This document shows positions 1 to 64,000 of a DNA stretch of 64,000 nt, piece by piece. A program made the position numbers and the translations under genes. The DNA comes from Ceratobasidium sp. AG-K. Its lineage: Eukaryota; Basidiomycota; Agaricomycetes; Cantharellales; Ceratobasidiaceae. Each line of letters starts with the position of its first letter. Within the stretch, counting starts at the first letter, position 1. The notes beneath the pieces were generated by a model. It searched no databases. It saw only the letters and a program-made list of their open reading frames with translations, and was not told the origin of the DNA. The stretch lies in the NCBI GenBank assembly GCA_037039685.1, contig JAWNGF010000011.1, positions 806,001 to 870,000 of the forward strand. Direction: 5' to 3'.

Positions 1-388
1 GGGAGAGGGACCCAAATGTGCCCAAGTTGTTTGTGTTGCCTCAAATCTTCGGCACAATCCTCATCCGACGCGTGCCACTTGTGCAGCCACCGAGTACCTG
101 TCGCTTCTTGATCCCGCAGAGTTCATCCATAGGAACAATCGCGGACCCGGCGGGCCTCGGGCTGTACGGCTAACAGAGAAGGACAGAAGATGCTGTAATG
201 TAATAAGACATTCTTGCCCTTTGGGGATGTACAGAATGGTCGTGGGCGTGGAACTCAGGGAATTTTCCTAGTTTGTCAAGAGAGGGGCTTGGCGCGCGTC
301 AAAGCGATGATATACCAAGACCGACGTGCCGGGACCATCTATACATAAAGCCATGCCGGACTGGGCTGAGCGCTTGTAACCTACCGTT
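1..388. other. 5' flank of the transporter gene, no gene seen
   Basis: No convincing exon on either strand. The stretch near 338-354 (ctatacataaagcc) is TATA-like and lies about 40-50 bases before the chosen ATG. GATA cores occur (for example near 307-312), and fungal siderophore-uptake genes are commonly controlled by GATA iron repressors, but single GATA words are too frequent to count as evidence. Confidence 0.4.
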
Positions 389-2975
389 ATGAACTCTCTG
401 AACAGCCTTGTTGCCCCTTCCGGGCAGCGCGGACCCTCGCCTCAGTATTGGTCTACAGGCTGGAGTATGAAGCGTGGGGTCGCGCGCATCCAGCCCATGT
501 TCACACGTGGCGGGGGTACGTTCTGGATATTATCCGCTAGTCTGGCGGTGTTTTGCTACTTGATGTTACTTGATGAACACTCGGTCAATCATTTCCGGGG
601 TTACGCTGGTGCAAGCCCCGATCCCGTCGAATCGGGCCGGCGAGGAGTTGTAGACATGATGAATGATGTAGCTAAATCTCAGGGTATTATTGGTGCGCAT
701 TCATGCTAAGTTCTCGGGATCTCGGGTGAATACTGAACTTCTTATCAACTAAAAGTCGGGGTTGTGACCCTCTGGTTCGCTCGGCTGGCGGACGCCCATT
801 CTAGGGAGCTAGTATATGGCATTTCGTGCAAGTAGCATCGATAAATTGGTGAACAAAAAGCTAATACAATTGCTATTGCCCAGTGTTTCTTTACGTATTG
901 GGTATGCATGTTCTTCAACGGTAATTGACCGTACAATGTCTAAACCATAACAAAGGTCATATTCTTGGCGCAAGCGCGCGATATGCTGGGGGTGACGCCC
1001 TTGTTGCTTCGATGGTATTTCACGTCGTGTGAGTAAACATTCGCCCAACGGACTCAACTTCAGTCTAATGCTACTTTCTCAGCGGTCAGACTGGACTCCG
1101 TTTCGTCACAGATGTCGTATTGGCAGACATCACTTCGCTCCAATGGAGGGGTTTCGCGATCGCTCTACCGATGCTGCCGTACACACTCAACGCTTACGTA
1201 GCTGCTCAGTTTGCGCTCGGTATCATCAATGGTCCAGGGTGGGCTTGGGGATGTGAGTAGCGACCCGTAGTAAATGAAAAGTACAGCTATGATACTCACA
1301 CACAAACGTACAGACGGCATGTACGTCTCGAAATGCTGCGGATCCACAGAGTCATTCAACTTATCTTTGATAGCTTCGCAATCACGGTTCCAGTCGCGCT
1401 AGCACCCTCCCTCCTAGTATTATCCTCTACTAGTCGGCGTCAGATTCAGACTTCAAAGGTGGAGGGCAGAGGCAAATATGGTAACCAGACGTTCTTCGCA
1501 AATCTAATGTCTTTCGACCCGATTGGTTCGATTCTCATTGCGGCAATTTTTGGACTGGTTTCATATCCGCCACAGCTGGTACCCAATTCTATGGAGCGAT
1601 TATCGCAACGTACGTTTAAGCTTCGGCTGGTTCCTCTTTAGCTTATTTGGCGCTAACAGCTCCCACAATAGCGAAGCTGGTGGCTATGGTCCTCGTTGGA
1701 ACCTGTTGTATCCCCCTTTTTCTCCTATGGGAATGGTTCAATCCCTACGCTTCATTGATCCCTAAGCGGTTTATGACCAATCGGGCTGTTATATGCGCCA
1801 TCCTACTTGGCTTCTTCACCCGACTCACCATTGCGCTACGCGACATGCACGCCGCTATACTGGTCGTGATCCTCAATAATAGCTGGTTGGCGCACTGTTT
1901 TTGCCTGGCGATGCGAAGGGCTAACCTCATAAAGGTCATCTGCACAGGGTAGTTGGTTTATATCGATGCTATGGGCTTCCCTTACTTTCTTTGCTGTTGT
2001 GGTCGGATTGGTTATCAGGGCAATTCATCGATTCAAGGTAGGGTTTATATTACCTGTTGAACGTCCTGAAACTGAATATCATATTATTTTCAGTATGTTA
2101 CCTTTGCTGGGGTTCTTATTAGACTCGTGTAAGTATGAGTCCGTAGTCTGTCATGATCGGCTTACGCTTACCGTAAACGACGAATTACTGTAGTGCACTT
2201 GGCATGCAAATTGGAGCGGTGACGCCGTCTACCACCACGGCACATTGGGTGAGTCTTATTCTCAAATTTAGAGACAGTCCGAATTCTCATCCTGCCCCCA
2301 GTTTGCTATGGAGGGCCTCGCCGGGTTAGGAGGCGCATGTATTGATATCGGCGCCCGCGTTGGGTCTCAAGCATCGGTATCGCACAATGATCTAGCAATG
2401 GTTGTTGCCATAGTTAGGCTCTCGCCTTTGCTTGGAGCCTCGTTTGCCCAGATTATTGGGACGGCTGTTATTCAGTAAGCATTGAGACTAGTAATCATAA
2501 AGCTGTTCCTAATGAAATCATCTCAGAGCGGACCCAGTTGTTGGTTGATTTACGGTTAATATCAGTGTCGCTGGCTAACAGAACATCCACAGGCACTCGC
2601 TATATCGCAGTCACAATACTTTGGACAAGATCCAGGGATCGGGGGTATGTACAGCACGTCTGTTACCAACCAGCTTCTGACGTTAGAAACCAATACCTAG
2701 CCTACCAGTCTATCCTGCGCAAACTGTTTATCATCACCTTTTGTCTCTGTAAGTAAAATACTATGCGCTGGTCGCGACGCAACGTACTAAATACCGGTCC
2801 TATAGCGATTCCTTGCATCATTTTTGCGCTCTTTCTACCAAATCCCTATCTCGGTAACACCCATAATCTGGTCGACAGCAAAGTCCAGCCAGAAACCACG
2901 ACCGACGGGACCATACCCAACCAGGGTATTGCTGAGAAAGGCGATGAGTACCCGCATCTTACTACGCAGCCATAA
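389..2975 (+). CDS. MFS siderophore-iron transporter, many short exons
   Basis: Probable plasma-membrane major facilitator of the siderophore-iron (ARN/SIT/MirB) family, importing ferric siderophores with protons. Splicing small introns gives typical family blocks in order: VTLWFARLADAHSREL (about 760-815), YVLGHILGASARYAGGD (from about 880), ADITSLQWRGFA (from about 1120), WAWGYGIFAITVPVALAP across two introns (about 1236-1410), then VGSQASVSHNDLAM (about 2360-2400) and the tail FALFLPNPYLGNTHNLVDS (about 2825-2880). The ATG at 389 is followed by a first exon that aligns with the usual N-terminus, including the stretch before helix 1. One exon junction, around 815-880, does not close in frame with the visible GT and AG sites: one base is over or missing. 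The gene is therefore either damaged by a single indel or carries a sequence error. All other junctions I tried close. The exact substrate cannot be read from the sequence. Confidence 0.8.
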
Positions 2976-3178
2976 TGGTAAACCATATTCCGCGCGATTT
3001 GAGCACGTATACCACTGTGTCATTTGTGCATATATGCGTACTATAATTCACGAATACCCCAGCTTCGGCTCCTATATACGTCATAGAACCCCTCTTACCC
3101 CGAATTTAGCAAGTTATAACACAGCCACAGAGGAAGGAGTCATGTTGCGTCGTCAAACTCTCAGTTGTCGACCACGAT

Positions 3179-3747
3179 ATGGCTTGGCTGACACACACAG
3201 CCTGCCTGGCAAGAACACACTTACCCGCATCCCATACCTTCAATACTGCCTTTACCGGGACACTTCGTTCCAGCTCGCTATCAAGAAGAATGTCGCTCCA
3301 CACGTTCATTGTGTATGCCCCAGACTGCACCGACCCTGAAGCGTTTTCTCGCCGAATGTCTGTAAGGGAGAAGCATCTAGTAAAGGTAAAAGAAGATCTA
3401 GGCACGTTTGTAGGTTAGTAGGATAGTTGGTTTGCAAGGTTAGTACCACAGCGACTAAGGTAACACCTACATAGAAAGCGGTGGTGCAATGCTCGCTCCG
3501 GATACCGATTTGGAAGCAGTGGCGGCAGGGGGACCCAAGAAAATGATAGGCTCTGTGTTGTTTATCAAAGGAAATACCTTGGAAGAGGTGGTTTCGCGAA
3601 TCAAGAAGGATGTGTACTATACAGCTCGCGTGGTGAGTTAGCGCCGATTTCCAAGGTAGATCACGTTAGATCACAGTCTATCGCTCGTAGTGGGACCCCG
3701 AAAAGCTGGTTGTTTTGCCATACGTGCAAGCGGTAAACGCGGGGTAG
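3179..3747 (+). CDS. YCII-family (YciI-like) protein
   Basis: Small protein of the YCII/YciI-like alpha-beta fold family, whose members are enzymes or stress-related proteins of mostly unknown reaction. Three exons join in frame: the first ends near 3411 after VREKHLVKVKEDLGTFV, the second (about 3475-3630) holds GGAMLAPDTDLEAVAAGG and MIGSVLFIKGNTLEEVVSR, the third (about 3690-3747) ends in VWDPEKLVVLPYVQAVNAG. FIVYAPDCTD at the domain start and the VW-D-P-E-K-L-V end are the usual family signatures. The first in-frame ATG is at 3179; an internal ATG at 3290 (MSLHTF) would give the bare domain. The extra 37 residues are rich in Ser, Thr and Arg with few acidic residues, which would suit a mitochondrial presequence, but this is inference. 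It lies about 200 bases downstream of the transporter on the same strand; no functional link is evident. Confidence 0.75.
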
Positions 3748-4202
3748 TAGTGTATCGTGAAGTCGCGTGGGGCTTCAAAAACTGAAAGTGATGTATTCCA
3801 TACCAATACTAGGATGTTATGACCACAAACCCGACTACGGACTCAATACTCGCTTTCGAATTTGTTAGTATGGCCGCGAGCCAGCGCGCATACAGTGCAA
3901 AATCACGATCGCTCGCTGTTAAAGTTACTTCGCAGCAAGCTTGCCTGGTTCGATACTTGGGTCCCGGTAAGCCAGCCGTACAGAGTGCCCTTGCAGCGAG
4001 TAGCGAGTTATAGGATGGGGAATGAATGCTTACATACCACATACTACACCAATGTATGTACAGCAGAAATCAACAGACCGAACCGATAAAAGCAACATGC
4101 ATACGAAATCCACAGCAAGGCAGGTCTGGGGACCTTACTCCCGCTTTGAGAACAAGGCCTATAACACGTAGTTGATTCACTTATTCATTTACCCTCACCG
4201 AT
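3748..4202. other. Intergenic, no gene seen
   Basis: Lies between the 3' ends of the YCII gene and the Erv41-type gene, which point at each other. Short open frames on both strands overlap each other and show no family resemblance or splice pattern. Best read as shared terminator and 3' UTR sequence. Confidence 0.5.
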
Positions 4203-6237
4203 TTACGCCAATTTTTTGCTCTCTTCGAAGCTGCTCGTGGATGGGTTGAGCCAAGACGTCGCCCGACCTCGTGGAGGTCCCCCGTTTGGACTAAGTGGGG
4301 AGCCGTTGCCAAGAGAGCTTGGGCTGTTACTGCCGCCATGGAAGCTCTCGGGACGGGGGCGTTGTGGTGGAGGGGCAAGTCCCGGCGATGGGAAGCTGTC
4401 TTGGCGAGCAGAGTGTGGTAGAGGGAAGCTGTCCTGGCGCGCGGAGAGAGGATATGTGTCTTGTCGAGAGACAGGTGGGGCGGGACTACGGGGGAACCCA
4501 GCAGGCGGCTGCCCGGGCAAAGGAGATGATGGGAAGCGATGCATCGAATAAGACGCAGATGGTGGGGGAATGTTGAATCCAGAACCGGCACGGCTAGGAG
4601 GGGGACGCGACCCGGGGGTCATCGGCAGAGGTGAAGTTGGCAGAGGGCCGAACATGGGTGTACCGGGGTAGAGCGGCGTTGAAGGTGAATCGTGTCCGGA
4701 CATATTGACACGCCTGATATCTCCACCTGACCAACGGCTCTTTCGGGAAGACTTTTGAACTTCGGCCAGACCTTCGTCCTCCTCGCCCGTAGCTACTACA
4801 ACGGCCTTGCCTCCTACTTTGACAGCCCATCCTGCACACACCCAAACACCGCCCACTACGCCAATGACGCGAACAATGAATTCTCGGAAAGATGTTGTCT
4901 TTTGAGAGATTGCGATGGCCAGAGGATCGATGTCGAACTATCATAAACAGCATTGGGATCACGATATTCAGGAGGTCAGAAGACTCACCTTGAAGAAAAT
5001 TCCTGGTGTGCCGCGCCCGTGCTCAATGGTGCGCGTATAATGGGTGACACTGTACTGGTTGGTATGAAGCGGGTCCTGTCCAGGCACTTGATAGGTCGTT
5101 GGGACGACAGTAATAAAGTACTGGAATGCGGTGAAGTCTATCGATGTAAAGGTTATACACTAAACGCTGCGAATTTGATCGAGAACGACCTACGTTCGTG
5201 GGTAACTTCAAACGAGTAGTCCAGGGGCTGAGAAATATCCGGAATGTATGGCCCAAACGAAAACTCAGAAATAACGTGAGTAAGGTTGATCACTGTCATA
5301 TGACACTTGGTGAGACAATTCGTGGGAAGCAACAAGCTACGGCGCCTCACAGTTGTGATCAGTGTGTTCATGGCTCATGTAGCCATGTCCAAGGGTGGTG
5401 ATGTGCAAATTAGCTGCAAATACGGATTGAGCTTCGGATACAACCAGTAGTCAAGAGATACTAACCTGTAACCTTCTTGACGGCAACCGTTCCATAAACT
5501 CGGCAGGCAGCCGCATCAGGGATGTGATTGTAGGTCGGCCTGAACGAAACCTGCTCGTTTTTCTTGAACGAGCTGAACAACCCTCTCTGGCTGCGTTTGG
5601 AAGCCGAGACAACTTCTTGGGGAGAGGCTGCGGTTTTCATGTTTCTAGTGGGCTGGGATGAGTGTTATGCCAAACAATCACATGCGCGGGACATACTGGA
5701 GAGCGTGGGCCTGCCCAACGTCAAACGAGACCTATATAAAATATTTAGCACAGCACGTTCACATTGCGAAAATATAAGCTTACACCATCGCGTCTGAATC
5801 CTCCGTGTTCATCGGTCAGGAAGAGGCGATCGCCCGAAGAGTCACGTAGATCAATCGAAAGGACTGGGGGGATGTGAGCGAATTATGTTGTTGAGATGAT
5901 TCAAAGTACTCACAGTGGCAAGGCATATTCACAACAATATCAACGTTGACATACATGATCGTTGCTAGACTGTTGTCGACGCTAAACTCGTACTCTCTCC
6001 ATCCCCACAGATAGTCTCCGAGGTCGTTTAGAACAAGGAGAAATGAGATAATAGCAACTGTTCAATTGAATCCCGTGTTATTGATGCGCCGCATAGTCCC
6101 CGCGACAACATACCTAGGATGGTCACCATTCCTCCGCCGGTAGTGCGCGACTTGTAGTTTGGCCGTACTTTGGGGAATGCGTCGAATTGGCGCACGCCGG
6201 TAGGCGGCTCCATTGTATCCATTATGCCACTCGACAT
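4203..6237 (-). CDS. ERV41: Erv41/ERGIC2-type ER-Golgi cargo receptor with long C-terminal tail
   Basis: Homologue of Erv41/ERGIC2, a two-pass membrane protein that cycles between ER and Golgi in COPII/COPI vesicles together with Erv46. From the ATG at 6237 the family blocks appear in order on the minus strand: VRQFDAFPKVRPNYKSR (cytosolic N-terminus), first membrane segment, NDLGDYLWGWREYEFSVD, INVDI-like VNVDIVVNMPCH, LSIDLRDSSGDRLFL (about 5870-5820), FRPTYNHIPDAAACRVYGTVAVKKVT (about 5545-5468, quoted in part: PDAAACRVYGTVAVKKVT), HVISEFSFGPYIPDISQPLDY (near 5290-5225, shortened here), and the second membrane segment REFIVRVIGVVGGVWVCAGWA (4890-4830). Seven or so introns separate these. 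After the second membrane helix, yeast Erv41 ends in a short cytosolic tail; here about 190 residues of Pro/Ser-rich sequence follow, with three RQD(S/T)(F/Y)P copies. The tail shares the exon and frame with the membrane segment, so it is not an annotation join. Confidence 0.88.
4380..4475 (-). repeat. RQD(S/T)(F/Y)P repeats in the Erv41-type tail
   Basis: Three copies of a short unit reading SRQDTYP, ARQDSFP and ARQDSFP, spaced 8-10 residues apart, inside the cytosolic tail of the Erv41-like protein. The DNA repeats are recognisable as aagctgtc(t/c)tggcg(a/c)g blocks. Confidence 0.75.
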
Positions 6238-6831
6238 GGTGGGTAGTAGGTGATGAGACGACGTCCGCTGAGCTGGACTTAAAGAATCTGCCTACGTGGT
6301 CACGGTCGCATATGCCAGCAGTTATCACCGAGCTTCCCCCTCATTACCAATACACGTGATCCCAGCGCTTACCAGCCGCTTGACCTCTCACCCGTGGGAT
6401 GAAACTTGAAAGTACGAACGGGTGTACGGCAATATAGCAACCCAATCCAATGTATGTATGATTCAACTTATACCTACTTAAAATCTCGATATTATAATCG
6501 ATTTTGAATAACCTACTCAACTTATTACTTAATTTGGACTGACCGAGAATCTTGCGAACTAAAGCACGCAACCTTTCGAGCTCGGCAGTATTGTATGCAT
6601 CAAATTGAAGAAGCAAAGCAGTATGTATTATCACGAAGTCCTATTTGCGAATGGAATCGACTGAGAAGGAATGCGTAACGTGACCGGCTATCCCCCGCTG
6701 CCTTCAGGTGTGTGCCGTGTGGTAATTATATTCCTATTTCGCATATCACGACAGGCACTCAACGTACAACATGATGCCTCTAGGGGAGAAAAACGTTTTG
6801 TCCAGGAAACACACCAGGTGAAACAGTGATG
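6238..6831. other. Intergenic, no gene seen
   Basis: AT-richer stretch holding the promoter of the Erv41-type gene and the 3' flank of the FAD oxidase, both on the minus strand. The open frame at 6344-6634 has no recognisable motif, is rich in Lys/Arg/Leu from AT-rich DNA, and has no splice partner that I could find. Confidence 0.5.
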
Positions 6832-8870
6832 TTAAGGTTGAGAAGAGCCGATGCAACGATTGCAGCCAAAGACTCCAGTTGGATCAACCTGCCGCTTGAT
6901 CTTCAGCAGACGAGAGTAGTGCGACCCAAAGAATGCTTGCTTCCACTTTGGCTCTGCACTGGACACCGAAAACAATATTAACAGGCCATTTGGCTGTTGG
7001 AATTCTCGACTTACGGATCGGCTTCGTTGAAGTAGCTCCCATGATCAAGATCGGCAATATCTCCCAGCTCCTGTGTCAGCTTTGTTACGTTTGCCTTAGC
7101 TTGTTGGACTAGCTCAGCTGGTAGAGAGTCAGGCCAGACTGCCCCCACCGACCAGCTAACCAAAGCATCTCGCCTCCATGCCGGATTGAGCCCAGTCGAC
7201 TCTGGGTCGACCTCATTCACTGCGCCTCCACCGACTAGCACATACGTCATTAAGGCGACACCCTGTCAATTGATTGATGTGTACTTACCGATGATGGCAG
7301 TTGAGCCTATAAGACTTCCACCTCCAAGTGCAAACTTGGCTAATTGGTTGGATTTCTGTTGAAGCGCTTTACGGGGGACAAGGCGAGACCCCATCCATAT
7401 ATTGGTCGCGATTGCTATATCACCCACATACGTGGACACATAGCTAAAGAACGAGGGGTGCATGGTGCCAAAAGTGCTAACTAGAGTACTAGGATGCTGG
7501 GCTACCCAGTCCCACACAGGCTGAAGAGTATTATTTACCGATTGAACGTCGCTGCCATCCGGCTTGAATAGAATACCAAAGAGAGAGGCCGGTGGCAACC
7601 AAATCGCGTAGCCACGGACACCTAACAGACTATGAAGACACTGAAAAGGTTGTGCGGAATGGTGACAAACTTACCAGCATCAGTCACGTTAGGAATTGTG
7701 CGAAGAAATATTTCGGACATTTCCGCCATTGAGTTGGAATCTGTGGCATTGATCGAGAACCCAAATGCCGCCATGCTGTTCAGAGGCGGGTGGGTTTTGT
7801 AAGTTACCTTCAGCACTACCTAGCGCTTAGTTAGCAACAGTAGAATTTAACGGGGTAGATGAGACACATATACATACTCCCCAAGTGCTTCCTCCACCGC
7901 CCCGAAGAGCCCAGAACAAATCTTTATTCTTGCACGCATTAGCAAAAACAATTGAGCCGTCAGCCTTGACGAGTTGAAACTGGAGTACGTCTAGTTATAG
8001 TTGAACTCAGCTCTATACTTTCGACGCATCGTTGTCAGACCTACTATCAACTCCCATACCGTACTTGGCAGCAAGGGGACTGTGACCACCGCCAAGAACC
8101 CAACCACCAGCAGCTCCTACGCTACGGGCTGCACCGCCTACTACTGTAACGTTATGCTCATCGGCGGCTTTGTAGGCGTCTACCACAATGGTTAGTCTTG
8201 AGTCTCATAACGAAATAAATGTTGACCATACCAAACCATTGTACAGCCGCTCCGAGTGTCACGGCCGGTATACCCTTCTTGTCGGAGCATCCGTTGGCGA
8301 CAAAAGAATCCGTAAAGTTGATGCTGTCTAGGTTGTGCGTCCAGATGCTTAAAGAATCCGCGCCACTAGACCTCCCCAGGCTATCAATTGCAGCAGGTCA
8401 GCGTCCGGCTTCAGCTGAAATGGAAGGACTCACTAATCATGACCGGTATTCTTGACCACCAGCTTGATGTTATGCTTTTTTGCGAACTTGATCGCTTTGC
8501 TCACATCAGCCTCATTCTCGGCAACCACAGCATAGGTCGGCACCATTCCCTGTTCACAACTGACGCTCCTCGGGGTGTCAATACCGCACGCGGTGCTTTC
8601 CCAGACCAAGCTCTGCATTGCGCCAATCTGGTCGGATCGCCAGAATGAATCGGTCCATTTTGATTGGGCTTCTGTGCAAAGGGCGGCATCATAGTGCGGA
8701 TCGTGACATGGCCATGCAGCAGGACGAGGAGCCACCAGGCGACCACCAACAGAGGAGTTAAATGCTGCCCAAATTGCGGGAGATGGCCAACACGCTTCAG
8801 AGGGGGTAGAGCGGGCCTGAACGGATGCGCCGAGCGCGAGGCCGAGTCCTAGTACAGACGACCAATACAT
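6832..8870 (-). CDS. Secreted FAD-linked oxidase, berberine-bridge-enzyme-like
   Basis: Secreted FAD/FMN-dependent oxidoreductase of the PCMH-type (vanillyl-alcohol oxidase fold) with a C-terminal berberine-bridge (BBE) segment; such enzymes oxidise alcohols, sugars or alkaloid-like substrates. The ATG at 8870 starts a signal peptide ([19 protein letters not shown]). FAD-domain features follow: [20 protein letters not shown] and VVKNTGHD (8560-8433), then, after introns, [20 protein letters not shown] and KYGMGVDNVLQFQLV (8145-7985), [12 protein letters not shown] (near 7910-7880) and [19 protein letters not shown] (7816-7760). The C-terminus [18 protein letters not shown] (about 6935-6880) is the conserved BBE motif just before the stop at 6832-6834. 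About eight exons are needed. The family closely resembles fungal isoamyl-alcohol-oxidase-like (MreA-type) proteins; substrate unknown. Neighbours give no pathway. Confidence 0.85.
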
Positions 8871-9231
8871 GACTGAAAAGATTGGCTAGCCACTGCTTAT
8901 TCTTTTGTCCTTATATAATGGCTCAATGCGAGGCTGCAGCGTGTGTGTTACGTGGTGCTGATCACCGCAGACCGAACATATCTCGGAACCGCGAGAGGGG
9001 TTTGATGTTTACCGCGACGAGGCCTGCGGCAAAGTGGCTTCGAATCAATTGGCGCAGTCCTGGCCCCATCAGATGATCAGCTGGTGACGATCTTGGAAGA
9101 AAGGCCGCAGCAACTCAGTGCCAATGGAAGCTCGGTGATAAACGTAACTCCAATCAAGCGCTCAATGGTTGAATACCACCAGGGAGGGATATATGCGGTA
9201 ACACACTCTCAATCATACATATGGAAATACG
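8871..9231. other. Intergenic, FAD oxidase promoter
   Basis: Contains the upstream region of the minus-strand FAD oxidase (TATA-like element at 8911-8917) and the 3' flank of the DENND6-like gene. No gene seen. Confidence 0.5.
8911..8917 (-). promoter_or_regulatory. TATA-like element of the FAD oxidase
   Basis: On the minus strand reads tatataa, 41 bases before the chosen start codon at 8870. Position and sequence are typical of a fungal TATA box; that it drives this gene is inference. Confidence 0.45.
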
Positions 9232-11560
9232 TCATCCAAGAACATTCTGTGCGGCATCCACCCTTCCCGAGATCCAAGCTCCGAACGCTGGGCTCTTCAG
9301 CCACCGTTCGTAGAACTCCTTTTGCTTCGATGCCGAGCGGAAGGGAAGCTGGGCTCCATGCGTTTTCAATGAGGCTAAGAAGTCGGCGCTGTTGAAGGGT
9401 TTAACTCGAATAGTCGAAGGTTGCCCAGTACCAGTGAAGGACGGGGCCGGCGAGACCGCTTTTGCACCGACGCCGAGAGAGCGAGCTACGGACGAAGCCG
9501 GAGATGGGACTCGTAGCGAAGGTGCAGGAGAATTCACGGAAAGCGCCGAAGACGAGGGTATAGGCGAGTAATTTGAGCCGTCGGTCTGAGGTTTAGGAAG
9601 GAGGTTACTAAAGTACCGGTTCAGTGGTGTGAGGAGTTGCTGAGAACGTTGAGCAAAGTGTTGTCTTAGGAGCTCAGTGATTTGGGATTCTAAGAGTCTA
9701 CATTGTGAGTCATAGATCTCGCTGTACACACGAGTCAACCTTACGCGCATTGGGCCCTTCCTTTGCTGCGGCCTCGAGTCTTTTAAGTAGGGCTCGATCT
9801 TTCGAAATATACCGGTTATGATGCGTATGGTACCCTAAGCTTGGCCCAAAGCTTTGGGACGCCAATCCTCTGCAAATCACGAAGTTAGGTATAATTATTG
9901 GAGAATACTGGAAAAATTTACCCCTTCGACGAGTTGGACTTGGGCTTGGTCCCAACGCTAAGTATATGCGGCCAATGTTTGGACACATTCTCGAAATACG
10001 GGTTAGTGACGCCCACAATTAGTCCAGGTCGGGGTGCGTTTTTGGTGAATAGGATGGGAAAGTCTTGGTCGTGGATGTGAAAGTAAGGACGGACGTCACC
10101 AGCAAACGGGAGCTTACAGAATGGTGGCACCGTGGTAAGTAAATAATTTCAAGTAATTTGATTGCGCTCACTGGGCGAATTAGGTCCCTCAGCCACCATG
10201 CAACTACACTCGATACTGACGGCGAAGGGGCAAAGACGAGGATAGGGTCACATAACACTAAACACTCCCTGAAAGATATATAAGCGCGATTTATTGGTGA
10301 GAGGATGGGTACATACCACAAGGACCATAGTTTGGGTAGACTATCCACTAGAAGCGGAATAATGCATTGGGAGGGAAGGGAGGCCATAATCTAGTAGAGT
10401 TAACAGCAAAACAGAGATGATTTGAGGGCAACTTACTACGCTCTGCTCTGGTTTAGCGGGGATGACGCGCTGTTGCTCGTCGTTTGATCGCGGAATTTCG
10501 GCCATGATAACTGAGCCCAGTAAACCGAGCTCAAGGGTAGATCCTACAGTGGGGTCAGGCCTTGAAGTAAGCATTAGATTTGAGAAAATCGTTTTGGGCA
10601 CTGTAACACCAATTGTTAAATCAGACTACTTACCAGTTACATATGTTTAAACAAGCCGACTGCAGCATGGCGTTGCCATGTGAGAAGAACAACGGTCCAA
10701 AAATACCAAGTACTTTGTCGAACAGACCAATCCACGGTAAATGTGTTAAAAGTACCACAGATCGCTAAGGAGGTTCAGTAAAAGTCCCCTAGATGGGCGA
10801 AAGTGGCCGCATACCTGAAGGTATCCTCGCTTAGACGTTGGATCCTTACGTTGCATGAATGACGCATAGCCGTATAGGACATTGTGCTCCCTGTCCGAGT
10901 CTTCAGAGACCAAGCGCAAAGCCTTTGAGAGTCGAATTTTGAATGAATGAGTTTGGGTACCAGTATCAAACAGCGTAGTGTCCGGGAAAGATGAAAAGGC
11001 GCTGTAGTTGGTTTAGTTCGCGCGATGCTGAGGGAGCCATACGTTTTACTAACATGTTCTCTCGATCGGGAGAGTCAAGTCTTACGTTCGGGTATAGCTT
11101 TGCGACTACTGGGCCGATGTCCAGATCAACTGTGAATTAGAGCTGAATAAGTGAGGCTAATGTACTGCGTTTTACACTCACAATCAACAATGGCAATCGA
11201 GACAATCCATCTGTTCAGCTTCAGGTTTTTATCCGCCGGTAAAGCTTCCGTATCCTCATTAAACAGGTCAGAGATTTGGGGTTCGAGACGACTGCTCAAG
11301 CGAGGCATAGTTCGTGATCGATTGAGACGGCTAGAAGCTGTAGACAACATGGGTTCACTAGTAGAGGACGTAGGAGACAACATGGTGGGTGAGCCAGGAG
11401 ATGGGGTTTTCCAGTTTGAGGCATTACTTGATCCCAGATTTATATTTGGGGGAGGAGCGCGTCGTGTGCTTTTGCCTTTGGGCTCAGACTCGAGGGCAAG
11501 GCCTTTGGAGGCGCGGAGAGGCGTAGATAAACCGATATCCCCAGATGCATCTTCTTGCAT
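9232..11560 (-). CDS. DENND6-like DENN-domain Rab exchange factor
   Basis: Homologue of DENND6 (FAM116), a tripartite DENN-domain protein; animal DENND6A acts as exchange factor for Rab14 in endosomal recycling. After an unstructured Ser/Pro-rich start from the ATG at 11560, the core begins with LNRWIVSIAIVDFDLDIGPVV (split by an intron near 11155; first part at 11215), then YGYASFMQRKDPTSKRGYLQ (10885-10820), RPDPTVGSTLELGLLGSVIM (10562-10505), LVLCDPILVFAPSPSVSSVV (10260-10205), VRPYFHIHDQDFPILFT (10095-10045), GLIVGVTNPYFENVSKHWPH (10025-9965), and a C-terminal helical part with LLRQHFAQRSQQLLTPLNRY (about 9670-9611) and KEFYERWLKSPAFGAWISGR (9320-9260). The order and the GVTNP(Y/F)F-x-HWPH motif are specific for DENND6. 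A Ser/Pro linker sits in the C-terminal region. Several exons; all visible parts are in open frames. Confidence 0.85.
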
Positions 11561-11808
11561 TACGATGATATATAAGGTATTGGAAGAGTGGGGGTGGTGG
11601 GCGAAGATGCACAGGTGGGATGTGGCGGTGCCATCAGCAACTTACGTCAATTACATTTCTTTTATTAGGCACCTGTCACAAACACATAAACTTGTATGAT
11701 TTGAGATTGCAACAACAAAAGCAGAATAAGACGATGGTCATCATCCAGTGGGAGGAAAGAACCAACAGTTTCGGGGGGTGAAAGTAATCGAAAAATGCGG
11801 GGATGTCG

Positions 11809-12459
11809 CTAATCTTTCAAGGCTTCGATTTCTTCGGCGCTTTTGGCAAGATAGACATCGTAGGCGTCCGATTGGTGTGCTGTACAACCAGGCTGTCAGG
11901 ATATAATTCATATAATTCACGTCCACGAATCCTCACCGGCAGCACTCGCACGCCTTCGTGCAATAACAGTTCTATTATGTGTTATGGTCGCAAGTTGGGC
12001 TTTCTTGAGCGTACCTAAGTCTGATGTTTAACAACTATCTTGCATATATACCAGTAGGCTCGCACCCGATAAGTGAATAACATGAGGAATCATCCTGACT
12101 CCTGCCAAGGTTCTCAGGAGCGTTATTCCGCCCCAGGTAACCTTGTGGTGGTCGCGAGCCACCCGTATTATACAAATTTGAGTGGTCGGTGAGAAATATT
12201 TTACTATCGCGTTGTGTGAGTAATTGAGCAGATGCACGCAGCAGAGAGTACCTGTGAGTGAGCCGGCTACAGCTCCCCAGCCGGCATCGCCAAAATTCTC
12301 GATTATGCTCTCTCGTAGTGCATTATATACCTGTTTGGAAGTAAGGGACGGTGCTATATTCCCACACGCAATAAATTCTATTAAGAACCAGCGATTCTTC
12401 TAAGTTTTAGACTCGGTAGGCTGTAACGTGAGTGCATAGCTGACCTTGAAACGGACCAT
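11809..12459 (-). CDS. POP5: RNase P/MRP protein subunit Pop5
   Basis: Small RNA-binding subunit shared by nuclear RNase P (tRNA 5' processing) and RNase MRP (rRNA processing). The first exon is five codons, ATG-GTC-CGT-TTC-AAG at 12459, spliced to KNRWFLIEF and the block APSLTSKQVYNALRESIIEN, GDAGWGAVAGSLT (about 12340-12253). After a 5' splice site at 12252 the next exon reads VKYFSPTTQICIIRVARDHH and TWGGITLLRTL (12190-12100), which is the Pop5 signature; then HVIHLSGT and LKKAQLATITHNRTVIARR (around 12070-11945) and a short last exon ending SAEEIEALKD. All junctions close in frame (for example GSLT-VKYF as ACA-GTA). It lies about 150 bases downstream of UTP23 on the same strand, so two ribosome- or tRNA-processing genes are adjacent. 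Confidence 0.9.
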
Positions 12460-12614
12460 GCTGTCGGATGGTTGAAGTGAACAGAGATTACTTGCAAGTT
12501 TACAGGACCAAACGTTGATTGACAGTCACGTGTCTAGTTTCCCGCTCATAAATTTCGTGGGTTGAACAATATTGATTTAGGGTGAGACGAAGGAGGTAGC
12601 AAAGAATATCTGCA

Positions 12615-13611
12615 TCAGGAGGCCTGGGTGGGTTGAGCTTGACTCTTTCGTCGTCGCTTGCGTTTATGTCCGCCACCACTAGCAATCTCTCGGTGTGATT
12701 CTCCTTCGACAGGCCCAGTGAGCTCATGATGCGATCCACTAGGCTGCCCATCATCATCATCGCGTTTCCGTTTAGGTGGTTTGGTCACTGCAGTGTTGAC
12801 TTTAGGTTGTTGCTTGCCATCACTGGTCGCTGGTTTCGATTTCTTTTTCTTCGTGCTCAGCGGGTTCGGCCCTTTGGCTATTTTACGCCGGTGTATTGGT
12901 TCAGCCGGCGCAGGTGCTGAGTTTGACGCAATGGCACGAGCCTCGGGTGCGCTGATGCCCATACCAGCCGCCTCGGACTGGGAGGAGTATGGGAAGTACG
13001 ATCATAAACGCGTCATAAAAAATGGACACACCTGATCTTTGGCTTTAATTGTTGCTTCGCTACGGGGTTCTAGGACCATGACCGAGCGGTTGATATGTAC
13101 TAAGGGTACAGCCGGAATTTTTCGTAGTTTATTGCGGAGATCGGTAGACTGGGAGGCAACAACGTATCTGTGTTTGTTGGTCTCACCTAACTTCCTTCAG
13201 TATGACAAGAGATCCGAGTGTAAGGCAATTCAACGTACCTACGACACTTTCTACGCAAGGCTCGTTTTCAATTGCTTCTCTGTGGTTGCATTTTCGTCTC
13301 TCGAACATTTTTGCGAGATCAACGATGGGTTGCGCCGATGGGCCAAGTTTATACAGCTCGACCATGCTACATTGCGTGATCACTAACTAAGGTTAATCAA
13401 TATAGTTCAAACGAAAGGGCGTTCCAAACTCACTAAGTTTGCATTCTCCTTGAAGCACAGTCGTAAGTTGTTTGAGAGGGTCCATTTTATGCTGGCAGAT
13501 TTCGATGCAGAACGTCGAATCAACGAGAACCTGATAGGGTTGGCGGAAACCAAATGTCATAGAGTACAAGCTCATGAGCTTCTTGTAGGCCTTTGAGCGT
13601 TTTTGTCTCAT
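12615..13611 (-). CDS. UTP23: rRNA-processing protein Utp23
   Basis: Utp23 is a PIN-like domain protein of the small-subunit processome needed for early 18S pre-rRNA cleavage. The N-terminal exon starts at 13611 with MRQKRSKAYKKLMSLYSMTF, GFRQPYQVLVDSTF and DPLKQLTTVLQGECK, all typical of Utp23. After introns come MITQCSMVELYKLG and AKMFERRKCNH, then PCVESVVG (about 13383-13235), carrying Cys/His residues of the zinc-binding insertion. The second half includes NKHRYVVASQS-like sequence near 13165 and ends in a Lys/Arg-rich tail (STKKKKSKP, KPPKRKRDDDDG, GGHKRKRRRKSQ) that suits a nucleolar RNA-binding protein. The start codon faces the chromodomain gene at 13832, leaving 220 bases for a shared divergent promoter. 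Confidence 0.9.
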
Positions 13612-13831
13612 TGTAGCGAGGTTTCAATGTTCCAAGTGAGGAGGAGGAGTGAAGATTTGAGAGTGACGTATTTCGTAACGCGGCCACGTGATGAGGATAA
13701 ACATTGGTGGCACCTCATTGGCCGCCACTTAGCCCTTTCAGCACGGTCACTACTTACTCTTTGTTTCGCGTCCGCGTGCATCGAAAGAACCACCATAATC
13801 GAAGGACAAAATAAACTCATGAGTAGCTAGT
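13612..13831. promoter_or_regulatory. Divergent promoter UTP23 / chromodomain-WG gene
   Basis: Only 220 bases separate the two start codons, so both promoters must overlap. I see no clear TATA box. A CACGTG palindrome (ccacgtgatg) lies near 13683-13691. Confidence 0.5.
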
Positions 13832-16800
13832 ATGGCTCAGTCTGACAACGAAAGCGGAGATTCACAGTCGGACGATGAATATGAAGTTGGTAGGTGTTAG
13901 TTTCTATTAACTCTTGAATGAATGATTTACTATATGAAGAATATATATTTGGTGCCAGATGGGACGGTGCAGGCTGGGTGAGTTTGTTCACTACTCCCTC
14001 GGTTTGAAACACGCTGATCCTTGATCAGGAATACGGAGTTCATGTGGGTATACATCCCACGATACTTGGGCTTAGTTCTTACTCAACATAATACAGTGGT
14101 ACGGATACGATTCAGATTGCGACACGTAGGTCCCTGCTTTCTTTCATTCTGGGTACCCTAAATGTTAGTATTAGGTGGGAACCCGAACGTCATCTAACGG
14201 ACTATGGGTCTGCGGGGATAGTCCGTCGCTTCTGGCTGCTGTTTCCCAAGAAACGCGTGCGTTTTTGTCACGACCACTTGGATATTACGGACTGACATGG
14301 GTTGATAAAAGTATTCGAATCCAACCGCTGGAACTAAGTATAAGGCTCCGGCAGACTGGTTAGGTACGTTGGTGTTCTCCATGAAAGTTGACATACTTAA
14401 ATCCCATATTCCCAGCCGATGAGAGGAAACACTTTCTCGCTAACCGTCCGAAGAATAAGCCTGTGAAGGGGCTTGAACGGCCACCAAGAAAGCCGGATAA
14501 TAAGATCATTTTGCTGGGGGACTCGGAATCTGACTCGGGGTTGGTACGTAACGAACAAGATAAACTAATGTAAGGTAGCCTAAGTCCCTCTTCAGGATAA
14601 CGGAAAGGAGCGGGCAGCTCATAGTTCTCACGACGATGAGGATATCCTACGATCTAGCTCTGAGGAAAAATGGCAAGATGAGGACATCTTGCGTTCGTCG
14701 TCCTCGGAGGATACACCCCTCATGAACAGACGTCAGAGTCTCCCTCAGCCCCGGGCTAGTAGTAGTACTGGTTCAGGTACCAAATCACGCACAACTGGGA
14801 AGCGCCGCTATACCGTTGACTCAAGGAACCCCCCTCAGCCCACCCGTCCGAGTTCTTCGTCCTCACGTCCAGTCGCGTCCGCTTCCTCAGCCTCAGCGTC
14901 AACATATAGATCACACTATGCTCCGCCCACTGTCCGGGCGACAAAAATTGCAAGAGGGTCCACGCAAACGTCACGACGGGGGAGACCGATTGGTGTTGGT
15001 CGTCCAAACATGCAGGCAGGGTCCATATCCAAGGACTTTGTTGGAATTGGCACCAAGGGGAAACAAGCTGAGCGTGCGAACGAGGTACTCGCCCTAGGTC
15101 GCCGGGGGTCGGCACATCACGCGGCTCCCTATGCTGGGATGACAATGAGGAAGGCACCAGCTGCTCAAACGTCGAGCAGCACCGCTGGTGGTAATCAACC
15201 AACGGTTGACACTACGCGTGTTGATTCTCCCCTTGAAATGTCTCCGGTAGGAATGATATCCAAGTAAGAGCTCTCGTAAAACTAACAGAGTGCAACTACT
15301 GACAGTTGTTAGTGCCCCTTTACCTGCACAGCTGGATATCGACAGTCTAATCAGTGAGGTAGCGGCCGAGAAGGGTATCGATGTACCGAGTCCACCAAAC
15401 AGTCTCTTTGAGTACGTATCTTCTTTGAGTTTAGGGCTAGATTAACCCCAGACGCAGCGGTCCAGAGAGTGACGAAGACGAGGCACCACCCACGATCAAT
15501 GCAGATAGTGGGCAGTTTATACCGAATGCCGATGGTATGGATATCGACTGGACGGAGCCCCCTCCGCCACCATCCCGCCCTGCACGGCCAAGTATATTGA
15601 CCGGAACGCGCGGCTCAATGGATGGACCTTCATCAGCGCGTGGAACTACATCCGAGCAGCCATTTGGGCTGTCCCCGTTACTCAACAGTCGCCCGCTAGA
15701 AGCTCCAGCACGGTAAGTGCTTTATATCAGATCGTCACCCTTACTCAAGGCGCCTTCAGATCTGTTATTCCTCCACTTCAGCCTGGCCAATGGTCTTGGA
15801 CTGGGGACGTCTACGTTACCACCGACGAACCCATTCCCGGCGAGGAGGAAAAGACTCAACAAAAGCTTACCCGTGTGTGCGATACCGTCATTCGTGACCC
15901 GGTAATCCCAGACAACAAGGCGATTCTTTTGTTCAAAAATGCGTTTGAACACTATGTCCAGGGCAGGTTAGCACTGCCCGGCGCCATGGATGTCAATCTC
16001 TCATATGCGATCATCACGTCGGGTGCGTTGGAGCCCACGCAAGCGGCATGGATGGTGTGTGCACACAACCAAGAAACTCCCGAGTGGGAGTTGTGGGACG
16101 GATTACTGCGTAAAATGGAAATGCTACTCTGGGTAAGCCATTGCCTGTATCCTCTTGCATGCACTGATCATTGGATAAAGGTATCCGACGTCCGACTCTA
16201 CCGTACAACCGACAATATCGAGCTTGGCAGTCGTCTCGTTCTCATCCCGACAACACTAATATCCAAATATCGACACGCGCCAAACCCCATACTGGCCCGG
16301 GTCGTCGAACACTTCAATTCCTATTCGTACACAAGCATACCTAGCTTTGTCGTTTTGATGTGCAAGACCATCAGGCCCGCAGAAGAGAGACTCCCGCCGC
16401 CAGCCCTACTCCCGCAAATCCCCGAATATTGGCAAGAGATCCCACCCGACTACAAACCCATATTCAAAGGGATGAACTGTCTCGTGTTCCCGCCCGAGAA
16501 TCATGACTGCGACTACGAGGTTAGGCTAATGCGTCATCAACTTCGTCAATGTGGCGCCAACGTGCTCGACGGGACGGATCCCACAGGTCAGGCTGGGTCA
16601 ATCTTCATACACCGGCGCTATCTGGACCAGTTATTCAAGTTGGTTGGGTTTGCGCTCCGCAAGCACAAATATCGCAAGCGGTTCTATGTGTACGGGAGTG
16701 GAGGGAACTGGAGAGTCGCCGAGTGGGATTTTAGAGAAGTTTGGATGTGGGGTGAGCGCATATATCCCGTGTTTTGGCACCCGCTAACGACTGGATTTAG

Positions 16801-17870
16801 GTGGAATGATTACATTTACGCCCTCTGCGATCATAGAGGATCCCGGGGCCGTGAGAAGAGTTGTTGATGCGCTGGAAGGCAAGCCAAATTGGGAAGCCTA
16901 CATCGAACCTCAAACGGTCGGGCTCCTAGCGAAGCATGCGCGAAGGACCGGAAACACCGAGTGAGTATTCTGCTCTCGCTACAGCACTATTGGCTCATCC
17001 CCTTTATAGCCTCTCCTCGGAAATCGACATCCTCATGGCCGAGCTAGTCACGTCTGACGACATTGCATTTTACAACCTCGCATTGACGGCACCACCCAAG
17101 TGGGGCAAATGGGCCGAGCATGAGTGGGCTGCGATTACGTATGGGCGAGCGATGATCGAGGATGCTGACCAGTTGCTCGCCTCGTGTGAGCTCGAGGTCG
17201 AGGAGGCGTACAAGGAAGCGAAGAAGAGGGAGCAGGCCGAGAAGGAAAAGGAGGAAGAGCGGAGGAAGGAAGAGGAGAAGGAACAGCGAGAAAAGGAGAA
17301 GGAAAGGCAGAAGAAAGCGCAGGAGCAGAACACGGGCAGTGGGTGGGGCCAGGCCAACGCCGGCGGCTGGGGGACTGGAGGTGCGGACGCTGGAGGATGG
17401 GGAGCTGGCGGAGGCGCCGGCGGCTGGGGCAACGGTTCGACAGATAATGGAGGGTGGGGCACGGGTAGTACCTGGGGAGATGCTGGTGGGTGGGGGTCCA
17501 GTGCCACAGCAGGAGACTGGGGAGCCCCCACTCCCAACGACGCTACGACCAGCAATTCCACAGTCGGCGGTACTGCCGCCCCCGAAATCGACATGTCCGG
17601 CCTAGGAAGCGAGTCGCACATGCAGGCCGTGTGCGACGAAGTCATCGAGGGTCTCAAGTGGTTCCAGATTCAGCCGTGTTTTATGAAAGAGATTCGGCGG
17701 TTTATTGTGATTGATTCGTCGGAGCGGGTCAGGGAGATCAAAAAGAGGGAACATAAAATCCCAGTGAGTCTAGTTGGCACTTTCTTTGGCCCCGTACTAA
17801 TGACTTGTAGGTCGAGATCACTACGGCTAGTCAACTTTTGAGACGTTTCGACGAAGGTCATTGGTGGTGA
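13832..17870 (+). CDS. Chromodomain protein with C-terminal Trp-Gly (Argonaute-hook-like) repeats
   Basis: Fifteen exons close in frame: 13832-13889, 13940-13977, 14029-14043, 14097-14125, 14175-14256, 14312-14363, 14416-14543, 14596-15263, 15313-15411, 15452-15712, 15760-16132, 16181-16751, 16801-16960, 17010-17763 and 17811-17870; total 3348 nt, 1115 residues. Residues about 16-70 form a chromodomain (YEVEYIFGARWDGAGWEYGV, then HWYGYDSDCDTWEPERHL) that keeps the three aromatic cage positions (Tyr in YEVE, Trp and Tyr in HWYGY), so methyl-lysine histone binding is likely. A Ser-rich disordered linker follows. About 480-845 is a folded region opening with PGQWSWTGDVYV (possibly SPOC-like) and including WMWGGGMITFTPSAI. 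About 905-950 is a Lys/Glu helix. About 951-1018 holds eight WG dipeptides. The last 100 residues look folded. By analogy with Chp1 and Tas3 it may tether Argonaute to heterochromatin; that is inference. Confidence 0.85.
17325..17530 (+). repeat. Trp-Gly repeat array inside the chromodomain protein
   Basis: Eight WG dipeptides in about 65 residues: SGWGQ, GGWGTG, GGWGAG, GGWGNG, GGWGTG, STWGD, GGWGSS and GDWGAP, in a Gly/Ala/Ser background. Trp residues are mostly 6-12 apart. Such arrays in GW182, Tas3 and plant Pol V bind Trp pockets of Argonaute PIWI domains. Confidence 0.85.
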
Positions 17871-17991
17871 TTCTTTTCTTTTGGTACATTCGCGTCTCAT
17901 TCTCTGTATTCATTTTCGTTCTTGGACACCTACTATTTCGCTGAACCGCAACACGTCTCGTCAATATTATTAATATATGTGTATCGTCATT

Positions 17992-18978
17992 TTACATGTC
18001 AAACTGCAAAAAGTCGTCTTCTTCCTCGATGAGTAATTCTATCCACCTGAAGAAGCTTGACGCTGGGAACCCAACGGCGTTGTAAAAGTCGCCTTCGAGC
18101 TTGGCTACGAGGTGTGCTCCGCGTTGTTGCAGCGCGAATCCACCAGCGCGGTCGAGGCCTTCTCCCGAGTCGACGTACGCCTCGAGCGTCGAAGTCGGCG
18201 AAGAGTGGAATATGACCGTTGTGCGGTCCTCCATCGACCTAGATTGGGTAAGTACGTGCCCCATGGAACTACTCTGCACTCACTTGATCGCGTACCCCGG
18301 CGCGGTCAGGATCGGGTATGCGATCGACACGCCCGTGACGACTTCGCATCTCCCTCCATTAAACTCGAGCAGCATCCGGAGGTTATCCGACTTGTCCATA
18401 GGCTTTTCCAAGATTTCGGGACGGACTGAGGGGAGGAGGGATTCATGGATGGTCGAGGATGGTGCGGTGGGCTTGGTTAGGACTACTGTGTCGGCTACAG
18501 ATCATTGTAAGTATTGGGGCCGGATGGTGGGGGAGGGTTTGAAGTACCCGCTATGACGAGGCTTGGTGGGTCCTCCGGATTTTGTTCCTAATAATAACGA
18601 GGTTATTGGGCGAGTTTGGGTGTGGTCTAGGACTTACGACCAGCCGAACGTATACTTCGACGGCCTGCGGATCCATTTCAGACACGTTCGTCAAAGCGAT
18701 AAAGGCCGCACCTTTTCCGTGGCAGTCGCTACCGGATACTCGTACACATTTTCAAAGTGATCGTGAGGAATATCTTCAGCAAACGTCGAGGGTGAGATCT
18801 CTGGATCCAAGCCCTACGCGAGGGTCAGTCCGCGTCAACAAGTCGATTATATGCCCACAAATTGGCGCAGAATATCAAGCCTGCGTGGACTGGCCGACGC
18901 TAGAACGATGCGCTTATTGGCTAGTTTGGTGAGCGACGGAATGCGCAATGCGTCGGGCAAGACTCGGTTGTGGGTCAT
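17992..18978 (-). CDS. Maf-like nucleoside triphosphate pyrophosphatase
   Basis: Member of the Maf/ASMTL-N family of house-cleaning nucleotide pyrophosphatases (dTTP/UTP and modified nucleotides). From the ATG at 18978: [20 protein letters not shown] (the phosphate-binding SxSPRR motif), then [20 protein letters not shown] after a first intron, [12 protein letters not shown], then [15 protein letters not shown] (catalytic Asp in ADTVV, near 18495-18450), [20 protein letters not shown] and, in the last exon, [20 protein letters not shown] and [20 protein letters not shown]. These are the conserved Maf blocks in order. Ends 120 bases past the stop of the chromodomain gene, tail to tail. Confidence 0.9.
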
Positions 18979-19069
18979 TGTGCGTGACTGAAATGGCTGT
19001 GCTATGGGCGCCTAATTAGGTTGACTTGAGGCCTGTGACTGCATCCAAACCACGACGATCGTCAAACCG

Positions 19070-21452
19070 ATGTACTCTGCGTCGATGAACGCTCCTACTT
19101 CCCACCCCGGCACTAGTACTCCCACCCGCAAACGACCCAACGTTGCACTCAACGCCCTCCGCACCGCTGGACTGATTGATCCCAGCGACAGCCCTATGAA
19201 GGACACCGGACCATCCAGAACTCGTCGCCGAGTGCTTGATAAGCCTGCGCGCAGTGTGGATGTATCGCACGACAAGACGGGGCGAACATCTACTACGGCA
19301 AGTCTTGTTGTTTCAAGTCTTTTTGTTCTTTGTCTCATGTGTTGATGGCCCCTGTCACTGGTCCACCCTCGCTCGGTGGCAATACTTTACATTGGGTAAT
19401 ACAGCGCCCGAAACCCAATGGACTTGCGATTCGCGGCGTTGGCGGAGGTGGTGTGACGACCCGAGGGGCCGGTGGTCCCGCCGCACGACCTCGTCGGGAT
19501 GCACTGAGCAGAGGTTCCGATGCACCCAGCTCGAGCCGTCCAATCACAAGCTCTGCTCCAGGCAGAATCATGCCCATCGAGCTCCTCCGCGAGTTTGTCA
19601 AGCAGCGCTACAACCCCGAGCTGCGATTCCTCAACCTCGAGGTTAGTTCAAATTTACACTCGGCAGTCGGGTGTTGACGTTTCACAGAACATGGCCGAGG
19701 ATGAGTTGCTCAAGTCAAAGAACATTCTCCCACCCGACGATGAAAATGCTTCGCGCCAAGTTGGGCCGGCGCTCCTCAAGTTGGCTGGACAACTGACTCC
19801 TCAAGTGCGTATCAAGTTGCCACATTGGTACTAACATACTCACCTCGCACAGCCCGAATCCATCTCGTTTGCAAACAACAACTTTGCGACGCTTGCGAGT
19901 TTGCATCGGCTGCCCACATTCCTCCCTAATCTTAAAAACATTTCGTTCCAAAACAACCAGCTGCGTTTCTGGAAAGACCTCGAGGCCATTGTTCCCCACG
20001 ACCCCAAGCACAAGGAAGCCGTGTCGAGCGTTCGGGAGATTATTTTGATGGGTAATCCCGTGCACGACACGGAAGTTGCCAAGGGCGATCTCACGGTCTA
20101 TCGAAGGTACGTCCACGTCATGGCTTGCTTCTGTAGACTCAACACAGTCAATCGAATGATAATCAATAGTGAGGTTATTCGTCGTTTTCCCAATCTCGAG
20201 ATGCTCGACCAGGAGCCGATTGTCAAGATTGGTTTCGATGTCACTCTACCGGAGATTACGGAGCGAGACCAGATCATCGAGAAGCAAGATCCCAAGACGG
20301 TTCCTTGGCCTGCTGCGACCTCGTTTGTGGTCGATATGAAGGCTGGGTTCATGGGACCTGGGATCGAAGCCACGACGGTCGAGTTTTTGACCAAGTGAGT
20401 GCATCGGGGTGTGCTTGGACCCGACTGACGTCTGGCTAGGTATTACAACTTGTTTGATTCTGCGCGTGCGCAGCTTGCTACTGCCTATAGTCCGACCGCC
20501 ACATTCTCCCTCTCACTCAACACTTCCATTCCGCCCCGTGCCCGAATTCGGGGGTACCACGCCCACCTCCCCCATCAACGAGAACTCAATTGGAAGCCCT
20601 GGATGGAAGTCGGCTCCCGCAACCTCATGCGTGTGGCCAAGCTCGACAAGACGACGACGTTTTTACGAAGCACATCAGTAGATGTTGTCAAGGCTCTCGG
20701 AGAACTCCCAGGCACTAAACACGACGTGACTGGGACCGGAGGAGCTGTCGTCGACGGAAATGCGATTGGCTCGGCGGCAGGGGGCAAGTTTGTAGTAGAC
20801 GCATTTACCTGTTTGGGTGTCCTTCCAGGCGAGGGAGACGCAGGAATCGTGTTGTTTGTGAATGTGCATGGCGAATTTGCTGAGCGTGCGTTTAAATTTT
20901 TTGCTTTTTTTCGTGTACTTACTCTCGGGATAGAACCCAGCGGTGGATTGCGCTCGTTTGACCGTGTGTTTGTGCTCGCGCCCGCTCCGCCCGACTCGCC
21001 TGCGTTCCAAGCGGGATGGAGTGTGACTATTCTCTCGGATCAACTCACTGTGCGTGGGTACAGCGCCAACGAGGCATGGGTCCCTGGTCCGATTGTCGTA
21101 CAGAATTTGGGAGGCAAGGGGACAACTCCTGTGCCTATGCCGAGTGTGGACATGACGAGTACCGCGGTAGATCCTATTCTAGCCGCTATCGTAAGTCTAG
21201 CTTTACTATTTGCTTGCTTTGGCTCATGCGTGTGTAGCCTGAACCTCAACGCGCACTGCTGGTCGAGTGTGCGAACCGAACTGGGCTGAATGCCGAGTAC
21301 GCTAAAATGTGCTTGGACGGCAATGGATGGGATTTGGCCAAGGCTTTGGCAAACTTCGAAGAGTTGAAGGTGAGCCCACAAATCTACCTCTCGACAAGAC
21401 ACTAACGTTTTGCCAGAACACAATCCCCCAGGATGCGTTTGTTCGAAAGTAA
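19070..21452 (+). CDS. MEX67: mRNA export receptor Mex67/NXF1
   Basis: Large subunit of the Mex67-Mtr2 (NXF1-NXT1) mRNA export receptor, acting at the nuclear pore. An Arg/Gly-rich N-terminus (to about 19560) is followed by RIMPIELLREFVKQRYNPEL, leucine-rich repeats (FANNNFATLASLHRLPTFLP, NISFQNNQLRFWKDLE, VREIILMGNPVHD), the LRR end (EVIRRFPNLEMLDQEPI), an NTF2-like domain (FLTKYYNLFDSARAQLATAY near 20385-20480 to QAGWSVTILSDQLTVRGY near 21060), and a TAP-C/UBA-like end (NAEYAKMCLDGNGWDLAKAL) that binds FG nucleoporins. Seven to eight introns of about 45-60 nt; two candidate starts, 19070 and 19085 (MNAPTSHPG), in the same frame. I see no RRM between the Arg-rich leader and the LRRs. The neighbour PAF1 also works on nascent mRNA, but they are likely separate transcription units. 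Confidence 0.92.
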
Positions 21453-21623
21453 ATAGGACAATGTGGTTTCGTTTTCAGACTCGTCGAATTATTTCTCTCT
21501 ACTCAATTGATGTATTAAATTACAAACGTATCACTTTTTTGTGCTGGTCTTAATTCTTATATATGAATTGTCGATCCAATGTTCACTGTCCCGGCGCTTA
21601 GCACTCGCTCGTTCTCGTCCACC

Positions 21624-23120
21624 ATGAGCTCCAAAAAAGGGTGAGCATCGCGGGACGTATACGACCTAGACTAAACCAGCGTAAAGCAAGCTCGACCTGC
21701 TCGTCAAGGTCCGCTACACAAACCCTCTCCCCGCGCCGCCATGTCCTCCGAAACTGCTCAACATCCCGACCCACCCGAGTCGGTACGTCAAACCCGAGTT
21801 TACGGCGACGCTGGCGGCCGAGACCCCGCTGCCGATGGTCGTCGACTCGGAGTGTGGGATGCCGTTGGATCTGTTTGGGTGGGATGGGTTGTGGGACGGG
21901 CGGGGGACGTATGAAGGTGCGCTCTCATAAATAAACAATCAATTACTGGCTAACTCTAGATAGATTTGAACCCCACGGAACCTGTCGAGCTAGACGAAGC
22001 CGATGCTGAACTGCTGTTTGACCCACCTGCGCATGCACATGTTCCAGCAGCGATGGCGAATGGAACTGGGTCTGTGCCCGCCACGCCGGGTGCGGGTCAG
22101 CCTAGTGTGTCGTGGTTGCGGAGAGCAGAGTATACGTCTCGCTCGATGAGTCGACAGACGAGTGGCGTGGATACGTGAGTCCCCCTCCCTTCCCTCCCAA
22201 ACCGAGACTAATCGCAGAACAGGACACTAGAAGAAACAACAATCGACGCGTCCCTCGCCGCCCAAATCGCAGTCATTGAAAAATCCTTTGCGCAGACGAC
22301 GATTTCCCACCCGACGCGCAAAGACGCCAATGGCCAGCCCCTCACGGCCGTTTCGACGTTTGAGCTCCTGCCAGATGTGGATATTTGGGCGAATCCGTAT
22401 TTGCAGATTCGGTTCATTGAGCGGCCTGGGGAGCGGCCTTTGGATGTGAGTCCCCCCCTCGCTTGTTTTGTAGAGGTGTATTGACAGGCGCAGGTCCCGG
22501 ATCCACGACTCGACTGTGGTATACTCCGCCCACAACAAACCGAAGATGACGAACATTTCATCTCGTTTTACCTCCCCAACGAAGACGCCGACGCCGAGGC
22601 ATTCAAACTCCGTCGACGCGCGCCCGTATCAGAGCTCACAAACGAAACGACCGATTTCGAGTTTCAGCGCGACTACGAGTCGGCTAAAATCGAGAATGAT
22701 ATTACAAACGAGTTTTTGATCGTGTTGGATGATGGGCCTGGGTTGAATTCGGATGGGACCCCGGTGTTGAGTGGGCATACGGGTCAGTCGGATGGTGTGA
22801 ATGGGATTGAGGGTGTGCATGAGGGTAGGCAACGGGGGGCGTATTACAAGGCCGTTGAGAGGAAGATTGTCCTCAAGAAGAAGCCGGTTATCGTGAGTTT
22901 ACTCGAGGCTCCCCATTTGCGATTATTGATAGTCTGGCAGAAAGGTCAAGAAATCGATTATACGGACAAGTGGGATGTTATCAAGTTGTTCCATATCCCT
23001 ATCGCCGCGGAGGACCAAGAAGAGCGCAACGAGTTGCAGGCAGAGGTTACGGATCCCCAGTGGGCGTTTAGTAGACTGGACGCACCGGGTGAGGCGGATG
23101 AGGAGATGGCTGCCGAGTGA
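21624..23120 (+). CDS. PAF1: RNA polymerase II-associated factor 1 (Paf1 complex)
   Basis: Core subunit of the Paf1 elongation complex, which supports H2B ubiquitination and H3K4/K36 methylation. The first exon is short (ATG at 21624, MSSKKG). The next carries the Paf1 signature LDLLVKVRYTNPLPAPPCPP, LLNIPTHPSRYVKPEFTATL and DSECGMPLDLFGWD. Later exons contain EETTIDASLAAQIAVIEKSF, LPDVDIWANPYLQIRF, DEHFISFYLPNEDADAEAF, TDFEFQRDYESAKIENDITN, GAYYKAVERKIVLKKKP and the end TDPQWAFSRLDAPGEADEEM, acidic as usual. Order and spacing match the family. Introns are small with standard GT-AG ends. Confidence 0.92.
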
Positions 23121-23409
23121 GAGGGTGCTTTCAAGATCGGGTATAGTCTTGTATCGTTGTGCGTACGTTGTATTGATGCTGTTGTTCGCATATTTAATCT
23201 ATCTGAGTTATGCTGGATCTATTTGAGAGCTGGCTGGATGGTTTCTTGAGTACTGAGTGGTCCTCAAGCTCTTCCGTCCGGCCCCAACAATAATGAGTGC
23301 AGGTAGATTTTGTTGTATCAACTACAACCACAGCAGCTACAGTACAACCCACTCGACTATTTTGCATCCACGACACAGCAACCCCGAAAGAAAATGAATG
23401 AAACCCAAC

Positions 23410-24374
23410 CTAGATCCAGTATCCAGCCTTAGCGCCAGCAACGCGCGACCGAAGGTAGCGCTTCTTGTTGGCTGGTTCAGAACGCTTGTACAAATCCTCA
23501 GCGAGAGCTTCTTCTGCTTCTGCGACAGTAATGTCTCGCTGTGGGGATGATGTTAGTATTGGTTTAGTGTCTGTTGGAGCTGGTGCATACCTTGGCAGGT
23601 GCAGCAGCAGGTTGCGCGTTTGTGACCGCCGCGCAGCCGCCAAACGGACCGGCACGAGCTGCGTTGCGGCATCGGACGACACATGCATCACCATTGGGCC
23701 CACCGGTGCAGGTTGTGCCACTGGTCGTTCAGCATGGTCAGTTTCAGGCTCGTTCAAGTACTCGGATGTAGGACGTACGCAGGCATCTGAGCGACGAGCG
23801 GAAAGTCGGCAGCCTTGGCATTCGACCGCGAGTTTTCGCCTGGCACGTTGGTGATAACTTTCATGGCAGCAAACGTCTGTCCAGATGCATCAGCCGAGAC
23901 ACCACACTCGTATGGGCTGCATTGATTAAGTCAGTTTCAGCTCTCAATGGTTCCAGTGTTACGCTCACCCTGCGCCGTCGCCGTTGACCTGATGGATAGT
24001 CATCGACACTGTGCCATCATCAGCGACTGATGGGAGCCCCGCGGACGCCGCCGCCTCCATCTGAGCTGCCATGTCGTTGACACCACCCGCCAAAGTGCGT
24101 CCACATGCACCCGCATCACCACTCGCAATCTCCCTATCACGGATGATCGAGGTATCGGTCTGTCGTACTGTTTAGAAAGCTAGCTATATGCGCTCGAGTG
24201 AGTACGTACCTGGAACGGGTTACGGCGTGTGCCATCACGAGGTGTGGTATCGACCACACCGAACCCTTGAGCGGTGATGTTGTTCGCACCAGTGACGGCG
24301 ACGAGTGCACCATGTGCGCTCACGGAGGAGACAGCGGCCAGCGCAATGAGGACGGTGGAGAGCTTGGCAAACAT
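23410..24374 (-). CDS. gEgh16/MAS3-like secreted protein, copy 1
   Basis: Secreted protein of the gEgh16/Egh16H family, which includes appressorium-induced MAS and GAS proteins of plant-pathogenic fungi; the biochemical role is not settled. ATG at 24374, signal peptide MFAKLSTVLIALAAVSSVSA, mature start HGALVAVTGANNITAQGFG, then IIRDREIASGDAGACGRTLA, GGVNDMAAQMEAAASAGLPS, VSMTIHQVNGDGAGPYECGV, SGQTFAAMKVITNVPGENSR and FPLVAQMPAGTTCTGGPNGD, followed by a Cys-bearing stretch (VVRCRNAARAGPFGGC) and the tail RDITVAEAEEALAEDLYKRS. Five exons. Even number of conserved Cys suits disulfides. A near-identical paralogue lies 1 kb upstream on the same strand, and its promoter and 5' leader are duplicated too. 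Confidence 0.9.
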
Positions 24375-25401
24375 GGCTGAGTGAAGTGGAATGGGAGACG
24401 CTACCAGAGTGTCGAGTGTGGATGAAAGTGAACCTGTCACAGAGTGGATGAGGTGAGACTACCTGAGTGCTGAAGAATAGCCATATGTCTGTCCTGACCT
24501 TTATACAGATCCAGTGTTCATAGCTGCGATAATCTATACTTCCAGGACAGTAGATTGTCTAGGGAGTGCTTCCTGACGTCCGCTACCGCCGTAGCAACGT
24601 CGCGACCACCGACGCCGCTTGGTCGACAAATTGCCACTTCCGGGAAACCTTCTTTCGCTCCCGCTATCAGTCGCCGGATACAAGCCAAGAATGCTATATC
24701 CGCGCATCGACCAGCCGTATGTTTTGGTTCTCGATAGGTCGAAGGTTGATTTCCAACCGCATCTAGCTGAATTTCAAGGAGAGCAGTCTTGGCAAGTTAC
24801 AGACTGTGCTACCTAGAGGTGGGTAGGCTAACCCATAGAACGAGAGAGGCGATACATAACGATGCTATAGGAATTACATATCCTGGTAGAACTTCTGTCC
24901 GCGGAGCCGTGCGGCTCGTATGCTCAACCTGTCCGCGGGATATACGCTGGACCGTCTCTCGCTACCTGGTCCAGCGTCCAGCCACCTTGAAAGCAGAGAT
25001 TTCTGAGTTCTAGTATGGCTTGTCCAAAAGTTGATGAATTGGTCCGTGGAGTGGTATAGATTAGAATCCAGGAGCGCACGCCGCCTATCAATCTCAGTAC
25101 ACTTAAGTTGAATTCGTGCGAGTAGAACTTGAGCATACATGCACGTATCTATGTACTAAAAAGTCTGTTCTCTCTCTATATGTATTTCGCACGGATATGC
25201 CCTTTGCTCCCGCGAACGAGTTGAAGTACACATGCACATAGAGTGCCTTTGAGTCCGACGTCAAAGCGATGACACAAATATTCTTGACGATTCCTTTTTT
25301 GCTTTACTAACTTTGGTTATGGTAGTTAAAAAATATGCCTCCCAACCATCTTGTATATACACTGTGACAACCCGAAAACAATATAAATGATGGTATGCTA
25401 C
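24375..25401. other. Spacer between the gEgh16-like copies
   Basis: Holds the promoter of copy 1 and the 3' flank of copy 2. Bases 24375-24480 align almost without gaps to 26370-26475 upstream of copy 2. The rest is AT-rich, with no convincing gene. Confidence 0.6.
24499..24505 (-). promoter_or_regulatory. TATA box of gEgh16-like copy 1
   Basis: Reads tataaag on the minus strand, 125 bases before the ATG at 24374. The same spacing to a TATA element is kept in copy 2. Confidence 0.6.
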
Positions 25402-26369
25402 TCAGATCCAGTACCCGGCTTTGGCGCCGGCAACACGCGACCGAAGGTAGCGTTTCTTGTCAACAGGCTCAGAGCGCTTGTATAAGTCCTCCGCGAGCGC
25501 TTCTTCTGCCTCTGCGACAGTTACATCGCGCTGCAGAATATCGTGAGTATGAGACGCGGGTCTCTTGGGGCTGAGGCTTACCTTGGCTGGTGCAGCGGCG
25601 GGCTGTGCGTTTGTGACCGCCGCGCAGCCGCCAAACGGACCAGCACGAGCGGCGTTGCGGCATCGGACGATGCATGCATCACCGTTGGGTCCACCAGTGC
25701 ATGTAGTACCACTATAGTCATCCAAAATTGTCAATTTCAGGCGCGTATAAGCATTGGGCCCGGGACTTACGCAGGCATCTGGGCAACGAGTGGGAAATCA
25801 GCAGCCTTGGCATTCGACCGCGAGTTTTCGCCCGGCACGTTGGTGATAACTTTCATGGCAGCAAATGTTTGCCCAGATGCATCAGCCGAGACACCACACT
25901 CGTATGGGCTGCATGACCCAGTCAGCGTCAACTCTCCGAAGTTGGACTTTCGTACTCACCCTGCACCATCGCCGTTGACCTGATGGATAGTCATCGACAC
26001 TGTGCCGTCATCTGCCACTGATGGGAGCCCCACAGACGCAGCAGCCTCCATCTGAGACGCCATGTCGTTGACACCACCCGCCAAAGTGCGTCCACATGCA
26101 CCCGCATCACCACTCGCAATCTCCTGGTCACGGATGATCGAGGTATCGGTCTACCCCACTGCCAGTCAGAACACTGAGTATATGCGTTTTGAGAGAATAC
26201 GTACCTGGAACGGGTTACGGCGCGTGCCATCACGAGGTGTGGTATCGACCACACCGAACCCTTGAGCGGTGATGTTGTTCGCACCAGTGACGGCGACGAG
26301 TGCACCATGTGCGCTCACGGAGGAGACAGCGGCCAGCGCAATGAGGACGGTGGAGAGCTTGGCAAACAT
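25402..26369 (-). CDS. gEgh16/MAS3-like secreted protein, copy 2
   Basis: Tandem paralogue of the 23410-24374 gene with the same five-exon structure and the same signal peptide (MFAKLSTVLIALAAVSSVSA). Coding parts are nearly identical; differences are few, for example RDVTVAEAEE in place of RDITVAEAEE and SEPVDKKRY in place of SEPANKKRY near the end. Introns differ clearly more in sequence and length than exons do. This points to a rather recent duplication with selection or gene conversion on the exons. Role as for copy 1: a secreted protein of a family linked to host invasion, mechanism unknown. Confidence 0.9.
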
Positions 26370-27062
26370 GGCTGGATGAAGTGGGATGGGAGACGCTACC
26401 AGAGTGTCGAGTGTGGATGAAAGTGAACCTGTCACTGAGAGGATGGAGTGAGACTACCTGAGTGCTGGAGAACGGTCATGCATCTGTCTTTGTTTTTATA
26501 CTAGGTCAATACAATAGACTCGACCCGCATGCTGACCCAAGCGTGCTAGTGACAAATGGCGTTGTAGGAATGCTAGGAAGGCGGTCCTAGCCGCCGTGGC
26601 AACGTCCCGACGTTTGAGCGACAAATTTGCCACTTCTGGATATTTTCCGCTCTTGTTGCCGGTTACGAGCGTACTAGGATATATCCGCACGCCAACAGGC
26701 CATGCGATTTTTGTTCTGAATACATCGAGGAGTTGAATTTGTGCAAACACAACCGAAGTTCAGGAAATTTGGCCTTCTGAGAGCACATTATGTGTAGTTC
26801 GTTCTAGTTAGCTGTACTGTACTTGGGATGCTGAATACGTATCATTTGTATCAAGTAAACATATTCAAACTGGAATAGATTTATTTGTATGTAATCGACT
26901 TGTTTCGGTTAAGACATAAACTTTGGGTTTTATAAAACTTGAAAGTTGGAACAGAAAGAGCACAACATCCCGAATAATGTACAAGAACGCACGGGTGTAC
27001 AACAAACACATAAATCAAAAGCTTTGGCGAGACAACGTGAAAGCGAAACTATTGTTAGTAGA
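26370..27062. other. Promoter of gEgh16-like copy 2 and downstream spacer
   Basis: The first 130 bases match the leader of copy 1, including the TATA region. The rest, towards the stop of the BAH gene, is AT-rich and shows no gene. Confidence 0.55.
26493..26500 (-). promoter_or_regulatory. TATA box of gEgh16-like copy 2
   Basis: Reads tataaaaa on the minus strand, about 124 bases before the ATG at 26369, in the same place as in copy 1. Confidence 0.6.
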
Positions 27063-28492
27063 TCAGATAGCTAAGCCACATTTTTTGCAGCAATATACTG
27101 GTTCAGCTTTAGAAGGAAGCGTCCACTGAACGAACTCCTTGATTTCGTCATCGGAGGGCCAAAGAGAATCTTTACGGGCCTCGTACAAGTAGTACCGCGC
27201 CCGCTTAATTGCTTGATACCTACCAACCACGCCGTGTTCTTTACCCCGCATCACGGAGCTTTGGGCGCATGCGACAATTCCTTCAATATGCTGTACGCAG
27301 ATCCCTACTTCTGCAAAGAACTTCGAGTCCTCGTCCTCTATCCCGAGCCATTCAAACCCGGGTGTGCCCTGGAGCATGAGCCTCAGACGATCCGTGGGGG
27401 CAGGTTGTTTCATTTTGAGTTTCGCTTTCACCAAGCATTCGCGGTGATACCAGGTTCGGCACGAGTCTCGAGGGCAGTAGTATTGGTGCTCCAAGTGGGG
27501 CGCATAGTGCCTTTTAATGCAGAGTTTACCGAGTCCACACTCAAGCATCGGTTTCTGGTAGAAAGCGTCAATTTGTGGGAAGCACTGTGAATATTTGTAT
27601 GCTTTACGTACGTCAACTTTGGTGAGGTTCGTGATAATAGACTGCTTGGTCGCCCAAAAATACCTTAGGGAGTCGTTGGTTAGCTGATTGAGGTGGATAA
27701 TATCATATTAGGCATACCGGTACCACCACTCTTCGGTACCAATCGTTGGTTGCTCTGCGCTGGATTCGGTGAACTTTCGTATCACGAGTTTTCTCGAGAG
27801 CTGCGACGACGGAAACACCTGTGTATGGTCGGAGAGGACCAGTTCCCTTGGCGCAAGCTTGAAATCTGACCTAGGAGATTGCGTGGCTCGATTAGGCCCG
27901 GGCTCTATGCTAGCCACGTGGTTGCTCACAAGTTTTTTATCATCAGGTTACTGGCAGGAAGGAGCTTGAGCACTGGCGGATAGGTTAATGGAAGCACTAT
28001 GCCAGCAGCCAAGTGACCTACTTTGTCCGGTGTAGAACCAGCGGACCTGGACAAATAACTACAAAAGCCCCCCAGCTGATTTTAATCGAATGAGCTCATA
28101 GGTCGCTTTTGGCACTTGCCTCTTGGTCTCCATTTGTCGCGCTGCGGATATCGAGCACCTCTGCAATACAAATATCGTCTGACGTTGATGTGCCTGAATC
28201 ATCACCAGCTATATCCATGATGACGCTGTGACCAAAAGTATGTAGAAATCAAAGAGAGAAGAAAAGGAAAGAGATCCCACCAGTCTCCAGGTTGCACACT
28301 CTTGCCTCTCACTTGGACGCTCAAGAATGAATCGTCGACCCATCGGAAGGTGAAACATCGCTCACCTTCGATACTTTGAACCCGATGAGGCAAAAGCGAT
28401 TTGTAGTATTGGAGTTTCTTGTTGTCATCCGTCAAAGTAGAAAACGCAATGTTCCTTTTAGTACCCCGAGATACTTTACGCGACGCAGGCAT
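27063..28492 (-). CDS. BAH-domain protein with PHD-like zinc region
   Basis: Chromatin-type reader. ATG at 28492 (MPASRKVSRGTKRNIAFSTL). After FTFRWVDDSFLSVQVRGKSV and an intron come DIAGDDSGTSTSDDICIAEV and LDIRSATNGDQE, spliced through a GC-AG intron to VRWFYTGQ, then LAPRELVLSDHTQVFPSSQL, SRKLVIRKFTESSAEQP and IGTEEWWYRY: the order (entry of a regulated feature, xVRWFY, (R/K)ELVLSDH, W-YRY) is that of a BAH domain. The last exon has CGLGKLCIKRHY, HQYYCPRDSCRTWYHRECL (a C..C-W-Y-H-x2-C core as in PHD fingers), and ends AEPVYCCKKCGLAI with four more Cys/His candidates. BAH domains bind nucleosomes or methylated histone tails. About six exons. What it reads cannot be told from sequence. Confidence 0.78.
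28047..28119 (-). other. GC-AG intron in the BAH gene
   Basis: The donor reads AG|GCAAGT, the classic form for GC donors; the acceptor ends in ttgtccag. Removing these 73 bases joins DQE to VRWFYTG in phase 0. No GT donor nearby gives this join. Confidence 0.7.
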
Positions 28493-29529
28493 TGGTGATG
28501 GGAGTGGAGAGGAATGGAAGTCACCCCTGCGGTGATCTCAGCCTTTCATTGGCAGCCGACCCTTTAGTACAAGCATGACCAAACAAATAATGGATGAAGC
28601 GGTGAATAATTCCTCGACCTCACTGATATTCTCTATTTTATGTACTTCTAAATATATACGTGATCCCACCAGCATAAGTTATATGTGCATTCTGGTGGCC
28701 CAAGTCAGGCGCTTTCTCGCTCAGCCGTAGTTTTGATACTACCATGTGTGACGCACTGGCTCGGGAAGATTGCCGTTGGATACAGATCATGGGATACGCT
28801 AGCTAGGCAATCATAGAACTTTCTAGTAAATTAGACCGGGTTTGTGGCTCAACTCCGACGCTCGAGGACCTAGCCGCATAGAGTATGGTGTTGAATACGT
28901 GAGCCAAAGCCATAACGTGTCCCCAGTCCCGTGTATGACGATCCAAAGCTTGTCTTGCACCTTCGCAGGGATGCCACACGAGTTCGCCTCAGTGCCAAGT
29001 TACAGGCTGCATAATGGACTGCTGACTAGCACAACAGTAGGCCCCATTCAGACTTCCCGTGAAACCTGGGCGAAAGATTTTGGGATGATAGTAAACGCCC
29101 CCTCGTAAAACTGGGATAAAATACTAGAATATCAAGCTTTAGTCCCTGTGCGAACAGCCAGACTTGGCCGTGAATGAGTGAGCCCGAAATTGGTTTGAAT
29201 CTGGGATGAAACAATGCAAGCGCCGTGGGATCGACTGATGGCGCTTGTGTAATCAACTGGACCTTCATACGAACACCATCGAAGCGGGGATCAACCAGTA
29301 CTGAAACAGCATTTACTGGTACGAAAGTCGTAAATAGTATAATTATATGTTCATCATTCAGCGTAATTGGCCTACTATATAGCCACTACCCGATCAAAAC
29401 AAACAAGATCAAGCGTCACCACTTGCACCGCACTCAATTCTGACTCCTCCAAGGCAAGTGACTCGCTCCAATTCAAGCATAAAAGCAGAAGTATGATTCT
29501 TACCCCACGCTACCCACCACCATCCAGAC
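28493..29529. other. Intergenic, no gene supported
   Basis: Divergent promoter zone of the BAH gene (minus) and the GTPase gene (plus). Two open frames (28842-29108 plus, 29026-29268 minus) overlap each other and match nothing that I recognise. Could hide a decayed gene. Confidence 0.45.
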
Positions 29530-32148
29530 ATGGCAACTACACTACGTGGTTTCCAACACGAAATCGATCAAATACACGAGCGTGAGCTCGCGAAGCAACG
29601 TGCCGAGGGACGTATTGCCCTTGAAAAGGATAAACACAAGGAGAAGGCCCCTCAACCGAGCAAACCCAAGGAGGCGGCTGCTTCTGCGGCTGTTGACTCT
29701 ACGGCTAGTCAATTAGACAATGACGAGGACGATAGCCACGATGTCCTCCAGGTAAGTTACCTGACCATGTTGAGCTCGTCGCCGTTGACAGCCATCGGCA
29801 GCGTCTGTTAGTTGATACCGAGTCAGGTCAAAAACTAACCGACTACGTCGCATTATTACTTCTTCGTAATCGAGGCGAGATTGTCGTTCGATTAGGCACC
29901 CACCCTCCGCTCCAGCAAGTTGTTGATCCTGCTGCAGTCGTTGACTCATCCGCGCCGAATGGCCAGGTTCGTGGAGACCCAGTTACCGAGGAACAGCTAC
30001 AGGCGGCCCTCAAAGCGTTGGAGTCTACTGCAGATGGTGTCGGAGCTAAGGTATGCACGATTTCCTAATGCACCGGCCACTAGTGAACCGATCGCACAGG
30101 TCATGCTCCTTGACCGACACAATGAGCCTTCCCCTCGAGCCTCGCTGCTAGTTCGTCTCCCGCCTCCTTCTGTTGAACGCACACTCGAAGTCCGTTGCGC
30201 AGTTGTCGGTAACGTCGACTCGGGAAAGTCGACTACACTTGGGGTTTTGACTCGGGGTGGACTGGACGACGGCAGAGGACGGGCACGAGTGGCATTATTC
30301 AGGCATAAGCATGAGATTGAGACAGGCAGAACCAGCAGCGTTGGAATGGAGGTAATGCTGCTTGTTCGCTTCTTAGTTGCATTTATCTCATGATTCCTTG
30401 TTCCAGATTCTCGGATTCGGAGCAGACGGCCATCCAATATTAGCCAACTTTCAGCTAAATACAACCGAGGCTCAATCTGGCGTTGATAAGACTGTATTCG
30501 CTGCGTCCACGGCAAAGAGGGAGAAGCTAACTTGGGACCAAATCAGCGAGAGCAGCGCCAAGATTGTCTCCTTTATAGGTACGTCAACCTATTCTTCAAT
30601 AGCAATGACTCACCAGGCGTTTCGATGTAGATTTGGCAGGTCATGAGCGGTATCTCAAGACTACCTTATACGGAATGACGTCTCACTCGCCCGACTGCGT
30701 GATGCTCATGGTCGGGGCCAACGCTGGTTTAATTGGCATGTCGAAAGAGCACTTGGCCATTGCACTGGCTCTGAGCGTGCCCGTCATTGTTACCATTACC
30801 AAGGTTTGTACTGCTTCCTGTCAGCTGTCTGGTGACTCGGACTGAAACCATCCCGACGTAGATCGATATGACCCCCGCAAATGTATTACAAGATACCATC
30901 AAACAGGTCGTCAAGATTCTCAAGAGTCCTGGATGCAGGTAAGTCAGACCAGATCTTTTTGGATCAATGAGAGTAGCATGTATGCGTTCAGGAAAACCCC
31001 CGTGTTCGTCAAGTCTATGGAGCAAGTGGTTGAACTTTCCAGAGCGTTTGGTACTGAGAAGTAGGTCAACTCATTGGGTTGGCGAATTCAGTATTGACAG
31101 CGCAGTAGGATATGCCCTATATTCTTATTATCGAACGTGACTGGCGAGGGGCTTGATCATGTAAGTGCGAATCGGTGTATTCCAACAACTAGCTTTATTG
31201 ACTTGGATATAGTTACGAATGTTCCTGAACTTGGTCCCGTCTAGCGAAGGTGATGAGCATAAATTCACCACTGAGTCACCCCTCGAGGTAACACCAAACG
31301 TCGCTCTGGATTCAGCCTTACTGACACGCGCCTAGTACTCTATAACAGACGTGTGGTCCGTGCCTTATGTCGGCGTGGTGGTCAATGGACTTATCAATAG
31401 CGGGCATATCAAAACTGGCGACTCGGTCTTACTCGGCCCAGACGGAAACGGCCAATGGATGGCGAGCAGCATCAAGAGCATTCAGCGCAAACGAGCAAAC
31501 GTGGAGAGCGCGGATGCGGGTCAAACTGTGTCGGTTGCGCTGAAGCGAGTGAGAAGGGCCAACGTGAGGAAAGGTATATCTGTTTGGGTGATGTGATATG
31601 CTCTCGTTAACTGTTCGGTGGTAGGAATGGTGTTGGTGTCAAGAACCGATCACCCGCCGCACGGTATGTCGTGTGATTGCTGTAACGTGATTATGCTCAC
31701 TGCTGTCTCTTAGCCGCACGCAGATTCTTAGGCCAAGTGTTAATCTTGTATCACAATACCACTATGCAAATTGGATACCAGGTATGTACTTTGTCAAGGT
31801 CAAAGACTATGAACTTACTTGCTGACTCATTTCTTCCAGGCAATGCTCCACTGCGGTGTAGGTGTATAGTCGGGGCTTGAGATGACCAATGACTGACGAA
31901 TTTGAGTAGGCTATCCGTCAAACGGTTCGAATAGTCCGCATCACGGACAACGCCCAGGGTGTATTGCGAACAGGGGACCGTGCCACGGTCGAATTTGAGT
32001 TTATTTCTACCCCCGAGTATATCAAGGAAGGGATGAAGTTGCTTTTCCGCGAGGGAAAGACCAAGGTTTGTATCTTTATCCCGAGTGTGAATGCACCGAC
32101 TAAACCCGGCTATTACAGGGATTAGGTGTGATCACCAAAGTTCTGTAA
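29530..32148 (+). CDS. GTPBP1/GTPBP2-like translational GTPase
   Basis: GTPase of the EF-1A-like GTPBP1 group, linked in animals to mRNA surveillance and rescue of stalled ribosomes. ATG at 29530 starts a charged N-terminal extension ([20 protein letters not shown]). GTPase motifs: G1 GNVDSGKST (about 30211), G3 DLAGHE (30631), G4 TKID split by an intron at about 30803/30861, and SNVTGEGLD (near 31135). Between G1 and G3 lie [20 protein letters not shown] and [13 protein letters not shown], conserved in GTPBP1. Beta-barrel parts follow ([34 protein letters not shown], then [40 protein letters not shown]), ending [16 protein letters not shown]. About twelve exons. The first junction (after HDVLQ, 29752) does not close in frame with the obvious 40 nt intron ending at 29791, so the exon 1-2 model is uncertain. 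Confidence 0.85.
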
Positions 32149-32333
32149 CAATTTAATGAAAGTTTCCGTCTATATTCTGCGCCTCGCTCTGCCTTTGTGT
32201 TATAGGATGGTTGTATTATCTGAAACAGGCTGTAACTCGATGTACCGCTACTTCCTCATGACGCACGCTGCTCTTTAAATACATATTTGTACAATTTATC
32301 CGTGAGAATCATCCATCTTGGTCGCAAAACAGT

Positions 32334-35300
32334 CTACGAGGCACGGTTCTGTGGGTCATTCATCCGTTTGGAGAATGCTTCGCGGCATTGATAATGCGTG
32401 ACTTCACCCCTGTAATAAACACGTTTCAGACGCGATCATGTAAAGCTGGAATGGGACCCACCTTGGCATATGAACCGCGACCACGCTATTACCAAGACGC
32501 TTGTTGCACTGTGGGCATCTATACTACCATTCAGCTACTGTACCGCCCACAAGAAGAAACACGACTCACATCCGACTATCCGTCACCCGCACACGCCTTG
32601 TATGCAGTGCCGCTACACGCCGATCCGCCTGCTGACTGCGAGACAACCAGAGCTCGCGCTCAACACGGGTATCGACTCGGGGCGTACGCAACGCCGTATG
32701 CAAGAATGTGCGCAGGTCAGAGGCGGTGACGAGTGGGGGCAGGAGTTGGAGCGTCTCGATCGGGTCAATTCGTGGGCTCTGTCGAGAAATTAGCTCGAGA
32801 GCGGGTCGGAGCAGAAGTGGTTCCGAGGGAGAGGCGGGTTGGAGGAAGATCTTCAAGAGGGTTAGGAAAACGCCGTGGGGGTCTGGTTCGGTCTGGTAGA
32901 CGCGCTTGCAGTATCTGGGTCGAACGTTGGTGACTAACGTAAAAGGTGTAGTGGTCAACTTACTCCTCGGCTTCAGTGTAGTCTTGCATCTTGTGAACGT
33001 ATATCTCGAGGGCTCCATTATGGTTCCCAAGTTTCCCGAGCACGACTGCGCGAGCCTCGTGGAGGTCTGCTCAAGGCAGTCAGAAATCTGATCACTCATA
33101 CTGTAAACTAGCTTACCAGTTTGGGGAAGCAGTGCATACATCCTGTTGAATTCGTAATGCTGGGATGTATTCACAAACGCGAGCAACTTGGAATACATGC
33201 GCTCATGTTCTGATACCAGATCATTAGACACACACCGAGCTCTCTTACATGCACTCACCCGACGAACGAGCCTTTTTGAACTTGACGGTCTGTCTCAAGT
33301 ACAACTCCCCCAATCGGTTTCCAAACTCGATCGAGCCTTCCTGACGCTCGGCAAACAGATACTCGATGAACCGGATGCAGAGCATAGGGTCGATACTTTC
33401 GAGGTAGTCTGCAACGTCCTTGGTGGGCAACTCGACTTCTTCGGCCGTAAATATCTACAGTTGACGCTCAATAACCTGCTTTTGGGCTCGATGGAGTACT
33501 TACGTCAAACGCCAGGTCGGGCTTGGCCTCGAAGATCCAGCGCGCAGACTTGAAGACAAGTTCCAGGTATTCTGGACCGAGTTTCTGCAAATATCGAATG
33601 CTAGGCTGATACTTGTCCAAGTCGTCGTCTTCCTCTTTGCTCAAACTGCCCGGCGGTAAATAACCGAAATAACAGACAGATGACCACTCACTCGTAGAGC
33701 AAGTCGAGCGCCTTGGCGTGCATCTTCTTGCCTCGGTACAAATCAATAAGCTCTGTGAATTTCTACCCAAAGTTAGCATCAACCCAACTCGGGCGAGACC
33801 TGTCTCACCTGTCTTGACCTCAAAGCCTCCTCGACCTCGACAACCTCACACCAATTATCTACTCTACACAATGCACCAATCAACGACGGCTTGGTAAACA
33901 AGTACAACCTAAATAGCGCGGTATCCACCAACTGAGCAACGCGCACAAGCTGCTCGGGCGTAAGCGTCGACAACGGCGCACTCGGCAAGTCCATGAGTTC
34001 TTCCACAGATGCCGCCGAGAGCGCGGGAAGGTCAGCCGATTGGGCGGCGGTGATTCCAAACACTTGGAGTGCGGGTGGGATCTTGGGGCGTCGGTCGACG
34101 AGGAATATCCCCAGCGCGCGAGTTGAGAGCGTAAACTCGTCTGTGCCCTTTTTGCCCTTGGCCGGAACGTCCTTGACTGAATCTGAATCACCGCTCCCCA
34201 CTCCTACTGCGCCCAGTCCAGCCTTCAACCGACTCGACAAGCCGCCGGCCAGACCTGATCCAGTCGGAGGCGACTGGGCAACCTCAGGAGGGGATGTCAC
34301 TCCCGCCGCGGCAACAGCCTTTTGCACCTCTTCCTCTTCCGCACCTTCAACCACCGCCACCGACTTTTCACCCACTTCCTCCTTCTCCTCAGCCTTGGCC
34401 CCTCCAAACAACTCGATCCACTTTTCCCTCGGCGCCGCCAACCGCCCAGAAATCGACTCGGGGAACAGAGCAATCACCTTGGCCGGATTCGTATCCAGCT
34501 CCAAAAACATCTCAATCGCCTTTTCGAATTGGCCTTCCTGGAATAACTGAACCGCACGTAGGCCCTGTACGTGTCGGGTAGGTTCCGACGGCGAGACGGC
34601 GGCCATGAGTGCTAGTGCGTCGGCATACTTGCCCGCGTGCACGAGCTCCTCGACTTGAGATTGCCATGGCGTGAGTACGAGTGCCCAGAGTGTGCTTCCT
34701 TCAGCTGCGAGCGCTGCGCGGTCGGTGGGTGTGCTGAGGATATAGGTGGGAGCGCTCGGTCCGGTTCCAGGGGATACAGCGAGCAGGCGGAGGGTGTGTG
34801 GGGCAATGGTGGGTTGTTTACTCCCTGCACCTGGTTTGGGAGGTGCTGAGACTGGTTGGGGCGGGTCCTCGACGAATGGGTATTTAATCGTTTGGACGGG
34901 TTGGAGGGAGAGGGACGATCGGATTTGGAGTGCCGAGTTGGGTATGGTCGGCGTTTGTCCCAGAGCTGGCACAATCAAAGCGTCTGCGTCGGGAGCAGGC
35001 AGCGAGTTGGGCGCAAAGGCCGAAACGAGGTACGGCTTGGTGTAAACTACCCCACATTAATCCCCGCCCAGAACGACATCCAAAAACGCGGACTCACCCG
35101 TCTCTTCGGGCGGCGCAGGCCAATCAATCCCAACCGGCCTCGTCGTCTGCCCATCCGGGCCAAAAAACAGCCCAGTGGCTACACCCAATCAGTCCAGCCC
35201 CCCACCCAATTCCACCCGACTCACATTCTTTCGGGATCAACACCTCGCCCTCTTCGAGCTTGACCGCCGCCTGTTTAGCCTTGGCCCCCAACCCCATGTA

Positions 35301-36192
35301 CCCACCCAACCCCGAGAGCGCGCCCATACCCATGCCCATGCCCATGCCCGGGTTCGCGCTGACTGTGTTGGTCGCGGGAGTGACGAATTCGGTCAGGCCC
35401 ATGGTGATGAGTGAGAGTGCAGCGTTGTCGGGGGGTGGGTACGCCATGGTGATTGTGTGGGGAGTTGAGAATGCGATTGCGCGGGGTGTATGGTCCAGCG
35501 TGAGTTCCTACCCACCGTCGGTTAGTGGTGGGAAGTGAAGTGGGAGGTCATGGGTAGAGAGATGAGTGTACCTTGATAGGCTGAGCCTCGCCATCGTGCC
35601 ACCTGAATATGACGACTTTGCGTTTACACCCTACTGCGAGGACGGTGACGACAGTTGCAATGCCTTTGGAGCCCGACTGAGCCGCAGTAGCGTACGACCC
35701 GTCGGCGAGCTCGTACTGGATCGAGGTGTCGACGGCGAATACGGATGCGGTGCGGGTCTGGGTTAGGACCGTTGGAGGGGCGAGTGTGCCCGTTGGAAAG
35801 AGCGTGACGAGGCCATCTGCGGGGTGTGAGTTGCAGTTGGGTAGGTGGGGCGTGACGTACCTGAGAGGACGACGAGCGAGTTGATGTCCTTTAGGACCCC
35901 GAGCTGGTCGATTTGTCGACGGGTGAATTGTTTCTTGGTTTCGCGGAGGGTGAGTTTGGGTTCGTCGCTGCCTGGTAGGTGTTAGTCGAGTTGTAGGTGT
36001 GATTGGGTAGGTACCTTCTGTTCGTTCAGTGTCGTAGATGTAGAGCGTGCCAGAGTTGGTACCGAGGTAGAGCTTGTCGCCTGCGCGGGTTAGACTTGAT
36101 AACAACATTAATATAGGCTTACTGGTTGCGACCGATGCTTCCACCCTGTCCTTGATGCCCTTGGCTATAGGCAGTACATAGAAAGGAGGCAT
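32334..36192 (-). CDS. VPS39: HOPS complex subunit Vps39/Vam6
   Basis: Vps39 tethers late endosomes and vacuoles as part of HOPS, contacting Ypt7/Rab7. ATG at 36192, MPPFYVLPIAKGIKDRVEAS, starts a CNH beta-propeller (DKLYLGTNSGTLYIYDTER near 36080-36025; VLKDINSLVVLSDGLVTLFP near 35910-35795; AVGCKRKVVIFRWHDGEAQP). The long exon 33779-34978 continues the CNH end (GSTLWALVLTPWQSQVEELV) into the alpha-solenoid with AGKYADALALMAAV and GQFEKAIEMFLELDTNPAKV. Later parts: KFTELIDLYRGKKMHAKALD, RYLQKLGPEYLELVFKSARW, TKDVADYLESIDPMLCIRFI, EYLFAERQEGSIEFGNRLGE, VVLGKLGNHNGALEIYVHKM and VFLTLLKIFLQPASPSEPLL. The C-terminus has the CPQC-type zinc motif RCPQCNKRLGNSVVAVHMPR and VTHYQCREAFSKR. This matches Vps39/TGFBRAP1 architecture. 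A Lys/Glu/Ser-rich insertion sits in the solenoid (about 34130-34400). About ten exons. Confidence 0.9.
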
Positions 36193-36508
36193 ACTTCACT
36201 TGACCCAGTTAGCAAACAATTTGTTCATTAACTTGCTGCCTACCGGTCTGCTTTGGGCAGTGGTGGAACGAAGCAACTCGCTCGAGATTAGATTAACATT
36301 GCACAGCCACCTCCTACCAAGTACAGCCACCGTCGTCGATTGGGGCGTTTTAGTCTGCACCACTTCCGGCCAAGCAAGAAAAAGCAAGTCGAGCAACAAG
36401 AACGATGAGATTGAAACACATAAAAACATATTCGAGATACATAAGGTGACGACGACAAGGTATATAGACAAATGTACAGGGAAGGGTTACAGTGGAATAA
36501 GTATTAGT

Positions 36509-37125
36509 CTACTCGTCCTTCTTGGGCGAGGTGGGGTTGTCGAGAATGCCGGTGCCGTCGACGTGAATGTCGACGCACTCGATCTCAAAGTCCATGCCAG
36601 AAAAAGACGAGTCGCAGGTGGAGACGGAGGTGTTGGCGCCGTTGTAGCTCGAGTTGGGGGAAGTTGCGACGTCTGCGAATGGTTAGCTGGATCAAGCAGG
36701 AAATGCAATGGCTTACATCGATCACGGATGTACGAGGGCAAGAAGAGGTCCTGGGAGATGATAAGCATTTGCCGGAGATGATCAGGGCAACATACCTGGT
36801 TCCAGACAAACCCCTCGCTGCGGCGGATGGTGAGAATCGGACGATAGACGGGCTCTCGCTTGCGGCGGACAGGCTCTGGCTTCTTGCCGTTGCGCTTCTC
36901 CTTGCGGGCGCGCTCGTCGGTCTCTGATTCGCTGCCGGTGCCACTCTCGCCCTGGCGCTGTTCGCCGCTCTCGCTGCTGCTGTCCTCGTCCGACTCGGCA
37001 CATGTCTCGCACTCCGAGTCGTGCTCCGAGCTCTCCGTCTGGTACTCGTAGCACCCCCACAGCGGAGGACTCCACCGTCCAGAGCGCTTGGGTCGCAGCT
37101 GCTGAGATTGGGCGACACGCGACAT
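36509..37125 (-). CDS. Orphan acidic protein, conserved-looking C-terminus
   Basis: I do not recognise this gene. Start chosen at 37125 (MSRVAQSQQLRPKRSGRWSP); an in-frame ATG also occurs at 37137. Three exons join in frame. The first has a Ser/Asp/Glu-rich part (HDSECETCAESDEDSSSESG) and a basic part (ARKEKRNGKKPEPVRRKREP) before YRPILTIRRSEGFVWNQ. After 45 bases of intron, DLFLPSYIRDRY follows, then TSVSTCDSSFSGMDFEIECV and the end DGTGILDNPTSPKKDE. About 190 residues, soluble, no signal peptide. The FVWNQDLFLPSYIRDR block looks like a conserved core. The acidic-basic character would suit a nuclear protein; that is a guess. Confidence 0.7.
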
Positions 37126-37932
37126 GGTGCAGAGCAATAAGCGCGGTTACTGTATTTAACTAGTCGGGCGGTGGTGGTTGGCGGGCGGGGCAGTCGTGCT
37201 ATCCACTTTAGGCCCGAATGACTCAGCTTGACTCAGCTCGAATGGGCGCTTGTGATTGGCTGAGCTCGAGTCTGTTGGACTGTGAGGGTGGGGCATATGG
37301 AATGTGCGTCGGCGGAAGCAGCGCCACCCGACGCCGACGCTCATCCCTGCAGCCGTTCTATTCCGTGCTATGCTTTACCTGGCATGCACCGCCGAAAGCA
37401 GACTTGATCTCGGAGCGCATGACCCCCAGGAGATTCACTTTCAGCAAGGTTAGAGCGCTGGAACAAGCACGCGCTCTCCACTCGCACCCTCTACTTTAAC
37501 ACTCATCACCCCAACTCCACCCCAATTTACTCGGAAGCCTTTCACATCGCGATGTCCAAGCGCGAGCCTAGGCCTGATCTTCGTCTGGGGTGGCGAAGGC
37601 CACCTCAATATCATATTCCAGCGGTCACTTTCTGTCCGCTCTGCCCATCACCATATCAAACGTAGTTTTGACGTCAAGTTCCGGGGTGGACAACTGGCGG
37701 ACAAGCACAAGCACCCTAGACAGCGTGCAGCAATCTCGCCACAGGCCCGCTCTTCTCTCTCACTTTATAACAGCTTGATATTTCGTCATTACGCATATAT
37801 TAGTTTGGCTCAACCAGGCCTTTCCAATTTAGGCGGTTTGTCAGCGTCGCCGAGCCCGAGCATCTCACCACCATCTCGCACCTCGGCGCTTCTCCCCACA
37901 GTCGCAGACACCCTCCATATCCTCCGCCAGGC
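37126..37932. other. Divergent intergenic region, orphan gene / Zn2Cys6 factor
   Basis: About 800 bases between two start codons, with several pyrimidine-rich stretches (for example 37488-37530) but no clear TATA box. Short open frames are not supported by splice sites or motifs. Confidence 0.45.
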
Positions 37933-40900
37933 ATGCAAGCACAAGACAGGGGAGGATACTCGTCGGCCGAAGACGACGACGATGCACGGGGCCCAGACGG
38001 CGCCAATGCAAAGAAGCGGCGTGTGCAGCGGGCGTGCGATGTGTGTCGGCGCAAGAAAGGTGATTACCTCCCTGTTTTATATCTCGCGCTTACCCGGGGC
38101 CCGTAGTGAGATGTGACGGGGCTACACGGCCTGGCAGTCGGTGCAGCAATTGTATCGCCTTCAATTTTGATTGCACGTAAGTAGTAAATGTCCTCTTTTC
38201 GCTCGCTCACGGGCCCCGTAGATATGTCGAAGCTGCAAAGAAGCGTGGACCTCCCAAAGGGTATTTCTATTCGTTGTTCCTGAACGACGACTGACTGGGT
38301 ACAGATATGTAGAAAGCCTCGAAAACAGACTCGAGAAAATGGAGCGCTTGCTGCAGCGGGTGAGTCGCATCGGTGGTGATGACGAGCTCTAACCCCGCGT
38401 AGCTCTGTCCCGGCGCAGACTTTACCCAGAGCCTCGGTCAGCACCTCACTCGCGAGCAATGGGAAGCCCAGCGTGGAGGCAAGTCAGCCCCCAAGTCCAA
38501 ACCACAACCCGCCGCCCCAGCACCCGCCAACCTGCTCTCGGGCACACGCGGCACAAGCACCGTCGCAACCCCCGAACCATCCAAAGAAGAAGACCTCATC
38601 AGCTCGGACGAAGAGTCCAACCTCGTCAATGGCATGCAAAAGCTCTCAGTCACGACATTTGACCGCCGCTTCCACGGCAAGAGCTCAGGTCTCATGCTCG
38701 TCAAGGCCGCTCGCTCGCTCAAACAAGAATACGTCGACGCCGAAAACATCGGCGCCGAGCCACCGCAGCAGAGCCGCCGCCCTGAATTCTGGCGCGCGAA
38801 TCCTTGGGAGTGGATCGACACCGAGGACCCCCACTGGAAAGAAAAGGTCCAACCCCCGCCCGACGACTTGCGCGATGCGCTCATCGAGCTCTTTTTCAAA
38901 CATGTCAATGCGTTTTTCCCACTCCTTCATCGGCCGTTGTTTGAGAGCAACATTCGCGAGGGGCTGCATTTCAAGGATTCGGCGTTTGCCTGTGTGTTGT
39001 TGCTCGTGTGCGCAGTCGGATCACGCTGGAGCGACGATCGCCGGGTGTTTTTGGAACAGGACGAGCCGTTGCAGCATTCGGCCGGATGGAAGTTTTTCGA
39101 GCAGGTCCAGTTCTTGAGGCGCTCGTTGTTGACTCCCCCAAAGTTGTTTGATCTGCAAATCATGGTGGTGAGTCGGTTACTTGGCAACTGGGCTGTTCTG
39201 AGTCGTGTAGCTCGCGGTCATGTTCCTCCAAGGCACCAGCGCTCCCCACTCGGCGTGGACCGTTGCTGGAATTGGGATTCGCATCGCCCAGGACGTGGGT
39301 GCACACAGGCGCAAGGTGTATCGCGGGGGCCAAGGATCGATCGAGGATGAGCTCTGGAAGCGCGCGTTTTGGCAAGTCCCTGCTTGGCTTCTGGATTGGG
39401 CTTCAATTGATTCGCTCTAGGATTCTGGTTGTGCATGATCGTGTGACGAGTTCGGCGCTCGGTCGTCCGTGTGCAATCCAGGATGAAGAGTAGGTGTCGT
39501 CATTGGGTCCTTGGCTTGATCTAAATGTGTTTCAGCTCCGATGTTGGGTTCCCCGTCGAAGTCGATGACGAGTATTGGCCGCATGTCCAGACCGATCCAT
39601 CCTTTGTCCCCACACAGCCGGCTGGAGTCCCTGCCCAAGTAGCATTTTTCAATTGCTACTTGAAGCTGATCCAGATCTTGGGCTTTGCTCTCCGTACTAT
39701 AGTAAGTCCGTCGGTCCGGCCCAGAACCCGACTAACGGCCCGATAGTATTCAATCAACAAGTCCAAGATCCTCCTCGGATTCGTGGGACCGCAATGGGAA
39801 CAGCACATCGTGGCCGAACTCGACTCGGCTCTGAATAAATGGATCGACTCTGTCCCAGATCACCGTAAGCCAACCCATCCTCGGTCGAACGACTGACCAA
39901 TATCGATTAGTCCGCTGGGACCCGAACCGCGAAAACTCGCTGTTTTTCGACCAGTCGGCGACTCTGTACTCGACTTATTATCACGTCCAAATCCTGATCC
40001 ACCGGCCTTTTATTCCCTCGCGTGAGTGCCGACCCGTATCCGTTACGATTGACTAAATGCCATCTTTAACCGCGCGCTCCGATTCGAAATGAATTCCCCG
40101 CGGCAGCTCGGAAGCCGTCCCCGCTCTCGTTCCCTTCCTTGGCCATCTGCACCACGGCGTAAGTCGAGTCTATAACCTAAAAACTAGCTAACCTCGGATG
40201 CAGTGCACGAAGCTGCAGCCATGTTCTCGACCTTCAGCGACGCCGGAGTCAAACTATCCTCCCCGGCGTCATGGTGGCAGCCTTCACCTCCGGCATCGTG
40301 CTCCTGATCAACGTCTGGGGCCAAAAGAAATCGGGCGGGACAGCCGACCCGAATGGACAGATTAAAGACGTGCACAAGTGTATGGACGTGCTCAAGAGCA
40401 ACGAGCAGAGGTGGCACTCTGCGGGCAGACTCTGGTGCGTTTTATCACGGGCTCGGCCTGGGACGCCGAGATGCGGTCATGGTGCTGACGCGACGCAGGG
40501 ACATCTTGTACGAGTTGGCCTCTTTTGGAGATTTGCCACTTCCACAGCCGAGTCCGAAAGATAACAAGCGCGAGCGCGAGGTGGAAACGTCGCCCAGCGC
40601 GGCTTCGACTGTCGCCTCGTCGAGCGAGCACACGCCCTCGCCCGGTGGACCGCCCCGTCCGATTGCGAAACCGCGTTCGGTGCTCAACAAGGCGGTTGCC
40701 CAACAGCAGCAGCAGCAAGCCCAACCGCTCTATGCGCATCCAGCCCAATCCTCGACGCCGTACGGTGCTCCACTCCCCACGCCGCCCTCGCACACACAGC
40801 CGTTCGGAGTCGGTAATCTGCCCGTCAATACCGCTGAACTCGGGAGCATGCACCACCTCCCACCCGATTTCGCATTTGAGCAGCAAAACAACCCGCTGCA

Positions 40901-41370
40901 CGGTATCTGGCACGAACAGTCGCACGATCCGCTTGTCACGCTATTCAACCAGGGTGGCGCCCAGACGTATGACGCTGGCGCCGCCGGGGCTGGGTATTAC
41001 CCCCAGACGAGCCCGGTGCAGGCTCAGGCTCCTCCGGCGCAGGGCTACGGTGGGTATGTAGGCGAGCAGGCGGGTGGGTTTGTCCCTGGGATGGCGGCGC
41101 AGCCGTTTATTGGTGGTGGGACGTTTGATATGTGGCAGCAGGCCGCGCCTGGGTTTGGGTGAGTTGAATGAAATGTGGGTAGGCGTGAACTTATGGCTAT
41201 GTAGGGTTGACGATTGGGGTGCCATGTTGGGTCAAGACATGGTCATGGGCACGGGCCAGCCGGGTATGGCTAATATAATGCCACCCGGAGACTCGCGCGC
41301 GTCGACTTCGCATGGCGTGCCTCAGATGCAACAGATGCATGGTCAGCCTCGGCACGACCAGCCTCATTAG
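37933..41370 (+). CDS. Zn2Cys6 transcription factor with Fungal_trans domain
   Basis: ATG at 37933 (MQAQDRGGYSSAEDDDDARG). The zinc cluster is split by an intron: RACDVCRRKK-VRCDG and RCSNCIAFNFDC, giving C-x2-C-x6-C, nine residues, C-x2-C-x6-C. The linker and a short dimerisation helix follow (GPPKGYVESLENRLEKMERL). The central region has SSGLMLVKAARSLKQEYVDA and HVNAFFPLLHRPLFESNIRE, then VMFLQGTSAPHSAWTVAGIG, RIAQDVGAHRRKVYR and ELWKRAFWILVVHDR, the hallmarks of the Fungal_trans regulatory domain (XlnR/CeP3-like). The C-terminus is a Pro/Gln/Gly-rich activation-type tail with a six-Gln run near 40705 and the end MQQMHGQPRHDQPH. About ten exons. Target genes cannot be inferred; family members often control sugar or cell-wall polymer use. 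Confidence 0.88.
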
Positions 41371-41488
41371 TCGTATTCTTGTTTTGGTTGTCTGGTTATC
41401 GTCTTGTTGTAATGTCTCGCCATGTACTGAAATAATAATCGACGCTTGCTATTACACCCACAAAACAAGAAAGCAGTACAAGTCCAAT

Positions 41489-42961
41489 CTATCTCGCCAC
41501 GCTCACGCTCAGGTTCATCAATGCGTCTAGCGTATCGTCCTCTTTTCCGCCTGCTACAAATGGATCCCTGGCCGAACCCGTTTGAGCTCTCCATCGGGCT
41601 GTATAAGCGGTCTTGTGGCGTTGGATGGCCGCGTCGATTTCAGCTGTGCGTGCTGCGAGTGCCATGAATGATGTGTGTTGTGCGCGGAGGGCGTTGGCGA
41701 TGGCTTGCGGAGACGGTTGAGCAGGTTGGGGAGAGTGGGATTCGAGCGCTTGGGTGAGTTTACGTTCGATTTGCTGTGGCTGGTTAGATTGAGCATAGAA
41801 CAAAAGCTGGGGGTGCGTACCTCCATCGTAGACTTGTATCGTTGCACGCGCTCTTTCATTTCTTCTACCTGTCGGGTAAAGTACCTATCGAACCATAAGT
41901 ATCGCCTCACACCCAAGAAGAGAGCGCCTACTCGAGTGGGAAGTTGGCATAACTCGTAAGGTACCCGCCCATCTGCTGAGGTTTGGTGAACCCATCGATG
42001 ATTCGAGTCGCAGCGAGCGCGTCTTGCAGGTTCCGATCTGTTTTGGTGCGCTGGTCGTCTGCGGCCAGACGGTCTGCTGCGAGGGCCGAGGTAGCATGGG
42101 CTAGAGACTAGACAGATGTGAGTGGACTGCCAAGGATGAGTTGGTGGCTTACTTTTGTTAGTTCGTCGAGGGTAGCTTGTTCCTTGGCAATTTCCTCGCC
42201 TAGTTTTTGGGATTTAAGCTCGACGCTGATTTGGACCCGGCCTTGAATGAAGGACCTATCAAATAGGGCGGTTAAAATAGCTTGAACAGACTAGAAGGGT
42301 TATACTGCACTTACTCTAGCTCCTCAAATATCTTCTTTTGCGCGTCGGGCAAATCATTGAACTTGGTCGTTCGGGTAAACGGACCAGTTGCCTGAGCAGC
42401 TGGCTGAGGGGGTGCACTACCCGACCCAGTTTCAGAACAGATGACTACACATGGGATCCTACTCACGCAACGGTAGACGCGCCTCCAAAGCTAAACGACG
42501 GTTGCTGTTGCTGGGCCTGCGGCTGACCAAACAATCCACCTGTCGTAGCCGTCTGCGTAGCTGGCTGAGCGCCAAATAGTCCTCCTGTAGGAGCTGCCGG
42601 AGTCGTCGAAGGTTGGGCACCAAACAATCCACCAGTCGTTCCAGCAGCAGCTGGTTGAGCTCCAAACAACCCACCAGTTGGAGCTGGCGTGGTCGTAGTT
42701 CCAGCAGCCGGCGTAGTCCCAAACAATCCTCCCGTAGCTGGTGTGTTTGTCGCTGGTTGGCTAGGTGTGGTGCCAAAGAGACCGCCGGTAGCAGGTGTAG
42801 TGGACGTCTGAGTCTGGGTTTGTGTCGTGGGTTGGCCAAAGAGTGAGCCGCCAAAGGGGGTCGTTGTTGTCGTTGCGGGTTTTGCGGCGTTGGCTCCAAA
42901 GCTGAGGCGTATTCATTGAGCGGGCAAGATAACTATACAGCTTAGAGACTGACCTGAACAT
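41489..42961 (-). CDS. NUP49: FG nucleoporin Nup49/NUP58 type
   Basis: Central-channel FG nucleoporin (Nsp1-Nup57-Nup49 / NUP62-54-58 complex). The first exon is three codons less one base (ATG at 42961, MFS), joined to FGANAAKPATTTTTPFGGSL. The N-terminal third is a GLFG domain with about seven GG(L/S)LFG units spaced by Thr/Pro/Gln/Ala (42840-42520). The coiled-coil part starts with TTKFNDLPDAQKKIFEELE and FIQGRVQISVELKSQKLGEE, passes SLAHATSALAADRLAADDQR and GYLTSYANFPLEYF, and ends RQVEEMKERVQRYKSTMEQI, ANALRAQHTSFMALAARTAE, AAIQRHKTAYTARWRAQ. The ALRAQHxxFxxLAAR stretch fits Nup49/NUP58 rather than Nup57/NUP54. About six exons. Confidence 0.85.
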
Positions 42962-43271
42962 CGTGAAGCTCGTCGCGCGCAAGTCTGGACCTCGTCAAGT
43001 CACGTGTTTGGCGGACAACGTTCTCGCCGCCGGCTTTCGCTCACGCTAGAACGTCAGAAAATCACTGCAAAAATTTCAATAGCAGCGGGACTAGGCTGGG
43101 TTCAACTCTGAATGATTTATTATAGATGGACAGCGAGATGAATGACAAAAATATGAACAGACCATGAAATTGACCGCTGTTGCCAATGACCATAACATAC
43201 ACGTAGGGAAACAAAAAGGCTCGTACAATGTAGGGGTAACGTGGGAGAAGGATAACACAACAGAGATGAAT
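42962..43271. other. Intergenic, no gene seen
   Basis: Promoter side of the nucleoporin gene and 3' flank of the small orphan gene. Contains a CACGTG (tcacgtgtt, near 42999). No gene supported. Confidence 0.45.
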
Positions 43272-43751
43272 CTACCACAGTTGTACAGAATTGGCGGCAA
43301 CAGGTTTGGGAACGGCAATGAGCTCTGTCATCTTCTCCTGTGATAGTGCATTCACGCGTGTACGGTCCCAGGGTCCGGGTTGCATTTTACGAGGTACAGT
43401 CGAGGCTGCGCAGGTTACAGGTTGAGTAATGTGTCGTAGTATAGCATATCATGACTTACCAGCTATCGGTCTGGTGTCCCATTGGGGGAGGAGTCCTACT
43501 TGGCTCATGGGCTCAAACATCACACCATCGACGCTACCCTTGTCTGACGGATCCGGTCCGATGAAAGGCAAGGCAGAAGCCTCTGCTCGACGAGAACCAA
43601 GCGATGCGGATGAACTAGATCGAGGCTTGGTAATCGTCTTGGGCTGGAACACTGGCAGAGGAGGTGCAGGGAGCGCATGTCTAGGCTCTCCTCGGGCAGG
43701 AGTGGGTCCATCAGCCAGACGGAGGGCAGTAGGAGCGGGTCGACGAGGCAT
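43272..43751 (-). CDS. Orphan small proline/serine-rich protein
   Basis: Not recognised. Two exons: the first from the ATG at 43751 (MPRRPAPTALRLADGPTPAR) to about 43458, with a clean intron and then ASTVPRKMQPGPWDRTRVNA, LSQEKMTELIAVPKPVAANS and the end VQLW. About 140 residues. The first half is Pro/Ala/Ser-rich; the second half (PFIGPDPSDKGSVDGVMFEP onward) looks ordered and ends in a short aromatic C-terminus. No signal peptide or membrane segment. Its start faces the E2 gene at 44331. Confidence 0.6.
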
Positions 43752-44330
43752 GGTACAATTCGGTCAGGCTTTGCTGCACAGGAAGAGAGGGCTGGACTAT
43801 TATTAGCATGCATGGTTACCACCGTGCTCTGCGCTCACCTGGCAGTTCCGGACTGTGGTGGGGTGTTGAAAGAGGGTGGCGAGAGGACTGACTGACCCGG
43901 CAGCAGTATATGAAAGTGGGCGTGGACGACAGAGCAGAGTGAGAAGCAAGCGAAGGGGCCATTGCTTATTCCGCGACTAATTGGTTGGCAAGTGGACCCT
44001 ATTGGCGCTAAAACGCCCCTATTATATCACGTGGGTGGCTTTTTGACTTTTGTATACAAAGGTGCTGGCCACGCAGTGGTGAGAGGACATTGGAGGTCTA
44101 TTACCTTGGTTTGTATAATTTTGCCTATTCAAGTGAAGCCAAGGAGGCTTTTGGACATTGTATGCTCCTCTGCCGAAGAGAATTCGCGGGGCACGTGACT
44201 CGAGGGACCTCACGCGTTTCTTTGATGTAAATAACTGGCGCGATCCTTTTCCTTCACTTGCCATCCCCTCTCACGCCAGTGGCAAGCCACACGACTCCAA
44301 GTTTTCCGCACACGACTTATACGTTTTATC
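43752..44330. promoter_or_regulatory. Divergent promoter region, orphan / UBE2C-type E2
   Basis: Shared upstream region of two diverging genes. Contains CACGTG words at 44028-44033 and 44192-44197 and one ACGCGT at 44212-44217. No other gene supported here. Confidence 0.5.
44212..44217. promoter_or_regulatory. MluI cell-cycle box candidate (ACGCGT)
   Basis: A perfect ACGCGT 114 bases before the start codon of the UBE2C-type gene. In yeasts this palindrome binds MBF at the G1/S boundary. A UBE2C gene would be expected to be cell-cycle controlled, so the site is plausible; one hexamer alone is weak evidence. Confidence 0.35.
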
Positions 44331-45145
44331 ATGGCTGAAGCAGGTGAAGGTGCGTCTTCCAAGGGTAGCGTCACCAAAAGGTCAGCCCCGCGATTCTACG
44401 CGTCACACCCGACTCACCCACGACTATGATTGCAGATTGAGCAATGAGCTTATGACCCTGATGGTACGATCTTCCATGGGCTAGGTTTGATGGATTACTG
44501 ATAAATGGTCCTGCACAGATGTCGAGTTCACCCGGCATTTCCGCCTTGTAAGTCTACTGCCGAGCTTTCACAGACATAGCCCTTTAATATCACATAATCT
44601 GTGCCATCTAGTCCGAAAAGCGACTCTAATATATTCGAATGGATTGGAACCATCGAGGGACCGCCTGCGTCTGTCTATGAAAAGCTCACTTTCAAAATTA
44701 CGCTGTCATTCCCGCCCACTTACCCGTATACGGCGCCCAATGTCCGGTGTGTATAATTCTCGCAAATTGGCTTTTCGCTCATGGATGGCGAGTAGCTTTG
44801 ATCCGGAAACGCCCTGCTACCATCCCAATGTAGACGCTCAAGGAGGTATTTGCCTGGACATCCTCAAGGTACGTTCTCTTGAACAGTATAGAACAAGTAC
44901 TTATATGCATTTGTAGGACAAATGGTCGGCAATCTACAGTGTCCATACGATTCTGTTGTCACTTCAGTCACTTTTGGGGGGTGCGTAACTGTCGTACTTT
45001 GAATACCCCTTTATTAAAATCACCTTTTACAGAGCCCAATAATGAATCGCCCCTTAATCTAGAGGCCGCCGAGCTCTGGGACAACCAGAAAGCGTTCAAG
45101 ACACAGCTGATGAAATGGTACAAGCCCATCCCGGGCTCATCTTGA
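44331..45145 (+). CDS. UBC11: Ubiquitin-conjugating enzyme E2 C (UBE2C/Ubc11)
   Basis: E2 that primes ubiquitin chains for the anaphase-promoting complex. ATG at 44331; exons join as MAEAGEGASSKGSVTK, RLSNELMTLMMSSSPGISAF, FEWIGTIEGPPASVYEKLTF, LSFPPTYPYTAPNVRF, TPCYHPNVDAQGGICLDILK, WSAIYSVHTILLSLQSLLGE, and the end SPLNLEAAELWDNQKAFKTQ. About 163 residues. The active-site Cys is in GGICLDIL; the upstream HPN (CYHPNV) tripeptide is present. The N-terminal extension, the GISAF-P-S-D start and the SLLGEPNxxSPLN block mark the UBE2C class rather than Ubc4/5. Two extra residues (DP-E) precede TPCYHPN compared with my memory of animal UBE2C. Five introns, all GT-AG. Confidence 0.93.
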
Positions 45146-45675
45146 GAGATTCTGTCTATTTATTTCAACTGGGATATTGCTCGGAGACACTTGGATTTTA
45201 TTATGGAGGCGACAATGTCATATTTTTTAGACGTGTGTACTGTGTTGCTTCGTATATTTGACAGTAGAGGTGACATGTCGGCACGACCCGGTGGGCCGAC
45301 GTATTTTTGCCTTTTCGTGGTGTGACTTCGCCGTCAATACGGCCAAACAATGATTCACGGCCGTGAAATTAAAGCTACGCCGAGGAGGTATGAAACACAT
45401 CGAAACTTCGATATAAACCCGCGTGATGATCCCTCGCAACAGAACAGCCATCTCGAACAGCTCTCATATCAAGCACTCTAGGTTGCGGTTACTATCGCCG
45501 AAGATCAAACAGTTTTATGTTCCGTTCGTCATATCCAGAGCGGGAGCAAACTCAAACGCCAAGCGCCGCGGCGATCTCCTTGTCTTTTACCACCACCGCT
45601 CTTTCATTTCCCACCCACTTTCCTTTTGTTTGTTTCTCTTCTGGCCTTGACTGCACATATTCAACTTCTTTCAAC
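45146..45675. other. Intergenic, promoter of the next gene
   Basis: 3' flank of the E2 gene, then upstream region of the 45676 gene with a TATAAA at 45412-45417. No gene seen. Confidence 0.5.
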
Positions 45676-46516
45676 ATGTTTCCTTATACGAGCCCGGTGA
45701 CGCGATTTTATACTTTGCTCGAGTGCCGACTCGAGGCCTCGGGCATAGAGACTCCAAGGCATCACGTATTGGCCGGAGTAGTAATCAACACCATGGCTCA
45801 TCTGGTACGTTCTCTCGTAGCTGTGCTTAGGACGAAGGCTCAACGATGTTGGACCCAGGTCACCAAAGGCGCACAAGCCCGACTCGCCCACGGGCTCGTT
45901 CGGCAAATTCTCGTTGTCTCCGAGGAGATCATGACATTGTGCTTTTTATCCGATATTGACGTGCAATTTCGGTTCGATAACATCCTGGTAAGTGTGCTTC
46001 AAGCGAGCGCAGCAGACGAAGCTGACCCGTGGCTCAAATGAATAGGAGATTCCTCTGAACGTTCTTGTTGATGGGAACATTATTGGATTTGATATTCCTG
46101 CTCTTTACTTTAAACGCAAGGTATGTTTACGTGGTTCCATCTCGAGATCCGTGCTGATTCCTGTGTAGCCCGTGGCTGCCGACCAACTTCATGAAGCCCA
46201 AGTGCTCTTCAACTTTCTCTCCCTCGTCCGCTTATTCATCATTCAACTTGGAGAAGAAAGTGTGTTTGAAATCGTTCAGGACTTTAACAACGCCCGACGC
46301 GCCGATGTTTTGCCCAACCGAGGTGGACACGGGCTGGACGGATGCACGATTCGCCAACCCGGCACTGGGGCGCGGAAGATCTGTCCGTTGGGCACACAAG
46401 ACCCCAACGTCGACCGTTCCCGCAAAAAGGACCCGTCCAAGCGACGGGGACGGGTTCCGCGACGGGGGCCTGAGAACGTCCAGGACGGGTGCGAGCGGCC
46501 GGGTGTGATGGTGTAG
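45676..46516 (+). CDS. Unknown protein, cyclin-box-like helical start
   Basis: Not recognised with confidence. Exons join in frame: MFPYTSPVTRFYTLLECRLE, ETPRHHVLAGVVINTMAHL, then VTKGAQARLAHGLVRQILVV and SDIDVQFRFDNIL, then EIPLNVLVDGNIIGFDIPAL, YFKRK. The following exon continues PVAADQLHEAQVLFNFLSLV and ends in a very basic tail (RSRKKDPSKRRGRVPRRG) at 46516. In this last exon a second frame is also open from 46191 to 46508 and has protein-like composition (SAYSSFNLEKKVCLKSFRTL, TTPDAPMFCPTEVDTGWTDA), so the true reading frame of the C-terminus is uncertain. About 230 residues. Alternation of helical hydrophobic blocks suggests a folded soluble protein; I cannot name its role. Confidence 0.55.
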
Positions 46517-46939
46517 TGCTTTGTCCTTGGATTGTGGTTTCACACTGTGTGTGTTGTTGTTCGTTGTGTTTCGTTCGTTCCTGTCATTTGTATATTATCA
46601 ATACAGTTATGTGAACAATTGTCTGAAATCGTATATGCTGGTGCCTGGAGGCTCTGTACTAGCCGGGTTGAAACTTGTTGCTGCCGGATCAGGTTCCCGA
46701 GTCATTGTTGTGAGCGGCTCTAGCGTTGCAATGAGTTAGTTTATCAGGTGCTTTCGGTTAGCATGGATGGGAATTGATGTTGCTAATGGAATCAGAGGCA
46801 CTGGAAAGTGAACCATGGCTTGTACCGGCCAAGTGCAAGATCATGATTGCTCGGCGAGCATCAGGGGAGTCGTTCGCGCACGCATATAGTCACGTCTCAC
46901 CGGCGACGAGATGCAAAACAACGTGCAAGTGTGCAAAAC
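46517..46939. other. Intergenic, no gene seen
   Basis: 3' flanks of the unknown gene and of the U6 gene, which converge here. T-rich at 46540-46620. No gene supported. Confidence 0.5.
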
Positions 46940-46943
46940 AAAA
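46940..46943 (-). terminator. Pol III T-run terminator of U6
   Basis: TTTT on the minus strand directly after the 3' hairpin; a second TTTT follows at 46935-46938. Confidence 0.6.
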
Positions 46944-47004
46944 TAAATATTGCGGTCCGTAGACCGTCCACTCTGAACTAGCGTGTCATCCTTGTGCAGG
47001 GGCC

Positions 47005-47035
<31 letters not shown>

Positions 47036-47059
47036 TGTATATGTCACTCCGAAGAGGAC
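46940..47059 (-). ncRNA. U6: U6 spliceosomal snRNA
   Basis: The minus strand from 47059 reads a 5' stem-loop (CTC-TTCG-GAG), then ATTGGAACGATACAGAGAAG, the ACAGAGA box that pairs with 5' splice sites, followed by ATTAGCATGGCCCCTGCACA and AGGATGACACGC, the U4-pairing and internal-stem-loop region. This core matches U6 of other eukaryotes almost base for base. After GACACGC the sequence leaves the animal pattern: a hairpin CGGTC-TACG-GACCG lies at 46953-46966, then AATATTTATTTTG, with four T at 46940-46943 as a likely RNA polymerase III terminator. The 3' end is set at this T run and may be a few bases off. Transcription start is set by the 5' stem-loop. I found no TATA box at the usual distance. 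Confidence 0.92.
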
Positions 47060-47445
47060 GTTTAGGTTGGTGATTCCCAATTGTCGTGCAACGACAGGAA
47101 TTTTGATTCCGGGTTTGTGGGTCGGGAGGTGGTCCCCGACCTTGGTTCGCTGAATGTCCAAGACCGCTGTGAGGCCCACGTAGGCATAGGTATGTAAAAA
47201 TATTGTTGTCGGTCTGCGACATGGACCACCGAGCACAATGTCTGGCCCACGCGACGCGTTTTTAAACAACCTCAAGCGCCCATGTTTGATCACGTGGATG
47301 ACATAGCGACTGGAGTGCACCAAACTGTGGCTGCCGTCTCACGTACACTACGCTGGCATCCCTACCACACCTACGCCTATACCCAACCGGCATATGATTT
47401 ATCACTGTCAACTATACTGAAAAAGAAAACAGTCTATTAGCTGAA
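47060..47445. other. Divergent upstream region, U6 / coiled-coil gene
   Basis: Contains the upstream sequence of U6 (minus) and of the coiled-coil gene (plus). A CACGTG lies at 47291-47296. No gene seen. Confidence 0.45.
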
Positions 47446-50400
47446 ATGGTGAGTATTATCGGTGGTTGTCCATGGCAGAGATGAACTATTTTGCAGGAAT
47501 TTGGAAGAAACCGCAATTCATTGGCGGACATTGAGGAGCAGCTGAGTGCTGTGTTCGAAGCCAACCCCGCGGTGGTGAAGAATGCCGAGGGCGTGCCTTT
47601 TATCCCTGGCAACGAACTCCCTGCGGTCCTCGCCGAACTGTCGTCACAGTATGGCGTTGTGCTCATGTCGCCGGAAGAGGAGTTGGCGATGAAGGAGTTG
47701 CTGGTCAACAACCCCGGTATCGAAGTTACGCCAGCCCAACTCCTCCAACTCGTCGCTGCACGCACCGGTTCTGCGCCGGGAGCAACTACGTCTTCGCCCC
47801 AAGACGACCCTCGCTCAGACAGCTCTGGAGCATCGTCACCCGACTCCACCGATCTCAAGGCACGTGGCGAGGGAACGCCGCAACGGCCACAACTCCCCTC
47901 GCGTGCGTCGTCGTCGATGAGCAATCACAGCAACCACACAACCCCCAACACTGGCCGGACTATGCCTCCGTCGCCATTTGATTCTCAACTCAGACAACGT
48001 TCCGTTCCTCTGTCGAGTGCAGCGCCTAGTGCCTGGACTCGCAAGCCATTGCCTGCCTCTCGGAGGAGAAAGAGTGATGCGGGTAGTGCGGGTGGTAGCC
48101 GCCCGTCGAGCGATAACGAGGTACGTCGGCTGATATTGCACTTGCGCTTAATTGACACTCTTGCAGTCCTCACCTGCTGCCCCGCGCAGCTCTCGTCGCA
48201 GGTCCAACCCTGTCTCGCCACGCCTAGAAACTTCTGGCAACATGCCCTTCCCGCCGAGCTCCTTTAGCTCGGCCATGTCAGGTACGTACCTCACTTGACA
48301 ACCCACGACCAAACTGACAGTAGTTCCAGAATCCGGACTCTCCTCGGTTCACCGCTCCAGCTCGTTTGACCAATCCCTATCCGACACCCTCGTCGACTCT
48401 TTCCCAAAACACACTCGGAAATCCAAAACCTCCCCCTCGAACCCCGTCATCCAGTTCAGCTCGGGTTCAGACTCGGACACCGACCCCGAACTGGTCGACG
48501 AGGAACACACCCACCGTTACGTCCGCCAAGCGCTCTCCAGCGACGCCTCGCTCGCACCTCAAGACGTTGTCGAAGCGCTCCAAAAAGCCAATGCCGAGCT
48601 CGGTCGTAAAGCCGCCGAGAGCGAACGCCGCATGCAAAACAGACTCGCAGAGCGCGAGACTGAAATCGCCGACCTCGAGGCTCAGTTGGACGACCTCAAG
48701 ACCGAGTTGAGTGCGAGTCGGCGAGAGGAAAAGGAGTTGAGGATCAAGGAGCGTGGAAATATGACTCAGCTCGCGACGTTTGAGAGTGAGATTCAAAAGT
48801 TGACCAAGAGTCTCGAGCACCACAAGGCGCAGTACTCGAGTATGCAGAAACAGTACCAAGAACAGTGCAGTAAGTGGTTTATACCCCCAGCCGAGTTGTT
48901 CTCACGCTCGTATTAATAGCCGAGACCGAACGGATGAGGAACGTTTTGAGGCGGAAGGAGCAGGAGATCAAAGAGGCAGACGACCGAGCATTTATGCACG
49001 AGGGCGAAACCCAAAAGGCAAGTCCTCCCGGCCGTCACTTGACTCGACTAACCGTGTAACAGTGGGCCCGCGAACGTGAAGCGCTCGAAAACTCGATCGA
49101 ATCCCTCGAAGCCGAGCTCAACGTGACTCGCCAAGCGACCAATGAGCTCGACGAACAAAAACAAGAAAATCTACTGCTCAAGGAGACGATCGACCGCATG
49201 CGATTCGACCTCGACGCGCTCCGAGCTGGTATGACCTCGAACGTCCAGGGCATGGCGCAAGGACAGGGGTCCCTCAGTCGGAGCCTGGCCAATGAGATCA
49301 AGGCTGGGTTTGAACGGCGTGAGAGGGAGGAGCGCGAGCGAGAGGAGCAAGAGAGGGAGCAAGAGGAGCAAGAGGCCGAGTCGGAGGTGATTGTGGAGGA
49401 TGCGGAGGGGAGTGAGGATGGGTATATCGAGACGACGGTTACGACTCGCAAGCGGGTAGGTTGATTTCGTGCATTCTAGAGCTAGACTAAGCGTGTTCCA
49501 GGTCGGTCGATCGAAACCTGTTGTCCGTTTGCACGAAGGCATGATGCGTGAATACGCCGATGTCGAGACGCAACATGATCCTTCCCACTTTGTCATCTCG
49601 TCTGGAACTCAACACGACCCCTCGAGTTTCATCTCATCCATGGGCGTGCAACACGACCAGTCCGCGTTCACTTCGTCTTCGGGCGTGCAGTACGACCGGG
49701 AAATGTGCACATCCAGCGAAGGCGTGCAATACGACTCGAGCTTGCACACGTCGAGCGAGGGTGTCCAGTGCGATCGTGGAATGTCTACTTCTGTCGCTGA
49801 AGTGCAGTACGACGCGAGCTTGTTCACGTCCAACGAGGGCGTACAGCACAAAGAGGCCGAATTTTCGACCCAGGCGGGTGTGCAGCACGACGAGCGCGAG
49901 TTTGTGTCGAGCGCTGGGGTGCAACATGATGTTGGAACCACCGGTGTAGAGGTCCAAACCGAGGTCAAGGAGGTCAAGGGTGTCGAAGTTGGAACGGATA
50001 CCAATGTGGAAGTGAAGCACATGGAGATTGGAACCGAGCCGGAACCTGGACCCAAATCAGAGCGAACCATGTGCGAAGTCGAGATCCAAACAGACGAATT
50101 CAAGGTCGCCATTCCTGCTCCCATCGCCATCCCACCCCCTGGCCCGACCGAGCTGCCCCCGCCGTACCCCCAAAGCGGACGCGAGACCCAGGCGGGTGTG
50201 CTCAGGAAATGGCACGCCGGCCTAGCGGAGCGCGCTCAGTCTCCTACACCTGGTGGAGCGTCCTCTCAAGTCCGCGAAGAGTGGGCCGCATTGAAGCGCA
50301 ACGTCGGCGTCGAGTGCGGAGTCATTGACCGCGTCATCGAGGGCAAAAACCTTATCGAGCTCCCAGACGGCGACCAGGTCGTCGACGAGGAAACCGAATG

Positions 50401-50788
50401 GATCCGCGTTCCCGTAAAAGGAAGGCGCGGCCTGTTCAATGTGTACAACACCTATATTGTTCGGAGACGCGGAGAAGGATGGTGGACGTCCGTGTTGACC
50501 CAGGCCGCTGTCGGCCTTGGATTCTGGGTGGTTGTGGCTGGAATTTGTGAGTCTGATTATTGACCTACCCTACTCATTCGATTCTAACCATCAAAAGGGG
50601 GACCGCGTTTTGCGCAATTCGACGTTCCAACCTACTCGGACCGCGCGACATGGTCTGCATACAACAACTATGCAGGCGCGTTTGGCGAAGGCCTTGTCGG
50701 ACGAAGCGTCGATAACCCGATCTGGATCGCGATCGAACGTTTGGTCGTCGGTGCCGCGGTCAGGGTAGGCCCGGGCTTGCCCACCTAG
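47446..50788 (+). CDS. Membrane-anchored coiled-coil protein with 13-residue VQxD repeats
   Basis: Eight exons close in frame: 47446-47448 (ATG alone), 47497-48120, 48167-48281, 48321-48869, 48920-49017, 49063-49455, 49502-50546 and 50598-50788; 1005 residues. N-terminus (FGRNRNSLADIEEQLSAVFE) then a Ser/Pro-rich disordered part, a long coiled coil (about residues 330-590: NRLAERETEIADLEAQLDDL and REREEREREEQEREQEEQEA), a repeat of 13 residues (about 613-740), a second disordered part with EVQTE and EIQTDE, a conserved-looking domain near RVPVKGRRGLFNVYNTYIVR, one predicted membrane helix (VLTQAAVGLGFWVVVAGIW, about 927-945) and about 60 residues after it. The repeat units (GVQHD, GVQYD, GTQHD) resemble LC8 dynein light chain sites (TQT or GIQVD). 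A tail-near anchor with multivalent LC8 sites suggests an organelle or envelope adaptor; that is inference. Confidence 0.82.
49018..49062 (+). other. GC-AG intron in the coiled-coil gene
   Basis: Donor AAG|GCAAGT, acceptor taacag; removal of 45 bases joins ETQK to WAREREALEN in phase 0 and is required for the 1005-residue frame. Confidence 0.75.
49552..49940 (+). repeat. Ten 13-residue (39-base) repeats
   Basis: Units begin (G/E)(V/T)Q(H/Y/C)(D/K) and are 13 residues long without gaps: ETQHDPSHFVISS, GTQHDPSSFISSM, GVQHDQSAFTSSS, GVQYDREMCTSSE, GVQYDSSLHTSSE, GVQCDRGMSTSVA, EVQYDASLFTSNE, GVQHKEAEFSTQA, GVQHDEREFVSSA and a last partial GVQHDVG. Confidence 0.9.
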
Positions 50789-51243
50789 GCCAATCATACT
50801 CCTTATCTATTCGTTTGATTATTGTCCAACCCCCTTCGCTCGTTTTCCCGGCCCTGCGCCGGTTCTGTTCATAACGACCCCTGTACGACCTTGCCTGCTT
50901 TTGTTTCTCTTTTCTGTTTCACTGGTTTGAACTAATGATATTTGCCTGCCTGTTGTCCAAACTTTTTACCAAAGTCGGTTGCATCTGTATGTCTTACATC
51001 ACTATCCAATTTCAGTTCTAGCCCGGAATCTAGCTAAATAACAAACGTGAGAAAGCAAAAAAGAGAACAGGAGAATGGATAAATAAATATTATGAAGCAG
51101 AAATGCTAATATATATGATGATAGACGCAATTCACAGGGTATGAGAAGGGGGAAGTCGAACAACGATATGATGGCCAATAACGCGTTTGATAGGAAAGAA
51201 GCAGGAACGAGAGGGAAATTGCACGCATATATCCGACCGGAAA
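50789..51243. other. Convergent 3' flanks, no gene seen
   Basis: Lies between the stops of the coiled-coil gene (plus) and the kinase gene (minus). Pyrimidine-rich at 50815-50930. No gene supported. Confidence 0.5.
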
Positions 51244-54120
51244 CTACTCGCGAACAAGACGGCGTCCGTCTTCGTCTGCGACGGGGGTCGTTGGGTCGCC
51301 GGGGCCAGTCGGTTGGGGATTGGGATTGTTGCGGATGGTAGAGCGCCGCTGACGGGCGGTGAGAAGTTCGAGACCACCTTCGTCGCCCTCGTCGCCCGAC
51401 TCGTCGTCTTCTGCGATGCTCTCTGAAAACGACGCGCGGGGTTCAACGCTATCGGGACTAAACGACCGTTGCGCAAGTGGGCTGGTCGTTTGGCGTCGGG
51501 AATTAAGTGTGCCGACCCCTAGACTCTCATTGGACGAGTAGAATACCGGCGCATGCATCGCCTGGACCGGCGCATTCGCAGGGTGCAAGCCGATGGAACG
51601 CATGGACGAGACGATTTCTTCGCCATAATCGTCGTCTTCCTCAACTCCCGCAACCATACCCGAGCCTGTCCGGGACGTGTCATAGCTTGGGCTGTGGTAG
51701 TACTGTGGCGCATACGGTCCAGGCACGTTCCGTTGTCCGATCCCACCAGCACCAATCATCCGTCCGATGCTGTTATCATCCTCGCTCAAGTCAAACCGCT
51801 CGTCATCGCCGTCAGTCGAGCGTCCAGTCCACTGCTCCTGCTCGTCTCGGTAATGTGCCGAGTCTGTGTCGTCGGGAAAGTCGTGCCGAGGTGTAAGGGC
51901 ACTAATATCTGATGCCCCAGTGCTCGACACGGGGGTTCCGCCGGCAGAAGAGCTGGCAATCGCTCGTTCCATTTCACTACCTCCTGCTTCGCTCCCACGT
52001 TTTCGTCGCGATCCGATTCCACGTCGGAGCATTGCCCAGGGACCGCGATCTTCGCCTTTGCTATCGCCACTCTGTTTTCGTGTCACGCTCGACCGGGCCC
52101 GAGCGACGATCCCAATCACCGAACCGAGCTGGCTGCTGTCATTCGTCGTCAACGACGCTGACGAGACTCCCCTGGATACCGAGGGCGTTCGCTGAGAGGT
52201 GGAACGAGGCGGATAAGACCCTTCTCGCAGCGTCTGGGACTTGGCGCGTGCGTCAAAGTACTCGCCAGCGCTACTGCTCGTAGGTTCGGTTGGTGTAATT
52301 GGGGCGGTCGCGGACCGCTGATGGGGAGCGTTCGCTTGGGATCGGTTCATGAAGGAGAATCGCCGCGAACTGCCGGCACCAGGGGTGAGCGATGTGGGCC
52401 GAGCAGGAGAGCCGCTTCGACGCGGGGGTTGATCTGCTTCGGATATATGCGTGGATCGCGTGAGGTCAATGGCAGAACCTTGCATGCTGCTTGTACTCTT
52501 GCTTCGACTTCGACCGCCCGATAGCGGATGCAAGAGCATCCCTGCGATGTGCCCGATTTTCTGTTTCCAGCTCGTCTTGACGGTAATCGCACCGACAGCA
52601 TCTTCGGGAGTAACCATTACAAGCGCATTAGCAGAAGGTGACGTGCTGTGCAGCCACTCTTCGGGGTTTTCAATGCCTTGCAGGACCCATTCCGAACGCT
52701 ATCGAAGTTGTGACATAATCAGAGAGTAAGACAAGACAAGATGACGATCACACGTACCTTGGCCTGTTCTAGAGTCCACCGTTTCTTGGGGTCCTTTTCG
52801 AGCAGTCCGCACAAGAGTTTGATGACCTGTCGGCCTTCTGCGGCTTTCTCCCAGTTATCCGTCCCCAGCCAGTCTATTCCGTCTCTTCCCCCGGTCAACA
52901 TCATGTCGGCACCCATTGTCTCTGGAATTGTGAAGTCTTCGGTGGGGATCTTCCGATAGAGTAGATATTCACTCTCGGCTGTAAAGGGAGGTACTCCGAA
53001 AAGAATACAGTAGAGAGTGACGCCAAGGGCCCATATGTCGATCGCCTTGGTGATTTTTGGACGAGTCCGATCGTCAGCGGGGGTCCCACTAAAACTGCTG
53101 GTGTGAGCCGGTTGATAACACAACTCGGGCGCAAAGAACGCGGGGCTTCCTGCCGTCTTGGCGAGCTCTGAGTCGTCTAGAAAGGCTCGCGCAGATTCCG
53201 AGTTGGGAGCCTGTGTGACCAATGCCCCTGGCGGGAGCTCGTTTGCGAGGGATTCGGCAAGGTGGAGTGCGTAGGAGAAATGTGAGGTGCCAAAGTCGGA
53301 AATCTTGACGTTACCTTCCTGGTCGAGCAGCAGATTTGCGGGCTTGATGTCTCGGTGAATGATACCCTGGTAGTGGACTAATCGTGCGCCACGATTAAGC
53401 CAATCACAAACGATCAACCAAGGCCGCCGACTCCAACGATGCTACTCACGGTACTCCAGTCCAAGAAGGGTATCCCTGAACACCCACCGAGCGCGCTCGA
53501 CAGTCAGGAGGGGCAAGTCCGGGACATCAGGGGGGCCTGATCGCCACTTGAGTTCACCTCCCACCATATGTTCCAGAACTGCTCATCACAGGGAGTGAGC
53601 GATTAATGCATGGCAAATGGTTGTTCCACCTACTGAGGAATATCTTCTTGTTGGATTCGTCATCAATAACCTCCAATAACTTGACGACGTTCTCATGATG
53701 GCACTTCTTCATGATCGCAATCTCACGCCGAATGCGAGTTTCTGTGGTGCTAACCTGGGGCACATCTCCGCCGGCCCCTGGCTCTCTCGCAGCCTGGGCT
53801 CGACGGAGCGCCTGGCTGAGATTGCGACCCTTGCGAGGGTTGCGCTCGACAACTTTGATCGCCTGTAAACGATTTAGCACAAGCTATAGAGCAATAAATC
53901 AACCTACCACCGTCTCGCCCGTGTGTATGTTGCGTCCCAGCCTGACCTTGCCATGCATCCCGCGTCCAATCTCTTTTCCAACTTCATATTGGTTGATGAA
54001 TTTGCGACCAGCGTCGTCTCTGCCCTTCTTGGCGACATGTGTCTCAACGACATCTGGCTGGTCCATAGGGCTCGAAAGGCCGCCGGGTGAGGGGGGAGGA
54101 AGATCATGGTAAGGAGGCAT
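51244..54120 (-). CDS. Ser/Thr kinase, CaMKK/LKB1 type (Ssp1/Sak1-like), long C-terminal tail
   Basis: Upstream kinase of the AMPK-activating group. First in-frame ATG at 54120 (MPPYHDLPPPSPGGLSSPMD); the splice-like ttttgtttgcag just before it means an upstream exon cannot be excluded. Kinase motifs: Gly loop GKEIGRGMHGKVRLG (53990-53945), VAIKVV across an intron, insert with RIRREIAIMKKCHHENVVKL (alpha-C Glu in RREIAIMKK), catalytic GIIHRDIKPANLLLD (53370-53325), DFGTSHFS, an insert with AFLDDSELAKTAG and FFAPELCYQP (APE), then TKAIDIWALGVTLYCILFGV and KDPKKRWTLEQAK. The RP-rich insert after alpha-C (KGRNLSQALRRAQAAREPG) is typical of the CaMKK group. After SEWVLQGIENPEEW the protein has about 450 Ser-rich, probably disordered residues (52617-51247). 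Likely role: phosphorylates the activation loop of Snf1/AMPK; inferred from family only. Confidence 0.88.
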
Positions 54121-54783
54121 CTGGCGCACTGCAAACAAAAAGTAGCGCGTCGTGTCAGTAAGCAGGCGCTATTGCATCCCAAGTCGGTGGGGGCGATTGG
54201 GAAGAGTCAAGGAAAAGTAGAGAGGATATGGGAGTTATATGGCAGATGAAAGATCACCAATGATGCCGTCGACGCTAGATCCAGTAACACTCGGCCCAAC
54301 CAACAGGTCACGTTAGGGATTCCCCGCATCCCGCCCCTCGTCATTTCCATTCGAACTCACCTTGCTTTGTCGCAAAACGCTTATGGAGATCTCGCCCGGC
54401 GTCCAATTATTATACACACGACAGCCTCCTGCAACTTCTAGAAATTACATCGCGGGCTTGGAGTAGTGGCGCGGGAGTCAGGGATAGATGCCATATCCGA
54501 CATAAACACCTATTTCCCGTTGCGACGCCCACGAGATCTCAAAACGAGCGATTGGGTCGCGCCAATCCCTTTGAGATTTCACCTTGCCCCATTTCAGGAA
54601 ACGTCATGTCTCGCGAAAAGCTCGGAGGTTGAGCCTGTACCTTCGCACGACGCCCAGATTTTTAAAAAAATCATGCTTCACACAGCCTGAAATTACTATC
54701 AACAGATTACACACAGTGCCCAGATGACTTGCGTAAGCATAGACACCAAACGAAGAAAGACCATTACAATCAACGTCAATAGG
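54121..54783. other. Kinase 5' region and 3' flank of the small Cys gene
   Basis: Holds the kinase promoter and possible 5' exon. The open frame at 54466-54690 has no motif and no splice support. Nothing else seen. Confidence 0.45.
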
Positions 54784-55062
54784 CTACCGAGGGCAGACGC
54801 ATTGGTCTTCAGGCTTGACATTGGCCATTACCTACAGGCATGAGGTTAGCATGGGCTGAGAGAGAGCAACGGTCGCCCAAGGCCATTTCAGCCAACGTAC
54901 AGCATCGACGTGTTTACCGCAACCCTGGAGCAAAGCATTGTCAGACCCGTGCAGCTCGAATAAGGCATAAAGAACACTCACTTTCCAAGTCGTTTTTCCA
55001 CAGCTGTCGCAGGTGACCGCAAAGCAAGCATCGGTGAGGTTGAAAACGGCGACGGAGTGCAT
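54784..55062 (-). CDS. 50-residue Cys-rich conserved fungal protein, probably zinc binding
   Basis: Three exons join in frame to a 50-residue protein: MHSVAVFNLTDACFAVTCDS, CGKTTWK, GCGKHVDAV, MANVKPEDQCVCPR (introns close at WK|GCG and DAV|MAN). Seven Cys in total (C13, C18, C21, C29, C44 and C46 among them) plus His, with a C-x2-C-GKTTW-x-GC-x2-H spacing and a C-x-CPR end. I recall very similar tiny proteins from other fungi, without known role; that recollection is not checked. No signal peptide, so an intracellular zinc-binding protein is the best guess. Each exon is too short to be found by a simple reading-frame scan. Confidence 0.78.
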
Positions 55063-55894
55063 GATGATAGATGATTGAGTTGAAAGTGTGTACAAAGAAC
55101 TCAGCGCTCTAGAGAACGAGATGAAAGACGGGTAGGAGGTGAGGAAAGCCGAACATTACGGGGGACTTTAATAGCCCGGTGGGCGCGTATATATCAGCCA
55201 ATCATGCGCCAAATATGGCGGCCATATACTGAAACATGGCGGACACTATGTATCCTCTTCCCGACCGGCTCGCCGAACACTTACTATATCCTTATGCGTG
55301 CAAACAGTTCATCGAGAGACCCCATGGATTACCTTTCCTATGGCGGATTTCCGATCCATTCCCTTGTATCACCCTTCCTCTTGCCATAACCGCATAAATC
55401 GGAATACGTGAGGAGCTCCTGTCGGACATGATAGGTGTCGAATAGGACACACAAATTTCCCAAAACAGATAAATGAAAGCCAAGGTACACGAGGATTTTG
55501 TCGTTCCGCAGCCACTTCGATGCGCCACTACTCTGCAGGGAAGCCCGATCTCAGTGCATAGGCCAACTCGGTGGGTTAGACTTTTTGACTAGTGACATTG
55601 TTATGAAAAGGGACCGGGAGCCGGGTGGGTATTACGCTTTAGGCCCGCGTCGATGCCAGCGCATGCATTGATAGATGGATAGATTGTCAATGACGAGGCC
55701 ATACTCCGCCTTGCGCGATCCCAAGCGAATTTTGGGTTGATCATCGAGGACAGTTGCAATCAGGACATTCGTCGGAACCGAGGAGGTCCGTAATGCTGAT
55801 TACATTGATGATAAACCCATGATACACACAAGCTTTGAAGGCTATGATAAGCGACACGCGTTGAAGGGCGATAGCATAGATCCCACGTTACACG
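55063..55894. other. Intergenic, no gene supported
   Basis: Upstream region of the small Cys gene (a TATATA-like stretch at 55188-55195, about 126 bases before its ATG) and the 3' flank of the permease. The open frame at 55819-56043 lies opposite permease coding sequence. Confidence 0.5.
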
Positions 55895-57368
55895 TTACCC
55901 CAGCAGTGGGGCTCGTTCCCCATTCCCGTTCGCATGCGAGTGCTGGCGAGGGTGGCGCAGTTTCTGATACCCAGCTTTGCCAGCGTCGACCACGCCGTGA
56001 ATCGCACGATCTCTTGCACGCCAGAGGACAAACTTGTCGCTGAAAATGCGGTCGCTCCGAATACGGCTGTTGTCATCTACTGCCCTGTACAGGGCTGCAA
56101 ACATACCCGCGATCGATGCAAGCGCGGTCGAAGCTATTCGATTCAACGCTCACACTGAGAATTTTGTCCAAGTTAGTCGGCTGGGGAGGGCTTACCGTTA
56201 ATCATGAACATGATTACCACTAAATCATATTAAATACAGTTGTATATGGTCAGATTAATTCCGAGAGGTCAGCAAACAATGTGTTGCGTACTTTGCAATT
56301 TGGCAGCCTGATCGACGCTTGCACCGCCCAGGATGGCGCCAGTCATCATGCCTGGGATAGAAATGAGACCAATGACACTGCAATTTGGACAGGTTCAGGT
56401 AAAAATGAGAACGTGATCTTCACCCGAGGGACAGGGGTGACGTGACGTACCTCATCTGATTGATTGTGGGAGTGAGAGCAAGTCGGAGTGCCGAGGTAGC
56501 GATTGGTTTGCAGGCCTCGTACCGGGATGCGCCGAACGCGAGATAGGTCTCGACCTTGTCCCGGTTTTCGCTGTATACACCCGTAAACTTGACTATTTCC
56601 AAGCAACCCGAGAGTCGGAACATACTGAAGTTCTTTTAGCACCGAGGTGATCGCCATGACCATACCAGAGATAGTCGACCCACATAGCATCCCTAGGATA
56701 GGAACTGGACGGGTGTGTATGAAATTAAAATTCAGCCACAGAATATCACGAACTTACTGTATTTCTCGGGTACCCAAAACTTAGTCTCGGACATGGCAAA
56801 CCGCGTGCCGATAACTTGTCAAAATGAATAGGATCGCCTCATTTCTGAGCTAGGAACCAACACAACTCACTTGAGACCGGGATTGTTGAGATGGCCATTG
56901 CTACAAATGTCGATGGGAACTACACATACTTGGGGTCAATATGATGTACATGGACAAACGGACCGTCGAGAAATTACCATGCCGGAGAATCGGTACTTGC
57001 TCTTGTTGGCAACTGGAATAGGTAGAGTTATAAACTAACTGGGAATCAGGGCCGTACTTGACTTACCGGTCTCGAAACTACCGAGAACGAGTAAAAGGCC
57101 TGGAGTGACATCAGTTAGGTTGGAAGACGGGATAAAGGGATAACACACATGAGATCCCCGCCACTGCCCACGGAGTAGTGGTTTCGAAAACACTCTGGAG
57201 AATTAGGCCCATAATTGAGAGCTGAACAACACATCTTAGAGCAGCGGAAACCAGCGAAGTTCCTACACCCAGCCCCAGCCCATACGAAACCACAGCGTCT
57301 ATGGCAACAAAGCTGAATCCGATCCCGACGTTCGTCCATGTTAGGTGAGTGTTTTGTCCAGCGCTCAT
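55895..57368 (-). CDS. UPF0014/FetB-like membrane permease
   Basis: Multi-helix membrane protein of the UPF0014 family; the bacterial member FetB is the membrane part of an iron-export ABC system and the plant member ALS3 is linked to aluminium tolerance. ATG at 57368 (MSAGQNTHLTWTNVGIG). Helices follow: FVAIDAVVSYGLGLGVGT, RCVVQLSIMGLILQSVF and WAVAGISCVLSLYP. After several introns come FWVPEKY-like sequence, MLCGSTISGMVMAITSVLKE, the conserved cytosolic motif ENRDKVETYLAFGASRYEAC, ALRLALTPTINQM, VIGLISIPGMMTGAILGGAS and QAAKLQ, VIMFMINGSVALSSI. The order matches the whole family. The C-terminus adds an Arg-rich cytosolic tail (RARDRAIHGVVDAGK ... GNGERAPLLG). About seven or eight exons. No ATPase partner gene is seen in the window. 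Confidence 0.85.
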
Positions 57369-57596
57369 GGTGAAGGTTCTTGGGGGGCAAGAGGCTAGCA
57401 CCGTGACAGGTTGTGCGAATACTCGTGTTGTATTTACAGACACAACAAATGACGTAGAAATCACTAATTCTGGATCATTGATTTGCAAATCATTACACGG
57501 TCACGTGAAGACGTTCACGAGACCTTTCAATGACGTCTGTACTTACCCATGTGTGTTGCTTCTTGTGTGAATGGTATTAATTATAGAGATAAGAAC

Positions 57597-57815
57597 ATGA
57601 GCACTACATCAGCAATTCGTCTTTCTCTATTCGTCTTTCTGTTTGTATTCTGCCCGGCCCCCGTCAACGCGGCCCAACCTGTGATGCGCTCTCGCCACCT
57701 GGGCGTCACATCTATCTCAGAATGCTGCTGTATTCCCAAAATATCACCATGTTCGACACGAATATTTCAGGCTTTCTACCTTCGTTATTTGAACGCTCAA
57801 GTTGACCGCATATAA
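57597..57815 (+). CDS. Possible small secreted protein
   Basis: A 72-residue open frame starting at ATG 57597. The first 25 residues (MSTTSAIRLSLFVFLFVFCP then APVNAA) look like a signal peptide with an AxA-type cleavage site. The rest holds four Cys, three in a row (SECCCIPKISPCST). No family resemblance. It lies in a long stretch without other genes and could be chance. Confidence 0.3.
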   Translation: MSTTSAIRLSLFVFLFVFCPAPVNAAQPVMRSRHLGVTSISECCCIPKISPCSTRIFQAFYLRYLNAQVDRI

Positions 57816-59462
57816 GCTTTCCGAGATTCGAAATTGCTCGGTGCTACAACATTTATCGTGGCTCAACCAGCCGAGGTATACAAATTACATTATGCATAAT
57901 ATGTTGATCGCACTAGCTGCATCGTGCCCGCCCGGCTGGCAAGCCGAAACTGGCCGATTGACTGACTGACTTGACAAGTTCAAGGAACAAAGGGCAGTAA
58001 TCTCGAGGTACACAGTTTGTCCAGTCGATCATGCTGTGAGCACTTACACCTGAGTCGCCTGGAACTCCGACCAGTCATAACCGACGGAATTCGCTAAAAG
58101 CTTTAGGCAGTACTCCCTGAGCATGTTGTGCGGCCGCGAAATGAAATTACACTTCAGCGCTCAGCGCGTTGGGTGGTCAAAAATGCGAAGTTTTGAGAAA
58201 TTGGAGGCGAAATTTTTCGTGGAGTAAGACTGATTTTAGGGCGTTATACACCGTCTGCGGGAGGAATATCTCGCTCCGAACACGCTGTGCTAAAGGAATT
58301 GATTGGCGAATCATTAAGCTTCTCTCATAGCTACTTATGCACGACCTTGCTGCGTTTCTTCCAAACTGAAAACCTTCGCATCTAAGCTCAAGGTTATTAT
58401 ATTCCGGCATGCCGCACACAAGTGTGACAAATGATCTCTTCTGAAAACCAGACTGGAAGCTACCAATCACCTTCTGGTACTAAGAATATCGATGCAGAAG
58501 AAAGTTGATACATTCCAACTATGTATCATCGAGTAGAGGCCAATATACGTGCGTTAGGACGTGGATGTCTGACAGGGAGGCCGGACGAGCCAACGTAAGA
58601 TCGAGTTGATACCCTGAACTTTCGCGTACATTCATTTATCTCGCTTGCCAAGGATTTGTGGTATATCATGACATAGGCCAACTGAATGTGAGCTGCTACT
58701 CGCTTGGGGCTCATGGCCGCGCCAAGCCAGTCGACATCAGGGGTAGTCAATACAGTATCGTAGTCATGAGGCAATGAGCGCCTTCAAAACACCCACTTTT
58801 CGACTAGCAGACTATCACATCCTGGGTTTAGCAAGTCGGGATTGTCTCGTAGGACAACACATGGCTAACACGCCAGATGAGTTCCTGCCAAGCTTCTAAA
58901 TCAAGATTCCCGCCCAGAAAACGCGGCGGCGCTCAATCTTAGGTCCCAGACCGGAGGATACAACCACTAGGCCGAGATCTCATGACTATACAATAAAGGA
59001 ACTATAACCTCATGTACGTGCTTAATCGCACGGGCATTGAGCCGCGTGTATGCAAACTACGTACACAACAAGGCATCTCTGCCCAGCCATGATCTAAAAA
59101 TTGATTACCAAGGAAACTTGATTGGATGTTGATTGATCGGACGGGTGCTTACATATGACGTCGGTTTTGTCCGACCCCGCATAGGCGTCTAAGGGTGGGG
59201 GTTCCATTGGGGATGGTGTGTAGATATCGAACGCGCCTGGCGTGGACTGAACATTGGCGTATATATTTCCGTGTCCTTGGCAGAGTGGTTCCGAAAACAT
59301 CGATCAAAAGCTGGGCCTGCCAAGAAGTGGATTTGGTGGTTCTATATGCAGATGTTGCATGCGCATTGGGCCATGCGCGTCGGGCCACTCTCCTATAAAG
59401 CCTAGGGGTGATGTTCGATTTTTTTCACCCCCTCTTGTCCTTCCCTCCTGTCCTCGTCCATA
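57816..59462. other. Long intergenic stretch, promoter of the glycoprotein gene at its end
   Basis: About 1.6 kb without convincing exons; short open frames on both strands (58177-58470, 58526-58774, 59094-59300) show no motif and no splice pattern. I see no terminal repeats or transposase traces. Confidence 0.5.
59394..59400 (+). promoter_or_regulatory. TATA box of the glycoprotein gene
   Basis: tataaag, 69 bases before the ATG at 59463, followed by a pyrimidine-rich stretch (tttttttcaccccctc) typical of strong fungal promoters. Confidence 0.6.
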
Positions 59463-60644
59463 ATGTTGTTCTCCGTTTTGGCTTCTGCGGCGTTGGTATC
59501 GTCTGTCGCTGGACAGTATACCGCTACTTATGACCCCAATAACCTCCCTGACAAGACCGAAGGTGAGTGCCCAGCCTCTTGGTCGTCGCGGGGTGCTAAT
59601 TTTGTCCCTAGCCGACCAATCTGGAACCAACAAAGTGAGTCGCCAATTGGACGTTGTATGCACTTAGCTGACATCTTTTGCAGTGCGGGACTGGTAACTC
59701 CCAGGACTCAATGTGTCAGAACGTCTGGGTCAACTCGGCAAGCGACTTCTGCGTCTGGGGCCCCCCAAAGCCCGAAGGGGTAATCGGTCAAATCGAAGAG
59801 ATTGTCGTCTCTTATTGCACCACGCCTGGCCGCGGCACTCGCCTCATGCCCGAGGGGACCTTGAAGTCTGCTCACTTTGTCAAGACGCCTGATTATGTCC
59901 AGGTCACCGGTGTCGGTGACTTCACCAAGATTGGCATCAAGAGGGGTGATGAGGGTGGAGAGTTGGACCCACATGGCGCTGATAAGCTCGGTAATCCCCA
60001 CGGCGGTCTCGTGTTTTCCAACGCGTTCCAGCCTGGAACGAACGGCCTGGGTGTTCAGATGCACGAGTGGACCAATTTCCAGAGCGCCACCGAGTACTGC
60101 ATTCGCGCATGCAAGGACGGACCTGGTGCCAAGCAGCGCTGCCAGCATATCTATGGTACGTAACCTACTCTGGTTGTAACTGAGTGCTCATTCGTTTTTC
60201 AGATATCATGGGATGCCAATGGAACATTCCGGGCAGCTACGAGGATGGGTTCACGAACTGTGAGGGTGAGAGTGGAATGTAAGTTTGACCCCTATTTCCC
60301 TTTAATAGTGGTACTGAGTTGTTACTAGCCCTATGGGTCTCTACCCCCAACCGGATGGATCCACATCGACCTTCCGCCAGGGTCAACCCAACTCGCCTCC
60401 CGCTCATCCCGCTGCTTCAACCTCGATGTGCACAACCATCCAATCGTTCGCCGTTGGAACTTCACAGATTCCTACTGCCGCCGCAATCAGTACTGGTACT
60501 GAGACTTGGACCACGGGAACTCCCACTGGTACGGCTGCTTCGAGCAGCAACGCGGCTCTCCAGGGCGCCAACCTCAATGGGCTAGGCGCAGCCTTGGCAA
60601 GCGTCATTCTTGGTGTCGTCGGCGCAGGACTTTACGTTCTCTAA
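59463..60644 (+). CDS. Secreted GPI-anchored glycoprotein (macrophage-activating glycoprotein type)
   Basis: Surface protein like the basidiomycete 'macrophage-activating glycoprotein' family; role unknown. ATG at 59463, signal peptide MLFSVLASAALVSSVAG, mature start QYTATYDPNNLPDKTE. Exons join to KCGTGNSQDSMCQNVWVNSA, SDFCVWGPPKPEGVIGQIEE, SYCTTPGRGTRLMPEGTLKS, FVKTPDYVQVTGVGDFTKIG, DPHGADKLGNPHGGLVFSNA, EYCIRACKDGPGAKQRCQHI, DIMGCQWNIPGSYEDGF and PMGLYPQPDGSTSTFRQGQP, then a Ser/Thr/Ala-rich stalk and a hydrophobic end (GLGAALASVILGVVGAGLYV) that fits a GPI signal. Many Cys suit disulfides. Five or six exons. A strong-looking promoter precedes it. Confidence 0.88.
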
Positions 60645-61252
60645 AGGACAAAACAACGTTACGGACTAGTCTTACACTCTTTTCAGACTGGAACGGACCC
60701 GCAGTAACTTGAATTTAATGAGCCTCACGAACATTTTACTTTGCGCCCTTTTTGTTTTTTTAGGTGTTATGTTGTTGTCATTTTGTTTTATTCGGTGCAT
60801 GTACGACCTGCGCGTGCTACGCATAGTATAATTGATGTCTTTGTTACGAGTTCCGTGCTTGTCGTTAAGCATATTTGTTCTCATCGGAGAAACTTTTATG
60901 TTCGGATCGAAGTATGGAACCTATTAAGGTTGTCAGTTGCACAATGAGATGCAAGCGAAGTGGGGTATATGCGACTCGTGGCCTAGGCTGGCGCAATGGC
61001 TTAGAGCTTGTGCGTTCGAAGCATTTCACGTCAATCTTTTTGCCATTTGGAGCTTAGTCCCCCTTAAAGAGTAGCCATTTGAATTTGCATTGCTTGATGC
61101 TCCGAGTTGAAACATGGCAGGCGAGCCATAAACTACACTTGCATATACCTGGTTCCAAGGTGGCGCGCAGACCCATTCATGAGTAGACATAGTTCGAAAT
61201 TTTACCAGCCTAGCATACATCCTGCCAAAAAGCCCGAGCCTATACCATATAC
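60645..61252. other. 3' flanks of converging genes, no gene seen
   Basis: Lies between the glycoprotein stop and the GH76 stop. Bases 60989-61022 carry tRNA-like A- and B-box words too close together for a tRNA. Confidence 0.5.
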
Positions 61253-62932
61253 CTAATTTGCGCCGATCGCTGCAACCAATATATCCAACGCCGCGTTTTG
61301 GCCCCAGCTAGTAGGGCCGTTGTATGGCCCGTGCCAGACCACGCCGTAGGATGCACCGTTTGCGGCAAGGTCGAGCAGGGCATTGTACTGTACATCGACG
61401 TAGCTGTGGATTAGGATCCGTAGGTTCGTGTTCGAGGCGCTACGTTGGAAGACCTCGTGCAAGCCTCGGATGAAGATGGCTGTAGAAGAGATTAGCAAAG
61501 TAAGAGGGCGAGAGAATGGAAAATATACCTTTGAATCCTCGTCCATCGTTATTAGTGTTGAGGTCACCGTCTTGGCCTTCAGTGATAATCCCGTCAGAGC
61601 CCTGCCATTTGCTCGACTTGACGGCTGCAGCCACGGTTTCGACCATCCTACCCCAACCCCGCGTTGTTAGCTACTACCTCCCCCAAGTCAATAACCAACC
61701 CACAGATTAGTCCACTGAGCATCTTTGGTCACATCCTTGAGTACCGCCAATCCCTCTACAAACTTTCCGCTGTTATATGTGAACGTAAACGAGTCAGCCG
61801 AAGTTGAACAATCCTTGGCATTGATGGAGTCCAAGACGATCCTGGTGCTGCTTTGGTATCGCTGGTTCTTGATCCAGTTGGCAGAAAGAATTGCAGCATT
61901 GGTGTACTTTGAGTCGCCGGTTGCTTCGGCTAGGTATGCCGAAAGACTGACGGAATTGGTGAGTTGAGTTAAAGATTGGCCGGAAGTGACGGATGCCTAC
62001 GTCATATATAGCCCAGTTGTAATGGCGTTCATTGACATATCGCTTGCCGTCGTTTTCTACAGGATGCGACCTTAGCGTTGTAATAGGGGTAAGGCACCCC
62101 CTTACGCACCCAGAATACACCTCCCGCCATGGTGGCTCCCCCACAAGTGCCCTTGATCGCAGTGGTCTTAAGAGGGTGTTTACCCGCCGCTGCGTGAGCG
62201 GCAGTGATGACACTGGGTTGATGGTGAATAAGTTTGTCGTATTAGGAGGACACCTCAAGTGACTTACTACTTGGACACTTCGTTCCAGTTGTCAACAGCG
62301 TATCCAAGAAGAACGTTATCCTTGTACGCGCGGTAGGCATATATGTTTGCCGTACCCCACCACATGGCGTCGTCGTTGAACTCGTACTTGTAATAGTGAG
62401 GGTGCCAGTAAATGTTGTTCTTCGCGATTGTAAAGTTATGAGTCATCTGGGGTCAACCACTGTCCTGAGAAGAAACTCACTCCCAGAGCGTCGCTAATGA
62501 TTCCTCTGTTCAACTGATTCCCAGTAATCTTGTCTTTTAGGGCCATGGCACTCCATGTATTGGCGGAGACCCAGAATCCGAGACCGTTGAGTTCATAGTT
62601 GTCCTTGTTCACGTATTGCTTGATATTGTCTGCGTGTGGTGTAAGTATATGTTATTCTCAGCATTGCAGCTTGATTGACTAACCAATTGCCTATGTTTTA
62701 TGTGTTTAAGTTAGAGTAAGTTGAATCAAATGAAATAGTTGCTTCACTTACGGCCTGGGCTATGTTTTGACGTTCCGCAAGTGGTCTCGTATTACTAAAT
62801 TTCTACAACACCATCAGCAAATGAGTCCCAGCAGTGCCGAAGCCTTACCCTCCAGGAAAGAGGTACACCTAGGTCTGCAGCCGACACAGCCAAGGGGAGA
62901 GCGAGCAGTAAGGTGGCAGTAGCGCGAGTCAT
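61253..62932 (-). CDS. GH76 alpha-1,6-mannanase-like protein, copy 1
   Basis: Glycoside hydrolase family 76, which includes bacterial endo-alpha-1,6-mannanases and fungal Dfg5/Dcw1 wall-anchoring enzymes. ATG at 62932, signal peptide MTRATATLLLALPLAVSAAD. Parts in order: RKFSNTRPLAERQNIAQ, AIADNIKQYVNKDNYELNG, FWVSANTWSAMALKDKITGN, YKYEFNDDAMWWGTANIYAY (the paired Asp of the GH76 active site), YKDNVLLDT, then GGVFW-type sequence near 62120-62090, SAYLAEATGDSKYTNAAILS (about 61940), FTYNSGKFVEGLAVLKDVTK, MVETVAAAVKSSKWQGSDGI, IFIRGLHEVFQRSASNTNLR and the end WGQNAALDILVAAIGAN. About ten exons. No GPI-like tail: it ends soon after the catalytic domain, so a secreted enzyme is likely. A paralogue begins 0.86 kb upstream on the same strand. 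Confidence 0.88.
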
Positions 62933-63794
62933 ATTGGATCTGAACTTGAGATTCTCATACCAGCTGTCCTATGCCTTTAAAACCTGTCCAGGCCCTACGT
63001 TGCGCAACTAGTGACCTTAACCGAGCATGCCGTCGCGAGGATAAATTCTAATTTGATGCGATTGTTTGGTGCTGACTTCATTCTAGCGATGGAAGTGAGA
63101 GGAGTGCGGGCAGATCGGTCGTGCGCTGGCGCGTACCAGGAGGCGGCCGAATAATGGCGGAATACACGAACGATATATTAGCCATATTGCGTTCCATGCA
63201 GTGAAGCTGGCGGCTGTTAAGCGAGAGTTATGTTAGGCGCGCCAAGCTCAAGAAGGTGTCAACTGAGGTGTCGAGCACGTGCAAGGTCTCAAATCAACGA
63301 GCTGTGACTGACCATCAGGAAGAAGGTAGCCTGAAGGTATATTACACTCTGCTATGAACGAGCCATACCGGCATCTGCGAATCAAGGGGCACGTCATATA
63401 TGGCAACCATGTGCGAACACTTTCACACACATGGCTTGATCCTTTCCCAGTTGCTACATGCGCCGGTTTCCGCTTGACTGACACCTCATGATGGTCGCCG
63501 GGTGGATATTGGGCCCTACATCTCCTAGGTCATCGTATATTGAGACAGTCATTATCCCTCCAAGCCAATGGTGTCGATCACTCGGATGATGAGCGTGCGT
63601 TATGAGGAGCAGACCGGGAAAAAACATTTGACCTGGAGTAACAAAAGGCACACTAGAGCTTGACAATCAATAATAATATGGTATACTCTATATATCACAC
63701 CTGGCTTGAGCGCCGACATAACTAATAATCCTACGGACACACCACGCATATACCCCAACCAAATTACCCTACCAACTGCGAGCACCCTGAGCGC
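62933..63794. other. Intergenic between the GH76 copies
   Basis: Promoter of GH76 copy 1 and 3' flank of copy 2. A TTTAAA lies near 62973. No gene seen. Confidence 0.5.
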
Positions 63795-64000
63795 TTAGTT
63801 AGCACCAATCGCAGCGACCAACACATCCAACGCCGCATTTTGCCCCCAGCTAGTAGGCCCATTGTATGGCCCATGCCAGACTACCCCGTAGGAAGTGCCA
63901 TTGGAGGCCAAATCAAGCAGGGCGTTGTACTGCACATCGACATAGCTATGGATTAGGGTCTTTAGGTCTTGGTTCGAGGTACTACGTTGGAAGACCTCAT
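63795..64000 (-). CDS. GH76 alpha-1,6-mannanase-like protein, copy 2, cut by window edge
   Basis: C-terminal fragment of a second GH76 gene. The stop is at 63795-63797 and the last residues are DVLVAAIGAN, matching the end of copy 1 nearly residue for residue, with the same GVVWHGPYNGPTSWGQNAA-type block and the same HSYVDVQYNALLDLA start. Its 5' part lies beyond base 64000. Tandem copy in the same orientation as copy 1. Confidence 0.88.
   Translation of the reverse strand, partial: EVFQRSTSNQDLKTLIHSYVDVQYNALLDLASNGTSYGVVWHGPYNGPTSWGQNAALDVLVAAIGAN

Follow-up and report, generated by a model that had tools for sequence, protein, structure and literature searches.

Among fungi, the coupling between small RNAs and heterochromatin has been described best for the RITS complex of fission yeast. 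A locus of Ceratobasidium sp. AG-K, lying in the 64,000-nt stretch of DNA analysed here (the window), raises the question of whether a single protein could both read methylated histones and hold Argonaute. A chromodomain, a SPOC-like core and an array of WG motifs are found on one chain, and the simplest reading is therefore that a reader of the Chp1 type holds on to Argonaute by its own means. We consider that the window protein is probably a Chp1-type heterochromatin reader with an Argonaute hook in the same chain, doing the job of both Chp1 and Tas3.

Gene structure and genomic context

The whole coding region, including the stop codon, spans 13832..17870 on the forward strand. Homologue-guided splicing gave 15 exons, 3348 nt and 1115 aa, which reproduces the figures of the initial annotation exactly. 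Exons 1–8 are located at 13832-13889, 13940-13977, 14029-14043, 14097-14125, 14175-14256, 14312-14363, 14416-14543 and 14596-15263, and exons 9–15 at 15313-15411, 15452-15712, 15760-16132, 16181-16751, 16801-16960, 17010-17763 and 17811-17870. All 14 introns have GT-AG borders and lengths of 40–55 nt, and the lone stop codon is found at the end. The exon choices in the chromodomain region are consistent with the homologues in a sequence comparison. An unguided splice model of 1101 aa was discarded; its first, third and fifth introns were wrong by comparison with the homologues, and it had no Pfam match.

The protein aligns over its length with Ceratobasidium and Rhizoctonia proteins that are each annotated as a single gene, in agreement with the earlier proposal of one product rather than two genes. 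As judged from these protein alignments, the chromodomain and the WG array appear to belong to one gene. The closest named relative is a protein of Ceratobasidium theobromae (Ceratobasidiaceae, Cantharellales; 55% identity over 1008 columns).

The genes flanking the locus look ordinary. A Fcf1/Utp23-type gene (about 13000-13623) and a Maf-like gene (about 18020-18980) are found on the reverse strand, and a Mex67/NXF-type export factor with an NTF2 domain (about 19070-21450) and Paf1 (from about 21620) on the forward strand. In fission yeast Paf1 counteracts silencing by small RNAs, and its closeness to the chromodomain-WG gene may be due to chance.

Conserved architecture and similarity to Chp1

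The homologue set (n = 21) consists of 19 proteins that matched residues 440–1101 of the unguided splice model and two partial proteins added by profile. Their database names are at most chromo domain-containing protein, chromatin organization modifier domain, hypothetical or unnamed. The initial annotation had suggested a survey of the Agaricomycetes for the same domain order. No such spread was found: all 21 homologues come from Ceratobasidium or Rhizoctonia and none from elsewhere in the class, in searches too insensitive to exclude distant ones. The complete gene models have a common order of chromodomain, linker, SPOC-like core, GG-M/L-V/I-TFTP segment, charged helix, WG tract and QPCFM segment.

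The linker is variable and disordered around one conserved motif of about 48 residues (residues about 273–320; 15010..15153, forward strand). In 15 homologues the mean pairwise identity of this motif is 0.65 (P0001 residues 255–312), compared to 0.51 and 0.45 in the flanking linker. It has no Pfam match in the window protein or the homologues, and may be a binding motif.

After this long linker comes a SPOC-like β-barrel at residues about 483–664 (15776..16369, forward strand; mapped from P0001 by offset). The best PDB match for the middle of a homologue's model was the Chp1-Tas3 core, so that SPOC after a long linker, a feature of Chp1, is present according to fold comparison of this model, and the earlier guess of a SPOC-like middle domain is borne out. 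The sequence profile did not pick up the resemblance to the Chp1 core, and Pfam also missed the SPOC-like core. An alpha/beta domain follows at residues about 681–779 (16418..16714, forward strand). It is possibly domain II of Chp1, to which the homologue's model gave a weak match.

A charged helix rich in E, K and R (residues about 902–952; 17179..17331, forward strand) is visible in the sequence and is modelled as a long helix in both homologue models. The protein ends with a conserved segment (residues about 1045–1115; 17608..17867, forward strand) with a mean pairwise identity of 0.65. This segment may form the last part of a PIN-like domain, since the alignment between the P0001 model and Chp1 runs to model residue 1053 and Chp1 residue 934, where it is weak and the pLDDT is below 50. 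The PIN family is absent from the Pfam matches of the homologues, and the PIN match to Chp1 is not secure.

Nineteen of the 21 homologues reach the WG array. The initial annotation had named loss of the array in close relatives as evidence against its reading. Such a loss is seen in two proteins, P0017 and P0018, which have one WG each and retain the other segments, while the remaining 17 carry four to seven WG. P0017 and P0018 group as a clade with a support of 100/100, and a single loss can therefore explain both. Paralogues with and without the hook occur together in Ceratobasidium sp. 414, where P0014 and P0016 have the array and P0018 does not. Sister proteins of this kind would make up a natural experiment.

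The array losses, together with a core that resembles Chp1 as complexed with Tas3, would also fit a Chp1 orthologue that still depends on a Tas3-like protein as a separate partner. The WG array in its own chain would then add Argonaute contacts or bind something else, and the protein would not be self-sufficient. We find this unlikely given that the array is retained in nearly all homologues that reach it.

The WG array

The candidate Argonaute hook covers residues 955–1017 (17338..17526, forward strand). The eight WG repeats described earlier were all found: the tryptophans at positions 957, 965, 975, 984, 994, 1000, 1006 and 1015 are each followed by G. The stretch has no predicted structure in the homologue models. 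Reiterated WG motifs in a disordered stretch rich in small residues, by which Argonaute-hook proteins are recognised, are thus present.

With 41 percent G in the tract, the WG motifs could belong to a low-complexity spacer rich in glycine, or to a stretch that forms condensates, in a chromodomain reader unrelated to Argonaute. Shuffling of the 69 residues that hold the eight tryptophans (20,000 shuffles) does give 3.25 expected WG, but eight WG were reached in only 0.03% of the shuffles (p = 0.0003), and beyond the array-bearing linker a G comes after 2 out of 26 tryptophans of the window protein. Among the 16 homologues scored in the same way, the WG excess had p < 0.05 in 13 and was not significant in P0001 (p = 0.069), P0002 (p = 0.18) and P0016 (p = 0.16). 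The test left out P0010, P0019 and P0021, which have no linker by the rule used, as well as P0017 and P0018, which have one W each. The three non-significant cases and the clade that lost its array agree with a spacer, but the invariable W-G pairing and the excess in most homologues make this explanation improbable.

The chromodomain

The chromodomain comprises residues 17–66, encoded by exons 1–5 (13880..14232, forward strand), and matches Pfam PF00385 with E = 1.9e-7 (score 31.4 bits, cut-off 25.1). The Y-W-Y cage that the initial annotation had called intact is found in the homologue-guided protein as Y17, W38 and Y41, at the positions that form the cage in HP1 and Chp1. A complete cage is likewise found in 14 of the 21 homologues. 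Of the other seven, P0011, P0020 and P0021 are fragments missing the N-terminus, and in P0012, P0014, P0016 and P0018 the N-terminus is truncated or unusual.

A chromodomain profile of 15 homologues was compared with PDB, following another suggestion made earlier. It matched CDYL, HP1, MPP8, Chp1 and Clr4, with CDYL and HP1-type readers scoring highest, as well as CBX proteins and, with lower scores, Polycomb. Because both groups are matched, the histone mark read by the chromodomain cannot be read off the sequence. The Polycomb and CBX matches would allow a reader of another mark, e.g., H3K27me3, which would link Argonaute to Polycomb-like chromatin instead of H3K9me, but the better-scoring CDYL and HP1-type readers and a SPOC core that points to Chp1 make this very improbable.

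When the fungus's own genome was searched with P0001, only the chromodomain-WG locus matched beyond the chromodomain region among the 43 of 248 candidates that were scored. The remaining 32 of the 37 matches from these scored candidates fall inside P0001 residues 15–125, and are taken to be putative retrotransposon chromodomains, since they are numerous and lie in long open frames.

Proposed role and comparison with known systems

The initial annotation had proposed a fused RITS-like scaffold. The layout and the likeness to RITS hold up, with a chromodomain, a WG array and a middle that resembles the Chp1-Tas3 core. The term fusion fits less well: because the Chp1-Tas3 core is the best match for the middle of the homologue's model, a Chp1-type protein with its own hooks is a better description than a fusion of unrelated parts.

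The N-terminal chromodomain would bind methylated H3, most likely H3K9me deposited by the fungus's Clr4-like enzyme, and the SPOC-like core and the domain after it would, like their counterparts in Chp1, form a folded scaffold. The glycine-rich array, placed between the core and the conserved C-terminus, would bind small-RNA-loaded Argonaute through tryptophan pockets. Acting in the nucleus, the protein would in this way hold Argonaute on methylated chromatin, where nascent repeat transcripts could be recognised and silencing reinforced.

Fission-yeast Chp1 is described as a partner of Tas3 that contains a chromodomain, a SPOC domain, domain II and a PIN domain (PMC7532188); for Tas3, binding of Argonaute by WG/GW motifs is cited (PMC2904775). 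The window protein shares the N-terminal chromodomain, long linker and SPOC-like core with Chp1 and looks built to work like RITS, but differs from Chp1 by the eight WG in its own chain, and by matching domain II weakly and PIN not securely. It shares hook-type WG/GW sequence with Tas3, which is however a separate protein. Pfam gave no match to the Tas3 family (C-terminal helical domain) in the window protein and homologues, but missed the SPOC-like core too.

The HUSH complex (TASOR, MPP8 and Periphilin) has been described as resembling RITS (PMC7532188). MPP8 has a chromodomain related to that of the window protein, and TASOR has a SPOC domain, but the parts of HUSH are found on separate proteins. 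Pfam did not find the N-terminal pseudo-PARP of TASOR (DUF3715) in the window protein or in 18 homologues; here the SPOC is preceded by the chromodomain and a stretch modelled without structure.

Cryptococcus also has basidiomycete GW/WG proteins (Gwo1/Gwc1) and a chromodomain protein (Cdp1), but these are listed as separate genes and are likened to the window protein by description, not by sequence. C. deuterogattii, which has lost RNAi, is reported to be without the chromodomain gene CDP1, and two GW-protein genes are lost or shortened (PMC4778953; PMC8022950); GWO1 is reported missing from another strain as well (PMC8022950). We count this co-loss as a support, by analogy and from the same phylum, for the bridge reading. 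In C. neoformans, siRNA production is reported to be independent of H3K9 methylation, and Gwo1 and Ago1 to form a P-body complex (PMC6643885). The tryptophan pockets of fungal Argonautes are said to vary, with one pocket conserved (PMC12477606). These three observations are cautions for the bridge reading. In a literature search, which covered few subscription papers, none of the matches listed described WG repeats in a chromodomain protein. Arabidopsis NERD reportedly combines a histone-binding module and GW motifs for Argonaute in one chain with a different histone reader, and is described as plant-specific.

Tentatively, Ceratobasidiaceae may have a self-contained RITS-type effector, i.e., a Chp1 orthologue whose hook lies after domain II and before the last strand of the PIN-like domain, and which would bridge H3K9me and Argonaute without needing Tas3. 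If so, the Basidiomycota would have a scaffold of the Chp1/TASOR type, and the RITS architecture would be a rearranged module. The RITS core proteins are patchy among fungi, since four Mucor species are reported to lack both Chp1 and Tas3 (PMC12863538), and an agaricomycete Chp1-like protein with a built-in hook would show the coupling in a simpler single-chain form outside fission yeast.

RNAi and H3K9 methylation genes

The genome assembly (53.6 Mb, 17 contigs) contains six sites that match Argonaute (Piwi), eight that match RNA-dependent RNA polymerase and two Dicer-dimer matches above the cut-off. Contig 3 has two similar SET-domain loci in which a cysteine-rich piece precedes SET. No Pfam family matched this piece, and its best PDB matches were H3K9-specific methyltransferases including Clr4 (E 4.6e-8 to 6.3e-8). 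The genome thus has matches to both RNAi and H3K9 machinery, and the parts needed by such a bridge are therefore encoded.

Two Argonaute genes on contig 6 (C6:1492362-1493429 and C6:2197564-2198631) have opposite orientations and the same Piwi matches with near-equal scores, and look like a recent duplication by sequence. The Clr4-like gene is likewise present twice, at two closely similar loci that are oppositely oriented (C3:2679440-2679889 and C3:5583748-5584197).
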